Under the pieces are notes generated by a model. The model saw only the letters and a program-made list of their open reading frames with translations, ran no database searches and was not told the origin of the DNA. From positions 930,001-994,000 of the forward strand of contig OY978106.1 in assembly GCA_963854735.1 (NCBI GenBank): a stretch of DNA of 64,000 nucleotides, read 5' to 3'. Within the stretch, counting starts at the first letter, position 1, and every line of letters starts with the position of its first letter. The position numbers and the translations under genes were made by a program. The DNA is from Marvania coccoides (Eukaryota; Chlorophyta; Trebouxiophyceae; Chlorellales; Chlorellaceae). This document shows positions 1 through 64,000 of the stretch, piece by piece.

Positions 1-1421
1 CGGCGCAGTGCATCAACCGCTGGCTGTCGGTGCGGCTGGAGCTGCTGGGCACGGGGGTGGTTTTTGGCACCGCTGTGATGGTGTCGTCAGCCATGCCCAC
101 CTCGCCAGGCATGGCTGGGTTGGCGCTGACGAGCGCCCTCAGCTTGACGGGGCTGCTGAACTGGCTGGTGCGGCAGAGCACCGAACTTGAGGTGTCGATG
201 AACGCGGTGGAGAGGATGATTGAGTACGACTCGGAGCCGACCGAGGCGCCTGCTGAGGTAAGATCAAACCAGCAGTCGATTCATTTTGTATAATAGCTTG
301 CCGGCGGTGGTGTTTTTTGCACGGCAAAATACCTCTGTTTTTACTTGATTTAACACCAATGTCATTAGTTATTTCCCCAATTATTTTCTTCTAAATCCTG
401 CGTATATATTAACGTTACGTTACCCCCTCCATTGCAGGTGCCGGAGCGGCGTCCGCTGCCGGCGTGGCCCTCCCAGGGCCGCATCCAGGTCGAAAACCTG
501 GTGGTGCGGTACCGCCCGGGGCTGGACCCGGTCCTCAAGGGCGTTTCTTTCGAGGTTCGACCCAGGGAGAAGGTGGGAGTAGTGGGTCGCACCGGCTCTG
601 GCAAGTCTACGCTCATGATGGCGCTGTACCGCATTGTAGAGCCCACTGGGGGGCGCATCGTCATCGACGGCATCGACGTCTCCACAATCGGTGAGATATT
701 TGCAGTTTGAGAAGCTGCAGATTATTCTCAACTTCTGCCGAGTTGGCCACCATTTTTTCAGTTTTTACTTGCTTTGCAGCCACGTGCTTCTTTTATTTTA
801 GTTTATAAAACATTGAAATTCGTCCTGATTAAATTAACTATTCATTTTTTCAACTTATTTCTTTTCCTGGCTGCAGGTCTCCGTGACCTCCGCTCCCGCC
901 TGGCTTTGGTGCCCCAAGACCCCGTGCTCTTCACCGGCACATTCCGCAGCAACCTCGACCCCTTTGATGCCTACGCCGCCGACGGAGACGCCCCCCTTTG
1001 GTCCGCCTTAGAGCGAGCAGGCCTCGCCGCCACCGTTCGCTCCTCCGCCAGCGGTTTAGACGCCCACGTGGCCGAGGGCGGCTCCAACCTGAGCGCGGGG
1101 CAGCGCCAGTTGCTTTGCATGGCGCGCGCGCTGCTGCGCCACGCGCGGGTGCTCATTCTGGACGAAGCAACCTCGTCCCTGGATGCCGCCTCCGACGCCG
1201 CCATTCAGGCAACGATTGCGACCGCGTTTAGGGACCGCACGGTGCTGACGATTGCGCACCGACTGCACACGATTGTGGGGTCTGATAGGGTGCTGGTGCT
1301 GGACCAAGGCAAGGTTGTTGAGTATGGGCCACCGGCGAAATTAATGGAGAGCGCCGGAGGGGCGTTCAAAGCACTGGTGGACGAAGCGAGCAAGCAGATG
1401 GACCACTCGTCTGATGGCTAA
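1..1421 (+). CDS. ABC transporter, ABCC/MRP subfamily, C-terminal part
   Basis: 5'-truncated by the window edge; about 350 residues remain in three exons (1-257, 438-690, 877-1421). The first exon carries the end of the second transmembrane domain and the ABCC signature 'TGLLNWLVRQ' followed by 'MNAVERM'. The second and third carry nucleotide-binding domain 2: Walker A GRTGSGKS, signature LSAGQRQ, Walker B VLILDEATSSLD and H-loop TIAHRL, all intact, so NBD2 should hydrolyse ATP. ABCC proteins export glutathione conjugates and other organic anions, often into the vacuole; the substrate here cannot be told. Both introns are GT-AG and AT-rich, and the splices restore conserved protein (ends TIG, resumes LRDLRSRL). 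It ends TAA at 1421 and runs convergently toward NPL4. Confidence 0.93.
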
Positions 1422-1874
1422 TGGTAGTGGAAGTATGGCAGTGAGATATTCTTTCTTTTGCATGTGTTTTATCTTTCTTTTTGGTCTCCTCCTTTCTCCG
1501 GTGGAAAGATTCTTCAGAGGCCTTGAAAGGTCGCCCTAGCCTTCAGAATAAATGTATTGATTAAGCACTAATCGATTTGATTTTTTTCCCTTCTTTTCCA
1601 CCCTACTTCTTTCTTAATTTTCAAATAAACCTACAAATTTTTCTTATTTTTGGCCTGCTGAGCGGACGCTTCCTATGATTCAACGATTTCATCTCCTCGA
1701 AATTCAGCGTGTCTACGAATGCCTAGCTGAAGCCCTCCGTTGTTTGAAAATTAGAAATTCAGGCTTTCTAGATGAAGCCAAAGGCCACGAAATATTGTTC
1801 TCTGTATTCCGCAATTCTTATTTTTTTAATTCGTTTACATGCTTTTATCATTCCCAGTCAGTTAATTAGTCTCA
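1422..1874. other. intergenic, convergent 3' flanks
   Basis: AT-rich space between the ends of the ABCC gene (+) and NPL4 (-). I see nothing beyond presumed 3' UTRs. Confidence 0.6.
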
Positions 1875-3430
1875 TCACAAACCCGCCAGCGAGTCCACGA
1901 TGATTTTATACCCCTCAGGCACAGGGCCCCCCCTGGCCACCGCCCCAGCCAACGCCGCCACATCCTCCTCCTGCAGCCCCGGCTGGCGCGCCAAAAACAG
2001 CAGCAGGTGGAAGTCCGCCAGCCGTTCGTTGTACGGCTTCCCCGAGCCGCGCTGGAGGTGCGCTTTGAGCTCCGCCGGCCCCTGCGGCAGCAACCGATTT
2101 TCAACCGGAAACGCCGTCCCAACCGGCCCGTCGTGGTCTTTGATGCCCACGGGCACGAGGAAGTAGTCTGCGTCGACCTCCGCCACGTCTTTGCTGGCCA
2201 CTATTACGGGAGATTTGTCCCTGAGGTCGTTGGGGTTCTGTACTGCCATTGTGCTGGTGGGCTCGCCTGTGGGCGGCACCTGGAACCAACCGTCCTTCCA
2301 CAGCTTGACGCATTGCGCGCTGACCTACAGGTAAAAACATCGAACAGAGAACCAAAAAAGCAGAGTGTGAGAAAAAGTCTGCGTCTCTTACGTAATCTAC
2401 TTTTTCAGCGCATTTTTCACTCTATAACAGTCAAATGAAGGGGAAAAGTAGAATTCATAATCAGCGTGTACCTGGAACGCCTCAAAGTGCACCTCCGGCG
2501 CCTCCCCCTCGTCCTCCGGCGGGAACATCGCCACCAGTGCCGTCACCGCCTTGTCCCCCATCTCGTTCTGTATTGCAGCCATCTGGCAGATCTCCTCCGC
2601 GCTACAAATGAACTCCCGCTCCTTGGTCGACTGCGTAAAGATCCACCCTACTTTTCTCCACCCAAACGCCTCTGCAACCACGTCCGCCATTCGTTCTTCC
2701 TCGGTCCCCCTTTCTAGCTGCAAACTGTCAGGGGAGCCCTCCTGCGGGGGCTCGTAGATGGCGTGCACGCTGACGCCGCCGCCCTCCTCGTCAAAGGTGC
2801 CGTACAGGAGGCCGCCGCGCTTGATGGAAAACGCCAACGCCGACTGGACGTAAGACTGAAAGGCGTTGGCAGCGTGAGAGTCAAAGGACACGGAGGAGCA
2901 GGCCGCGGTCTCTTGTCGCTCGATTCGGGTTTGGGCTGCCACCATGGCGCCCACGGTCATGTGAGCGCCAAAGGGGCGCCTGTCGAATTCAGACAGTTTG
3001 ACGCCTTCAACTTGGCGCTCAAAGTGGTAGAGGAGGTGCACCAGGGCGCCGTGGGCCACGCCTAAGCTAGAGAGGGAGGCCGAGGCGGCGACCATGTCGC
3101 GGAACTCGGCTGATGGGTCGCCATTGGTGGTCAGCTGCACAAGAATTGAAGGATTTGAACAAGTTGAGTTTGAGGAAAGGTTTCCGGGAGGGAGGGTGGG
3201 AGGGGTGGGACTCACCAGTTTTGGGTCCTGAGACAGCAGCATGTCCTCCATGGGGACGCCCAGCTTGTCGCGAATGGCCACTTTCAGGTCCTGCAAAGTG
3301 GCCGCGTCTGGGACCTCCACGCGCTCAAGTCCATCCCTGCGAGTGAAGTATGCATGGTGAGATCAAGGAAATCAATTCATGGCACCGGCAGTAGGAAAAA
3401 AACTCGCCTTGACCGGATTCGAACTATCAT
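1875..3430 (-). CDS. NPL4: NPL4, ubiquitin-binding cofactor of CDC48/p97
   Basis: Four exons (3430-3414, 3336-3216, 3134-2472, 2324-1875) give 416 residues, near the length of plant NPL4. NPL4 pairs with UFD1 and directs the CDC48 segregase to polyubiquitinated substrates in ER-associated degradation and chromatin extraction. The N-terminal UBX-like domain (MIVRIRDGLERV, VAIRDKLGVP) is followed by an MPN-type domain (RRPFGAHMTVGAMV, VGWIFTQS) and the C-terminal region FEAFQVSAQCVKLWKDGWF. The metazoan NZF finger is absent, as in plants and yeast. The start lies in a 17-base coding exon whose last two bases complete an Arg codon across the intron, restoring the family motif RDGLERV. Intron 2 is 81 bases with no in-frame stop, so retaining it would insert 27 residues. 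It is divergent from CKS1. Confidence 0.95.
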
Positions 3431-3750
3431 TTTTGTGATCAAAGGCTTGTCTCTCTCTAGTTCTCTCCCCCGCGCGATGTCGTATCAATGATATCTAAGC
3501 TGTAATCTATCGATTACAAATTTGAAAGCGGGATGAGAATTGGGGTGGGGTGTTCACTTCAAGATTTTTTTTGTTTTTGCTGAATTTCAAGGGGAAGCCA
3601 TTTTGTCAACCTCGTACGAACCATTGCAAAAAAAAAATCTTAGGAACTTGGAGCTTCGCCCGACCAATAGAGCGTCAGCAAGAGTCCCAGCGAAGCTCAC
3701 ATAATTTATTTTATTTTTTTCTAGATCGCCGAGTGACAAAAGCTTGAATA
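3431..3750. promoter_or_regulatory. divergent intergenic region NPL4 / CKS1
   Basis: About 320 AT-rich bases separate two divergently transcribed start codons, so both promoters must lie here or in 5' UTRs. I see no clear TATA box or repeated motif. Confidence 0.5.
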
Positions 3751-4226
3751 ATGTCGATGTCCTTCCAGCTGCAAGTCTCTAAAGAGCTTCAGGACCAAAT
3801 CTGCTACAGTGCCAAGTACAGCGATGATGCAAGTGGAACGAGCATTGGGCGTGAACACCAAAATCAATCTTGTTTGACTGGGTTTACTTCCCCTCTCTCT
3901 TCTTGCAGAATTTCGAATACAGACACGTCGTGCTACCCAAAGAGATGGTGCCCAAGGTTCCTAAGCATCTCTTGTCTGAAGTACGCTTCTTCTTCGATTT
4001 TTTTAATTCAATTTTCTATGTGACTCCCCTCTCTCATTCAAATTCACCTTGCCTCTTGCAGGTCGAGTGGCGGTCGCTAGGGGTCCAGCAATCTCGCGGC
4101 TGGGTGCACTACGCCATCCACACTCCAGAGCGGCACATCCTGCTGTTCAGGCGGATGCACAACAACGAGGTATCTGACAAGTCCCAGCACCAACAGATTC
4201 AGAAGCAGGCCGTGCCCGCCAAGTAA
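3751..4226 (+). CDS. CKS1: cyclin-dependent kinase regulatory subunit CKS1
   Basis: Three exons (3751-3828, 3909-3980, 4062-4226), 104 residues. CKS1 binds CDK and phosphorylated CDK substrates and promotes their multisite phosphorylation in the cell cycle. Family residues are clear: Y..KY.DD, then FEYRHVVLP (anion-binding Arg), [25 protein letters not shown]. The first intron must begin GCAAGT, directly after Asp-Asp: no GT donor gives the conserved junction DD-NFEYRH, so this is a GC-AG intron. The C-terminal tail of about 20 residues is rich in Gln, longer than in yeast or plants and unassigned. Another GTATCT lies at 4171, just after the CKS fold, and could serve as an alternative donor. 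Confidence 0.96.
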
Positions 4227-4547
4227 TAGAGGAAGGCTAGAAATTTTGGCAACTAGCTGCAAAAGAGCCATGCCTAGAAGATGCCAAATATATAACGAAA
4301 TAATTTCTGGCGTTCAGCAGGCATTTTCCCTGCTGATAGAGGAGCAAACCAATGATAACTGTAGCCTGCTAAACAAAAATACATTTTATCAAGATTTCCC
4401 TTGCCTTTTACTCCTTTGCCCTATGTGTGTATTCTTTATTTCCTAACGAGCGGTCTTGTCCGTTTATAATTTTTGCAGACCTTTATTTTCCATTTCAAAA
4501 ATTAGCAGATACCTGCCTTTCCCCCTGTAATAAATGTCAAAATAAGT
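4227..4547. other. intergenic, convergent 3' flanks
   Basis: About 320 AT-rich bases between the ends of CKS1 (+) and UFSP2 (-). Nothing else is seen. Confidence 0.6.
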
Positions 4548-6569
4548 TTACACCATCTTTGGGCGCTGGGGGCAGAGCAGGTTGTAAAAAGTAGACGCAA
4601 ATAATTCTCCACCGGCAGAAGCCTTGTCGCCTGGCCGCTTCCAGGCCACCCACTGCCCACTGCGAATCCTGCTAATATCGTCTGTGCCCGTGTAGTGCGG
4701 ATCCAGGATTAAAAAGGCGCACTCTCCACTAGACTCGTTGTAGTCAATGCCTAGCAGCGTGTAGGCCAGCACACCGCCGCCCATCATAATGGGAGTACCT
4801 GAATAATAGTATGATTAATTACAGAATTTAAAATAGCACAAATGAGAGAAAATATCGCATTCAGCTTCGAAAAACTCAGGAACGGCATTTTTTTCCTTTC
4901 CCTTAAAAACATATTTTAGAGAGTTTCTGTGCCATTTTCAAGTGGGCAATGCCTTTGAAAATTATTTGACGGTGTTCTCTTACCTTGAGAGTCGAAATGG
5001 TTTGCGATTTCCCTGGCTTTGGTGGCCATGTCTTTGCCACTGGCCACAGTCATCACTTTGCACTCAACCCCCAGCAGGGAATCCAGAACGAAACCTAGCT
5101 CGATGGCCCCGATCCACTGCTTGCTGCCCATAAACTCGACGGGCTTGTCCCCCAGCCCAACCAACGTCGATTGAATCTCCCGGTGAGATGGCGGTGCCTG
5201 CCAAAACAAGTCATTAATACTCAAATAGGTGAAAAGAAATGACGAATACTGCTCAGCTTTACTAATCACCAACGAGTTTTTAATCCGCGAAAAATAATCA
5301 GCAGTGAGCATTAATTCAACGCACCTTTGCTGTGTAGTGCTGGCGCTGAAACCAGGAACAAATGGTTTGCAGAGAGCGGTACGCACACCCCCACCCTGAG
5401 TCATCCATGCCGTCCTGCATGTAGTGGAAATACTCGTAGTCACCGCGAATGAGATGCACTTTGCCGCCAGGAACTCCGGACGCTGCCAAGCCTACGTGGA
5501 CATTACTCAACCGCTGCTGCGCCTGCTTCGTTTTGGGGCCGTCAGAAGGGTCAGCAGATGCACCTGGGTCGACTGCATTGGCGGCACGCAGCAGGGGGCG
5601 GTCCCCTGGCAGCCCAAACGCAGCGTGCAGAGTGGCACGCTTTGGCCGCAGCCCCGCTTCGTCTGCTTCGCTGCAGGGGGTCGGTAGGGGGTACACCACC
5701 GTGAGATGGTGAGCCAGACCCGGCGGCGCAAAGTGCAGCGCTCGCAGCGGCAGCGGGAGCTCGTTTCGCGCCTCAAGGTCGGCTTGTGCAGAGGTGAGTT
5801 GCGCTACCAAGCCCGGAACGATGAATTTCTGGGCAGCAGCGGCGGTGGAGGCAGTTGGAGGGACGTACGCGAGCACGTCAAGGTGCACAGCAGACCACCG
5901 CACCGATTTTGCGGACGGTTGGATGTCAGCGGCAGGAGCCATCGGCTGTGCAGTGCGGCGGCGGCACAGCGGTCGCAGCACGAGCGGACGTTCCCAGGGG
6001 GCCTCCCCGACGGGCTTTTCGCCAACAACGCGTGGCTGAGCGGCCGACTCCACCAGAAAAGTGACGTCAGGGCCGCATAAGGCCGCCTTCCACCCCTCTA
6101 TTTCGGCCGAGACGGAGCTGTCGGTAGAAACTTCAACGGGGAGGTCTACTGAACAGCGCACCAGGCTGCGGGTGCGCTGCAGATGGTCGGGCGGAAGCTG
6201 TTCAACTGCGAGGACAGCGCTGCCGCCCGGGCCCGCAAACTGCAGAGCGCCTGAAGGAGAGACGGTGACCGAGAGAGCAGCGGTGGAAGAAGGGCCCAGA
6301 GAGCCCACCGCTTTGAGCGGCGCTGGGAGCAGGGCGTCGAGTATGGCTGCGAAGGTGGTCATGGGCGTGTGGGCAGGGGACTGGGTTGAGGAAAGGGGAG
6401 AGATCAAGCAACACGCACCTGCTGCTCCCTTCGATGGCAAAGCTGCTGCGCCCACGATGATGGTGGCGCCCCCTTCTTCATACCCTATCAATACCCCGCC
6501 TGCATTTGAGCTGCACAGCGCCTGGATCCGCTCCTCGCATGCTCCAGTCTGATATTTGATTGATCGCAT
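4548..6569 (-). CDS. UFSP2: UFM1-specific protease 2 (UfSP2-type cysteine peptidase)
   Basis: Three exons (6569-5325, 5197-4984, 4798-4548) give 569 residues. UFSP2 matures UFM1 and removes it from targets such as ribosomal protein uL24 at the ER. The peptidase C78 domain fills the last 190 residues: catalytic Cys in [13 protein letters not shown], then [31 protein letters not shown], and the Asp-x-His pair in LILDPHYTG. The first 380 residues are a poorly conserved, Ala/Pro-rich region as in animal and plant UFSP2. Junctions are phase-consistent ([20 protein letters not shown]). The start is the first ATG of the open frame. It is a good indicator that the organism runs UFMylation. Confidence 0.93.
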
Positions 6570-7021
6570 AGTTTTTGAAAGTATTATTAAATCACTCGTT
6601 CATACAGCTCCATAAGCTCATTTAATTATTTATTTCGAGAAAGTAAACATTCATAATCGAGCTTTTCTCTTAAGGAGGGGGAGAGAAATTATCATCACAT
6701 CACATGGGCTGGCACCGCCATGATGAGTCTCTCTTTTATTGGCAAAGGCCAGGCCACAAGATCCGTACCCAAATTCGACAGATTGCAATCAATCAGCTAG
6801 CCTAAGCAAATCAAAGCAAGCACAAAAAAAAAATGAAATTCTAGTTGGCTGGAAGGTTGGTCAGCCTTGCTTCACCAACGCAATTCAAGGGGAGGACATT
6901 GAAATATACAAATCCAGGGATTTTACGCTCAGGCGCACGCTAAAGAGAGGGTACAAAAATCTACAGCGCGCGAGGTTCTTATGTATCAAAATTTCAAATT
7001 TCATTTCGACCAGCGCTTCGT
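6570..7021. other. intergenic
   Basis: Holds the UFSP2 promoter side and the 3' end of the next minus-strand gene. AT-rich; a plus-strand frame at 6739-7047 has no coding character. Nothing else is seen. Confidence 0.55.
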
Positions 7022-8634
7022 TCATGCCTCAGTCAACTTGGCCTTGACGCGGTCAATTTCCACCTGCTGCATGCCTGCGCTGCGCAGGTAGCTGTGCACG
7101 TCGCCGTACTTTGCGTGCAGGTAGTCCAGGGTGGCCTCCATGGTGCCAGCAGCAGAAGCTATGATCTCATCTGTGGTCATCTCCTCTGCAGAAATAGAAT
7201 ATTTGAAGGGAAGTAGGGTAAAATGTTGAACATCTAGTGTATCTTCAAATAATACGATTTAAATATACAAAAAAAGGAGGCATTAGGAAACAGTGCTGGC
7301 TGCAAATATTTCTCTCTCCAATAATAATTATATGCCATCTTTCGAAATAAAAAATGAACATCGTACCTGGCAAACCGAAAAGCAGGCGGCTGTCCCGCCC
7401 CTCCCTCAACAGCGACTCAGACTGGGCGTAGTCGGTGATGATGACGTGGCGGGGCACGTCGCACAGCAGATAGACGAGCATCACTATCAGTCCAGTGCGG
7501 TCTTTGCCGTGGATGCAGTGGATCACGACGGGCAGGTGGTCTTCGCAGATGAGCAGCCGCAGCGCCGACGCCAGGTTGCCTTTGGAGCGCTCCAGAATGA
7601 TCTGCAAGCGAGTTAAATAGACAGAGGCAGTAGGAGAGTAGGCATAGATGGATTGAACAACACAACAATCAAATTCAGCTGCAAAATGTGCGAAGGAAAA
7701 ACACACACTGCAGAAAGAGGAGGAAAGGAAAAAAAAAGCTCACTTTGTACAGCTTGAAGTAGCCCATGACTCGAGGGTCTGCCACCGCAGCGGCCACCTG
7801 CGGCTCAGGGTGCCGCCCTGTCAGCTTCAGGTAGACGACTTTTGCTTGCAGGCGGCCAGGCAGCGCCGCGAGGATGAACAACGAAACCAGGCCGGGCAAT
7901 AAATCCACTGCAGACTCACGGGGAGGGAAGTTTAGTAAAGGTAATTGGAACGAGGGCGTGGTTAGAAACGAGATTTTATATCACTCACCGTGGTACACTC
8001 GTGCTTCCACCCCGTACTGCTCAACTCCAGCTTCTGTGCAGCGCCAGCAGGGTGCCGCCTCCCTCACCTCCACCTCCTTCTTCAGCAGCGCCTCCAGGTC
8101 TTCGGGGTCAATGGGCTGCTTCTTGATGCGGTTCTTTATCCACAGCCACGCTTTGAGCGCTGCCCGGGCGACGGACTGTCTCACGTTGTGGCTCTGCACT
8201 CTGCAGGCGGGATCAGCCTTGCGCAGGTCAATAACGGTCTGAATATGAAAGAGGGAGGGAGAGAGATGAATGCAAGGGAACTCGAGTCAGTACAGAGGGG
8301 ATTATTGGGGGTTGGGGTTGGGGGGGGGGGGGTACAGTTGAACTTTTTCCCCCTCTCTGACCTTGACGCCCAGGCGTTTGAGCTGCGAAGGCGAGACCAC
8401 TTGAGAGCTCCTGAACACAATGCGGCTCCGCACCAGCTCTGTGATGGCCCCCAGGTCGCGCAGGTTGATGGAGTGCGACAGGAGGCGCTGCAAGTCGGCA
8501 ACCGACGCTGATGGCGCTTCTGCTTCGCCGAGGGTGGGGTGAATACCGTGCTCGGTGAGGGTGGCGCTCTTTCGGCGTAGATGCTTTATTGTAGCGGCAT
8601 CTCGGCGTGCTGAAACGTCTGAAAGGGCAGACAT
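7022..8634 (-). CDS. tyrosine/dual-specificity phosphatase with CxxGKDRTG loop
   Basis: Five exons (8634-8362, 8238-7989, 7907-7744, 7601-7364, 7185-7022), 362 residues, phases consistent. The P-loop reads HCIHGKDRTGL, the C(x)5R phosphatase motif in the form seen in the Y_phosphatase3 / LipA-like family, which includes phosphotyrosine and phosphoinositide phosphatases. N-terminal to it are the fold markers NLRDLGAI and GVKTVIDLR, the latter spanning the first splice. A central helix-rich segment (YHVDLLPGLVSLFILAALPGR) is hydrophobic and might touch membranes. After the P-loop come DYAQSE and a four-helix C-terminal part with TMEATLDYLHAKYGDVHSYL, as in bacterial and fungal relatives. The substrate is unknown. 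Confidence 0.85.
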
Positions 8635-8946
8635 TATGGTTCTCGCGAGAAAAGATCGAACGTGTTGGTCACAGAATGGCCCTTGACGGGCCTGTTTGGT
8701 TGCTCAAAAAAGCCAATAAATGCGCAAAAAAAATAAAGTGGGCGAATGGCAAAGAAGCAGGCTGAAATGGTGTGAATTTTGTGCATTAGTTTGGTCTTGC
8801 GTCATGCACATCATCATCTCAAAGATCATCCAGATGTGGTTTTATTCAAATAAATGCGTATTTAACATCGTTATTGCTTAGTAACTAATGCGCCAGATCA
8901 TCAACTGTATTATAAAACATTTCTGATTTATATAAATTCACTCGAA
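8635..8946. promoter_or_regulatory. divergent intergenic region, phosphatase / TIP41
   Basis: About 310 AT-rich bases between two divergent start codons; shared promoter space. No distinct motif seen. Confidence 0.5.
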
Positions 8947-9878
8947 ATGAAAAGCATAGACGCAAAAGGCGAGTTTATTATCTCTAAAAATACGCGACTT
9001 CATCTGAAACTAACCCATACTTGTCGTGCACTGCAGCCGTGCACGCAGCGGGGGGTGAGGTGTTGCCCGGCGGTTCTGGCGTGCGTGTGGCAGGCTGGAA
9101 AATCGCCACCCACCGAGGTCCCATCGCCTCCGACGCCTCCGCGGAGCACTTTAAGGATGCCCTGGGCGTGCTGGCCATCCCAGAGCAGTGGTACGACGCC
9201 AACGCCCTAGAAATTACTCACGAGGCTTCTGGGGTGATGCTTTCTTTTCGAGGGGAGGACGCGCTGCGGGCGTGGCACGCGGAGGAGGTCGCGGAGCAGC
9301 CCGTCCAGGTGGCGTCCTCCGAGCAGTGGACGCGCTCGAGGAAGCACGAAATGGAGGCGCACTCGGCAATACAGCTGGAGTATGACTGGACCTTCACCTC
9401 TCCCTACGCCGGAACGACCACCCTAGGGGGCGGGGAAGACGGCGCGACCGCGTGGCTGCCTACCTCGCAGCAGATGGACCGCGCGCTGCTGACCAGCCGC
9501 GACCCAATTCTATTTTTCGACGACATTCCGCTGTATGAGTCTGAGCTAGAAGACAACGGCGCGTCGCAGCTATCGGTGAAGATTAGGGTGATGCCCAATT
9601 GTTGGTACGTCCTGCTGCGGTTCTTTCTCCGGGTGGATGGCGTGATGGTGCGGCTGAGGGAGGCGCGGCTGTTTGCGAAATTCGGGGGAGAGGGGGGCTG
9701 CGCCGTGCTGCGGGAGGTGAAGCACCAGGAAGGTGCGTTTTCGGAGCTGCGGGCAGGCGGCGCGCCCCCAGAGGGGCCGGCTTACGCGGATTCTGACGCT
9801 GCGGCGGTGGCATTGTCGGCGGTGGCTCCTGTGGGGGTGAAAAAGTACGTGATGGAGAGGCTAGAGGTGCGCTACTAG
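8947..9878 (+). CDS. TIP41: TIP41-like regulator of PP2A-type phosphatase (TOR pathway)
   Basis: Exons 8947-8968 and 9037-9878 give 287 residues. TIP41 binds TAP42/PP2A catalytic subunits and links them to TOR signalling. Landmarks: AAGGEVLPGG, VAGWKIATHRGPI, LEITHEASGVMLSF, YDWTFTSPYAGTT, LLTSRDPILFFDDIPLYESEL and the signature MPNCWYVLLRFFLRVDGV. The long open frame lacks an ATG ahead of the conserved start. The best model takes the ATG at 8947, a 22-base coding exon and an intron starting GCGAGT (GC donor), with branch-like ACTAAC and acceptor CTGCAG, giving MKSIDAKAVHAAGGEVL. The first exon is inferred; the main exon is certain. Confidence 0.92.
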
Positions 9879-10261
9879 CAGTGAAGTGATGGGTTGGTTA
9901 TTAGATTAGAAACATGTGTGGAATTTGGTACTGTGCTGTGCGTGAAATGATGCATTGTGAATTTTATTTGATAAAAAGAAATTCTGTCGTAACGAAGTCT
10001 CTAGAGTATTTTTTTTGGATGGCGTGTTGAAAGGGAGAAGGCAAAGGAGATGGATTTCGAGCGCGCAGCAAAGGCGGATAATGCTGCCTGCCCCCAGTGC
10101 CGTTGCCGCATTGAAAAAGTTCGAAGCACAGCGCTTGACGCAACCCGCTGAAATCTTCTTCTTTGCTGCTTTGCCAAGACATTAAAGCATTTGTTGTGGA
10201 GACAAAATGAGGTGAGATAGCAGCAAATACTATTGAAGGAAAAAATATCACAATCTAAAAC
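9879..10261. other. intergenic
   Basis: 3' flank of TIP41 and start of the repeat-rich region. No gene seen. Confidence 0.5.
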
Positions 10262-10350
10262 GGCAGTGCGGCATCGGCGTATACATTATATGAACGTCCC
10301 TAGTACCTGAGGTAGATCCCACGGATGGGAGGGGGGCCCCGCTTTACTGT
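10262..10350 (+). repeat. dispersed repeat copy C1 (retroposon-like, partial)
   Basis: Diverged match to the copy at 14776-14958: both hold GTGCGG(C/T)ATCGGCGTA, GTACCTGAGGT(A/T)GATCCCACGGATGG and CTTACTGTGG-type ends. It stops where an exon-like stretch begins, read on the other strand. Confidence 0.65.
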
Positions 10351-10545
10351 GGCCGCGGCACGCCCCAAATCAGCGGCTCCAGGGCGGAGAGCCGATGGAA
10401 GTTGGCGGTGGCCATATTGGTGGACTGCCCAGAGGCAGCCTGAGCGGTGAGGGCCTCTTGGTGAGTGGCACTCGCCAGCAGCATGGCCTCGGCAGCCAGG
10501 GCAGCGGCCATATCGGCGATGGAACCGCCATGGTTCGCGACTGCA
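10344..10545 (-). other. coding-like stretch, possible exon or retroelement ORF remnant
   Basis: On the minus strand an open frame of about 65 codons ends at TAA (10346-10344) after a CTGCAG acceptor-like site near 10553. It is GC-rich in third positions and reads as an Ala-rich peptide (NHGGSIADMAAALAAEAM then a segment ending LIWGVPRPQ). The last bases before its stop, and the sequence beyond it, belong to the dispersed repeat. It may therefore be the end of an ORF carried by the repeat, or a captured exon. I recognise no family. Confidence 0.3.
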
Positions 10546-10619
10546 GGAGGCCTCTTTTACAGGTTAGAGGAGAGATACGACGGCCTTTGTCGCCGTCTCT
10601 GTGCGGAGTATAAACCCTC

Positions 10620-10620
<1 letters not shown>

Positions 10621-10653
<33 letters not shown>
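10621..10653. repeat. 33-base poly-T tract (poly-A on minus strand)
   Basis: Directly abuts the conserved end of repeat copy C2. On the minus strand it reads as a poly-A tail, as expected for a retroposed sequence. Confidence 0.8.
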
Positions 10654-10657
<4 letters not shown>

Positions 10658-10740
10658 GTTTTACATATGGTTGTAACGTCTCCTACAGAAGGATGCTCCT
10701 ATAGAGGCCTGCAAGGCGTGCCAACGGAGGCATGGTGCTC
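10654..10740 (-). repeat. dispersed repeat copy C2 with poly-A tail
   Basis: Its minus strand ends GACGTTACAACCATATG followed by TAAAACC and then A33. The same terminal block ends copies at 14958 and 20529, where the tail is (AACCTCCA)n instead. Sequence farther inward is diverged. Confidence 0.7.
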
Positions 10741-10989
10741 CCTGGTGGCGAATCATCATCAAACATCTGCTGCAAAAAAATTGGCAGAATCGGTGTACGC
10801 CATCGCTGATATACCTGCTTTTCATGCTAGAAAGTAGAGTCAAAATGCCGGAACACGCTTGAAAAAAGCGAGACAGGGGGTGGCGGCGAAAGCGAAAAAC
10901 CTTTGAAAATCGGCAAGAATTTCAAAACTTGATTTTGTAGAGCTGAGACGCCGCCAATCGCGCGGACAATGGTGTGGGGTGTGATGAAC

Positions 10990-11107
10990 CAAAATAATTT
11001 TTCTTAAGTGCGACGGATTAACCACTCTCCCATGGCAGCCTTTGCATGCATCGAGTACTGCCAGTGCGGTTCGAACGCACGACCCCGAAGGGATCGCAAT
11101 ATTTAAG
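10990..11107 (-). tRNA. circularly permuted tRNA-Leu (anticodon UAA)
   Basis: On the minus strand the 3' half precedes the 5' half. The 3' half (11098-11056) holds anticodon-stem strand TGCGA, a class II variable arm CCC-TTCG-GGG, T-arm GTGCG-TTCGAAC-CGCAC, acceptor TGGCAGT and discriminator A. After a 16-base spacer (11055-11040) comes the 5' half (11039-11002): acceptor GCTGCCA, TG, D-arm GGA...TCC with AGTGGTTAA, anticodon stem TCGCA and loop CTTAAGA. Joined head to tail, all four stems close (one G-U at the first acceptor pair) and the long variable arm fits tRNA-Leu. A CTTAA in the leader (11107-11103) can pair with TTAAG of the loop, as a splicing bulge-helix-bulge element would need. 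A T4 stretch (10994-10991) follows. CCA is not encoded. Confidence 0.88.
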
Positions 11108-11221
11108 TGAAGGAGAAAAAATCAGCAGAAAATGAATTTCCGTGCCGCCGGTTTTATACGCCCCCCGGCCCCCTGCTTGGAACCGAAAAAATCCCAAATT
11201 CCCAATCAGCGGAGTTTGTTA

Positions 11222-11488
11222 TCAAGCATCCTTCGCATCCACATCGGCCCCTGCAGTGCAATGAGTGCGGGCGATAGCCTCTTGGTGTCCAGCGGCAGCG
11301 GCAACGTGCAGCATTGTCTCTTTGCTGAGATTGATTGCATCTTTGTCAGCGCCAGCTTCCAGCAGAAGCTCCAAGACGTCAGCATGGCCAGCTGCGGCAG
11401 CGGCAATGAGGGCAGTGCCTCCTTCCTCTCCAGCTCCAGCCTCAATCAAAGCAGCTGCACCAGCAGCAAGCAGGCGCTCCATTTCCAT
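11222..11488 (-). CDS. ankyrin-repeat protein, short or fragmentary
   Basis: From the ATG at 11488 an 88-residue frame holds about two ankyrin repeats: GGTALIAAAAAGHADVLELL then LEAGADKDAI, and ETMLHVAAAAGHQEAIA with AGADVDAKD. The same frame extends a little upstream without ATG until a TGA (about 11545). A second ATG upstream (MEPLDNENRAIF) is in another frame, so a longer gene would need an intron or has been broken. No splice signal convinces me. It may be a small real gene or the remnant of a larger ankyrin gene next to the repeat-rich tract. Confidence 0.5.
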   Translation of the reverse strand: MEMERLLAAGAAALIEAGAGEEGGTALIAAAAAGHADVLELLLEAGADKDAINLSKETMLHVAAAAGHQEAIARTHCTAGADVDAKDA

Positions 11489-11873
11489 TTTCCCAGTGGC
11501 CGCAGTGTTTTGAAGATGCAAAAAATTGCTCGATTTTCGTTGTCAAGCGGCTCCATCTTGCATCGAGATTGAAGGGCAGGTTCTTTGCTGTTAATTGCTG
11601 TGGGGAAAAGCCCATCAAATGTTCAGTCCAAGGGATTTTTGTTCAGTCTCGTCTCTCTCCCTCCGAGGCTCCGCGGCAAGAATTTGCAAATTTGCTGCTA
11701 AGAAGGCTCAAAATCAAAATTTTCACAGCCAGAAATGTATAAATTCGATAGAATTGTTGAAAGGGCAAAATCTTAATTTGAAGAAGGTAGAAGTTTAAGC
11801 CCTCTTTTCATTTTTCCTCCCCCATTCCGCAGCAAACAATTCGCCTCGATACTAATTGCACCTTCGTTTCGCC
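11489..11873. promoter_or_regulatory. divergent intergenic region, ankyrin / expansin
   Basis: About 385 bases, AT-rich, between the ankyrin frame and the expansin start. Nothing distinct seen. Confidence 0.45.
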
Positions 11874-14341
11874 ATGCCGGCTCTCTGGGCCTTCACCTTG
11901 ATGGCCTGTCTCCCGCTCCTTCCCCACCCCGCCAGCGCCAACACCGTCCAAAAATTGGAGTTTCCAACGCAGCAACGTGGCTCTCTGAGGCAGAGCTACC
12001 CCGAAGCTCTGGTGCCTAGTGAAATGGAGCGCTTGACGTGCGCGGTGTCAGGCGAGGGATATTATACGCTGCATGTCGCCGGCTTGGACCTGTTTGTTTA
12101 CCCCGGCGCGTGCGGCAGGCAAGCGATTCCGATGATGCCTTTGCCGATTTCATACTGTTATACTAAATTATTCTAGCATACTTATATACTTCTACTGATA
12201 TTATACACGCATTTTTCCCAGAAGAATTTCTCTTATTTTGCTGCAGGTGCATCAACCTGCGATGCCCCGAGGGAAAGACCCCCGCATGCAGCGCGTGGGG
12301 CGCTGCCTTCCCCAACGTCACGGTCGCGGTGATGGACCACTGCCCTGGCTGCGGCAGGGGCACCGTGGCCACCACCTCGTTCGCTGTGAGGGAGCTCGCT
12401 GGCCGGCTGCCCACTGACAAAGGAGCAATGCCGGTGCTCTGGGAGTTCGTGGATTGCAGCCCCTATGGGGAGGTGAAATTTAAATTTCGTTGCAGTTTAT
12501 AGACATAAAGAAGTTATTCATTATTCTGGCACCCGTACTCGTAGTACGCATAGCTCACAGAATGCGCTCACGCTGGCCAGAAACGCTGGTACCCGATCTG
12601 CCCTCCGGGAGGAGTGCCCCAGGGGCGGTTTTGCCGTGGCAGGAAACGGATATGGGAATTATCGTCAATTAAATTCGCGTCAAATTATAATTGAACTCAA
12701 AGTTCTCGCTGCGTTTTCCCATGCAGTTGACATTGCCGCCAGCATCTGAACTTCCCCCATCAAATGCTTCGCTGCCCCTGGTGATCAAGGTGCCCACCGC
12801 GCTTGCGCCAGCGGCTGAGCTGATTGAGGGCTTCGTGGCAATCGCAGGTGTCCCTGCGCCCGAAGCTCTGTTGGACATTGAAGAAAGCTCTCCAGCCCCA
12901 GAGCTGCTCCCAGAAGAAAACCCGGCGTCTCCTCCTTCCATTGAAATGCTTGTCACCTTACCTGCGCCTGAGCCTGAGCTCGTTTTAGCCATTGAACTCG
13001 CTGCCGAGCCAGAAGGACCTCCAGCCAATGAGGCGTTTCCGCCGCTGCAAGAAGCACCCACCTTCATTCGTGTTGAAGTGCCAGCCCAGGAACTCGAACT
13101 CCCATTTATGCTGCTTGAAGACCTCTCCTTGACAGCTCCTCAGCCGGAAGAAGAGGGCGCTCTGACTTTTGCTCCAGAGAGCGAGGCTCTTCCTTCGCTC
13201 CATGTGCCTCGAGAACCGCCCAGCAACGCAACCGCATTTCTTTCGTTCTACGACCCTTTCCCCGCCAATCAGTTCAGCAGCGCTGCGTGCGGCTTCGGCG
13301 GCGTCAGCCCTCATTTTCAGGCAAGTAATTGCTTTCAACCAACTAATTAATTGTATACAGCTGCTTTAAAAAATCTTCTGGGCAGTTCGATTTTGGGGAA
13401 GGGCCCTGCGAGGTTGTATGCACGGCAGCGGCTCGAAAAAATAACAAGAGTGCTACCCGAATGCGCTACCCTAACTTAGGGTTGAACCCAACAAGTTTCA
13501 ATGCCAAAACAGAACCTCTGGTATCCGATCTGAACTCGGGGAGTGCCCCTCCGGAGAGTCAACATGCGGCGGGCGGTATCTAGATGTTTTTCTTTCATCA
13601 ACACGCGAACATGTTTATATCTTAATTTCTTTTCTCTATTCTATATTAACACCAATAGCTTGCTGCTTCCCCCCAATCACCTCCCCCCGTGCAGACTCAT
13701 TTCGCGGGGGCGGCTATCTCCAAGCGCACACCCTGCGGCACATGCCTAGCCGTCGACTGCACCGACCCCACCGCGTGCACTGCTGGACGGAAAACCGTCG
13801 TGGTACAGGTCGTGGACCACTGCGGGTCGTGCAGCACCGATGAGCACCTTCTCAGCCCTCAGGCGGTGAAGTAAGTTTGAGTATATCGTTTATAAACACA
13901 GGGTTCTTGGATAGTTTGTCACTCAAATACAATTTATAATATTAAAATATGATTAAAAGACATTTACAAATATCTCCTCTTCTTCCCAGGGAGCTCACTG
14001 GAAAGACCGAAGAGTTCAAGGGCTTTAAGGTCGCAATTTCGCCGATTCCATGCCGGTCACTCACCAAAGGAGGGCTGGTTTTGTGGGTGTCGCCTTCAGG
14101 AAACGAGTACTACCAGCAGATCACCGTTGGCAACGCAGCTCAGCCCATCGCCAGCGTGAGCGTCAACGGCCAGCCGCTGAGGCAGGACGATTCGAACGGA
14201 CGGTGGGCTTGGGAGAAGACGGGGTCCCAGGTGCTTGATGTTTCGGCGCCGCTGCAGCTGGCAGTGGCTGGTGAGGATGGGAAGCAGGCGGTAATTCAAC
14301 TCGGCGGTTTGAAATCTCAAGACCTGGGCGTGCAGCTTTAA
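11874..14341 (+). CDS. secreted expansin with two DPBB domains and a Pro/Glu/Ala linker
   Basis: Five exons (11874-12118, 12247-12472, 12727-13320, 13695-13870, 13990-14341) give 530 residues. Signal peptide MPALWAFTLMACLPLL..ASA. First double-psi barrel: LTCAVSGEGYY, CGRCINLRC, VMDHCPGCGRGT, FVDCSPYG. Then about 140 residues rich in Pro, Glu and Ala. Second unit is a full expansin: ATAFLSFYDPF, SSAACGFG, KRTPCGTCLAVDC, VVQVVDHCGSCSTDEHLL, then a CBM63-like domain (YYQQITVGN, SVSVNGQPL, WAWEKTGSQVLD). Introns 1 (GCAAGC) and 3 (GCAAGT) use GC donors. Expansins loosen polysaccharide networks without hydrolysis. Intron 2 (12473-12726) keeps phase 0, favouring one gene. The alternative is two genes, the second starting at ATG 12721 without a signal peptide. 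Confidence 0.8.
12583..12628. repeat. repeat segment in expansin intron 2
   Basis: Shares CTGGTA(C/T)CCGATCTG and a following GGGAG-AGTGCCCC block with 13517-13560 in intron 3 of the same gene. Both islands are GC-rich inside AT-rich introns. Confidence 0.5.
13517..13560. repeat. repeat segment in expansin intron 3
   Basis: Partner of 12583-12628. It ends CCTCCGGAGAGTC, and a similar CGTCCGGAGAGTC occurs at 14676-14688, so the family may extend downstream. Confidence 0.45.
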
Positions 14342-14775
14342 TGATGAAGAAATTTTACAATATGGTGATTTATTAATATATTATGCTTGCACATGCGGTG
14401 GTTCGCGCTCCCTACTAGTTCGCTCATTGTAGCTGCCAGTGCGTAAACTTTGGTTGTTTACTGCACTGCGACGTCGGATGCTTCACTTCCCCGTGGTATC
14501 GTAGTCTCTATCGGACGGGTACAAATGGCGGGTGCCACATTTCCAGTGAGCACACCGGGTAGTACACCATAAACCCTTAAGCCAGGGGTTGAGTGACCGC
14601 TGTAGATGGGAGGGGTGCTGGGCGGGCCAGCATTGCCCAAGCGCGAACCCCAAACCGGACGGGCCGTTTGCCGTCCGGAGAGTCCTGCTTTCCCCATTTT
14701 TTTCCTCTTTCTTTTATTCATGTCGGTCGCGCCGCTGGGGGACTCAGGAAGACAGGGGCCAGAGTCTTACATTGT
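14342..14775. other. intergenic, GC-rich middle
   Basis: About 430 bases after the expansin stop. The middle (14460-14720) is GC-rich and open on the minus strand for 87 codons, but shows no domain and borders the repeat. I take it as part of an older mobile sequence. Confidence 0.4.
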
Positions 14776-14958
14776 GGGCGACGGTGCGGTATCGGCGTAA
14801 TGCTGTATCCGTACGCCCCCAGTACCTGAGGTTGATCCCACGGATGGAAGGGGGTACTCCGCCTTACTGTGGCGGGGTGAGTGGCACGTCGGCTTGCACC
14901 ATCCTTGGTAGTAGACGTTACAACCATATGTAAAACCTCCAAACCTCCAAACCTCCAA
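14776..14958 (+). repeat. dispersed repeat copy A (fullest, with AACCTCC tail)
   Basis: Starts near CGACGGTGCGGTATCGGCGT, runs through GTACCTGAGGTTGATCCCACGGATGG and GCCTTACTGTGGCGGGG, and ends GTAGACGTTACAACCATATG plus TAAAACC, followed by three CTCCAAAC-type units. Its second half is nearly identical in reverse complement to 20529-20638. Tails that differ between copies suggest retroposition. Confidence 0.75.
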
Positions 14959-15008
14959 TGGGTTTAATGGGTTTAATGGGTTTAATGGGTTTAATGGGTT
15001 AAATGGGT
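14957..15008. repeat. tandem repeat, 9-base unit AATGGGTTT
   Basis: About five units in a row, the last one or two altered, directly after the tail of repeat copy A. Confidence 0.85.
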
Positions 15009-16032
15009 GGCCAAGCTTTCGTAAAGCAAAAAATGAATTACCTTTGTCATGTCATTGTTTATGTCATTGTTTATGCCATTGTTTCTGGGGTAGGCGAGCA
15101 TTAGAATCATATTCTTTGCCGTGGAGAAAAATAAACACACAAATTATAAATAATTTCATTATTCCTTCCACCGTCAACAACATAATCAATCTAAATCCAG
15201 CATTTCTAACGCCACTGCCATTCCCTTTAGTATTTTGCCCTTGAGAGGCTCCCAGGGGAGAAGCTGCCTGCGTTGGCGATTATTTTTCATCCTGTTTTTT
15301 CCTTTCCATATATATTATATATTTTACAGCCTCGTGGCAAAAGTACAACCACCTAACGCTGGAGTCGGACACCGGAGGGGTTTTCTCTCAAAGCTGGAAT
15401 GGGTTAAAAAAAACAAAAAAACGAGTTTCCAGTTCCTAGTAGTAACTTGCCGTAACCATCTTTCAAGACGACGCTGCCTGTTTGGGATCTCTCAACGGTT
15501 GCAACCGGACTCATGTTGGGTTTGCTTCCAATAGAGAGCTTGAGGGCTGCTTTGCTGACCGCCGCCTCCTGCTGCCTTCAAATTGTCTTCCTCCATAATG
15601 CAGCGAAACAGACGAACTCGTCAAGCATTGCAGGCGTATCTAACGAATGCAATCTACGGCCGATCGCTGTGCAAAGAGGGGTATATTTCACCTATGTGAT
15701 CAAACAGTCTAATGCGAATGGAAGAAGAACAGAGGCCACACCACAATGACGATTAGATTCCAAATACCTTGATGCATTTATTATATTTGATGCATTTATT
15801 ATAATTCTAAGATGCATTAAAGGATTGAGCTCCTTTTGATTTTTCATCTTTGTTTCGTTGAACAAAACAATTGACGCACCTCCACCCTTTTTTTAATATA
15901 ATTTAAATTCAACAATTTTATTTCGATTTGGAACCCAACACTATTAGAAGAGGGCATGATTTGAGAACTTTTTTTTGACGATCAACGCTTTGATCGGCTG
16001 CGGCTGCCGCGCACAGCCAGGAAACGGCAACC
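15009..16032. other. intergenic, AT-rich
   Basis: About 1 kb with small simple repeats (for example TTGATGCATTTATTATA twice near 15769-15800). No gene seen; its 3' end holds the TFIIA-gamma promoter. Confidence 0.5.
15041..15083. repeat. short tandem repeat, TGTCATTGTTTA units
   Basis: Three imperfect units of about 12-13 bases. Confidence 0.7.
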
Positions 16033-16696
16033 ATGGGCACGCTTTACCGCGGCGGCAAGCTGGGAGACAGTCTGATGGAGGCTCTGGACGTGCTGGTGAC
16101 CGAGGGAAAGATCTCCAGCACTCTTGCGATGGAGGTGTGCAGCAAGGTAGGAGGGGCGGGTTTTCTGCTTGTCTAATGCCTGTGACACGTGCTTTAATTT
16201 ATCCTCCAACCCCCCTTCCCGCGCGCAGTTCGACCAGGCCATGCTGCGCGCCTTGGAGGAGCGAGTCACCGCCAAGGCAACGCTCAAGGGCAAGCTAGAC
16301 GTCTACCGTTACTTTGACAACGCAAGTAATAGTTATCCACTGCTATATGCCTGCTTTTGGCGTCCTCTTTTTTCCTTTTTTTCTCCTGGAGTTTTTTCCT
16401 GTCCAAAGAGCATATTTTTCTCCCAACCGGCAGGGCCAGCGGATTTTCACACAGCTTTTGCAGCACTCTCTCTTCACTCGTATCCTTCCTTATTCTAATC
16501 ATTTCTTCCCTATCACCTGCTGCAGGTTTGGACTTTCGTGCTGCCCAACGCTTCTCTGCGTGTGGCGCCCACACTCAACTCCCAGAAGAAGGACGAGGAG
16601 GAGATCGACATCGAAGGGCCGCTCAAGCTGGTGGTGGTGGACTCCAAAATCGTAAGGGCAGCAGGGGAGGCTGCTGAAGGCGGTGGCGACAAATGA
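16033..16696 (+). CDS. TOA2: transcription initiation factor IIA small (gamma) subunit
   Basis: Three exons (16033-16146, 16229-16321, 16526-16696), 125 residues. TFIIA-gamma joins the alpha/beta subunit and stabilises TBP on TATA promoters. Conserved features: YRGGKLGDSLMEALDVLV, ISSTLAMEVCSKFDQAML, TLKGKLDVYRYFDNVWTFVL and the C-terminal beta-barrel strand PLKLVVVDSKIV. The DN-VWTFVL junction is almost invariant in the family and forces the second intron to start GCAAGT (16322), so this is a secure GC-AG intron. The last 15 residues are Ala/Gly-rich and beyond the family core. Confidence 0.96.
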
Positions 16697-17837
16697 AATA
16701 ATGGCACTCGCCGAGCGCCAGGATTGTTTTGAAAAAAAAATTAGAAAGTTACAATAGATATGACTTTTTAAGCTGCATGATTCTTCCTCTTCCCTTTCCT
16801 ATTGCTCGTATCTCAAAAACTTCGGCGCGCAGCGTGCAACGTACGCATTAAGCATTCAAAAGGCGTCTTGAAATATGAATAATATATGAATTGCATCAGT
16901 TTGCTCCCCAAACGCAAATTTCTTCTCTTCTGTATTCAGCGTGTAAATCTAGTGCATCCCAAGCTAAACCAGCTTACATCCCAAATATTCGGATCAACCT
17001 CGAAATTATTGTTTGGTGAAGGCAACGCCAAATTCTATATACATAGGGAATTGTTTAGAATGCGGTAAACTCAGTGCCCCTGGAGGAGCATCCAGCGTGT
17101 GGTAACATGCATCTACTACTGGCGTCGTCCTCCACTGGGCACCTGTGAATAGCGTGTGCCGCAGTTCTTTTTCACCCCTTTCAAAGCTGCTGCTGCTGCT
17201 GCTGCATGGTGGTATCAGCAGCAATAGCCATCCCTATTCTTCATTTCTGCATGTTCTTGAAAGGTATAAAAACACGAGGAGGATAGTAGTTAATACAGAT
17301 TTGAGGCTTTACCTCGCGACAGATAAAATAATAAGTTAGGCATGCTAGCAGTGTGTGTGTGGGGGGGGGGGGGGGGGGCTTCAAAATTAGCTTTTGCTTT
17401 TGAAGGAAAAGAGAATGTGGCACGACGGCAACAATTTGAACCAACGAATCAACGCGTTATTAATAAATAAATAAAAGGAAAAAAGAGAAAGAAGAAGCAA
17501 GCACAGCACATGAAGAGAGAAAAGAAGAGAACAAGCTTAGGAGGAAGGATCAGAAGAAATCAACGAGTTGATGGAGAGGAGGGCGGAAGAGAAAGAAAAT
17601 AATCGATAGGGAAAAGGAGAAATAAAGTTATAGCTATGGCGCGCACACACAAAACTAACAAAAAACAAACGAACTAAAAAACTAAATGAGAGCTTTAACA
17701 AACTCCTGATGGATGATGTGCGCGCTATCTCCATAAATATCCCTCAATTTCGTTCCCCCTGTCATTCATTCTTTTGGCGCATGCTGGTAAAAAAAGATCG
17801 CCGTCAATAAAAATAAATTTCGTGTCGCTTCCTCCCT
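16697..17837. other. intergenic, convergent
   Basis: About 1.1 kb between TFIIA-gamma (+) and the GT49 gene (-). It includes a GCT/CTG run near 17190, a GT run with an 18-base G tract at 17352-17379, and a purine-rich stretch at 17470-17690. No gene seen. Confidence 0.5.
17352..17379. repeat. GT microsatellite plus G18 tract
   Basis: GTGTGTGTGTG followed by about 18 G. Similar pure C or G tracts occur near 8321, 44757, 54850 and 57220. Confidence 0.85.
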
Positions 17838-19683
17838 TCAGTACCAGCTCCACTTGCCCAGCTCCCTCTCTTCGCACCGGAACGCGGTGGAGGGCACAAA
17901 CATGTCCGCTTCCATCTGTTCCTTCAGGTTGGCGTACATGCGTTTGAGTTTCTTCCAGTACCCGGTGCGCTGGGTCACCATCCACGTGTCGGCCTCGCGG
18001 TGGGGGACGTGCACCACCCAGGCGCGGGGGGTGACCACGAAGTTCATGCCCAGGTAGTGCATGTGCATGAGGTGGACCACCTTGTTCTTGCGGTACCCCT
18101 TGAAGCGCTCTGTGGAAGTAAAAAGAAACCGAAGGGGCGTTGAAAAGGTGTTGATTTGAACTGGATTTCCGAAAACATAGAATATACGGTTTATAATGCA
18201 GGGTCTCGGCAGAGTTAGCTCAAACATCCATTTCATTACGTCTCCTCAGCTCACCGTCATACCAGGGCGCCAGGCTTCTCTGAACCATGACGTACGGCTC
18301 AAAGCCCTGCAGTCGAAACAGAAAAAAAACGTCAGCTTCAATTTGCCAAAAGAACACACTTCATCGATTCATGATTATTTACGACCCCGCCCTATATAAT
18401 TTCTATAATAATAATTTCCACTGACCTCCTCGTACTGCGCGGGGTAGGCGATTGTGGTGTCCAGCCACCTGTCGAACTCGGTGGCGCGGTGGCCGTTGAC
18501 GAAGCCGTCCATGTGGAAGCCCTGCAGGCGGTCATTCCGCATCATCCTCCTCACGTTCTCCTTGTCCTCCGCCGCCTTCATCGCCAGCCGCTTGCCCTCT
18601 TCGCCCTCCACCAGCATCTCCAGCGCGGGGAGCACGATGGCCTGGTGCTTGGAGGTCGCGCGGTGCAGCACCTCGTACTGCGCAGGGTCTGAAATGTCAT
18701 CCGACAGCTGCATGTTGGGCACAAAATCAGCGTCCAGAAGCAGCACGATGTCCGTGGAAGCCAGCTGCAGCGCGCGGTTGCGCAGCGCGTTCACGGGGTA
18801 GAGCCCAACTTCGTCCATCGAGGCCACCTCCTCAAAGACGTACATCAGATCCAACTTGCACCGGGCGGTGGCCTCCATTTTGGCGTGGAACTCCTCCAGC
18901 ACCTTGATGGGGGCAGCTAGGGTGGCGCCCTTGAGGCGGGAGTCGCCCGACACCACGGAGCCGTCCACAATTGGGACGTACACGGCTACCGATATCACAC
19001 TGCCCCACACCGCGCATTGGTTGGACAGCGCGGATAGGCGGTCGACCGAGAGCTGGGTGACCAGGGTGACGTCGGTGTTGACGCGGGGCTTCTCGGAGCG
19101 CCACACCTTCTTCACCACCAGGGCTGGCACCTGAGGGACGACAACTCTCTGGCATGCGCCCTTCCAGGTTGCGCCCATGTCGCCAGGCTGGGCGGCGGTG
19201 CGGGCGGCGGCGAGGTGGCCCTGCACCGGGGCGCCATCGTCGCCGTCCAGCTCCACCATGTCCTCGCCGAAGGAGCCTTCCAGGAGGAGGGCGCCGGAGC
19301 CGGAGCCGCGGGCGCGGGCCAGGGTGCGCTCCTGCGCCATGCGCCGGGAGGCGGAGCCGCCCTGGCCGAACTCGCCGATGGTCTGGGAGACGAGCTTGTG
19401 GCGGACGCCGGGGTCGGAGGCGCCCGCGGACACCAGCACGATCTGCGAGCAACAATCGGGAAAAAACAATCATGTAGGGCGGGAGGCAAGACGGGGGAGT
19501 GGCGGGGGGAGATCAGCGCCTGATCCTGATTTGAATATATTTTAGAGTTGTTAATACAGTACGCACCAGCAGGACGGCTGGTATCAACCACAGGGAGTGC
19601 GAGGACCATCGTTTCCGCTGCCCTGCCTGGCCTCGCCGCGCCAGATGGATGGGCTTGGGCGGCGTGATTTTCGTTTGAACCAT
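17838..19683 (-). CDS. GT49 family glycosyltransferase, LARGE/B4GAT1-like (copy 1)
   Basis: Four exons (19683-19567, 19442-18426, 18306-18255, 18109-17838), 485 residues. Type II membrane protein: basic cytosolic tail (LARRGQAGQRKRW), then one transmembrane helix (LWLIPAVLLIVLVSAGA) that is split by the first intron, then a Golgi-lumen catalytic domain. Family marks: LVTQLSVDRLSAL, YPVNALRNRALQLASTDIVLLLDADFVP with the metal-binding DAD, FEPYVMVQRSLAPWYDERF and YLGMNFVVTPRAWVVHVPH. GT49 enzymes transfer glucuronic acid or N-acetylglucosamine in animals; the acceptor in algae is unknown. A paralogue lies at 52073-53796 with the same first-intron position in the membrane anchor. Confidence 0.92.
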
Positions 19684-20528
19684 CGTTCAAAGCTGCTGTG
19701 TAGAGTGCGCGATGGCCAAAACAGTGACAACGGGCAGCTCCAGGCCAACAAACAACGACTAAATCTTCTTACTGGATGCTAAGAAAAGGGCATTGCGCCG
19801 CTCCTTTATAGTACATTCTATATAAACATAACTGTTAAACATTAAATCAGGTGTGCGGCGGGAGTTTTTGAGCTGATTCACTCAAATTTCAGGGACGCTC
19901 CGAGCAGCAGGCGCAGCAGGCGCCATGTTTTTTTTTCGAGCTGCTGGGCAGTACATTTTCAAGAGCTCCTGATTTAGTTTCTAAGTAGGTGCAGAAGGAT
20001 GTTGTCTGGGGAATAATATGTGCAGAGAGAACGGAACCATCAGGGAGCAGAACACATTTTTTCACGTTTCCATCTTGTGGCCGGCTGGCTGGTTTGCACA
20101 AAATAAAGCCAAATTTCTACGGAGAGGCAAGAACCCAATGCCCTGCAATGCAAACTTTCCCCATCTCTTATTGGGATTTTTTTCCTGGTGCTTGAAAATT
20201 ACAAATTTGGCTGCAGTTCGCTTGCTCAAGTTCCCTGCATGCAGCTACGAAAGAGCTGCTGCCACAGCCAGTCGAGGGGCTTCGCTGATCTTACTATTTG
20301 CAAGAATTCTAAATAAGTTTGCTGTGAAAATACTTGGCAATCGCCTGCACAATGGAAAGAGAAGGACGAAGATTTCCGCAGACTCAGCGACAAAGGTTTC
20401 AAGGTTTTTACAAAAAGTGAAAGCGAATTGGAAAGAGCGACGTGCAAAATGAAGGGTGAGGTTAGTTGGCAACTTTTGAAAGCAAAAAAAAATATACGGC
20501 TTTTTTTCATACGCTCAATATGCACCGA
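19684..20528. other. intergenic
   Basis: Upstream of the minus-strand GT49 gene. Mixed composition, no gene-like frame with a domain. Nothing seen. Confidence 0.45.
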
Positions 20529-20638
20529 GGAGGTTTGGAGGTTTGGAGGTTTTACATATGGTTGTAACGTCTACTACCAAGGTTGGTGCAAGCCGACGTG
20601 CCACTCACCCCGCCACAGTAAGGCGGAGTACCCCCTTC
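20529..20638 (-). repeat. dispersed repeat copy B, 5'-truncated
   Basis: Reverse complement of 14850-14958 with very few differences (for example AAGGTTGG for AAGGATGG). It carries the same conserved end and (AACCTCCA)n tail, and is cut off abruptly at 20638. Loss of the 5' part with an intact tailed 3' end is typical of retroposons. Confidence 0.8.
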
Positions 20639-21414
20639 CTGGATGACTTGGTGTTTCAAAGACGGGCATCGTCTCAAAGTGAACATGGACAGCCTGCGAA
20701 ACATGTGGGTACTAGGCTTCGCTCTCAGAGAGTTGAAAGGAAAAAAATGCGATGTGCATTAGGGACAATGGGCAACTGAAGGGGAAAAAGCTCGGCACAC
20801 GGGGCATCAAAATGTTGGTGTTTCAATAAAGTTTCTCTCGATATTTATAGGGAAAGGGGGGATAGATTGAAGGGAAATGGCGCTTGGCAGACATTGGGCC
20901 TCAGATCAAAGAAATTCCAATTTGAAAAAATGGGCAAGGGAGTGTTGAGAGCAGTTGTACTGCATTCGTTTTATTACTGAAGGATGGCAGGAGCGTAAAA
21001 TGTTGTGATGGATGAAAAGAACAAACTGGCTAATTGGTGGGGGACAATATGGGTGAAGGTGATTGTAGGAGAAGAAACTGAATAACCGCCTCCGTCATTC
21101 AAATGTTGAGTGAAAAAATATGTAGACGTAGACAAAAGACGGGTGTCAACATGGACATACTTAGGATTAATTTGATATAATTCATAAAAAACAAATGAAT
21201 TCTGTAATTGATTTCGCAAAAAAATAAAACCCTTGGGCAGGTTTTTTGTTAAATTGGAAAGAAAAGCAACCCCAGCACCTACAGCTCGTTATAAGAAATT
21301 ACTCAAGCAGTTATGCATGTTTTGTATCCAACGTTGAACACGCTATTGATTGTAGTCGTGCGTGGCGCACGGTCCGCATAAAGGTAGCAAACTCTGGTGG
21401 TGGCAGTGTACCTA
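20639..21414. other. intergenic, AT-rich
   Basis: About 775 bases between repeat copy B and the 3' end of the subtilase. No gene seen. Confidence 0.5.
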
Positions 21415-23589
21415 TCAGAAAAAATAGCAGTGAGTGTTGAGGTATATCAAGATTGACGATACGGTGCAGTGGAATGACCAGCTGCAGCATGCGTACCTAT
21501 AATACATCCAAGAGTTGCACGTGGTGTTTGTGCTGCAGGCGGCGGAGCACGTCGCGCCAGTGCTGTCAGTCACCGCAGTAACAAAGGCTCTCACGGACGT
21601 CCCGCCAGAGAATCTCCGGCCGGCAGATATGCCCGTCATCGTGCATGTGGCAGTGACGGGGACGGTGCGAGGCAAGATTTGCGCCGGAGGCACGGGTGCA
21701 GGGACAGGCACTGGGGTAGACGAGGGAACTCGTGCCGGGGGAGGTGGAGAAACAGCCGCAGAGGTGGGAGCGGGAATAGGCACCGGCTGGGGTGTTGGCA
21801 CAGATGGCGTCGCAAGGTTTTTCGCCGCCTGCACTGCGGCGGCCGCGTCCAGCCTGCCTCCAGTGGAAACTTTTCCTGTCAGCCCCGCCACTTTGGTGAC
21901 GGAGGACAGCAGCGCGGTGCGGAGTTGAGCGGCGGTGGCGGTAGCGGGACTGGCAGCCATCATCAGAGCTAGGACGCCGCTCACGTGGGGTGCAGCAAAA
22001 GAAGTACCTTTGATTTAAAATGAAAATGACTCGTTTAATCAATGAAATAAATTACTAGTAATGTAGAAGACAAGTGAAAAATGCAATTCTTACCGCTCAA
22101 GATGTCGTACTGAGGAACCATGGTGGACATCATTGTGCTGTAGATGCCTACACCAGGCGCAGCCAAATGCACGTCCGCGCCGAAGTTCGAGGTGGCGGCG
22201 AGAGCATCATTTGAGTCGGTGGAAGCAACGGTGACAGTGCAGTCAAGATTGTACGCTGCTGGGTAGGTGGGGATCACACCGATATCACTGCCGCCAGCAG
22301 CAGTATTTCCAGCAGCTGAAACAAACAGAGCGCCCTGAAAATAAAGCACATCGCGATTCATTAGCTGGGCGAAAAATGGCGTAAAGCACAGTAAAAAGAT
22401 ACACCTTGTTGCAAACATTCTGAATGGCGAGTCTGAGTGCTTCTCCACCGCCACCAGACCAGCTATTGCTGAAGATTTTGGCGCCTTGAGCGTCGCAGTA
22501 CTCAATGCACTGGATTGCGTCGGAAACAAAGCCGACGCCTGAAGAAAAGAAGAAGGGTTGTGCTCTGAAGGGGATGAGATGAACGTAAAAAATGACATGT
22601 GTTTTTACCTGATGCGCCCATGAATTTGCAAGGAATGAGAGTGACGTCCCAGTTGACGCCAGCTATGCCAATGCCATTGTTAGTTCTAGCACCAACGATT
22701 CCAGCTACAAATGTTCCGTGTAAGTTATTATCAAGTCCAGGGGCGGCATTTGTGATAGCGTTGAAGCCCGGCACGACATTGCCAGCCAGATCTGGATGGT
22801 TGTAGTCAACACCTGCTCGCCACCCAGAGTTCATATTTTGTGAGTCTTTCAGCACCGATTTCTGTGGGAAAAAAGTAGCCCTGATCTGCTCACCAGTGTC
22901 AATGATGCAAACTTTGGTGCTTTTCAACCCCGTGGTGATGTTCCAAGCCGACTTGAGGTTGATTTTGTTGAGAGCGTATTGCTGAGCAGCGATGTCGTTC
23001 GCTTCGACAGCAACGCTCACCTCGTAATCAGGCTCCGCGAACTCGACCCCTACATCCCAACAAACAAACAAATGCAGTCAAAAAGTATGCTTGCAGAAGT
23101 CAAACCGGAAATTTTATGTTGAAAATCAACAACCAACAGGGTTTAGAAAATGCGCAAAACTCACGCTCGTCATCAGATAGACGCTTCACAGCGTCGTTCA
23201 CGGTCTCCCCCGGCCGTACATCCTCTCTATAGGTGCGAGACAGCTTCAGTTTCTTGGCGTGGGAGGCCCCCACCTCGCTGGGGGCAACTCCTTTTTTCCA
23301 CCGCACAATAACTCTCTGCGGATCCTTCTTCGCCGCACCGCTCTGCAGCAAAACATTTTTGTTAGATGCGAGGGAAGATACACCTAGAGAGAAAATTATG
23401 CTGGAATATTTCATCGTAAGAAATTAACAATTAATTGTGGGCTGCTCCGCACGCGTGATGTACATGAACGCAACTGCTGGTCGAATTCTCCCCCCTCTTC
23501 CGCCCCGACACGTAGGTGCACGCAGCACTGGCACCGCCACTTGCCTGTGAGCACAGTAGGACAGCCAAAATCACTAAGACCGGCCGCAT
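21415..23589 (-). CDS. secreted subtilisin-like serine protease (S8) with Pro-rich linker and Cys-rich tail
   Basis: Seven exons (23589-23545, 23342-23165, 23049-22894, 22812-22609, 22538-22405, 22334-22094, 22007-21415) give 516 residues. Signal peptide MRPVLVILAVLLCSQ, an I9-like propeptide (PQRVIVRWKKG), then the catalytic triad: Asp in VCIIDTGVDYNHPDLAG, His in NLHGTFVAGIVGA, Ser in GTSFAAPHVSGVLAL, with oxyanion Asn in SAAGNTAAGG. Behind it a Pro/Val/Ala-rich linker and a Cys-rich region (ATCSAACSTNTTCNSWMYYR) resembling a PAN/apple half. The first intron appears to use GCAAGT. The last exon runs to a TGA at 21417-21415, but a GTACGC donor at 21496 could lead to a further exon. Possible roles include wall remodelling, as for the algal hatching enzyme sporangin, itself a subtilase. 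Confidence 0.9.
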
Positions 23590-24572
23590 TTCGGAGTCTG
23601 CTTGTAGGGCCAGGAAGTTGATCAACTGCCGAGTTGGGAAATGAAGGGCGGTTGCGGAAAGGCTGCACGGGAGAAGGGGGACAATCTTGCGTCGGCGAAT
23701 AATACCGACGTATATAATCAGTCGCGAATAGCCGCGGTCACTATCGACCTGTGTGTATCGACTTCGGATCTTGAATTCTGGACTGTCACGAGATTATGTA
23801 GTGCGCGGCATCGACTAACACCTCGTCGTGTTCCAGCTGTTGTGTCAACATTTGAACCCTTTCTTTTCAAGATACAATTCGAGGATTTTCAGAAGATTCT
23901 CCGCATTATTGCGAGATCGGCGTGCTCGTAAGGATGCACTGATTGTTCACCCAACTACCAAGGCAGAGCGCGTGGCAACAGTTTGGTGACCTGAACTCTT
24001 GCAATGGATGGTAAAATTCTATTCTCTGAATTGCAAAAGATGTCCCCTTGCTTCCAGCTCAAATTTTATGATAATAATTCAGTGGGTGGAGCTGTTGCAC
24101 CCAGACATAAGCATTTACGGTCCCAATCAGGTTTTGATCACTACGTCAGTGTGCGAGTTTTGTTCGTCCCTACATGGTCTATGCTGTCATCTACCCTTTG
24201 CTTGAAGACGCCTTATCCCCGCAGAGCACTGTGCTTTTGGAGCGGTTGGGGAGCCAGTGCTGGCGGCTGTAATGTCTGACAGCTAGAAAGCTTTCAAGGG
24301 TAACATAATTAGAGCTCTTTATACGACAACACACCAATTTGGCGTTGCTCAAATGGGGCAGATCCCGTCAATTCAGGCAGCGTTGGAGCATGCAAGCGCA
24401 TGCGGCTTATAACCAAGCGAAGAATTGGCTGCAGACAACAAAACTGACGATATCTGCAATGGTTTAAATTTATGGTCTGCCCCTAAACATCAATTATTAT
24501 TAACGGCGCAAAATAAAACACACATCAAATTGCGATAGTGCTCGCTCTATTCTTCTCTTCTCCATTATAAAA
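23590..24572. other. intergenic
   Basis: About 980 bases between the subtilase start (minus) and the CYP97 stop (minus). A short plus-strand frame at 24004-24279 shows no domain. Nothing supported. Confidence 0.45.
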
Positions 24573-26558
24573 TCATGCCGTTGCTGCTGCCGGCGCTGCA
24601 GCCTTCGCACTGCTCCCGCCTCGCCGCCGCTCCACCGTCATGTACAGCCCATTGGCGGTGTGAATGGTGGCCCCCGTGGTCATCCCCACGTCGTGCCCCG
24701 GCTTCAACTTGAAGTCGAAATCCTTCAGCACCGTCGCCAGCGCCACAACCGCCTCCATCAACGCAAACTGGTCGCCCACGCACTTGCGAGGGCCCCCGGA
24801 GAAGGGGATGTACCTGTAGTCGGTGTTCTGCTCTGTAGGGACCGGTCCGTCCAGCGGGCCGAACCTCAAGGGGTCGAATTTCTCGGGGTCATCCCATACA
24901 GCGGGAGAGTGATGAATGTTGTACACAGAAATCATGACATCTTGGCCCTGAGGCACGGAGTACCCGCCCGGGAGCGTGTCGGGGACTATGGCGCGGCGTA
25001 GCAGCACGGGAGGGTGTGGGTACAACCGCATGCTCTCATTGATGCACCGCATGCAGTAGCGCAGCGCTTGGAAATCTGCAAAGGTCTCTGGCGCTGCGCG
25101 GTCGCCCAGCACCACGTCTACCTCCGCTTGTGCTGCTGCCATGCACTCGGGGTTGTTGGCGAGCAGGTAGAGCGTCCAGGTCAAGGCAGAGCCGGTGGTC
25201 TCGTGGCCCGCCACCAGCATCGACAGCAGATCGTCCCGCAGCTGCACGGAGGACACCTCTTCGCGGGAGGCGATGAGGAAGCGCAGGATGGAGGGGTCAG
25301 AGTCGTTGATGTAATTTTCTGGGTCAAAAGACGCCGCCTCAGCTTCCGCGTCCACCATCGCCTTGCACTTAGCCACCAGCTCCTCCGTGGTGCGGCGGAT
25401 GATCTCCACCGCCTCCGCGGCCTTGCGCTGGCGCGGCACCAGCGCGCACAGCAGCGGCACCTTCCAGTAAGGCAGCAGGTCTGTGGCCCGTGTCTCTGTC
25501 TCTTTCAGCGACGTGTACACCGCCTGAATGACCGGACTGTCGGTGTTGAGCGCGTCAAACTCAAAGTTGAACACCGCTTTACCGATCACGTCCAGCGTGA
25601 GCTGCGAGAAGCAAGCCTCCATGTCGATTGCTTGCCCCGTGCCCGCCACCTTCTCCAGCTTCTCATTCAGCCGCAGCGCGGACGTGGAGAACACCCGCTT
25701 CAGCATGGCTTCCAGATAACTCTTGTGGAAGGCAGGGCCCACCGCGCGGCGCCGCACGCGCCACTGGTCGCCCCCCGCCACTGCAAAGCCCTCCCCAAAC
25801 AAGAACTTCGACACTTCAGCCACCAGACCCTTGTTGTAAACAGGGCGGGTGGGGTTGTCGGAGGAGCGCAGCACGTGCTTGGCGGCTTCGGGGTCTGAAA
25901 CGACTAGGAAGGAGGAAATTGGGCCGGTGGGTAGAAGGTACACTGGGCCGGTTTCTACCATCCACTTGTACAGCGCTTTAAACAGCGCGCCGCCCAGCAG
26001 GTCCTGGATGTCTTCGGGCTTGGCGTCGGCCACGGGCACGTCCTGCGAGTTGAGTAATTTTGAAGGGGGGAGCAGCGTTAGGCCGTGAGGAAGTTAAAAT
26101 GACCCTGGTTTGAAATATAAAGCAATGGAATAGCTAGAACGCTGAAACGAAAAGGGAATCAGAACGCTTATAACTTAAATTGTTGTATTAAAAATTATAA
26201 TATTTAACCAACTCACCGACTTGCCGCCCCACAGGCGGCCCAGCTGCGTGAGCCACCCAGGGCTGAAGACCGACCTGCCAGCTCCAGCTGCGTCAATCAG
26301 CTTGCCCTCGTCGATCTTCTGGTCCAGGTCATATTTTTCCTGCGAAAAAACAACAACAAAGTCAGCAGGCGGGGACATGTTGTATTTGGTAGAAATAAAA
26401 CTGCGCATTATTGCGTCTCGTGCCTGCTCCTCTACCGCATTTCGCACTACGGAACGAGATCGCCGGGCAGCGGTGAGCGGGAGGCTCCTGCGGGGCGCGA
26501 ATGGCCGGGCCAACCCAGAGTGAGCCCCCGGCTGGGGGTGAAACGCCGCGACGCGCAT
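24573..26558 (-). CDS. CYP97A: plastid cytochrome P450, CYP97A-type carotenoid beta-ring hydroxylase
   Basis: Exons 26558-26217 and 26042-24573, 603 residues. The N-terminus is a transit peptide (Ser/Arg/Ala-rich, no membrane anchor). P450 landmarks: substrate-region [22 protein letters not shown]-helix [13 protein letters not shown]-helix [10 protein letters not shown] (ExxR), PERF-region [11 protein letters not shown] and heme loop [14 protein letters not shown]. The whole length matches CYP97A3/LUT5, which hydroxylates beta rings of alpha- and beta-carotene on the way to lutein and zeaxanthin. Within exon 1 a stretch ending TTTTTTCGCAG (about 26402-26341) looks like a 60-base intron readable in frame, so the true protein may be about 20 residues shorter. 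CYP97B or 97C is less likely from the motif set, but not excluded. Confidence 0.93.
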
Positions 26559-26777
26559 TTGTGACGAATGATCACGGTTTCAACCCAATAATTTAGGTTG
26601 AAAAATAATGACAATGTGCGGCAGAATACGCAGATCGAGACGACGCAGTGTAGGAGAAGAAAGACGATGAAATTTCGATGAAACCGGTCATTTGTTCATC
26701 TATATTCTGTTATTAACACTATAGACGCGATCAGCAGCAAAGGACAGGCCCAGAACCAGCGCCAGCATCCGTTCAAA

Positions 26778-27793
26778 ATGGTGAGTTGTTGGACCTGGTT
26801 GTTGCCCAACAGCTCAGCGGAATTGATGTCAAACCCGATTGAAAAAACACGGAACACATATTTGAGCACAGTGGAATCGCGGCAGCTTCTACAGCCATCG
26901 ATCTGTGCTGGTCTCCGAATACTGATCAAAAGCCCTTGTTGCTGTTGCTTCGCAGGCGACCGTCCTCTTCAAAGTGTTCACCCTAACGGTGAAGACAAGT
27001 AAGCATCGTCTGCATGCGAAATGCGGTGTCCACCCATCACCTCACTTTCTCTTTTTTTCATACTTCATCTGATCTGCAGTGTCAAAACCGCTCGCTGCCC
27101 AATTTGAGCGATACATTATGGGCCACCCGGTGGCGCGAAGTAAAGTCATCTCTCTAGCCCAGGTCAGCCGGCGCCCCACGCCGCAGCGTGTTTTTAGCAG
27201 TTAAAGCTATCAATTTTCCCACCTAGGCTGGCACTTTGACCTGCAGGGCCTGCACCGCATGGACGTCTCCATCACGCGCGGAGCCGAGGGCAAGACTGGC
27301 AGGATATTTGTGGGCGACATGTCTGAGGAAAAGGCCGTGGCTTTGGCGTCAAAAGTGGTCTCAGAAGGATTTTTGTATTCGGTGAGTACCATTTTATTAC
27401 CTTTTATTAAAGAGGGGCCAAGATAATGCGCTTAAAAACATTATGATGCCTTTAAATGCAGTAGTAACCAAAGAATTACTGCAATGCTCCTTGCTCATAC
27501 TTAAATTACATACATATTTTTTTTCATTGCAGACAGCGGTGGTGTTATTGTTGCTAGAAATGGACCGAAAGAATAAAGAAGACGCAGCAAAGAAAGAAAA
27601 GGCGGCCGCTGAGGAAAGGAGGGTCAACGACCAGCATGAACGTCACATCCAGACAGAGAAGGAGCTGCGGAAGCAACAAAACGACCTTGAGGAAATTATG
27701 GGGCGAATGGAGGAGCGGTTGCTTATGATTGAAGAGCAGGTGCTGGACATTCGACAATCGCAGTCCAAACAGCGGCGATGGGGATTTTTCTAG
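26778..27793 (+). CDS. OPA3: OPA3-like mitochondrial membrane protein
   Basis: Five exons (26778-26780, 26956-26998, 27080-27162, 27247-27381, 27533-27793), 174 residues. OPA3 proteins sit in mitochondrial membranes and affect morphology and lipid handling. The order fits the family: FKVFTLTVKTMSKPLAAQFE, VISLAQGLHRMDVSITRG, EEKAVALASKVVSEGFLYSTAVVLLLLEMDR (hydrophobic segment), then a long charged coiled coil. The first coding exon is only the ATG, at once followed by GTGAGT; the next exon gives MATVLFKVF. For intron 3 the acceptor at 27246 keeps phase, while the nearer TAG at 27226 would shift it. The short intergenic gap (219 bases) to the divergent CYP97 gene must hold both promoters. Confidence 0.88.
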
Positions 27794-28112
27794 CCTCATT
27801 TTTGGCGTTGTTTTTTTAGCGGCGTGGAGGCTTTTGTCCTTCCAATTAAATTTGTGTATTGATTCCTACAGAGGTCATTGCCTCTGTGGCCATTGTATAA
27901 CAGCGAATACTTCAGCATTTGTAACCATTTTTTATTCAAGCTTTCTTTATAGTTGAAGAGGGACACTTTGGCGCCCATCGATGGCAAATTTGCATTCATT
28001 TTATTTAATACACAAACAATTTATAAAAAAACTGCGTTCCAGATACCATTCTTCCACTCTCAGAAATCTCATTACTCAGTCCCCTTCATCTCTCAGCTAA
28101 GAAACAAAGCAT

Positions 28113-28143
<31 letters not shown>

Positions 28144-28152
28144 CTCAAAAAA
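27794..28152. other. intergenic with poly-A tract
   Basis: Between the OPA3-like gene and EMC5, same strand. A 26-base A run (28117-28142) lies just upstream of the EMC5 start. Nothing else seen. Confidence 0.55.
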
Positions 28153-28706
28153 ATGAAGCTAAACCTGGGAAATGTTTTGCTAGTGGCCGGGCTGAGCATG
28201 CTGGTTTACACAGGATATCAGGCCATGACTTGTGAGGAAGCTTTTGGCTATTATTATTTTTTGATCACTTTTCCGCCCTCCTCTCGCGAACAACAAGCTC
28301 ACCCAACACCTGGTTAATGCATTTGCAGACAGAGAAAACCTGCGATTGTCGCAAGTGGAGTTCGAGGGGCTGCCTGCGTCGTTGCTGTGGCTGCTTGCTG
28401 CCAGCGTCGCCGTCAGTTTTGCTGGGGGGCTGCAGTCATCAGGCGAACTCAAACCCATTTCCCTGGCAGACATTCCTCAGTAAGGAAATCTTTACAGAGC
28501 CAAACACTGCTGCTTCCTGTTTTTAGAATTGCTATAAAATGAGAAACACGCCTATTCAAATAAACTCCTCTATTTCTTTCGAAAATGCTCGCAGACCAAC
28601 TGTATTGCGGCCGCATCAAAACGAATTCGTCGCCTTCAACCACCGCGGCCCGCTCTTGGAGGCCTTGCAAACGCGAGCGGTGAGAAAGGTGGCAGCAGCG
28701 CTATAG
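28153..28706 (+). CDS. EMC5: ER membrane protein complex subunit 5 (EMC5/MMGT1)
   Basis: Three exons (28153-28231, 28329-28479, 28595-28706), 113 residues, the usual length. EMC5 belongs to the core of the EMC insertase, which inserts weakly hydrophobic transmembrane helices in the ER. Two hydrophobic helices (NVLLVAGLSMLVYTGYQAM and SLLWLLAASVAVSFAGGL), the linking ENLRLSQVEFEGLP and the C-terminal signature FVAFNHRGPLLE (family: FYVFNHRGRVL) identify it. Exon junctions split codons at Y-REN and Q-PTV and remain in frame. Confidence 0.9.
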
Positions 28707-29145
28707 CAGCAGAACAGGGCTTTGAACACATGAATTGCGGAGCTATCGGAACGAAAAAGACTCAGGGAAAAGCCATTTGATTTATCTGCACTTAATGATT
28801 GGATGTAAGCTGCAGTAGCAACGGAATGAGAGAGGGGCGGAGGACAAGAGAGGGCGGTGGCATAAAAAAATGTCAGAAGGGACGATTGATAGGGCTATGC
28901 TGCGCCCACTCAGTCACCAAACCCAGACGGCAGCTGCTCGTACCATTACTACTAGGAAAATGGGGCGCCTTTCTCATCTTCAGCTACCTAAAAAATTGAA
29001 GGAAAATGGCCACTCAGCAAAGTGCTCCAACAAGCCTCCCTGCTAGTGCATTTCTGTTTTTTTTATTTTGCTGATTAACTTGGCATCGGTTTCTAGCCAC
29101 AGGCCTGCCTATTCTTCACAGAATTGTAGGAGAACAACAACAAAA
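28707..29145. other. intergenic
   Basis: About 440 bases between EMC5 and PdxT, same strand. A short frame (28799-28999) shows nothing recognisable. Confidence 0.5.
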
Positions 29146-29986
29146 ATGTCATCTGTCGAGTCTTCGCCCCTCAAAATCGGGGTGCTGGCCCTTCAGGGCT
29201 CGTTCAGGGAGCACATGACCCTGCTGAAACGCGTTCCTGGCGTAGAGCCCATCGAAGTGCGCACCGCAAGTGAGCTGAGCAGCGTGGCAGGCCTCATCAT
29301 CCCAGGTACAGACATCTCCCTCCTTACTACAACACGCCAAACTCCCGCCATTTCTCACACCCAGAACTCATCTACCCGAAGGCGGAGAGAGCACCACCAT
29401 GGCGCTGGTGGCCGAGAAGTGGGGGCTCATTCCTGAGCTTCGAGCGTTTGCCGCTGCCCGCCGCCCCATCTGGGGCACCTGCGCGGGGCTCATCTTCCTG
29501 GCCAACCGCGCCACGGGCCAAAAGGAAGGCGGCCAGGCGCTGCTGGGCGGCCTGGACTGCCTGGTGCACCGCAATTTCTTCGGAGCGCAGATCAACAGCT
29601 TCGAGGCTCGGCTGCCGGCCCCTGCCTGCCTCCCCAGCGATGGCCAGCACGAGGGGCCCTTCCGCGCGGTGTTCATCCGCGCGCCCTCTATCACAGAAAC
29701 CGGCCCGAGCGTTGAAATTCTGGCTGAGTATAAGCTATCTGAGGAAGAACGGGAGGCAGCGGGGGGGAGGGAGTCGGTGATAGTTGCAGTGCGCTCTGCC
29801 AACCTGCTAGCAACGGCGTTCCACCCGGAGCTGACGGATGACGCGCGGTGGCACGTGCTGTTCGTGGATATGGTGAAAGAGGGGCTGCAGGCGGCGGATT
29901 TGCAGAAAGCGGCGGCGGCGGCGGCAGAGGCGGCGGCACAGCTGGGGAGGGCGCCCAACCGCCCTGCAGACCTCCCGGTGTACTGA
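29146..29986 (+). CDS. PDX2: pyridoxal 5'-phosphate synthase glutaminase subunit
   Basis: Exons 29146-29305 and 29382-29986, 254 residues. PdxT/PDX2 hydrolyses glutamine and passes ammonia to PdxS/PDX1 for de novo vitamin B6 synthesis in the cytosol. Motifs: [26 protein letters not shown] (oxyanion region, across the splice), nucleophile Cys in [12 protein letters not shown], and the His-Glu dyad in [10 protein letters not shown]. The core length matches the family. A C-terminal extension of some 30 residues is Ala-rich ([13 protein letters not shown]) and ends in NRPADLPVY; no function can be given to it. Confidence 0.95.
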
Positions 29987-30786
29987 TATGTGGTAATAAA
30001 AAAATCTGAATTAGTGAAACTGCATACTTTGTATGTTTTCAATTCCCTTCTATTATTTAATTCAATTCTTTCTTCGTCAAGTTCCTCATTATTTGCCTTG
30101 GTTGACTGCGCTACCTTACGGTTATTTTTTAATATCGCAATGAGCAATTGCACAGTATTAAGTCTCCTCCGTAGTGAGGTCAATATAACAATAAATTTAA
30201 ATTATGGCGAAAAATTTAGAGGCAAAAAAATTTCATCAAATTAAATATAAGCAGATGAGGGGTGAATAGAGAACTCCAGGAGCCAGAATTCAATATTTAG
30301 GGGGTTCGAAAATTGATGAATGGGGATGCAACGTATCCTAATGAGAAAAATGCAAGGAAGGTGTTGAGAAATAAGGCTGAGCTTAATTATCCTCGGTGCT
30401 TATCGGGCATTTGAGAAAGGAAGGTGCATATTGAGCATATGAAAAAAAGGACGAATGAAAGAAACAGCCTGACTAACTTAGTCAATTTGAAATTACGCGG
30501 CATTGCAAAGCCAATACATCCCACAAAAAGAAGCCTCGTTCGTTTAACTGCGGGAGAAACACTGTTAGTATCTCCATACTGTGATTAGTTCATTCATGGC
30601 ATCCCCCTGAAAGGGCGCCAAAGGCAAGGTTTGGAGGTTTGGAGGTTTGGAGGTTTGGAGGTTTTGGAGGTTTAGAGGTTTGGGGGGAAGTTGGGGGGAA
30701 GGGGAAGTTGGGGGGGCGTTTGTTCCCCATATGCCGCCATCAAATTTCTAGTCAGGCTATATATCGTAGTGGGCCAGGAGTCGGGC
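29987..30786. other. intergenic, AT-rich then repeat
   Basis: Convergent gap between PdxT (+) and the cyclin-like gene (-). AT-rich to 30600, then the GGAGGTTT array. No gene seen. Confidence 0.55.
30629..30693. repeat. tandem array of GGAGGTTT units
   Basis: About seven units of GGAGGTTT with variants. The same unit (reverse AACCTCC) forms the tail of retroposon copies A and B, but here no retroposon body is visible. Confidence 0.85.
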
Positions 30787-31576
30787 TCATTCCACCACGC
30801 CGTTGAGCCGCAGAATGGCGTTGATGTCCCAGTCAAGCGAAATGACCGCACGCAGCTCCCGGTCTCCCAGCAGCGCGGCATCGCAGGCGGTGGCTTTGCT
30901 CATGAGGGCGCGATTGGGCACCGCAGTGCGGATCGAGCAGTGTTTCAGCGCGATCCAGAAGCAGGCTGCAAGGTCGTGCTGCACAGCGGTTTGCGAGACC
31001 GGAAAGTCGACGCCCAGGCCTGCCTGCCACTGTACGTGGTGGAGGCACTTGAAGATGCACACCCCCGAGTCGACGAGATGGTCGCTGACCCACACCTGAC
31101 GGGGCGAGAAGGTTGGAAATGGAGGTGAGAAGGAGGCTGTGTGCGAAAGTGAAAAATTCAAAAAAAAAAACTGCCGAAATATCTGCGACCCACCTTGGGC
31201 TGCAGCCTCTTCAGCTCTTGCGACCACTTGACGAGCTGGTTTCGGACCAGGGCGTCGGGATCTGGGCTGTTGAGGGTGACACTGAGCGCGGCTGTCGAGT
31301 TCACATCTCCGAATCCTCGGAGGACCAGCCCCCCTGTGGACTCCGAAGTCAGCCTCCGCCTCTTGGAGTCGGTGTCCTGTACACATAGTAATATTAATTG
31401 TTTAATAAAGCGTGCGCTGGAAGGCAGTAACGCTTTAACAAAAACAGGGCAGCACTCACCCTCTTGTCTGGTGTGGTGGACAGGATTGCCGACGGCATCG
31501 GCTGGTCTTCGGTGACCTTTCTGGATACCAGGGCCCCCAGATCCGATGTAAGGCGTGCGCGGAAGGCGGCAGTCAT
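30787..31576 (-). CDS. cyclin-like fold protein (tentative)
   Basis: Three exons (31576-31460, 31376-31194, 31095-30787), 202 residues, phases consistent and exons GC-rich, so a real gene is likely. The first 60 residues are polar with a basic DSKRRRLTSES stretch that could be a nuclear signal. The rest looks helical in the order of a cyclin box: LVRNQLVKWSQELKRL, DSGVCIFKCLHHV, AVQHDLAACFWIALKHC (cyclins: L..ACLWIA.K), then LMSKATACDAALLGDRELRAVISLDWDINAILR. The match is by pattern only. It might be a divergent algal cyclin or an unrelated helical protein. Confidence 0.55.
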
Positions 31577-32355
31577 TGTTGGGCGAGAAAACTGAGAAAA
31601 TAAATATCCTGGGAATCCTGCCGAAAATGGGGCGATTTACGTGGGTTACTCTCTAGGGGGCGCAATCTATAATCTGGCAGACGCTAATGACTGGAATAAT
31701 CAGTAAATGTATTTAGTAAAGTCGCACAAAGAGCGATTCTCGAGGTTGCCTCGGTTGGTCAAGTCTATGAATTTAAAGCGCCAGACCAGATGTCGGAAAG
31801 GAATTTTCCCCATTAAGAAACCCCAGGGAAACTTCTAAGGCGTGCCCAGGGATTCTAGGGCCCTCTTGTTATCTGATTTGGCCCCTTCCGCGCGTCGCAG
31901 ACATACTCCGAGCGACAACTGGCCGGTCAACCCCAAAATCCAAGTTTGACCGCCGCTCTCCCCCGCATCTACATCGCAATAGGGGCACCAGGGTGATATA
32001 CACTGGGGAAAGTATCTGCCCACCTCTCTACAAGCTTATAAACCCAAAAAGGAGCCTGAGAAGAGCTGAATTCACCTCTTCTAAGACTCCCTTCTTCTCA
32101 ACCACCCCGCTGAATAAAATCCCAACAAAGTCACCTTTCTGCTGCGTCCGGCTTCAAACCGAAGCGCCAATGCCTACATACGAGTCAATCGTTGTTTACA
32201 GAAGCGTACAGAATGAATTACAAGCAAGTCGAATCAAAAATTGCGGCGGCCGCCGCCTGTAGAACCACCATCAAATCGAATACATTTTCTTTGTATCATA
32301 ATCGCAACAAATAGAGCCACCCTTCTCAGCAGCTTGCTCAGCTTAACAGCTACGT
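31577..32355. other. intergenic
   Basis: About 780 bases upstream of the cyclin-like gene and downstream of the RING gene, both on minus. No domain or RNA gene recognised. Confidence 0.5.
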
Positions 32356-33734
32356 TTATGCGCCGCCGCTGCTGCTCTCCCCAGCCGCCGTTCCGCTGCC
32401 GGCTGGCTTCTCCTTCTCCTTCGCCTCTGCGGCGCGGTTGATGCGAATGTGCAGCAGCGACTCGATGTGGTTGCGGCAGATGGGGCACCGCGACGACTGC
32501 TTGCGCAGTTCCGCAGCGCACTCGTTGCACAGACACATATGCCGGCACGGCAGCACCGTGGTGTCCCTCGGATTCACCAGGCAAATCACACACAGCCGCT
32601 CCTCGCTGTCCTCCAACGGGGCCGCCCCGGGCCTCCCTCCCGCCTGCTCCAGCCCGTAGATCTCCTGCAGCTCGTACGACACCCCCTCCACCCAAATTTT
32701 TTGCTTCAACGCCCTCACGGTCCACCCCCCACCGTCTTCCTCGCGGTGCAGCGTGGCAAAGGTGGTCTGGCTCTGCGCCCACGGCTGCTGATCTTGTCCC
32801 GGCTTGAGGTCCGCCAGCGTGCGGCCCTCTTTGGCGCCCCGCTCGGTGATCGACTCCAGTCGAATCACCAGCGGGAAAACAGTTTGGGCCCCGCTCCCAC
32901 CGCTGCGGCCTCCTGCGCCCGCGCTGAGCGCCTCCAGGTTGTCCGCGTGCACCGTCAGGTCCACCACGTGCGCCGCCGCGACCTCCGGCGCAGCGGAAGG
33001 CGGCGGAAACTTGTGGCCGAGGCCTTTGGGGTAAGCAACGCCGGGGCCCACCGGCTGGGCTGCCGGCGTCAGTCTGCATCCCTTGGCGGTGTCTTCGGTG
33101 GCCAACACGAAGGTGGACACCATGCAGGGAGCAGATGCGTCAAAAGTGAAGGTGATGGCCAGCTTTAATGGGTCATGAGGGAGCGGCGTCACCGACAGGC
33201 TCGGTTTTTTTAGGTTCACGGCGTTGCGGATGGTGGCGGTCTGCGTGAGCTGCTGAGTGGGGGGCGGGGGACGGCGGGGGGGCGCCTGGGGTGGGGGAGG
33301 CACGACAGTGTGCGGCGGAGCATGAGGGTAGGGCGCCGGTGCTGAGTGGTGAGAGTTAAACTGCTGCTGCTGCTGCTGAGCGTGCGGCGGGGGAGGCGGC
33401 GCCCACCCGCCATAGTACTGGCCGTTGTTCATGAGAGCGCCTCCAGTGGGGGGGCCTATTGGAGGGCCATAGTACGGTGGGTAGTGCTGCCGAGGCAAAA
33501 AAACAAAGCGGGAGGTTTAGAGGGAAGAAAAGAATTTTTTATCATAAAGATGAAATACGGGGGAAGGAAAAATGTGCATTCGCTTGCCTGCTGCTGGGCG
33601 GTGTAGGCAGCGGGAGAGGGGTACTGTGCATAGCCCTGTTGCTGCTGCTGCGTGGAGGACGGTGCGGTGGTAAAAGTTGGAGGGGCGTGCGCCTGCTCCT
33701 CCGGTCGCTGCGGCCTGGCGACGCGGTTGCCCAT
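32356..33734 (-). CDS. RING E3 ubiquitin ligase of the LOG2/LUL (MGRN1) family
   Basis: Exons 33734-33588 and 33486-32356, 425 residues. The protein begins MGNR, a candidate N-myristoylation site as in plant LOG2/LUL proteins. A Pro/Gln/Tyr-rich region follows (APPPPPHAQQQQQ), then the conserved LUL/MGRN1 middle domain (LAITFTFDASAPCMVSTFV, VFPLVIRLES) and a C-terminal C3HC4 RING: CVICLVNPRDTTVLPCRHMCLCNECA, CPICRNHI. These ligases act at the plasma membrane and endosomes. The single intron seems to start GCAAGC, joining QQQ to HYPPYYGPP without phase change. The upstream gap of 430 bases is shared with plastid uL15. Confidence 0.92.
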
Positions 33735-34164
33735 TTGCGACGAAGAGCAGTGAAACGAGGTTGTTGGGGAAGGCTTTTGGAAATTTACACAGGATCCTTT
33801 TGGTTTAAAAACAATGAAAATTAGACCTAGTTGTTGTGTTGGTGGTTCATTTCAACGTGGTCATTCCATGCTTTTACGGCCAGCAGGTGCTGTTGAATCG
33901 TAAAAAACTGATGAACACGCTGTGAGAGGATTTTTTTGGAGGAGCTCTTTTTGGTTTTGGCGCGCACTGGAGCAGGAGCGGCGGGCGGATGTTTTCACAC
34001 AAAATACTGAAGTGCTGGCCACATTGTAATCGCGACGCTCGAGATCTCTGCGGCACGCTTGGGATCGACAAAATGCACGCAGCGCTGCTCGGCCAAAGAA
34101 CAGTGGTAGGCGAAAAAATAAACTTTGTTGCCGGCGAACGAACCGCATTGTCCCAATTTGCACT
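33735..34164. promoter_or_regulatory. divergent intergenic region RING ligase / plastid uL15
   Basis: Both start codons face outward across 430 bases, so it holds two promoters. No clear motif. Confidence 0.5.
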
Positions 34165-35145
34165 ATGATTGGGGACTTGCCGTCAATGGCGCCTCGCGAA
34201 TTATCGCCGGCATCGTCGCCGCCCAATTTTGTGGCCAAATTATCCGCACATGCGAGTCCTCACCCTCCCAATTTATCCTGCCAATTCCCTCAGGTCCGCC
34301 CCGCGGCCACCACCTCCTTCTTCACCGGAAACCAAATTCAGCAGCGCGCCGCCCCCCTGCGCGCCGCCCGCCTCAGCGTGGCCACCGTCTCCGCCACAGC
34401 TCTCGAGGAGGAGGAGCGCCTGCGCCTCAACAACCTCTCCCCCCAGCCCGGATCAAAGCACGCCAAGAAGAGGAAGGGCCGTGGCTACGGCGCGGGACAG
34501 GGTGGCACCGGCGGCTTCGGAATGCGCGGCCAAAAGTCCCGCTCCGGCAGCGGCATCCGCCCTGGATTTGAAGGCGGGCAGACCCCCCTCTACCGCAAGC
34601 TCCCCAAGCTGAGGGGCATTGCGGGCGGCATGGGCGCTGGGCTGCCTGACTACGTCACCGTGAACCTGCGCGATCTGAAGGCGTTTGCTGAAGGCGAGGA
34701 GGTGACGCTGGAGGCGCTGCAGGAGAAGCGGGTGCTGAACCTCAGCGGGCGCGAGACGCGGCTGCCGCTCAAGGTGCTGGGCACGGGCGAGCTGACCGCC
34801 AAGCTGACGGTGCACGCCACGGCCTTCTCTGAGAGTGCAAAGGCTAAGATCGAGGCAGCGGGTGGCAAGGTGAGCATTAGAAGCGTGATAGGATAGGATA
34901 CGTGATTTTCACGAAAATATTTTAAATCAATTTGTATTATTATGTTGAGGGGACGGAGAAATGTGGTTGTACAAATGCAGCATTATTGTTTTTTTAATGG
35001 AAAAAGGCTGTTGGCATGGATCAAACTGGCTCCCAGTTCTGACGCTCACTTTGTTTTCTCCCTTTGATTTCAGATTGTGGAGGTGGCACCGAAGATCAAG
35101 TGGACTCGTGCTGCTCACGAGGCGGCCAAGTCGGCAGCAAAGTAG
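34165..35145 (+). CDS. RPL15: plastid 50S ribosomal protein uL15
   Basis: Exons 34165-34869 and 35074-35145, up to 258 residues. uL15 is a late assembling protein of the large subunit; here it is nuclear-encoded for an organelle. Markers: [53 protein letters not shown], then VNLRDLKAF and the L15e/L18e-type C-terminal fold ([34 protein letters not shown]). The first 80 residues are a Ser/Pro/Arg-rich transit peptide. The true start may be the Met at 34165 or 34186. A cryptic acceptor (CCCTCAG, 34292) could mean that part of the presequence is an intron, still in frame. Confidence 0.92.
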
Positions 35146-35578
35146 AGCGCGCGAGGCAGAGAGACTCAAAATTACAAAAGCTGCCCGTAATTTGGACACA
35201 GTACAATAGTAGGAACTTTATTTTTTTCTTTCGGAAACTAGCGGGCGAAAATGGTGGCAAGTGCGCTGGCTTGCGCTTTTTTCCCTCGTTCTCATTTGCT
35301 GCGCGCATTGATACCCATCGCTAGCACGCCCCCCTTTATTTTTTTTCTTTACCTTTGTTGGGAAAAAAGCATACGTTACACCAGTCATCACACCCCCAGA
35401 AAACATTGCCAGTTTTTCATGGCCCTTGGCATTTGTAAAAGATGAAATAGTTAGCTGCCTTTCAAATGCAAATTCTAAATACAGCATCTACCTAGACTAT
35501 AATAAATAGGAATTAAACACGCGTGCTGTCATCTCTCAAGTATCGCCAAATTTCATTGCCATCCTTTCTAAATGCATT
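35146..35578. other. intergenic, convergent 3' flanks
   Basis: Between uL15 (+) and the RING-H2 gene (-). Nothing seen. Confidence 0.55.
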
Positions 35579-36588
35579 TCATTCATTACACCGCGCCTTC
35601 TGCTCCTCCTCTCCTTCTGCTCCGGCGGCAACCACCGCGTCCCTGTTGCACTGCGGGCACGCCTTCTTCTGCAGCAGCCACTGCCCCACGCACTCTGGGT
35701 GGTAGTAGTGTCCACACCGCAGCTGCTTCACCTCATCCTCTGCCTCGTACTCCACCCTGCACACCGCGCATTGCTCCTCCGCGCCCTCTCCTGCCACTCC
35801 TGCTGTGCATACGTCGCTGTAGCGCAGCACGGGCAGCGCGTCAATCTGCGCCTGCGTGAGGCCCGAAGCCACGGTGCCCACAACGTCGCCCAGGGCGGTG
35901 AGCTCCTCGTAGGACATTTGGTCGGGGTCAGGACCGCCCTCGGAGTCGTCGTCGCCGCCGTTGTCGCCGTTTTCAGCCACTCCAGGGGCATAACCGGCCA
36001 GCGCCAACATTCTTCGCTGGAAATCTGCTTCCTCCTCCTGCATCAGCCGCCACGCGAGCTCCTCATCGGTGGGGGGACGGTCCTCGCCGCCCTGGGAGCC
36101 GCTTCCAGGGGGGCTGGAGGGCGGGGCGCCGGTGGGAGGAACGTTTTCAGCTGGGCTGCATGGAAACAGGGGCGAAAAAAGTGGAAAACGGTGTCGTTGG
36201 GGAAGAGGGGGTGGAATTAAGGGCGTGAAAAAGTGAAGCGTACCCTTGATCGTAAGCTCCGCCAGCCAGGGAGAGGAACGCGCGCTCCTGCTCCTGGAGC
36301 AGCTTAGCTAGTGCCAAATCTTGATCCTGAAAAATAAGTGAACGGAGAGGGGGCGTCAGGGCGGCGGCGTAAAATAGGCTAAAATGGGGTGAAGGAGAGA
36401 GCGTGCTCCATCATCGGGGATGTTATTTCAGCAGCAATTGGGTCCGGTGGTTGGGATGTTTAGTTCCTCACCTCAGCGGTTTGGTCCGTGGCAGCCTGCC
36501 TCAGTGCGCGTTGGTTGATGAGCACCTCGCCCAGCACCGCATCGTTGTTGGGTTGCTCGTGGCGACGACCTTCGTTATTTTCAGCCAT
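35579..36588 (-). CDS. RING-H2 finger protein, probable E3 ubiquitin ligase
   Basis: Three exons (36588-36472, 36326-36244, 36155-35579), 258 residues. The C-terminal C3H2C3 RING is complete: CAVCRVEYEAEDEVKQLRCGHYYHPECVGQWLLQKKACPQC. Ahead of it lie PDQMSYEELTALGDVVG and LTQAQIDALPVLRY, typical of plant BIG BROTHER-like ligases (MSYEEL..LGE.VG, GL....I..LP). The N-terminal half is polar with Gln/Glu-rich helices (DLALAKLLQEQERAFL, ELAWRLMQEEEADFQRRM) that resemble ubiquitin-interacting helices. No membrane segment, so likely soluble. Substrate unknown. Confidence 0.9.
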
Positions 36589-37186
36589 CGAAGATTTATT
36601 TTCAGAAGCACGTCCGGCTGCTGTATAGGTGACGAAGAATGCTAAAGCAACGCACTGCAAGTAATAACATAAAATACAAATGATTGCCAAGTTTCCATGC
36701 ATTTGCTTACCTGCGAGCCTTTTCTGACTGCCTATTTTTGCAGGCCCTCCCTGAGCCCCTGCTGTCCGAATCTGAATCCGGCACATTATGATCAGCTGGC
36801 GCATGGTCGCATCACTCTCGTCTACGCAGTACTGCCTCTCTCCCTCCTAAAATAAAACATATTACACCGCCAACTGCCGGCAGAGTGAAAACCCAACGCA
36901 GGCCTCTCAACCAGCAAACCAAACCAAACATACGTAGTAGGTACTAAAAAGAAGAGAGAAACGAAAAATCAAAAGAACAAAAACAGGGAGTACGGCAGAA
37001 AATCAGCAGCTTCAAGCAGCAGACAAACGCAAAACGAAAAATAAAACAGCAGAGCAAAATGGAGCATCGCTGCGCTGCTTGCTTCCCTCCTGGTCCTCAG
37101 GCCCAGAGAAGACAGCAATCACACAGAACCGCACGCCTTGCATACCCAAACCGGCATCTAACCCAATGATTTTCTTTCTTTTCTGT
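36589..37186. other. intergenic
   Basis: About 600 bases upstream of the RING-H2 gene and downstream of the OGDH stop, both on minus. No gene recognised; the frame continuing 36589-36804 upstream of the RING start lacks coding character. Confidence 0.5.
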
Positions 37187-40100
37187 CTACTTGTTCACGT
37201 CAAGGGAAATGTCAATCAGGTTGGCCTGCTCCTGGGCGTGCACTTCGCCGTACCCGGTGGCGGTGGAAGCCATTGCGGGGCGCCCCGCGAATCTGATGCG
37301 AATGGGCACCTCTTCCCGACCCACCGCCTCCATGCAGCGCTGCAGGCGGGGCTGCACGTGGAGGTAGGCTCCCTGGTTCATGGGCTCCTCCTGGCACCAC
37401 AGCACCTCGGCATTGGGGTATCGCCGCAGCTCGCGCATCACCTGGAGTTGGGCAATTAAAGAAAGTGAAAAACGATTAGATTCGATACCGTGAGAAGAAA
37501 AAAAATATTAGCATATAAAGGCATTCATTTCATTCAAAAAATCATGGGATGGGTCGCATACAAAGAAAGAAAAACGAAAGCAATGCTCACCAGGTCGTAG
37601 GGGAAGGGCGCCAGCTGCTCCACGCGGGCGATGGCCACCTCACCAAGCAGCCCCCGCTTCGCCCGCTCCGCCGCCAGCTCGTAGTACACTTTGCCGGAGC
37701 ACAGCACCAGGCGCTTCATGCCCGCCTCCACGGGGGGGTTGGGAGACCGGTCGGTGGCGGTCTCGTCCATGATGAGGCGGCGGAAGCGGACGCCCTGAAT
37801 GCCAGCGTCGTCGGGCGTGTCGTCAAATTCGGTGAGCGGGGAGCGCGCCTGGGGGTGGCGCAGCAGGTTCTTGGGGGTGAAGATGATGAGCGGCTTGCGG
37901 AACTGGCGGTGGATCTGGCGGCGCAGCACATGGAAGTAGTTTGCGGGGGTAGTGGCGTTTACTACCTGCCAGTTAATGCGTTGAATCTGCGACCCCAAGT
38001 GCCCCCCGCGGAACCACTCCGTCTCGTTGATGGTGGGCAGCTCGTAGGGGTTCTCGTCCACCATCTGCAGGAAGCGCTCCATGCGCCCGGAGGAGTGCTC
38101 GGGCCCTTGGCCATCGTAGCCGTGCGGCAGCAGCACCACCATGCCGTTCTGGCGCAGCCACTTGGCCTCTCCCGACGACAGGAACTGGTCGAAGATGATC
38201 TGCGCGCCGTTGGCGAAGTCGCCGAACTGCGCCTCCCACATGACGAGAGAATTGGGATTTTCGAGAGAATACCCCAGCTCAAAGCCCAGCACGCCGTACT
38301 CAGACAGCGAGGAGTTGGACACGGTGAACTGCCCGGGCTTCTGGCCCCTGAAAACGTGGGCCAGAGGGGTGTAGGTGGCCCCTGTCTTCTGGTCGTGCAG
38401 CACAGCGTGGCGGTGCGAAAACGTGCCTCGCTCCACGTCCTGGCCGCTCAGACGCACGTGATTGCCCTCCGCCAGCAGCGTGCCGAACGCCAGCGCCTCC
38501 GCCATGCCCCAGTCCACCAGGGAATCGCCCGAAGCCGTCATCTGCCTGCGCGTGTCGTACACTTTTGCGATTTGACGGTGGGGGGTGAATCCCTCTGGGA
38601 TGGCGGTCATGGCGCGTCCCACCTCTTGCAGCAGGTCGAACGACACGCCGGTGTTGCGGATACGGGAGTGCTGGTGCGGGGACATGAAGCCCTCCCACAC
38701 CGACGACAGCCAGTCAATCTTTTTGGGCACATAGTCCTTGGCTGCCTCGAACGCGTCGTGCAGGGTCTGCTGCACGCGGTCCGCCACCCCGCGCACGTCC
38801 TCCTTCGTCAGCTGCCCCTCCGTCAACAGCCGTTCCACGTAGAGCTGGTGCGGGTTGCGGTGGCGCTTGATGATTTGGTACATGAGCGGCTGCGTGAACA
38901 TCGGCTCGTCGATCTCGTTGTGCCCGTGGCGGCGGTACCCCTGGAGGTCGATCACCACGTCGGAGTGCCATGTCTGCCGCCACTCAGCCGCCAGTTCAAA
39001 CACTCGCACCACCGCCTCAACGTCGTCGCCGTTCACGTGGAACACGGGCGCGTTCAGCGCCTTGGCGACGTCCGTGCAGTAGGGGGAGGACCGGGACTTG
39101 CGAGGGTCGGTGGTGAACGCCACCTGGTTGTTGACAATCACGTGGATTGTACCGCCGACTGAGTAATCTGGGAGAGCCGACATATCCAGGGTCTCGTACA
39201 CGATGCCCTGCCCTGCGAACGCGCCGTCGCCGTGCATCAAAATCGGCATGTTCTTGATGCGGGTCACATCATCGCTGTAGTACTGCTTGGCCCGTACTTT
39301 TCCCATACACACCGTATTGACCGCTTCCAGGTGGGAGGGGTTTGCGAGCAGAGAGAGGTGGATGCGGCGGCCGGAGAGGGTGGGGCGGTCGTAGGAGGTT
39401 CCCAGGTGGTACTTCACGTCGCCAGATCCCGTGTAGGTGTCGTCATCCCGTCCCGCCGGATCCTGCATTGGCTTCCTCCCCGCAAACTCGGAAAAGACCT
39501 GCTCCATGGGCTTGCGCATGACGTTGGCCAGCACGTTGAGCCGCCCGCGGTGCGGCATGCCCAGCACGATGGACTCCACGCCCATGTCGGCGGCGGTGTC
39601 AATCAGCGCCTTCATCCCCGGTATCAGCGACTCGCACCCTTCGAGCCCGAATCGCTTGGCCGCGGTGTACTTGTTGGCCAGGAAGGATTCGAACATCTCG
39701 CTCCAGGTGAGCCTGTCCAGGATGTTGAGTTTTTTTTCGCGTGTGTAGGTGGGCGGCTCGGCGGTTTCCACGCGGGCACGCAGCCAGTTGCAGCGGTCGC
39801 GGTCGGGGATGTGCATGTACTCGTACCTGGAGCAGATGAAAACAAAGGTAAACAACCATGAATAATGGTGTAAAAATGTCTAAATTTGGCCCAGTATTGA
39901 CAAACGGCATAGTATTTCCAAAGCGTTCTAAATGAATCACACAGCAGCAGCAACTCACCCAATGCTGCCGGTGTAGGTTTCCCGCAGGCGGGTGAGAATC
40001 TCGCGGAGGGTGCGGACGGGGCGCGACTCAGACAGGAAGCCCTCCTGATTCCAGGTGCCCAGGAAGAACTGCCTGTCCAGATCAGCGTCGGTAAATCCAT

Positions 40101-40700
40101 AGAAGGCGGGATCCAGCTCCTGAGGAGGCGGCCGCTTGTCGAACCCGATGGGGTCGAGGTTGGCAGCGTAGTGGCCCATCACCTGGTAGGCGCGCACCAG
40201 CAGCAGCAGCCGCTGCGACTCTTGAATGGTCTGGTTTGAGACAGCGGCGGCAGCCAGCGGGGAAGCCACCTCCCCGCGCTCCCAGGCGTCGAACGCCTCA
40301 GCTACAGCCTCTGCGGGGACGCCCATGTCTGCAGAGCATGCGATGGAGCGTAGCGAGTGGGTTTAAACCAGTAAACTGCTGATAGTTTGGGCATTCAAAA
40401 GAAAGGTCCTCTGCCTCTTTTTCCCTCCAACTTACCCATGGAGTTAAAAAACGAAGCCCAGGAGCGATCCACGCTGCCTGGATCGGTGCGGTAGCGCTCC
40501 TCCAGCTCCTCCAGGTAGGTGGAGCTGGTGCCGTCGAGGAAAGAGTCCTTGAGCTTGCTCATGGCCACCGGCTTGGGCGCCGCCGACTCGGTCTTTGCTA
40601 AGAGGGCCGGGGAGGTGTGCAAGGCGCGGGAGAGGACGGCGCCCCGCCACGCCACCTCCAGCAGCTTCCGCCGGCCGCGGAGATGGGTCAGCAAACCCAT
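37187..40700 (-). CDS. OGDH: 2-oxoglutarate dehydrogenase E1, mitochondrial
   Basis: Four exons (40700-40436, 40328-39959, 39826-37591, 37441-37187), 1041 residues. Decarboxylates 2-oxoglutarate with thiamine diphosphate and succinylates lipoyl-E2 in the TCA cycle. An Arg-rich mitochondrial presequence (LLTHLRGRRKLLEVAWRGAV) precedes DSFLDGTSSTYLEELEERY, the E1 N-terminal segment. Landmarks: AYQVMGHYAANLDPI, GMPHRGRLNVL, GDGAFAGQG (ThDP/Mg), HVNGDDVEAV, YRRHGHNEIDEP, then the transketolase-like domain with FRGQKPGQFTVSNSSLSEYGVLGFELGYS, and QEEPMNQGA near the C-terminus. The long third exon of 2.2 kb contrasts with the small exons of most neighbours. Confidence 0.97.
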
Positions 40701-41540
40701 CAAGTCACAGGTTTTCGATGCCGCGAAAAAAACTTGATGTGAAGACACGTGAAGAGATGAACGTGGCTGCGCGTGTTCTGAAGGCAGTTCAAGCCGCTGC
40801 CGGTCGAAATGCTATTAAAAAACAGACTGAAAAGCAGGGTTTGGTATGAAATGCGTTTATGAGTAAAAGGGCAAAAAGAAAGAATTGGTCGTTCTCAGTA
40901 GCCTCTGCCTTGAAGAATTTGAACTTTGGTAGGGCTACTCGGCGCGGGGAACGAGAAGAACGAATTGTCAGTCGCATATCCCGGCTGGTGAAAAAATAGC
41001 CATTTTTTTTCAAATCACATCACAGGTAAATACGAATTATCTAGGGCTGGAAATGCAAATGTGATCATTAGACTTATCTCCTGGATGTTATTTCGTGTCT
41101 ATTATGCAGCGCCGAGGCGCTCACATGCTGCATACCGTTGGTGATTAAATAATGTTGTTTCCCTCTGATGTTCGATCTTTCAATTTTTGGTCGCTGGAGA
41201 CCCCGATGATGATCGCATTCCGCCTGGTACACGTCTATTTTGATTATAATTCAATTTCAGCCGCCCTTTTGCCGTGAACTGGCCATTTCTCCTTTCAGTG
41301 GCAGGGCGTGGCCCTCCCGCAGCTGCTATGCCACGCCCTCTTTCGCCTTTTCTCTGTGTTCTGTCGTACTTTTGGGTCATCCCACCATTTATCACATTTT
41401 TTTTCAGCCAATGAGCTCACTCCCCCCCCTTTCCTGCATTTTGCAGATTTTTGTTGACAACCCGAAATAAGGCTCGCTCAGTTTTTCAAGCCTGCGCGGA
41501 CACTGTGATGGAGCTTGCCCGCGCCAGCTGCCAGCCGTGA
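40701..41540. promoter_or_regulatory. divergent intergenic region OGDH / HSA-SANT protein
   Basis: 840 bases between two outward-facing start codons. A pyrimidine tract plus TTTTGCAG near 41447 may be an acceptor of an untranslated first exon of the plus-strand gene. No gene seen. Confidence 0.5.
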
Positions 41541-44500
41541 ATGACCACAGAGCAGATGGTGCAGGCTGAGCAGCAGACGGCCACAGCGCCGCCCACCAAC
41601 GGCGCCGCCGCAAAGCAAGCGGCAACGGCAATGGCAAAGGAAGGAACGCCGCAGCCGCCAGGGGCCGCGCCGACCGCTGATGGCGTCCCCGCCACCGAGA
41701 ACGGCACCCCCACGCCTCCCGAGCCCACGCCAGAGGCCAAAGAAGCCGCGGAAGAAAGGAAGCGGGAAGACGAGCTCGTGGCAAAAGGAGCGGAGATCGC
41801 GGGGGTGCGTGCGCTGCTGGCGCGCGCTTTTTCCCGGGCTTCCGAAGAGCCCGCTCGCCCCAAGACGCATTGGGCGTTCCTGCTGGAGGAGATGGCGTGG
41901 CTGGCGGTCGACTTCAACCAAGAGCGGCTGTGGCGCCGCACCGCCGCCCTGGCTGTGGCCTTTGAGATCGCGAAAAAGAAGGGGGACTTTGGGCTGAAAC
42001 AGCCCCCGACCGAGTGGCGCGTCTACAGCGAGGAGGTCCGCGCTCTGCGGGCCGCAGCAGCAGCAGCGGGTGGCGGCGGCAGCGGCGGTCAGAAGACCCC
42101 TTCTTCTGCCACCCACGGCCGCCGCTCCTCCGCGCGGGAGGCCGCCAAGGCCGCGGCAGCGGCTGCAGCCTCCGCGGAGGTGTCCCCCGCCACCCTGCTG
42201 GCGTTGGATTCAGCCGAGGACCCCATTTTTGCCGACCTGGAGGCGGCATCAGAAGCTGACGGTCTGATGGCGCCCGGCACGCCTCCGCTGGAGTCCCTGG
42301 CCGCCGCTCTGGCGTTCCCGTGCGAAGATGAGTTCGCGGTCACGCTGGAGAGCTGCCTGATGGCCAGCAACGTTGACAGACTGATCAAAGAGGAGATGGC
42401 GGTACGGGCGTACCAGCTGGAGCACGAGGCCGCGCTGATGAGCCACCAGCTGGCGGTGGCGGAGCAACAGGCTGCCGCCAACAACATTGGCGACCTGGGG
42501 CTGGGGCCTGCCATTGTAGCGGGTCCAGACGACGGCCTGGATGCGTTTGGCACGGGGAAGAAATCGGCGAAGCGGCGCAAAGGCGGCGCGCGCGGCGCCT
42601 CTTCCGCGGGCGGGTTCCTGGGGCTGGACGACTTTGCGGAAGAGGAGGAAGGTTTTGGGGTCGGTGGCGCTGCGGCGGGCGCCGCTGGCGGGCCCAAGCG
42701 CTCCTCCAGCCGCGCCGCGCTGGTGGAGGACGTGTACCTGCGCAAGCGGCGGCCCACCCGCACCCCTGCCTACCGCGAGCAGGACGCCGACTACGATCTG
42801 GCGGCAGACACCGGCGGCAACCGGTACGCCACTCGGCGGACCACCGGGGCGCTGGCGCGCAACCAGGGGCGCGGCGGAGTGGGCGAGCGCGCGCGGCGCG
42901 GTGGGCCTGGCAGCCGCGCGGACGCGTACCAGCAGCAGCAGGCTGCTCGTGCGCGGGCGCAGGCGGGGCTCCCGGGCATGATGCTGTGGAGCAAGGCGGA
43001 GGACGACCTGCTGCTGGCGGTGGTGCACGAGTTTGGTATCAACTGGACGCTGGTGTCGGAGGTGCTGAGCCTGAGCTTGGGCATGCAGGGCATTTACCGG
43101 CCGCAGCAGCAGTGCCGCCAGCGCTTCCGGCAGCTGACCATGCAGGAGGGGCAGGACTACTCGGAGGAGCGCGCTTTCGCCACCCTGTCGCAACAGCTCA
43201 GCAAGCAACAGGCGCGGGAGCTGCTGGTGGCCTCCCTCCCCGTGCGAGACGATGCGTTAGTGCGGCTGCTAGAGGCGCTGGTGCAGGTGGGAGCCACGGC
43301 CAAAGGGAAGCGCGCGGCGGAGGAAAAGCGCAACGAGGGGCTGCGCACGCGGCAGCAGGAGCCTCACCCGTCTTACATCACGATTTTCACCGCGCTGATG
43401 CAGCAGACGGGGCGACGGCACCTCTCTCCGCTGGACCTATCGGCCCACGTCAACAACACCTACCTGGCGCAGGCGCGGCAGCAGCAGATGATGGCGGCGC
43501 AGCAGCAGATGATGCAGCAGATGCAGTCGCAGCAGGGCCAGCAGCAGGCGGCGGCGGCGGCAGCCGCTGCGGCGCAACAGCAGCAACATCAGCAGCTGCT
43601 GCCTGGCCAGCCTGGGGCCATGCCGGCGCAGCAGCAGATGCAGATGCCCTCTGGCGCCAACGGCGCCGCAGGGGGGCCTCCTCCTGGCACTGGGGGCATT
43701 CCGCCGCTGGGAGGGCAGCAGCAGCATGAGCAGCAGCAGCAGCAGCCGCAGCCGCAGCAGCAGCCCCCGCAGCAACAGCAGCAACAGCCTCCCATCGTGC
43801 ACGGCACCCCCACTGGGCAGGGCCCGCTGGCTATGCCGCCCCCTGGCAGCGGCTCCGGCCCCCAGCCCCCCATGCAGGCGCCTGCCCCCCCTAAGCCAGG
43901 GCAGCACCCACCACCCCAGATCACGCTGCAGCAGCTCAACACCATTCTGGCCAACAACAAGCTGCCGGGGGGCCAGGCGCTGTCGGAGGAGATGCGCAAC
44001 GCCATCGAGAACAAGCGCACGGCATTCCTGGCGCAGATGCAGGCGCAGCAAGCGGCGGTGGCGCAGCGCCAGCAGCAACAGCAGGTGATGGGGATGGCAG
44101 GTGGCATGCCGGGGCAGCAGCAGCAGCCAGGGATGGTGGGCACCCCGGGGTCGCAGCCCGGGCTGCCCCCGCCCAACTCCGCGGGCGCGCTGGCCGCGCT
44201 GCAGGCGGCGCAGCAACAGCAGCAGCAGCAGCAGCGGCCGCCGATGCCTCAAGGCATGCAGGGCGCGGTGTACGCGGTCCCGCCGGGGGCTGGTGGACTG
44301 GCGATGCAGGGCGCGGCTGGGCAGCCCATGGCGCTGCCCCCTGGCATGTCTGTGATGTCTCAAGGAGGGCCGATGATGGGCGCTCAATTGGCGGCGGGCG
44401 GAGTGAACGGCGGGATGACGCTGCAGGGGCTGCAGCCTGGGATGCTTCCCCCTGGCACCCAGCAGCAGCTCCTGGCGCAGCAGATGATGCACCAGCAACA

Positions 44501-44561
44501 GGCTGCGGCCGCTGCAGCGGCGGCGGTGGCGGCGGCGGCAGCGCAGCAGCAGGCCAAATGA
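41541..44561 (+). CDS. HSA and SANT domain protein, EAF1/VID21-like NuA4 scaffold
   Basis: A single uninterrupted frame of 1006 residues, unlike all other complete genes here. An HSA domain (about residues 105-150) reads KTHWAFLLEEMAWLAVDFNQ, typical of proteins that hold actin-related proteins. A SANT/Myb-like domain (about 482-535) reads LWSKAEDDLLLAVVHEFGINW and QQQCRQRFRQL. There is no SNF2 helicase between them, so this matches EAF1 of the NuA4 histone acetyltransferase rather than SWR1/PIE1 or INO80. The last 350 residues are low-complexity, rich in Gln, Pro, Gly and Ala. The start is the first ATG of the frame. In-frame ATGs are few, and the 5' UTR may be spliced. Confidence 0.85.
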   Translation: MTTEQMVQAEQQTATAPPTNGAAAKQAATAMAKEGTPQPPGAAPTADGVPATENGTPTPPEPTPEAKEAAEERKREDELVAKGAEIAGVRALLARAFSRASEEPARPKTHWAFLLEEMAWLAVDFNQERLWRRTAALAVAFEIAKKKGDFGLKQPPTEWRVYSEEVRALRAAAAAAGGGGSGGQKTPSSATHGRRSSAREAAKAAAAAAASAEVSPATLLALDSAEDPIFADLEAASEADGLMAPGTPPLESLAAALAFPCEDEFAVTLESCLMASNVDRLIKEEMAVRAYQLEHEAALMSHQLAVAEQQAAANNIGDLGLGPAIVAGPDDGLDAFGTGKKSAKRRKGGARGASSAGGFLGLDDFAEEEEGFGVGGAAAGAAGGPKRSSSRAALVEDVYLRKRRPTRTPAYREQDADYDLAADTGGNRYATRRTTGALARNQGRGGVGERARRGGPGSRADAYQQQQAARARAQAGLPGMMLWSKAEDDLLLAVVHEFGINWTLVSEVLSLSLGMQGIYRPQQQCRQRFRQLTMQEGQDYSEERAFATLSQQLSKQQARELLVASLPVRDDALVRLLEALVQVGATAKGKRAAEEKRNEGLRTRQQEPHPSYITIFTALMQQTGRRHLSPLDLSAHVNNTYLAQARQQQMMAAQQQMMQQMQSQQGQQQAAAAAAAAAQQQQHQQLLPGQPGAMPAQQQMQMPSGANGAAGGPPPGTGGIPPLGGQQQHEQQQQQPQPQQQPPQQQQQQPPIVHGTPTGQGPLAMPPPGSGSGPQPPMQAPAPPKPGQHPPPQITLQQLNTILANNKLPGGQALSEEMRNAIENKRTAFLAQMQAQQAAVAQRQQQQQVMGMAGGMPGQQQQPGMVGTPGSQPGLPPPNSAGALAALQAAQQQQQQQQRPPMPQGMQGAVYAVPPGAGGLAMQGAAGQPMALPPGMSVMSQGGPMMGAQLAAGGVNGGMTLQGLQPGMLPPGTQQQLLAQQMMHQQQAAAAAAAAVAAAAAQQQAK

Positions 44562-45133
44562 GCCCGATGCGAGTGGTGGGATGGCTGCTCGTGCTGTGAT
44601 TGTGCGTGTCGACTTTGAAAGTGCAAGAAAAAAGGTATACTGAAAGTAAAAAGTACAGTTAAGTCTCCTCAGACAAAAATATTCTTTATTCGTAGGATTG
44701 CCTGGAAATGTTGCTTCGGTGGGAGATAATTATAGAAAAATGTCGTATTTCATCTCCCCCCCCCCCCCCCCCCCCATTGTGGTATCTCCATTGCGATGTT
44801 TTTCAAGCGGCGTCCAACAGATCTTCTTTCTCTTGTTCAACTGTTCAACTGCGTTGATTTTTCGTTTTTTTCCCACATTCTCTCTTGATTTTAACAATTA
44901 TGACACCTTGCCGCTGGGGCAATGTTACTAGTAGAAACAAATCAAAAAAGAAACAGATAGCATTATAATAAAAGAAAGTAAAAATCCCGCCGAAAGAAAA
45001 ATCAAGTCATCAAAAAGCACGAAGCTTTTCTTTTCCTCTCAAAATTCGGCACGCATCGCCGTCGCTCGCGCATTCTCCCCCTCCGTCAATCATATCTCAT
45101 CACATTTAGGTAGTTCTTATGTATAATATTTTT
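44562..45133. other. intergenic, convergent; contains C19 tract
   Basis: 3' flanks of the EAF1-like gene (+) and the DUF1279 gene (-). A pure C run sits at 44757-44775. Nothing else. Confidence 0.55.
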
Positions 45134-45872
45134 TCAATTACTTTTTCCGTCTTCGTCGCCGCTGCTGCTCACTGCCACTGCGTCCACTTCCTTGCCCAAC
45201 CACCTCGCAACCACCGGGGTCAACGCAACGGTCGGGGGGAAGCGCACAGGAGACAGCGCCTTGTGCGCAGCGTATGCAATGGCCACGGTGCCCACCTTCT
45301 CGCTTGTCTCCGTCACCTGAAGCCCCACCTTTGATAGGACCGACCCCACGTCCACGCCGGACGCCACCATCGCGTAGCATGCCGCAAACGACACGATGGC
45401 GAACGAAATTGAGGTCAGCAGGTAGGCTGAGCCGTAGCGTTTCAGCAGTTCCTTCGCTGACTGGCCCTTGGTGGCAGAATCGGCATCCCGGGAAGAAAGA
45501 ACCTTCCACAGCCCCGCTTCCAGGCCATACTTCTTTGTGGCGACGTCCGCCTCTTCAGGGACGCCGCTGCCGGTGGGGGCGGGGCCGTTGTCGGCTGCCG
45601 CAGCTGGTACCCTTCGGGGAGGGAGAACGGCGGGTCTCGTTTTAGCGTTCAAGGACCTGGATAATAGAAAATGGGGGGATGGAGTTGGTGGAGAATGTGG
45701 GACGTTATTTGGAGAATAAATTTGGGTGAAAACCTGGGGGCCAGGCACCCACCACCGGAGAGGGAGAAAGAAAAAGTGCTGCTCACCTGCCAAAGCATGT
45801 CGTGTTTCGGCGGCTCAAGGGGCTTCCGCACGCCCGAAAAGTGGTTCGGCGAGGGGCGATGGCAAAATGCAT
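45134..45872 (-). CDS. DUF1279 (FAM210-like) organelle membrane protein
   Basis: Exons 45872-45787 and 45656-45134, 202 residues. The N-terminus is a presequence (MHFAIAPRRTTFRACGSPLSRR) for plastid or mitochondrion. The DUF1279 domain covers the C-terminal half: SAKELLKRYGSAYLLTSISFAIV, a hydrophobic helix SFAACYAMVASGVDV, then KVGTVAIAYAAHKALSPVRFPPTVALTPVVARWLG, the family signature. Animal FAM210A/B are mitochondrial; algal and plant members are often in plastids. Biochemical role unknown. The last residues (SSSGDEDGKSN) are polar and variable. Confidence 0.88.
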
Positions 45873-46225
45873 GGGCGGTAGGTTCGGAGTGCCGAGATGA
45901 ATGTCTAGAAAATGTGCAAGGTACAAAAGGGAAGTGGCTGTGGCGAGGCGAGCGGATCCTTGGATTGAATTTATAAAGATTTAATATGCGTTTCCTCGCA
46001 ATGCGCGACGGGATGGGTTGAACTGAAATCAGTGGTGGGATTTTTTTTCTCCAAGCCGGCCAATATTGGCCCCAGCATTCATGGGCCTCAAGACCTAATT
46101 TTGAGAAATTATTTTATTTAGATACACGTTGACCATAAACCGTGGCACGCCAGCGGCCCCCCAGGACTCTACCACCACATTCTCTTTTTAATTTGTTTTG
46201 AAAACTACGCCCCCAGAACACCCTA
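45873..46225. promoter_or_regulatory. divergent intergenic region DUF1279 / D27
   Basis: 350 bases between two genes for organelle proteins that face outward. No motif identified. Confidence 0.5.
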
Positions 46226-47439
46226 ATGACGCTATCCGCCTTGATCGTGAGCCCATCGGTGGCGTTTCAGCCACATCGCCGCAGCGCCAGGCGCTCTCGC
46301 TTCGCCGCTCGCAGGCTGTGCCTTTTTTCTCCTCCCGCGGTCCTCGCTCCCCCTCAAGCAGCTGCAGCAGACCCCTCGCCGTCGCCTGAGCCCAAGCCAG
46401 ACCCGTTTGCCGTCAAAGAGGTCTACACCGACGCAGACCCCCTCTCAAAGTTCATGATTTGGTACTTTAGCAAGGTAAGCATAACATATAAATGAATCCC
46501 GCTGTCAGGTTTGTCCTATGTATCCAGAAGGGCTAATATGTGTTTGCATGCTCGGTGCAGGTGATGTCTGACCAGCTGGAGGGGCGTCCCGCCTTTGACG
46601 GCACCTACGAGTCGTTTGTGCAGCTTTCTAGGGAGATTATGCGGGGCAGAAACACGGCACAGCAGCAAGAGACGGTGGACAGCGTGCTCAGGAGCCTGCT
46701 GCCGCCGCAGGCGCCTGAGCGCTTCAAAAAGTGGTTCCCCCTCAACAGGCGCAACGCAGAGTTCAACGTGAGCAGCATTTCATCCCAGCATTGTTTACTA
46801 ATTCCCCATTTTTTATTTGGCAGCCCCGCAACCGTTTCCCCCCCCTTCCGTATCTGCCTTAACTTCCTTTTTCATTCGTATACGTAGGCATGGATCACTA
46901 CCTTGGGCTTCACCTGGCTGGTGGGCCCCTCTGTGCTGCAAAACGTCGAAGTTGAGTACAAAGGCAACATTGAGACTTGGCGCAGCGGGGTGAAGATCGA
47001 AAAGTGCAGATACCTCGAGAACAGCGGATGCGTGGGAATGTGTGTCAAGTAAGTACCCTCCTTTTTTCTCTCTTCATAATGCTGTTTTTCCAACTTTTTT
47101 GAAGATATATTCACAAGGTTTTTTTAAACTAGAATTGCCTTTGTCCCAATCGTTTTTCTCGCTTTTTTTTGCAGCATGTGCAAGATCCCCACGCAGCGGT
47201 TCTTCACCGACAACTTCGGCCTGCCCCTCACCATGAACCCCGATTTTGAAGACCTGAGCTGCGAAATGATTTTCGGCCAGGTGCCGCCCCCCGTGGAGGA
47301 AGATGCAGTCTACAACCAGCCGTGCCTGTCGGTGTGCAACCTCGGCACATCGCTGGCAGGAGCGGCAGGGAGGGCGGCCGGCGATAAAGACACGCCGTGC
47401 CCTAAAGTTGACACTGAGAGAAGCAAGACAAGAGCCTAA
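46226..47439 (+). CDS. D27: D27-family beta-carotene isomerase-like protein, plastid
   Basis: Four exons (46226-46474, 46561-46767, 46888-47048, 47175-47439), 293 residues. D27 is an iron protein that converts all-trans to 9-cis-beta-carotene, the first step to carlactone and strigolactones in land plants. The presequence (HRRSARRSRFAARRLCLF) and Pro/Ala stretch are followed by KFMIWYFSKVMSDQLEG, SFVQLSREIMRGR and the conserved Cys-rich half: KCRYLENSGCVGMCVNMCK, PTQRFFTDNFGLPLTMNPDFEDLSCEMIFG and CLSVC, with Cys and His/Glu positions for metal. Algae lack full strigolactone synthesis, so the role may be in carotenoid isomer balance. The gene is next to another plastid-type gene, but unrelated in function. 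Confidence 0.92.
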
Positions 47440-47884
47440 TTACTTCTTCAAATATAGCGTCTGAAGAGCATTTTCCAACTATTTTTTTCCACCAGTATTT
47501 ATCACTTAAAACGAACCCTGCTCATTTTTTGTTTGTAAGTCACAGTTTTTTTTTCTTCATTCTCCCGGTGTTGCTTTCTCCTTCTTTTATCTCGGCGGTT
47601 TTTTCCCTTGTGATGTGGGGGCTATTTTTGTTTTACTCTCGTTGCACGACGTTTTCTCTTCGCTCTAATGAAAGCAAGTATTTTTTTTTTATACCAAAAT
47701 AGAAAAAAGAAGGGTCAACGGAAAAAAAAAGAGGGAAGAGAAGGGAAAAAACATATTTTAAAGGGGAAAAAGCATCCTTTGAACTGTGAATCACAAAAAA
47801 AAAGCTTTGAAGTAAATTTTCGCACGCTCGAGCGCTCTCTCGTAATAATATTATTATTAGTAATATGCTGTCAATGCCTTCTAT
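47440..47884. other. intergenic, convergent 3' flanks
   Basis: Between D27 (+) and the kinase (-). T-rich then A-rich. Nothing seen. Confidence 0.55.
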
Positions 47885-50370
47885 CTACCAACCTTTCCCT
47901 CCTGTCGACTGGCCGCCCCACGAGCCGTAGGGCTTCCCCGTCTCCCTTGCTTTCTTGTCCATTCGCGTCTTCGCAAGCGTGGGATAGGCAACTGGCTGCT
48001 CGTCTTCATCTTCGTCCAGCAGCTCCTCGTCGATGCTGCCCATGTAGGGTGGCATATCGCCGCGTACCTGAAAACAAGGAAAAGACAGGAAGAACGAACG
48101 TGAAAAGACGTATTGCATGTCAAGCCCCTCCCTTCCCCGCCAAAATATCAAGCGTTTTCATTCGAACTGGAAAACATGCCGAATCAAACAGAGCACTGTG
48201 TTGATTTCCCCCCCTCAAAAAAAAATAAAAAAAAATAAAAAAGTACCCCATTGTTAAAATTTGCAGCTCACCAGCCTCGGGTCATACTGCGACAGCCCAT
48301 CGGGCGCAGGGCCCGCCATGAGCAGCTCCGCAAACTCCTCCCTCGACACCCGCCCATCCCCGTTCACGTCCGCTTCACGCAGCATGCTCCTGGCCTCCCG
48401 CAGCCGCTCGTCGTCCTCATTGTCTTCCACCAACTCCTCCAACGACGACAGCGAGATAAAGCCGTCGCCGTTGCGGTCCAGCCGTGCAAACGCGCGCCCC
48501 ACCCACGCCCCCCACTGCGAGTCCTCCTGCATCATCTGCCAGTCCACCAGCCCCGCCAAAAACTCATCCAGAGTCAAAGTCCCATCGTGGTCGCCGTCCA
48601 TCCTCTTCATCAGCTGCTCGATCTCATCGCTCTCCAGGTCGTACCCCAGCTTCCCCAGCCCAATGGTCAGCTCATCCATCGACACCGAGCCCGAAGCGTC
48701 AGAATCCAGCTCGCGGAAGAGCCCCGTCACCCCCTCCAGCTGCTCCCGCGCCTCCGCCGTGGAAGGGTCTGAGGACTTGAATGCCACCTCGTCAGCGATG
48801 ATGCGGAACACCAGCTGCTTCAGGTGGCCGTAGGTGGCGAACCGCTGCAGGCGTTGCACCACTGAGGAGCGAAGCGGTAGGCGGGGCGCGTCTTCCGAGC
48901 GCAGCCAGCGGTGGCGCAGCGCGTCGGAGGCGCTCAACCGCGCGTCGGGATCGCGGCAGAGCAGTCCCCGCAGCAGATCCCGCGCAGAGGGGGAGATTTG
49001 CCGCAGCGCCGGTGCCTCAAAGTCCACGTCGTCGTTCAAGATTGCCTTCCACACCTACGAAAGAGAAGAGGAAGAAGAAAGAGAAAAAAAATCAGCAATA
49101 ATGGCATAATTAAAAAAAATTAAGCATTCATAAAAAGTGGTTCGATTCTGAAGCTTTCAGAACAAAAGAACTGGACAAAATGAGCGCCCAAGGTGTTTTC
49201 CTCCTCCCTTCCAAAATATTACTTCTTAATTCTCACCTGCTGCAGCGAGCACTCTCGCACGTTGTCCCAGAAGGGAAACTTCCCGGTGAGCAGCTGGTAC
49301 ATCATGATGCCCGCGCTCCAGATGTCCGCCTTTTCGTTGTACCTCTGCTCGATGACCTCAGGTGCCATGTAAGCAGGCGTCCCGCTGCGAGACTTCAGCT
49401 TGGGCTCCCCTGGGCGGTGCCTAATAGAAAGCCCGAAGTCGGTGGCCTTCACTGGAGACCCCAGCTCGCTGTGGTTGTAGGCGTGGCGGGCACTAGAGTG
49501 CCCCGGCCCTGCCACCGACTCCACAGCATCGCCAGAGCCGCTGCCTCCTGCGCGTTCTCCGTCTGGGGAAGGGTCTTTCACGAACCGCACCGCCTTCTGG
49601 ATGTTGGACCACAGCTTCCCGGCGCTGCTGCCGTCGTCCTTGCCGGCGACTTCGCCACCCCCACCGCCGCCTGCTTTGTGCAGCAGCAGGAAGTTCTCGG
49701 GCTTGACGTCGCGGTAGACCAGCCCCTTGGCGTGGCACTGGCTCAGGAAGCGCAGCACCGCGCGCATCACCTCGGCCGCCTGGCGTTCGTTGTACTCTCC
49801 AGCTTTTAATCGCTCCAACACGCTGCCGCCCTCGCACAGCTCCATTACGAGGTGGATGCTGACGTCATCCTCAAACACATCCTTCAGATACACCGCGTCC
49901 AACGACGCCCCTAGCTGATCCATCGCGTCCACCTCTGTCTGCAGCTTCAACAGGTAGCGCGGCGTCGCCTTGCCATTTTTGGGCTGCTTGGGGATGGATT
50001 TCACGGCGTAGCGCCGCTTGGTGGCACGCTCTGTGCACTCCCTCACCACACCGAAGCTGCCCGCGCCCAGTACCGGCCCCAGCGCGTAGGCTTCCCTCAA
50101 ATTTCGAGGAAAACCGAAGACGTCTCGGATTTCAGAGGTGAGAAGCTCGGCCTTGAGGGGGCGTTGGAGGACGGAGGAGTCGCTGGCTTTGGCGCGGTAG
50201 TCCGCATGGACGGCGTGGACCTTAAACGCCGCGCCTGAGAGGCGGGAGGGCCGGAGGGCGGCAGCTTTAGCGGAGAGTCGGTGGCGGAGGGGCACCCCCA
50301 GAGACCGGGTGAAAGGGGTCCGCACCGGCACAGTGCGCTGGCCCAGTGGTCCGACGATGTGAAGGGCCAT
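47885..50370 (-). CDS. calcium-dependent protein kinase with kinase-domain insert and organelle-type N-terminus
   Basis: Three exons (50370-49237, 49054-48272, 48067-47885), 699 residues. Kinase domain: GAGSFGVVRE, Lys in RYAVKSIPK, catalytic loop YRDVKPENFLL, DFG in KATDFGLS, GTPAYMAPEVI. Four EF-hands follow a CDPK-type junction: DSDASGSVSMDE, DGDHDGTLTLDEF, DRNGDGFISLSSLEE, DVNGDGRVSREEF, so Ca2+ should switch the kinase. The N-terminus (MALHIVGPLGQRTVPVRTPF, Arg/Ala-rich for 50 residues) looks like a transit peptide rather than a myristoylation site. Between catalytic loop and DFG sits an insert of about 70 residues rich in Gly and Ser. The last exon adds a 60-residue acidic-then-basic tail (DEELLDEDEDEQ, GKPYGSWGG). 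The HRD histidine is Tyr. Confidence 0.93.
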
Positions 50371-52072
50371 GGCTGCACCGCGCGAGGCACTCGGCCGCTG
50401 TGGCCTGGGTGGAACACGAGAGAGATGAAAGAATGATCAAACTTTAAAGGCTGTATAGGGAGGGGGCAGCGGCACTCCCTGCCAGGCTATTGCTGACTTA
50501 ATTGGTCAGTGAAAATTAAAATAAGGCGGAAACAAGGCCGCAACCTTACTAACAAGACACAAAGAAAGGTATAACGCTAGCAGCGCTGCCGTGTCCCCCT
50601 CCTTGTCTGTTTCTCCTTTTCCATTCATTATCACTTCAACTTTGTGGTCGGGATGTGATTCGCCTGTCAAACTCGAAGTAACAGCCGAAAGGAAAATTTG
50701 CTTTGAAATTTTAAATCTTTTATCTCTTCTCCCCGTTTACGCCTTTAAAAATACAAAAATAGTAGATGCACACATGCGTCCAGCCGTATGACCAGTCTTT
50801 TTCGACGTGAGCATTTTTTCAAAGATTGAATGAAATTCAAAATTTTCTCCCACTGTGCCAGCTGGGAAAGAGAAAATTTTCAGTATGTGGAGATTTGGGG
50901 CTCGCTTCTCCAGTGAGCAGCACATGTTGCCCTCCTCTTCTGAAGAACACCAGAGTGAGCCGCCTGCCGATGGCCGTCCAGGCTCGAAAGACCGCGGCTC
51001 GGTGCCCCACAAGCGCTGAGCGCCGGCCCATTCAAGCTCAACCCCATCTGGAGGCAGCAATAGAGGTCCACCATGCGGAGTTTTAGAACGCTGAAGAGAA
51101 ATGAAAAAATTGGTTCCACTGCGCTAACGGGGCCTTCAGAAGAACAAAAGGGTCACTGAATTTCTTTAGAAACGCATGCATATTAGAAAATAGAAAGAGA
51201 AACAGTGATGGGGGATTTGATTTAAGGCGTGTGTGCACATGCATGGACTGTCAGGAGGCTTCCCCATTACAGTTTACGGAGGCAGGAACGTTTCAAAACG
51301 CGCTCATCATTATACGGCCCTACCATAGATTAAATACCATACATGGCATAAAATAAACGCTAGCATAGTGCCCAGCTACCCGTTTCGCACCCACTGCAAA
51401 TATTTTCCATTCTTATCTCGCACCACTTTACTTCCGAAGCTGTGCTGTTCTTTTCTGAAGCTAAAGTAATATCTCCCCTCTGCCCAACTTCCTCCGCTGA
51501 TACGTTAACGCCCATGCGCGTCGAGCATTGGCTGCAACTCTGCCAAGGAAGGTCCAGGTCAGAGTGGAGCGCCAGCAAAAGGCGACCGGTCAAAATGGGA
51601 GAGGAGGCAGCGTTTACAGGCGGTAATACGCCTAGTTACATGATCAGTACTCTGCCTATGCGCCAGCTTTTTACATTCCGGCCTTTTTTTTTTTTCAACA
51701 ACTTTTGGCTGGTAATGTATCAAACCTTCGTTCCCTCTAAATTTCTTCTTCGACCGTAGGGTTGAGAAACGTGTTGTGAAACCAGCAAGACGAAGTGCTA
51801 TCGCAAATTTTATTTATTAACTGTACGAAAGTGATCATAATTGATTGTTTTCCCGGGTTCCAGAGCGTAGGAGCCGCGAGGCAACACCTTCCCGCTCCAA
51901 TTAAATCTCTGCGTCAACTTGCAGCCCCTTGTTGCAAAGATATTTCTCTTTGAGGTATCATTCAATCCAATGAGTACCTTGCATGAACGCTGTTGACTGC
52001 GGCAATTTTACAGTGTGCAGCAAGAGGATCTTGCCCAATTTCAGTTTTGGCTTGGCATTTTTTTGAGCGGCC
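50371..52072. other. intergenic, 1.7 kb
   Basis: Separates the kinase (minus) from GT49 copy 2 (plus), divergent. It holds one GC-richer island (about 50880-51080) open in two minus-strand frames, with no recognisable domain. Otherwise nothing supported. Confidence 0.45.
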
Positions 52073-53796
52073 ATGGCTCTGAACATCGTCAAGCGCATCC
52101 CGGTGACGAAAGTCGCGGCGTTCTCAATGCTGGGTGCCATGATCATGTCATCGTTCGTCTGGGTGAGTTCGCGGTTCCCACCCAACTCGTTACGATTTCA
52201 TCTGCGTCAATACTCATTGCCTCACTCCTCACCGCCCTTGCGCCCCTGCAGTCGCAACTAGGAAGCTCTACAGCTCGGATGGCAGCCATAACCGACCGGC
52301 ATTCGTCCAGCTCCCCCGGTGACAGCGAGTCAGGAGAACGAATGCTTTTGGGCGACTCCATAATGGAGCTCCCCGAGCCGCGGCGGCCCTGCCGATCGGG
52401 TGGCAACCTCCCCAAACTCATTCCTTTGCAGCAGTGGAACAGCGCCAAGCAGCGGCCGCGGCAGAGCATCACTCTGATGACTCAGCTCTCAGTAGACAGG
52501 TTGGTTGTGCCTTGAATTTTCACCCCCATTTGCCCCCTTTTTCACACCCTTCTCCTCTCCATTCTCCCCCCAACAGACTATCGATGCTGGAGAACCAGTG
52601 CCGGACCTGGCCCGATCCTTTAATCGCGGTGGTTTATGTCCCGCTCTTTAGAAACGCCAGCGGCCCCCCCAACCCCGCAACCTACCGCAACACCACTCTA
52701 GACGACATCACGCGCGGCATCAGCTCCTTCCACACCTTCATGGAGACCACGGCGCAGTGCGCGCTGCGCATCGAGCTGGTGGGGCAGTATCTGCGGCGGC
52801 GGGACCCGCAGCAGTACCCCATCAATTCGCTGCGGAATCGCGCGTTGAGCGCGGCCACCACCGACCTGGTGCTGGTGCTGGATGTGGACTTTGTGGCAAG
52901 CCCAATGGTGGGGCTGCCGGAGCCGGGGTATCGGGATCCCGCAGTGTACAATCAGATGGTGGAGTTGGCGTCCAAAAAGAAGGCGCTGGTGCTGCCTGCG
53001 TTTGAGATCACCAACCGTAAGCAAGACCTCACCATGGCGCAGAATTTTGCCCGCACACTGGTCATCGGTGAGTTGTTGATGTGTTTTTTTGTTTAAAAAC
53101 AAGGTTTAGCGGGCGGGGTGTAACAGGCTGGACATTGTTTGAATTTTTTGGTCTCAAAACAACGTTGCTGTCCACTATTGCATGGCGCCAGTACCATCTT
53201 GCCCCACGTTTTCTTTTTCATTTGCCTTTACAAAATTTAAATTTTGCTGACACCCTGTACCGTCAAATTTGAATCAACTCGCAGGCGGCAAGGAGCGGGT
53301 GCAGCAGTGCTACAAGGAGGGCACAATCGATGCATTCAACGGGCGCGACGCCCCCTGGGGACACGGCCCCACCAACACCACAAAGTGGGTGCGCCTCTCC
53401 CGGCCAATCCTGTACCGAGTGCAGTACCAGCCAAAGTACGAGCCTTTCGTAATTATGGCGCGCCACCTGGCGCCCTGGGCGGACGAGCGGTTTGTGGGTT
53501 ACGGTGGCAACAAAATTGCGTATATTAACCAGCTAATGGGCCTAGGATTTGGCTTCCATGTGCACCCGTACGGTTTTGCAGTACACGTACCTCACGTAAG
53601 AACGCGCGCTGCCAACGTCTTTGTGCTGTTGAAGCACCGCGGCGAAGCGGAGATGGAGGAGCTGCGGCAAGAGGTAGAGTGGCAGGTTCGGAAAAAGTCT
53701 TATGTCCCGGTGATAAAGGGGTGCCAGGCGCAGCTGGAGGCGGAGGAAGAGGAGCAGCAGCAGGGCGACAGCGCGGCAGACGACTCAGAGGAGTGA
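52073..53796 (+). CDS. GT49 family glycosyltransferase, LARGE/B4GAT1-like (copy 2)
   Basis: Four exons (52073-52162, 52252-52499, 52577-53067, 53285-53796), 446 residues. Same plan as copy 1 at 17838-19683: short basic tail, membrane anchor (VAAFSMLGAMIMSSFVW) ending at the first intron, then SITLMTQLSVDRLSMLENQC, YPINSLRNRALSAATTDLVLVLDVDFVASP with metal-binding DVD, PFVIMARHLAPWADERFVGYGGNK and the C-terminal FGFHVHPYGFAVHVPH. It has a conserved KE.V..CY segment that copy 1 lacks, and an acidic/Gln C-terminus. The two differ enough to suggest an old duplication and different acceptors. Confidence 0.92.
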
Positions 53797-54728
53797 TGGC
53801 CGAGTGGACTTGGCGTGATACGCCTCCTTTGAGGAATAGAACAATAAACGAATAAAATTCTGCTTTTTGGATTTAGTATACAATGAGTGGGTTAACGCTA
53901 CCTATCACTGTCGTTAAATGTGTTGTATTGATTGCTGAGGCAGGAGACTTGGTATTGCTCTCCTCGCATGCAGCTTTTAATTTATAAACTGTCCTGATGT
54001 TCTTTCGGGGCGAGAATCATTATCATTATTTTTGTTAATCTCAAGAAGTTTTGGGCTTGCGTCGCTCAGATTTTTTTTTCCTTCTCCTTTCTTCCTCCTC
54101 CCCCGCTTCTTGTCTTTCTGCTTCCTATTTATGTTTTCGTCTCGTTCGATTCCCCCCAGCTAGCTTTTTTCATCGCCACCGTCATCCCTTTTCAGCATTA
54201 TTTATGTTTTCATCAATCACTGTCAACAGCACATGATATCACGAATCAAGAATTAAGGTCGGTATCACGAATCAATAATTAAAAGCTGTGCCATTACTGC
54301 TGCCGCCCCCGCTGCAAACTTTTCCTCCCCTGGTACCTGAGGCCGCCGAAGGCACGAGCTGCTGCTGATGCGCAACAGGCTGCCTGAGATGCCCAGAGCC
54401 TTGGCCAATTTCAGTTGACAGGCCTGGCAAATTTGGGAGAGGAGGAAAATAAAAGAGATGTGCGGTAGAAGAGAAAAAAACATCGAAGGAGCCTAGCAAT
54501 GGTGTTATATTTAAAAACTGTATAAAACACGATTGTAACGCTATTTTCGCCAAGCAATTCGGAAAATATTATACATGCAATAGGAATTTTAATTAAGAAC
54601 TCGTGCATCTGTGTGCAGTTTTCATTTCTGAAGCATCTACAAGTTCAAAATTCCAATCTCGTTCTGATCATTCACTCGATCAAAGCCTCCTTTGTCCCTT
54701 TCCTGACTTCCATCTCAAGAAAATCAAG
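53797..54728. other. intergenic
   Basis: About 930 bases between GT49 copy 2 and NAT10, same strand. A GC-richer stretch at 54290-54430 is open on minus (QLKLAKALGISGSLLRIS...) with no family match, perhaps an exon fragment. Otherwise nothing. Confidence 0.45.
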
Positions 54729-57700
54729 ATGAGGAAAAAAGTGGACCAGCGCATTCGCACACTGGTGGAAAACGGCGTGAAGCTGCACCAGCGGTCGCTG
54801 TTCGTTATCGTGGGCGACAAGGGCCGGGACCAGGTGCGCTCTATATCTTACCCCCCCCCCCCCCAAAAAACAGTCTCACCGCCGCTGCTGCCTCTCGAAC
54901 TCACAAACCCACCTCGAATTAACCTCCAACAGGTCGTCAACCTGCACTACATGCTGTCCAAGACCGTGGTCAAGGCTCGCCCCTCCGTGCTGTGGTGCTA
55001 CAAATCCGATCTCTACCTGTCGTCGCACCGCAAGAAGCGGATGCGGCAAATCAAGAAGATGGCGGAGCGGGGGCTGCTGGACCCCGAGAAGGAAGACCCG
55101 TTTGCGCTGTTTGTAGCCTCCACCAACATCCGGTACTGCTATTACGCGGATACCCACAAGATCCTGGGTCAGACGTACGGCATGCTCGTTCTGCAAGACT
55201 TTGAGGTACGAAATTTGCCCTGTTATTGCTGCAGATTTTTCTTTAAAGTTAAATGTACCGATCGAGCTGCTGTTAGCCTTATACTTGGCTGTTTTCTGTT
55301 TTATTAATTTATCGGAAACTGTCCATATAGGCGCTCACCCCCAACCTGCTGGCGCGCACCATCGAGACCGTGGAGGGCGGCGGCATCGTGGTGCTCCTCC
55401 TTTCCTCCCTGGAGTCTCTCAGCAATGTCTATACCCTCACCATGGACGTCCACGCTCGGCTGAGAACCGAGTCGCACCAGCAGGTGGTCCCGCGTTTTAA
55501 CGAGCGCCTGGTGCTGTCGCTGGCGGGGTGCCACGCGTGCATCATGATGGACGACGAGCTCAACATCCTGCCCACCAGCACCCACGTGAAGCACATTCAG
55601 CCAGTGCCGACGAATGCGGATGGCAGCGTGGCGGTGGAGACGGCGGACGCGGCGGCGGCGGGGGAGCTGAAGGACCTGACGGAGTCGCTGCGGGAGGTGC
55701 AGCCCGCGGGGGCGCTAGTGGGGCGGTGTCGCACGCTGGATCAGGCGCGGGCGGTAGTTTCATTTTTGGACGCCGCGAGCGAGAAGACGCTGCGCAGCAC
55801 GGTGGCGCTGACGGCCGCGCGCGGGCGCGGAAAGTCGGCGGCGTTGGGGCTGGCCATCGCGGGCGCGCTGGGGCTGGGGTACTCGAACATTTTCGTGACT
55901 GCGCCGTCCCCTGAGAATCTGAAGACGCTGTTTGACTTTGTGTTCAAGGGGCTGGACGAGCTGGGGTACAAGGAGCATATCGGTGAGTGGTTTGTCTTTT
56001 TGTGATTGTAGTACTTTGAAAGGGGAGTAATGAAGGGCAAGAGGGAGGGTTTGTGCATGGTACAAGCTCCCGTTTTCATGTTTTTTCTCCCATCGTCACT
56101 TGTGGGTGCCTTCTCTGTACATTGCGGTCGAGAATTGTGACAAACCGCCCGCACACTGCGCCCCTTGTAGTTAACATGCATTTATCCTTTCTTTTTTCTT
56201 TTCTTTCTTCCTATCCCTCAGACTACGATCTCGTTGAGTCCACCAACCCGGCCTTCTCCAAGGCGGTGGTGCGCGTCAACGTGTACCGCACCCACCGCCA
56301 GACCGTGCAGTACATCCAGCCCCAGCACCACGCCGCCCTGGCGCAGGCGGAGCTGCTGGTCATCGACGAAGCTGCAGCCATCCCGCTCCCTCTGGTGAAA
56401 TCTCTGCTGGGACCCTACCTGGTGTTCCTGTGCTCCACTGTCAACGGGTACGAAGGCACAGGGCGCTCGCTGTCGCTGAAGCTCATCCAGCAGCTGCGGG
56501 CGCAGGGGGCGCAGCTGTCCAGCAAGGATTCAAATGCAGCGGCGGTGACGACGGCTGCCGCAGGCAGCGCACGCACCTTCCGCGAGATCGTGCTGCAGGA
56601 GCCCATTAGGTACGCAGCCGGCGACCCCGTGGAGCGCTGGCTCAACGGCCTGCTGTGCTTGGACGCAGCAGATTATGTCCCCGCTTTGCCTGCTCGTCTG
56701 CCTCACCCAGACGAGTGCGACCTGTTTTACGTGGAGCGAGACACCCTGTTCAGCGGGCACAAAGCCTCGGAAGCCTTCCTGCAGCGCATGATGGCGCTTT
56801 ATGTCGCGAGCCACTATCGAAACACTCCCAACGACCTGCTGCTGCTGGCAGACGCCCCGGCGCACCACGTGTTCGCGCTGCTGGGCCCGGTGGACGCCTC
56901 TGGCGGTGGAGGGCTGCCCGACGTGCTGGCGGTGGTGCAGGTGGCGCTGGAGGGCGCGATTTCGAAAAGGTCGGCAAAAGCGAATTTGGCGGCGGGGCAG
57001 ATGCCGCAGGGGGACCTCATTCCGTGGACCATCGGGCAGCAGTTCCAGGACTCGGAGTTTCCCGGTCTGTCGGGCGCGCGCATCGTGCGCATTGCCACCC
57101 ACCCTGACCTCATGCGAGCAGGCTATGGCACCAGGTGAGCCTCCCCCCCTTTATTTTTAGTTTTTTGGTCGATGGTTTGTATTGGTGATACATGGCAGGA
57201 TTTTACTTCTCATGGTGTCCCCCCCCCCCCATCTTGTTACCTCCCCAGCTCATTTTATTCCTGTATTTCGTGTCTGCTTATTATTATTGTTGTTGTTATT
57301 ATATTCATACGCTGTGGTTAGCTCACTTTTTTCCCATCTTGAAAACAATTACAATACAGGGCTGTCGAGGTGCTGCGACGGTACTACGAGGGCGAGATGG
57401 CAGACCTGCTGGCGGAGGGTGAGCATGGCGCAGGCGGCGCCGGTCCCTCTGCTGCCGTCGCCCCCCCCGCCACCACCGGAGGCAGCGGCCTGCTGTCAGA
57501 GCAGCTTCGCCCGCGCTCCGCGCTGCCGCCGCTGCTCACCGCGCTACCAGACCGCCCGGCGGAGCGGCTGCACTACCTCGGCACCTCCTTCGGCCTCACC
57601 CAAAGCTTGTATTCATTCTGGCGGAAGAACGGCTACGCTCCGCTGTACCTTCGGCAGACCGCCAGCGACGTAACGGGGGAGCACACCGTCATCATGCTGC

Positions 57701-58762
57701 GCGCGCTGCGGTCCCCCGACGTCGCGGATGCCTCCTGGCTGTCACCCCTCGTTTCCGACTTCAGAAACCGCTTCTCAGCGCTGCTGGCCGGAAACTTCCG
57801 CAGCTTCGACCCTGCGCTGGCGCTCACGATTCTGGACCCGAAACTGCGGTTCCCGGAGAAGGAGCAGGCGGCGGGGGCGGCGCGCGTGAGCGTGGTGCGC
57901 GGCGACGGCCGGCCATTGAGCCCGCACGACCTGCAGCGCCTGCAGGCGTACGCCTCCAATTTGGTGGACCATCATTTGATTTTGGACCTGGTGCCGTCGC
58001 TGACGCGGGCCTACTTTGCAGGTAGCATCCCTGTGAGCATTTCCTACAGCCAGGCAGCCATTTTGTTGACGTTGGGGCTGCAGCAGCGGGACGTGACTGC
58101 GGTCGAGGCGGCCCTGGGACTGCCCTCCTCACAGGTAGCCACTCTAGTTACTCTTTATTTTATTGTCATATATCGATTTATTACTTTACAGTGTATTCAT
58201 TTAATGAAATCGCGTTTCAATGGCCTTTTTATCTTGATTTTCTCCCTCAGAACTGATGCTTATTCTTGTTAGTTATTGGGAAATTGTACACTCAAAGCTG
58301 CATGCAATTAATTTGAGCCTGGTTTTGTCCTTTTACATTTTGCAGGTGTTGGCGCTGTTTGTCAAGGCCATCCGGCGGCTGCACGGGTCGCTGCGGGCAG
58401 CGGCAGAAGCGGAGGTTGAGCGTTCTCTGCCTCGGCCGCGCCTGGACGCAGTGAAGGCCCTGGCCACGCCACACGCTGCCGACCTGGACGAGGAGCTGGA
58501 GGAGGGCGCTCGCGCGGTGGCCGCCGCGATGAAAGAGGCGCTGAGGCCCGAGGAGCTGGCCCAGTATGCCGTAAGGGGCGGCCACGACGATTTGGCCGCT
58601 GCTGCAGGAGGCGGCGGGGCGCTGAAAAGCGGGGGCATGGTGAGCGTGGCCAGCAAGGGCGGGAAGCGGAAAGACGGGAAGAAGGAGGAAAGGAGGAGCA
58701 GCAAAGGCGTCGGGGAGGGCGGACCCCCGTCCTCGCAGAGAAAGAAAAAGTTGAAAAGGTAG
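54729..58762 (+). CDS. NAT10: RNA cytidine acetyltransferase (NAT10/KRE33)
   Basis: Six exons (54729-54833, 54933-55205, 55331-55982, 56222-57134, 57360-58134, 58346-58762), 1044 residues, the family's length. The enzyme uses ATP and acetyl-CoA to make N4-acetylcytidine in 18S rRNA and, with adaptors, in tRNA-Leu and tRNA-Ser, in the nucleolus. N-terminal DUF1726 (KVDQRIRTLVENGV, SLFVIVGDKGRDQVVNLHYML, LWCYKSDLYLSSHRKKR); helicase-like P-loop ALTAARGRGKSAALGLA with LLVIDEAAAIPLPLVK; GNAT domain with VRIATHPDLMRAGYGTRAVEVLRRYYEG; tRNA-binding C-terminal part (YLGTSFGLTQSLYSFWRKNGYAPLYL) and a Lys-rich tail. Exon 1 is followed by a poly-C tract in its intron. Confidence 0.97.
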
Positions 58763-58973
58763 GCGCGAGGGGAGGCGCGGGTTGGGCTGGTTTCTGCGAG
58801 CGCAGTTTCCCGGCTGTCTGACGCGCATGTAGGGAGGACACGCTGTGTGTGATAGAATTCAGTTTGGGGGGCAAATTTTTCTTTTTTTTTTTCTCTCGAC
58901 ATCGGGTTCTACACTCTCAGGGCATTTCGAAACAAGTTATATTTGCCACACCGTGTAATTAAACGCTCTCATA

Positions 58974-59727
58974 ATGATGCTCAACCCGCAAGCCAAAGAG
59001 TTTCAGCCCACGGCTCCTATAGGCATTCCCTTGCCCGAAGACCCCTGGAGCCAAATGGACGATGTGAGTGCTTGGAGTATCGTTGAATGTGCCAGTATGA
59101 TGGTTTACTGCTGCGGGAGGGCCGGGCATGGCCATTTGCTCGCTTGAGATCAACAACCTGAAAAATATTCTGAAGCCCTCGCACCCTTCCTCTGTCGAGC
59201 GTTTCCTTGCCACTCTTTCGGATTTTGCCATACAAAGCTGGGACGGGCCCGGAGGATGCCCTTTGTCTATTTGTTAGCCTTTGATCTCAAAAAAAAAAAA
59301 AAAAAACGCTCCTCTCCCTCCGTTACGCTGTCTCTCCCCTCCATTCCCACCTTCTCTTCTCCGTGGTTCTCATTCGGGTGTTGCTGCCTTCAAGCCACCT
59401 TCTCACCTCCAATTTTCCCCTTCAGATTGCCGTCTCCCCCGAAGACGCTGCCGAGCTTGAAGAAGTGCAGAACTGGGTGCAGATGATGGCTGACTTTGAA
59501 GAGTCGGAGTCGGATCACCTCATCTCCCTTGCCATGCGGTAAGCCAGCTTAAAATTCAGAGCTGTTTCTTCATTTTTGAATATTTCTCTAACACCGCCTC
59601 CTCTTGGTGACATTTTCGTTCCCTTTTCAGCTACGCCGACAAGTCGCGCCTCGCTGACGTTAAAGAGCGCGCCGCTAAAGCCGGCCTCTCTCCCAGCCGT
59701 CACGGCCACCTGAAAGCTCGCCACTGA
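58974..59727 (+). CDS. small PAM2-motif protein, CID1/ERD15-like
   Basis: Three exons (58974-59063, 59426-59538, 59631-59727), 99 residues. Right at the N-terminus MLNPQAKEFQPTAP is a near-perfect PAM2 motif, which docks to the MLLE domain of poly(A)-binding protein. A second conserved stretch, EVQNWVQMMADFEESESDHLISLAMRYAD, recalls the acidic segment behind PAM2 in plant ERD15/CID1. Likely cytosolic and tied to mRNA regulation or stress response. The start choice follows from PAM2, whose upstream ATGATG is the only start in frame. Confidence 0.85.
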
Positions 59728-60431
59728 GCTGCCTGTGCTGTTCTTTGGCCACATTGCCGCTGCGTGCTTGTAGTAAAATAATTGCAAATATACGATTAAA
59801 AAAGATAAAATCGCCCACCTTGAATGTTTATTTGTGTCAATTTGTATTTTTGTGAAACGGAGGAGCGCTCACTCGGAGCCTCTTTGTACGGATACCCCAA
59901 AAAGCGATCGGAATGATTAAGAATATTTTATCGTAAGAGTATAGTACTACTGTATCACTGCATCACTCTCACTCAATCTCTCGTCGTATTTGCATCAATT
60001 CTTCTTGATTATTTCAATCTCTCGTTTTTTTCCTTCCTGCTCCAGCTCCTCCTTTTTCTTTTTTTGAAAATCGTTAATTCATAACGGCGGTGTTTCACAT
60101 GCCCCGTCCCCTAAAAAATATTATACTCCTAGTTTCAGTTTTATCGTTGACATGACTCGTATATACATTGCACTCCTACATGAATGCCTCTGTCCTTATG
60201 ATTTGTTGCATTTTTCACCATTTCTTTCGCAAAAGAGGGGAAAAGACCAATCCGCCCCCTTTTGGCATTTTTTGAGCAACACATTTTTAACGCGCACGCA
60301 GCGGAAAATAGTATTACACTCTCAGACCAAGCAGGCACTCTGGCACACGAAAAAACAAAAGAATAGACAACTGTTTTTCCACACAAAAAAAATTGCAAGT
60401 TGGGAGGCAGCACCTCGGAGAAATCACCCCC
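59728..60431. other. intergenic, convergent
   Basis: About 700 AT-rich bases between the PAM2 gene (+) and SerRS (-). Nothing seen. Confidence 0.55.
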
Positions 60432-62178
60432 CTAGGCGGTGCTCATGCTGGCAGCCTCGCCCCCGTTCTCCAGCGCCACCCCCCTGGGCGCCCCAGGTAT
60501 CTCTACCAGCTTGCCCTTGCCGTTGAACGTTTTCCTGAAGGGAATGAACTTCTGGCCCATCATAAACGGCTGCAGTATCTCGGGAACCCGCACCCCGCCC
60601 TCCTCCTGGTAGTTCTCCAGCAGGCAGCACAGCGTACGCTCCGTGGCGGTCAGCGTAGAGTTCAGCAGGTGCACAAACTCCTTCTTTGATTCCATCCCCG
60701 GGCCCTTGGGGGTCCGCAGCCGCACCTCTAGCCGCCGCGACTGGTAGTCCGTGCAGTTGGAGCACGACACCAGCTCGCGATAGGTGGCGGACGCCGGGAA
60801 CCACGCCTCCAGGTCGTACTTTTTAGCCGCTGCGTTGTTGAGTTCGCCGGAGACGATGTTGACCACGCGGTACGGCACCCCCATGGAGCCGTAAAAGTCT
60901 TCTGCGTTGTTCAACATCTCGTCCAGCACCTTCCACGACGAGTCGTCGTGCGGCGACGCCACGCAAAACTGCTCGACCTTTTCAAACTGATGCACCCGGA
61001 AGATGCCCAGGGTGTCGCGGCCGTGGCTGCCCGCCTCTTTTCGGAAGCACGTGGAGTAGCCCACGTACTTCAACGGCAGCTGCCCCTTCTCGAACCAGTC
61101 GCCCCGGTGCAGCGCACACAGCGTCTGTTCGGCCGTGGCGATCAAGTACTTCTCCTCCCCCTCGCCCGTCACCTTGTACAGCTCCTCGTCGAACTGCGAC
61201 AGCTGCGCGCACTGCGCCATGACCCCCTTTTGCATGAAGAAAGGGGTGTGCATTGGAGAATACCCCCGCCGAACGCCAAATTGCATGGCGTAATTGATGA
61301 GCGCCTGATTCAGCAGCACCCCCTCGTTCTTGAGGTAGTACCCCCGACTGCCCGCCACCTCCGTGCCCTTGTCCAGTACCGCAATGTCCAGCAGCTGCAC
61401 CAAATCAACGTGGTTGTACAGCCTTTCTTTTTTGCCGTCCCCCAGGTCGCGCGGGGCCCGCAGCTCCCCCACCTGCCGCACAACCACATTGTTGGCCTCG
61501 TCGTCGCTAATGGGCACGGTGTCGTGCACCAGGTTGCCGATGGGGAGGATGGCTGCGTCACGAGCTTCCGCCAGCATCTTTTCTTCCTCTTCAGCGGCCT
61601 TGATGCCGGCCTTCATGGCCTTGCTCTGCTCCTGCAGCTCTGTGGCGTCGCCCTTGGCCTGTGGACGAATGAAACGTGTGATTGAAATAGAGATGAGAAG
61701 TGTGGTCCATTCAAAGTTGAAAAAAGGGGCGGTGAAAAGTGGAAAGAATGAAAAATGGGGCTTACCAGGCGAATTTTCTTGACCTCGTTCACCAGCTTGT
61801 TGAAGTCCATGTTCAGGGTGTCGAGATCGCCGCGAACTGATGGTTTCCAAAAAAAATATGGGGGAGAGGGATGAGAACGTTTAACGGTTTCAGCGCTGTG
61901 AACGCTCCAGAAAAAAATTGCAGCTTCACACCAAGCCTGCAAGCATCTAAAGAACCCACCTTCCCTCCATTTGGAGTCCAACTCCAGCACTTTGTCCACC
62001 AGCCCAACATCTGCGAATCGGCGCCTTTGCGACTCGCGCACCAGCTCGGGGTCGCCGCCCTTGTCTGCACACATCATGGAAAATATGGATGGCATCAGTA
62101 CCGTTCCACTGCTGCAGCGATCCCAACAACAGCAGGCAGCCGCCGCTTACCAGTGCGAAACAGGTTGATGTCCAACAT
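60432..62178 (-). CDS. SERS: seryl-tRNA synthetase, cytosolic
   Basis: Four exons (62178-62151, 62064-61960, 61836-61766, 61658-60432), 476 residues. It charges tRNA-Ser. Begins [25 protein letters not shown], the eukaryotic cytosolic N-terminus with the coiled-coil arm ([33 protein letters not shown]). Catalytic motifs: motif 1 near [19 protein letters not shown], motif 2 [27 protein letters not shown], motif 3 [16 protein letters not shown], with [15 protein letters not shown] between them. No presequence, so cytosolic. Three introns fall in the N-terminal arm; the catalytic part is one exon. Confidence 0.96.
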
Positions 62179-62408
62179 TTTGAGCTGCGCCCGCTTCCTG
62201 ACGTAGTCTTTGCCCTGATCAACTATATACTAAAAAATCAGCTCAATGCAGTAGCTATCCGCTCCAAAAAGCACTAAAATATCTTTCTTCAAGTGATCAT
62301 ACAAACTTTGAAATGGGCCCAACGCTGTCCACATTCATTTAAACAACTGTCGGCAAGCAATGACTAAAAACACATGTTTATCTCGGAGTTGAGGGGAGCG
62401 TGCCGATA

Positions 62409-62818
62409 ATGTCGAAAGCACCAAACAAGTTTCTGCAGCAAGGCCTCCCCTTGCTGGTGCTCACGATGGGGGGCTGGCTAGGGCTCTCATACTTTATGAA
62501 GGGGCGTCTCGATGTCCAGGTAAGCGGTAATTTGGGCTGTATGCGGATTGCTGTGCCAATTTGTTTGCCGACGAGAGATCTTGCTCTTGCCGTCGCAGAT
62601 GAATTTATTTATGTTTATTAATTTACTTGATGCAGGACGCCCATCGACAGGATGTGGACTTGAGGGCACCAGTGGAGAAGCAACGCGCCAAGCGATTCAA
62701 CATTGAGGAGGAGCTGGCCAAGCTGAAGGGAGAAGGTGACGACTACGTCAACAAACCTATCGAGCGACCAAAAGAGTGGTGGGACGCAGCGCCGCTGCCT
62801 GAGCAGCCATCAAAATGA
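62409..62818 (+). CDS. COX16: cytochrome c oxidase assembly factor COX16
   Basis: Exons 62409-62519 and 62636-62818, 97 residues. COX16 is an inner-membrane protein that helps build complex IV (COX1/COX2 stage). One membrane helix (GLPLLVLTMGGWLGLSYFM) is followed by KGRLDVQDAHRQDVD (family: ..IRYDVQ), FNIEEELAKLKGE and the end signature IERPKEWWD (family: RPWE). Short, with no cleavable presequence, as usual for the family. Confidence 0.85.
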
Positions 62819-62958
62819 TGCTCTTGATTTCCTTTCTGGGTGAATGTTCCCCACATTGTTGCAATTTTCCTGCTGAACGAACGAACCACGAGCAATTAAT
62901 TTTTAAATGCTGCCAGAAGGCAAGCACGGACACAGACACAGCTTTACAAGCAATTGAA
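62819..62958. other. intergenic, convergent
   Basis: Short gap between COX16 (+) and the ATC-hydrolase-like gene (-); only 3' UTRs. Confidence 0.6.
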
Positions 62959-63986
62959 TCAATTTGGGCAGGCCTTGTCCTCCAGCACCGCATTTCTTTG
63001 GTTTAGGCTCTTCCTGCCGTCCACTTTTTCTACCAAAAACTGACAGCAGTTGTCGCCAGCTGCCTGGCTTCGCGCCAACCTCCCAATCACGCCCCCTTTT
63101 CCCGGCGCCCCCTCCAGCCACAGCCGGTCAATCGAGCAGCACGAGCAGCTCAGCAGCTGCGGCACCTCCTCCTCCTCGTACAGCTGCCTGTAGAAGCAGG
63201 AGCGGATGGTCATCGTAGTGCGGCGGTTCCCTGCGTGGTATTCGCTCTTGAATCCAGCGCCATAGTCTAGCTGTAGGGCTGTCAGACGGGACACCAGCGC
63301 TGCATACTTGTCGCGCTGCATCCACGATGTTGCCTTCATCAAAAAACTACCAAGGAGGGGGATAGGAAGGGAGGGGGTTCGGGGCATCGTCTATATAAAC
63401 AATATCGTATAGAATCAAACAATTCAATCTTGAAGTAGAACACCGAATAGACAAAATATTATTATATATATAAAGCAGGAAGGAAAGAATCGGGTTGCAT
63501 GGACAGCAACAATATCAGAGCTCACTCGAGGGCTGGTTGGCTTTGCGCGCCCATGTGCTCCTTGATGATCTGCAGAACCTCGTTCTCGTCCCGGATAAAC
63601 GGAGTCAGCACCTTGTGAGTGGCTACCGCTAAACATGCAACCGACAGGTGCTGCTTGCTGCGGGAATCTACGATGCGCTGCGCATGCTGCTCCTTCAGCT
63701 GCTGGTACGTCGTCTCCAAAGTCGTTTTGAGGAAGTCTTCCCTTCCTTCGAGCTGAGGGTGGCTAGCGCAGCGGGCGGCCACCAATGAAGAAAACCACCA
63801 ACGCCGGTTGGCCTCCTCCAGCCAGTCTCTGAGTGACGGGGCGTGTCGATCGAGCCAATGGGTGGGCTGCTGCTGAGGGGTTGGATCGCTGGTGGGCGAG
63901 AAGGGCCGGGTGAAACAGAATGAAAAGGCTGGCCCCACGGGAGGAAGAGAGAGGGAGGTGCTGCGGGCTAGGTACTGGCGCATCAT
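62959..63986 (-). CDS. L-2-amino-thiazoline-4-carboxylate hydrolase-like protein
   Basis: Exons 63986-63526 and 63346-62959, 282 residues from the ATG at 63986; the frame stays open to 63998, so more may lie past the window edge. The second exon has the family pattern: RTTMTIRSCFYRQLYEEEEVP, QLLSCSCCSIDRLWLEG (bacterial form: CxxCDxD....), and a last GDNCCQFLVEK (form: GAD.C.F.F). Bacterial ATC hydrolases open thiazoline rings during cysteine formation, but most family members have no known substrate. The N-terminal 150 residues are less conserved. In a eukaryote it could be an old bacterial acquisition. Confidence 0.6.
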
Positions 63987-64000
63987 GTTTTCAAACAAAA

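Follow-up and report, generated by a model that had tools for sequence, protein, structure and literature searches.

The 64-kb stretch of DNA analysed here (the window), which is part of contig C10, carries a nuclear tRNA-Leu(UAA) gene whose two halves stand in reversed order, and we infer with high confidence that it is a working, expressed, circularly permuted and apparently single-copy gene. The initial annotation had presented a permuted leucine tRNA as a rarity; this genome, however, has at least 20 permuted nuclear tRNA genes, of which it is one. In at least four of the others (Trp, elongator Met, Val-CAC and Leu-CAA), the permuted gene probably contains a true spliceosomal intron, judging from its splice signals, in which case the spliceosome and the tRNA-splicing endonuclease would share RNA polymerase III transcripts as substrates, and these would need intron excision, circularisation and re-linearisation.

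Anatomy of the permuted tRNA-Leu(UAA) gene

On the minus strand, the 3′ half lies before the 5′ half, as first described; the order stands, while the boundaries originally set at 11098 and 11002 are ambiguous by one base and are placed here at 11099-11056 and 11039-11003 (Table 1). Base 38 is A11002 according to the initial annotation or T11099 by the usual 37/38 rule, and the junction is of the 37/38 type (type II) with that ambiguity. The 16-base spacer was recovered by both reading and script. Swapping the halves gives the full class II cloverleaf that had been claimed, with 7/7 acceptor and 5/5 anticodon pairs (12/12), an acceptor stem GCTGCCA/TGGCAGT, an anticodon stem TCGCA/TGCGA closing a loop of CTTAAG and one further base, a variable hairpin CCC-TTCG-GGG and a T-arm GTGCG-TTCGAAC-CGCAC. 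The pairing proposed between the leader CTTAA and the loop TTAAG is also present, and a circularly permuted Leu(UAA) gene with a bulge-helix-bulge-like junction at 37/38 is still the best reading of the locus.

No TTTT occurs within the gene body, and one follows it downstream; a run of four or more T is also found within 25 nt upstream of the gene, and a run of six T lies between the gene and the upstream TATAAAA. The fold of the RNA was no better than that of shuffled sequences (z -0.28). Normal-order ARAGORN and Rfam searches of the window gave no tRNA at this locus, as expected because the gene is permuted.

Two features were observed in the flanks. On the upstream side, an ankyrin-like open frame, so named by eye (11521-11222, minus strand), stops about 120 nt before the tRNA gene. 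Downstream, a stretch of about 104 nt (10977-10874, minus strand) shares 80% identity with the DNA that follows the permuted Ser-AGA gene (L039) and resembles, over shorter stretches, the downstream DNA of a Lys and of the Pro-UGG gene; it may be a repeat that inserts next to tRNA genes.

Table 1. Elements of the permuted tRNA-Leu(UAA) locus, in window positions
Element	Position	Strand	Basis
3′ half, tRNA positions 38-73, discriminator A at 11056	11056..11099	-	direct reading, script, rotated model
Intervening spacer, 16 nt, separating the acceptor strands; CCA not encoded	11040..11055	-	reading, script
5′ half, tRNA positions 1-37	11003..11039	-	reading, script, rotated model, motif search
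Leader CTTAA, complementary to TTAAG (tRNA positions 33-37, 11007-11003); central helix of a putative bulge-helix-bulge	11103..11107	-	pairing computed, cut sites inferred
TTTT, 8 nt past the 5′ half; likely Pol III terminator	10991..10994	-	script
TATAAAA, about 59 nt upstream of the 3′ half; possible promoter element (weak)	11152..11158	-	reading

Permuted and colinear tRNA genes across the genome

The assembly comprises 22.46 Mb in 15 contigs, of which 13 are large and nuclear. The remaining two, C14 (49 kb) and C15 (100 kb), have tRNA sets of organelle type, and we read them from their gene content as mitochondrion and plastid, respectively; C15 bears rbcL, whose best solved relatives we take to be green-algal. 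The contig ends examined (the starts of C1 and C5 and the end of C10) consist of (TTTAGGG)n, a telomere found in Chlorella and Coccomyxa and called likely ancestral in green algae in the part of PMC12633428 consulted. Together, rbcL and the telomere point to a green alga as host.

A genome-wide Rfam tRNA search, in which 63 of 454 candidates were scored, gave at least 61 matches, of which nine were nuclear and none was a Leu tRNA. Since nine nuclear tRNAs are too few, the genome was searched with ungapped D-arm and T-arm motifs that are neutral to gene order, combined with reading of the flanks. Motif matches prove little by themselves: reversed-pattern controls gave similar counts in places (motif/control by search: 17/11, 26/14, 38/9, 33/40, 21/7, 19/1, 12/14 and 7/10 for these motifs, and 2/4 for the Leu(UAA) 5′-half motif described below). 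The motifs yielded 19 permuted and 12 colinear genes, among the latter five intron-bearing genes that the Rfam search had missed; with the window gene and two colinear genes from the Rfam search (Gln-CUG and Gly-UCC), the nuclear genes identified amount to at least 20 permuted, with 20 anticodons, versus at least 14 colinear ones. These are minimum counts, as 32 nuclear matches with three mismatches (13, 9, 6 and 4 by search) were left out.

The permuted genes are Leu-UAA, Leu-CAA, Leu-CAG, Phe-GAA, Tyr-GUA, Thr-CGU, Thr-UGU, Asn-GUU, Ile-AAU, Arg-UCG, Arg-CCG, Arg-CCU, Arg-UCU, Ala-CGC, Ala-UGC, Met-CAU (elongator), Trp-CCA, Val-CAC, Ser-AGA and Ser-GCU. Those in normal order are Val-UAC, Gln-CUG, Met-CAU (initiator-like), Gly-UCC, Glu-UUC, Cys-GCA, Asp-GUC, Lys-CUU, Thr-AGU, Ser-UGA, Ser-CGA, Arg-ACG, Pro-UGG and Pro-AGG. 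The initiator and elongator labels of the Met genes are judgements from sequence, and the anticodons of Ser-UGA, Ser-CGA, Arg-ACG and the two Pro genes were read by eye, ARAGORN naming two loci (L029 and L031) otherwise. Roughly twelve anticodons that would be expected (His, Gln-UUG, Lys-UUU, Gly-GCC, Ala-AGC, Val-AAC and others) did not turn up in these searches; their genes may be broken by further introns or may simply have been missed. All 20 permuted genes have their junction read at 37/38, their spacers range from 6 to 111 nt, and none of them (0/20) encodes CCA.

Partial copies were also observed. The permuted Ala-CGC gene (L072, C6:847109-847262) has a second copy of its 5′ half 61 nt further on, with its own T-run, and the permuted Leu-CAG gene (L027) has a truncated tandem copy 107 nt on. 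An Ala-UGC copy with a damaged 3′ half (C5:861739) is oriented oppositely to the intact gene, at a distance of about 4.4 kb, and orphan or damaged halves include a Thr-like 5′ half (L071), a copy of the Thr-AGU 5′ half (L074) and a copy of a Lys 3′ part (L083). These last three, together with C5:861739, L075, L076, L078 and L096, were read and kept outside the counts. Two further candidates, L030 (C9:405999) and the C3:83661 match of L051, were dropped as D-arm-like sequences without a partner half.

Pairing of the halves, and single copy or remnant

The permutation was evaluated with a covariance model of the rotated cloverleaf, trained on 27 further tRNAs from the same genome (five nuclear, the rest organellar) with random spacers, the window gene being excluded. 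On the 64-kb window, Leu-UAA was its only match at E <= 10, with 34.2 bits and E = 1.9e-9. Over 66 sources, 16 of the 18 permuted genes included scored 30.6-64.9 bits, 11 of them 55.2-64.9; of the other two, Arg-UCU reached 16.9 bits and Ser-AGA gave no match. Six organelle stretches consisting of ordinary tRNA halves or adjacent tRNA genes, however, also reach 30.3-44.6 bits with this model, and since the window gene falls within that range, the score alone proves no permutation.

The proof of permutation in Leu-UAA rests on stem pairing rather than on the model score. True partner halves form 12/12 acceptor and anticodon pairs in 19 of the 20 permuted genes and 11/12 in Asn. When halves were swapped among the 20 genes, only one of 380 mismatched combinations reached 11/12 pairs or more, versus 20/20 true partners, and a chance arrangement of the Leu-UAA halves is thereby ruled out. 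ARAGORN called all 20 rearranged genes with the expected anticodon (introns removed in four) and none of the 20 unrearranged ones; it is supporting evidence only, because it also accepts 45 of the 380 mismatched combinations, and in some 3-kb loci (L037, L053) its intron-spanning calls were placed elsewhere.

The locus could instead be the dead remnant of a tandem tRNA duplication that mimics permutation, with an ordinary Leu(UAA) gene doing the work. Halves of the kind such a history would leave do exist here (the second Leu-CAG copy, the extra Ala-CGC 5′ half, the orphan Thr-like 5′ half and the truncated Lys copy). Nevertheless, every stem of Leu-UAA is intact, and its terminator and junction layout are common to the 19 other permuted genes. 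An ordinary gene elsewhere, the test by which the initial annotation would have been overturned, was not found in the nuclear genome by the Rfam search (63 of 454 candidates scored), none of whose nine nuclear matches is a Leu tRNA, or by the motif search. The Leu(UAA) 5′-half motif, allowing up to three mismatches over the 22.5-Mb genome, matched exactly only at the window locus; the other match is a Ser gene with three mismatches. This search gave two matches versus four with its reversed-pattern control, and a gene interrupted inside the motif would escape it. The dead-remnant explanation is thus highly improbable in our view, and the Leu-UAA gene of the window appears to be single-copy, no ordinary nuclear counterpart having been seen in these searches.

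Transcription signals and the junction helix

The placement of T-runs across the 20 permuted genes fits transcription by RNA polymerase III, as far as sequence can indicate. TTTT occurs inside the gene body in one gene, versus 8.2 expected from window DNA (P ~4e-4); Thr-UGU has TTTT in its spacer. Within 30 nt downstream, TTTT is found in 19/20 genes versus a background of 13.6%; Met differs, with its T-run at 34 nt. Against a simple picture of this kind, seven of the 20 genes, including Leu-UAA, have a run of four or more T within 25 nt upstream of the 3′ half, which a transcript starting further upstream would meet. A general TATA box is not supported by the upstream sequences, TATAW being present in 3 of the 14 permuted genes examined. 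In 10 of the 20 genes, a run of four or more T after the 5′ half is directly followed by GC (as in TTTTTGC).

The helix between leader and anticodon loop had a mean of 7.85 with a gene's own leader versus 5.07 with the leaders of other genes, and one of 2000 shuffles was as high. Such stronger pairing with the own leader is what a bulge-helix-bulge needs; by the rule used, 4 of the 20 junctions have no 4-bp central helix.

mRNA-type introns in four permuted genes

Four permuted genes form no tRNA until an intron is removed, after which each has 12/12 acceptor and anticodon pairs. These introns lie in the D-loop of Leu-CAA (81 nt) and Val-CAC (88 nt), in the anticodon stem of elongator Met-CAU at 28/29 (99 nt) and in the T-loop of Trp-CCA at 57/58 (89 nt). 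All four start with GTAAGA or GTGAGT and end with CAG, fitting GTRAG...YAG, and three of them have CTAAC or TTAAC 30-40 nt before the intron end, Trp having no YTRAY match.

Three introns read by eye in protein genes of the window have similar splice signals. One belongs to a gene that we presume to be UFSP2-like (GTGCGT...GGCAG, plus a second GTAAGA site) and two to a presumably phosphatase-like gene (GTGAGT...TGCAG and GTGAGC...TGCAG), both names being given by resemblance. TTTT is present in two of these three introns versus none of the four in tRNA genes.

Introns of this type are not expected in tRNA genes, and two other explanations were weighed. The first is that they belong to the bulge-helix-bulge type known from Cyanidioschyzon and have ends that read GT...AG by accident. 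Such introns do occur outside 37/38 in Cyanidioschyzon, some of them inside permuted genes, according to the parts of PMC3978253 and PMC9602550 consulted, and the boundaries of the four introns, which allow one register or a few, were not chosen blind. For this reason, five registers were allowed in estimating the accident: a random window segment fits GTRAG...YAG in any of five with a frequency of 2.2e-4, that is, ~2e-4 for each intron, and the pattern is nevertheless found in 4/4, with CTAAC or TTAAC at the stated distance in three. In addition, none of the eight introns near 37/38 of colinear genes fits GTRAG...YAG in the register used; a tentative pairing test around the four introns showed no clean bulge-helix-bulge pairing. 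We therefore regard accidental GT...AG ends as unlikely.

According to the second explanation, the four genes are copies that intron insertion has made nonfunctional; other tRNA genes in this genome do have damaged copies. Against it, no other gene for Trp(CCA), elongator Met(CAU), Val(CAC) or Leu(CAA) was found, no second intact copy of their arms being present in the motif searches able to list one, and removal of the intron restores all 12 pairs in each. Broken copies seem very unlikely, and spliceosomal introns in working permuted genes are the reading that we retain as probable.

A proposed route to the mature tRNA

Gene anatomy suggests the following route, in all its processing steps as in the expression of Leu-UAA itself. 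RNA polymerase III would transcribe leader, 3′ half, spacer, 5′ half and trailer, and stop at the T-run. In the four sister genes, the spliceosome would most likely remove the GT-AG intron from the D-loop, anticodon stem or T-loop. The tRNA splicing endonuclease would then cut the bulge-helix-bulge at 37/38 and a ligase would close both halves into a circle, from which RNase P and tRNase Z would cut out the spacer, CCA being added afterwards.

Comparison with known permuted tRNA genes

Taken alone, the Leu-UAA gene adds one member to a type already published. Type II (37/38) permuted Leu(UAA) genes of Ostreococcus lucimarinus and Micromonas pusilla (Maruyama et al. 2010) are tabled in the part of PMC3978253 consulted. 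They share with the present gene the isoacceptor, the junction type and the absence of an intron, and their spacers are of similar length (25 and 20 nt versus 16 here); the prasinophyte genomes have 3-6 permuted genes each, versus at least 20 here. A permuted gene accompanied by an additional 5′ half, as seen with Ala-CGC, is also described for the tRNA-Cys of O. lucimarinus.

The largest published permuted set that we found is that of Cyanidioschyzon merolae, with 11 permuted genes among 43 tRNA genes (PMC3978253, in part). Both genomes are rich in permuted genes, some of which have an additional intron at another place in the tRNA. In the same text, however, the extra introns of Cyanidioschyzon are described as bulge-helix-bulge introns, whereas those here have GT-AG, mRNA-type signals, and its Leu(UAA) gene is of type I (20/21) with a 37/38 intron, in contrast to the 37/38 junction of all 20 genes here.

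The list of lineages first given for permuted tRNA genes is outdated, as Auxenochlorella also has them (PMC12633428/PMC12636532, consulted in part). According to these sources, Auxenochlorella UTEX 250 is likewise a green alga, with a nuclear genome of ~22 Mb and an incomplete tRNAscan-SE set supplemented by permuted genes; its telomere is TTAGGG, versus TTTAGGG here. In chlorarachniophyte nucleomorphs, two have two permuted tRNA-Ser genes each and two others have none (PMC4494063, in part).

With regard to the introns, the closest likeness is the U6 snRNA of fission yeast, whose gene is transcribed by RNA polymerase III and contains an mRNA-type intron (PMC10484740, in part); U6, however, belongs to the spliceosome itself, whereas the hosts here are permuted tRNA genes. 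No report of spliceosomal introns in tRNA genes was found in the titles and abstract openings of a mainly open-access literature.

Implications

Should the four GT-AG introns prove spliceosomal, tRNA genes would join U6 as RNA polymerase III genes with mRNA-type introns, and tools limited to introns at 37/38 would miss such genes elsewhere. Where tandem or partial copies stand next to permuted genes (Leu-CAG, Ala-CGC), they may capture stages in the origin or multiplication of such genes. Finally, 20 of the 34 nuclear tRNA genes identified (both lower bounds), more than half, are permuted, a share above the 11/43 given for Cyanidioschyzon in the portion of PMC3978253 consulted, and with this many permuted genes the cost, benefit and origin of permutation become testable in one organism.
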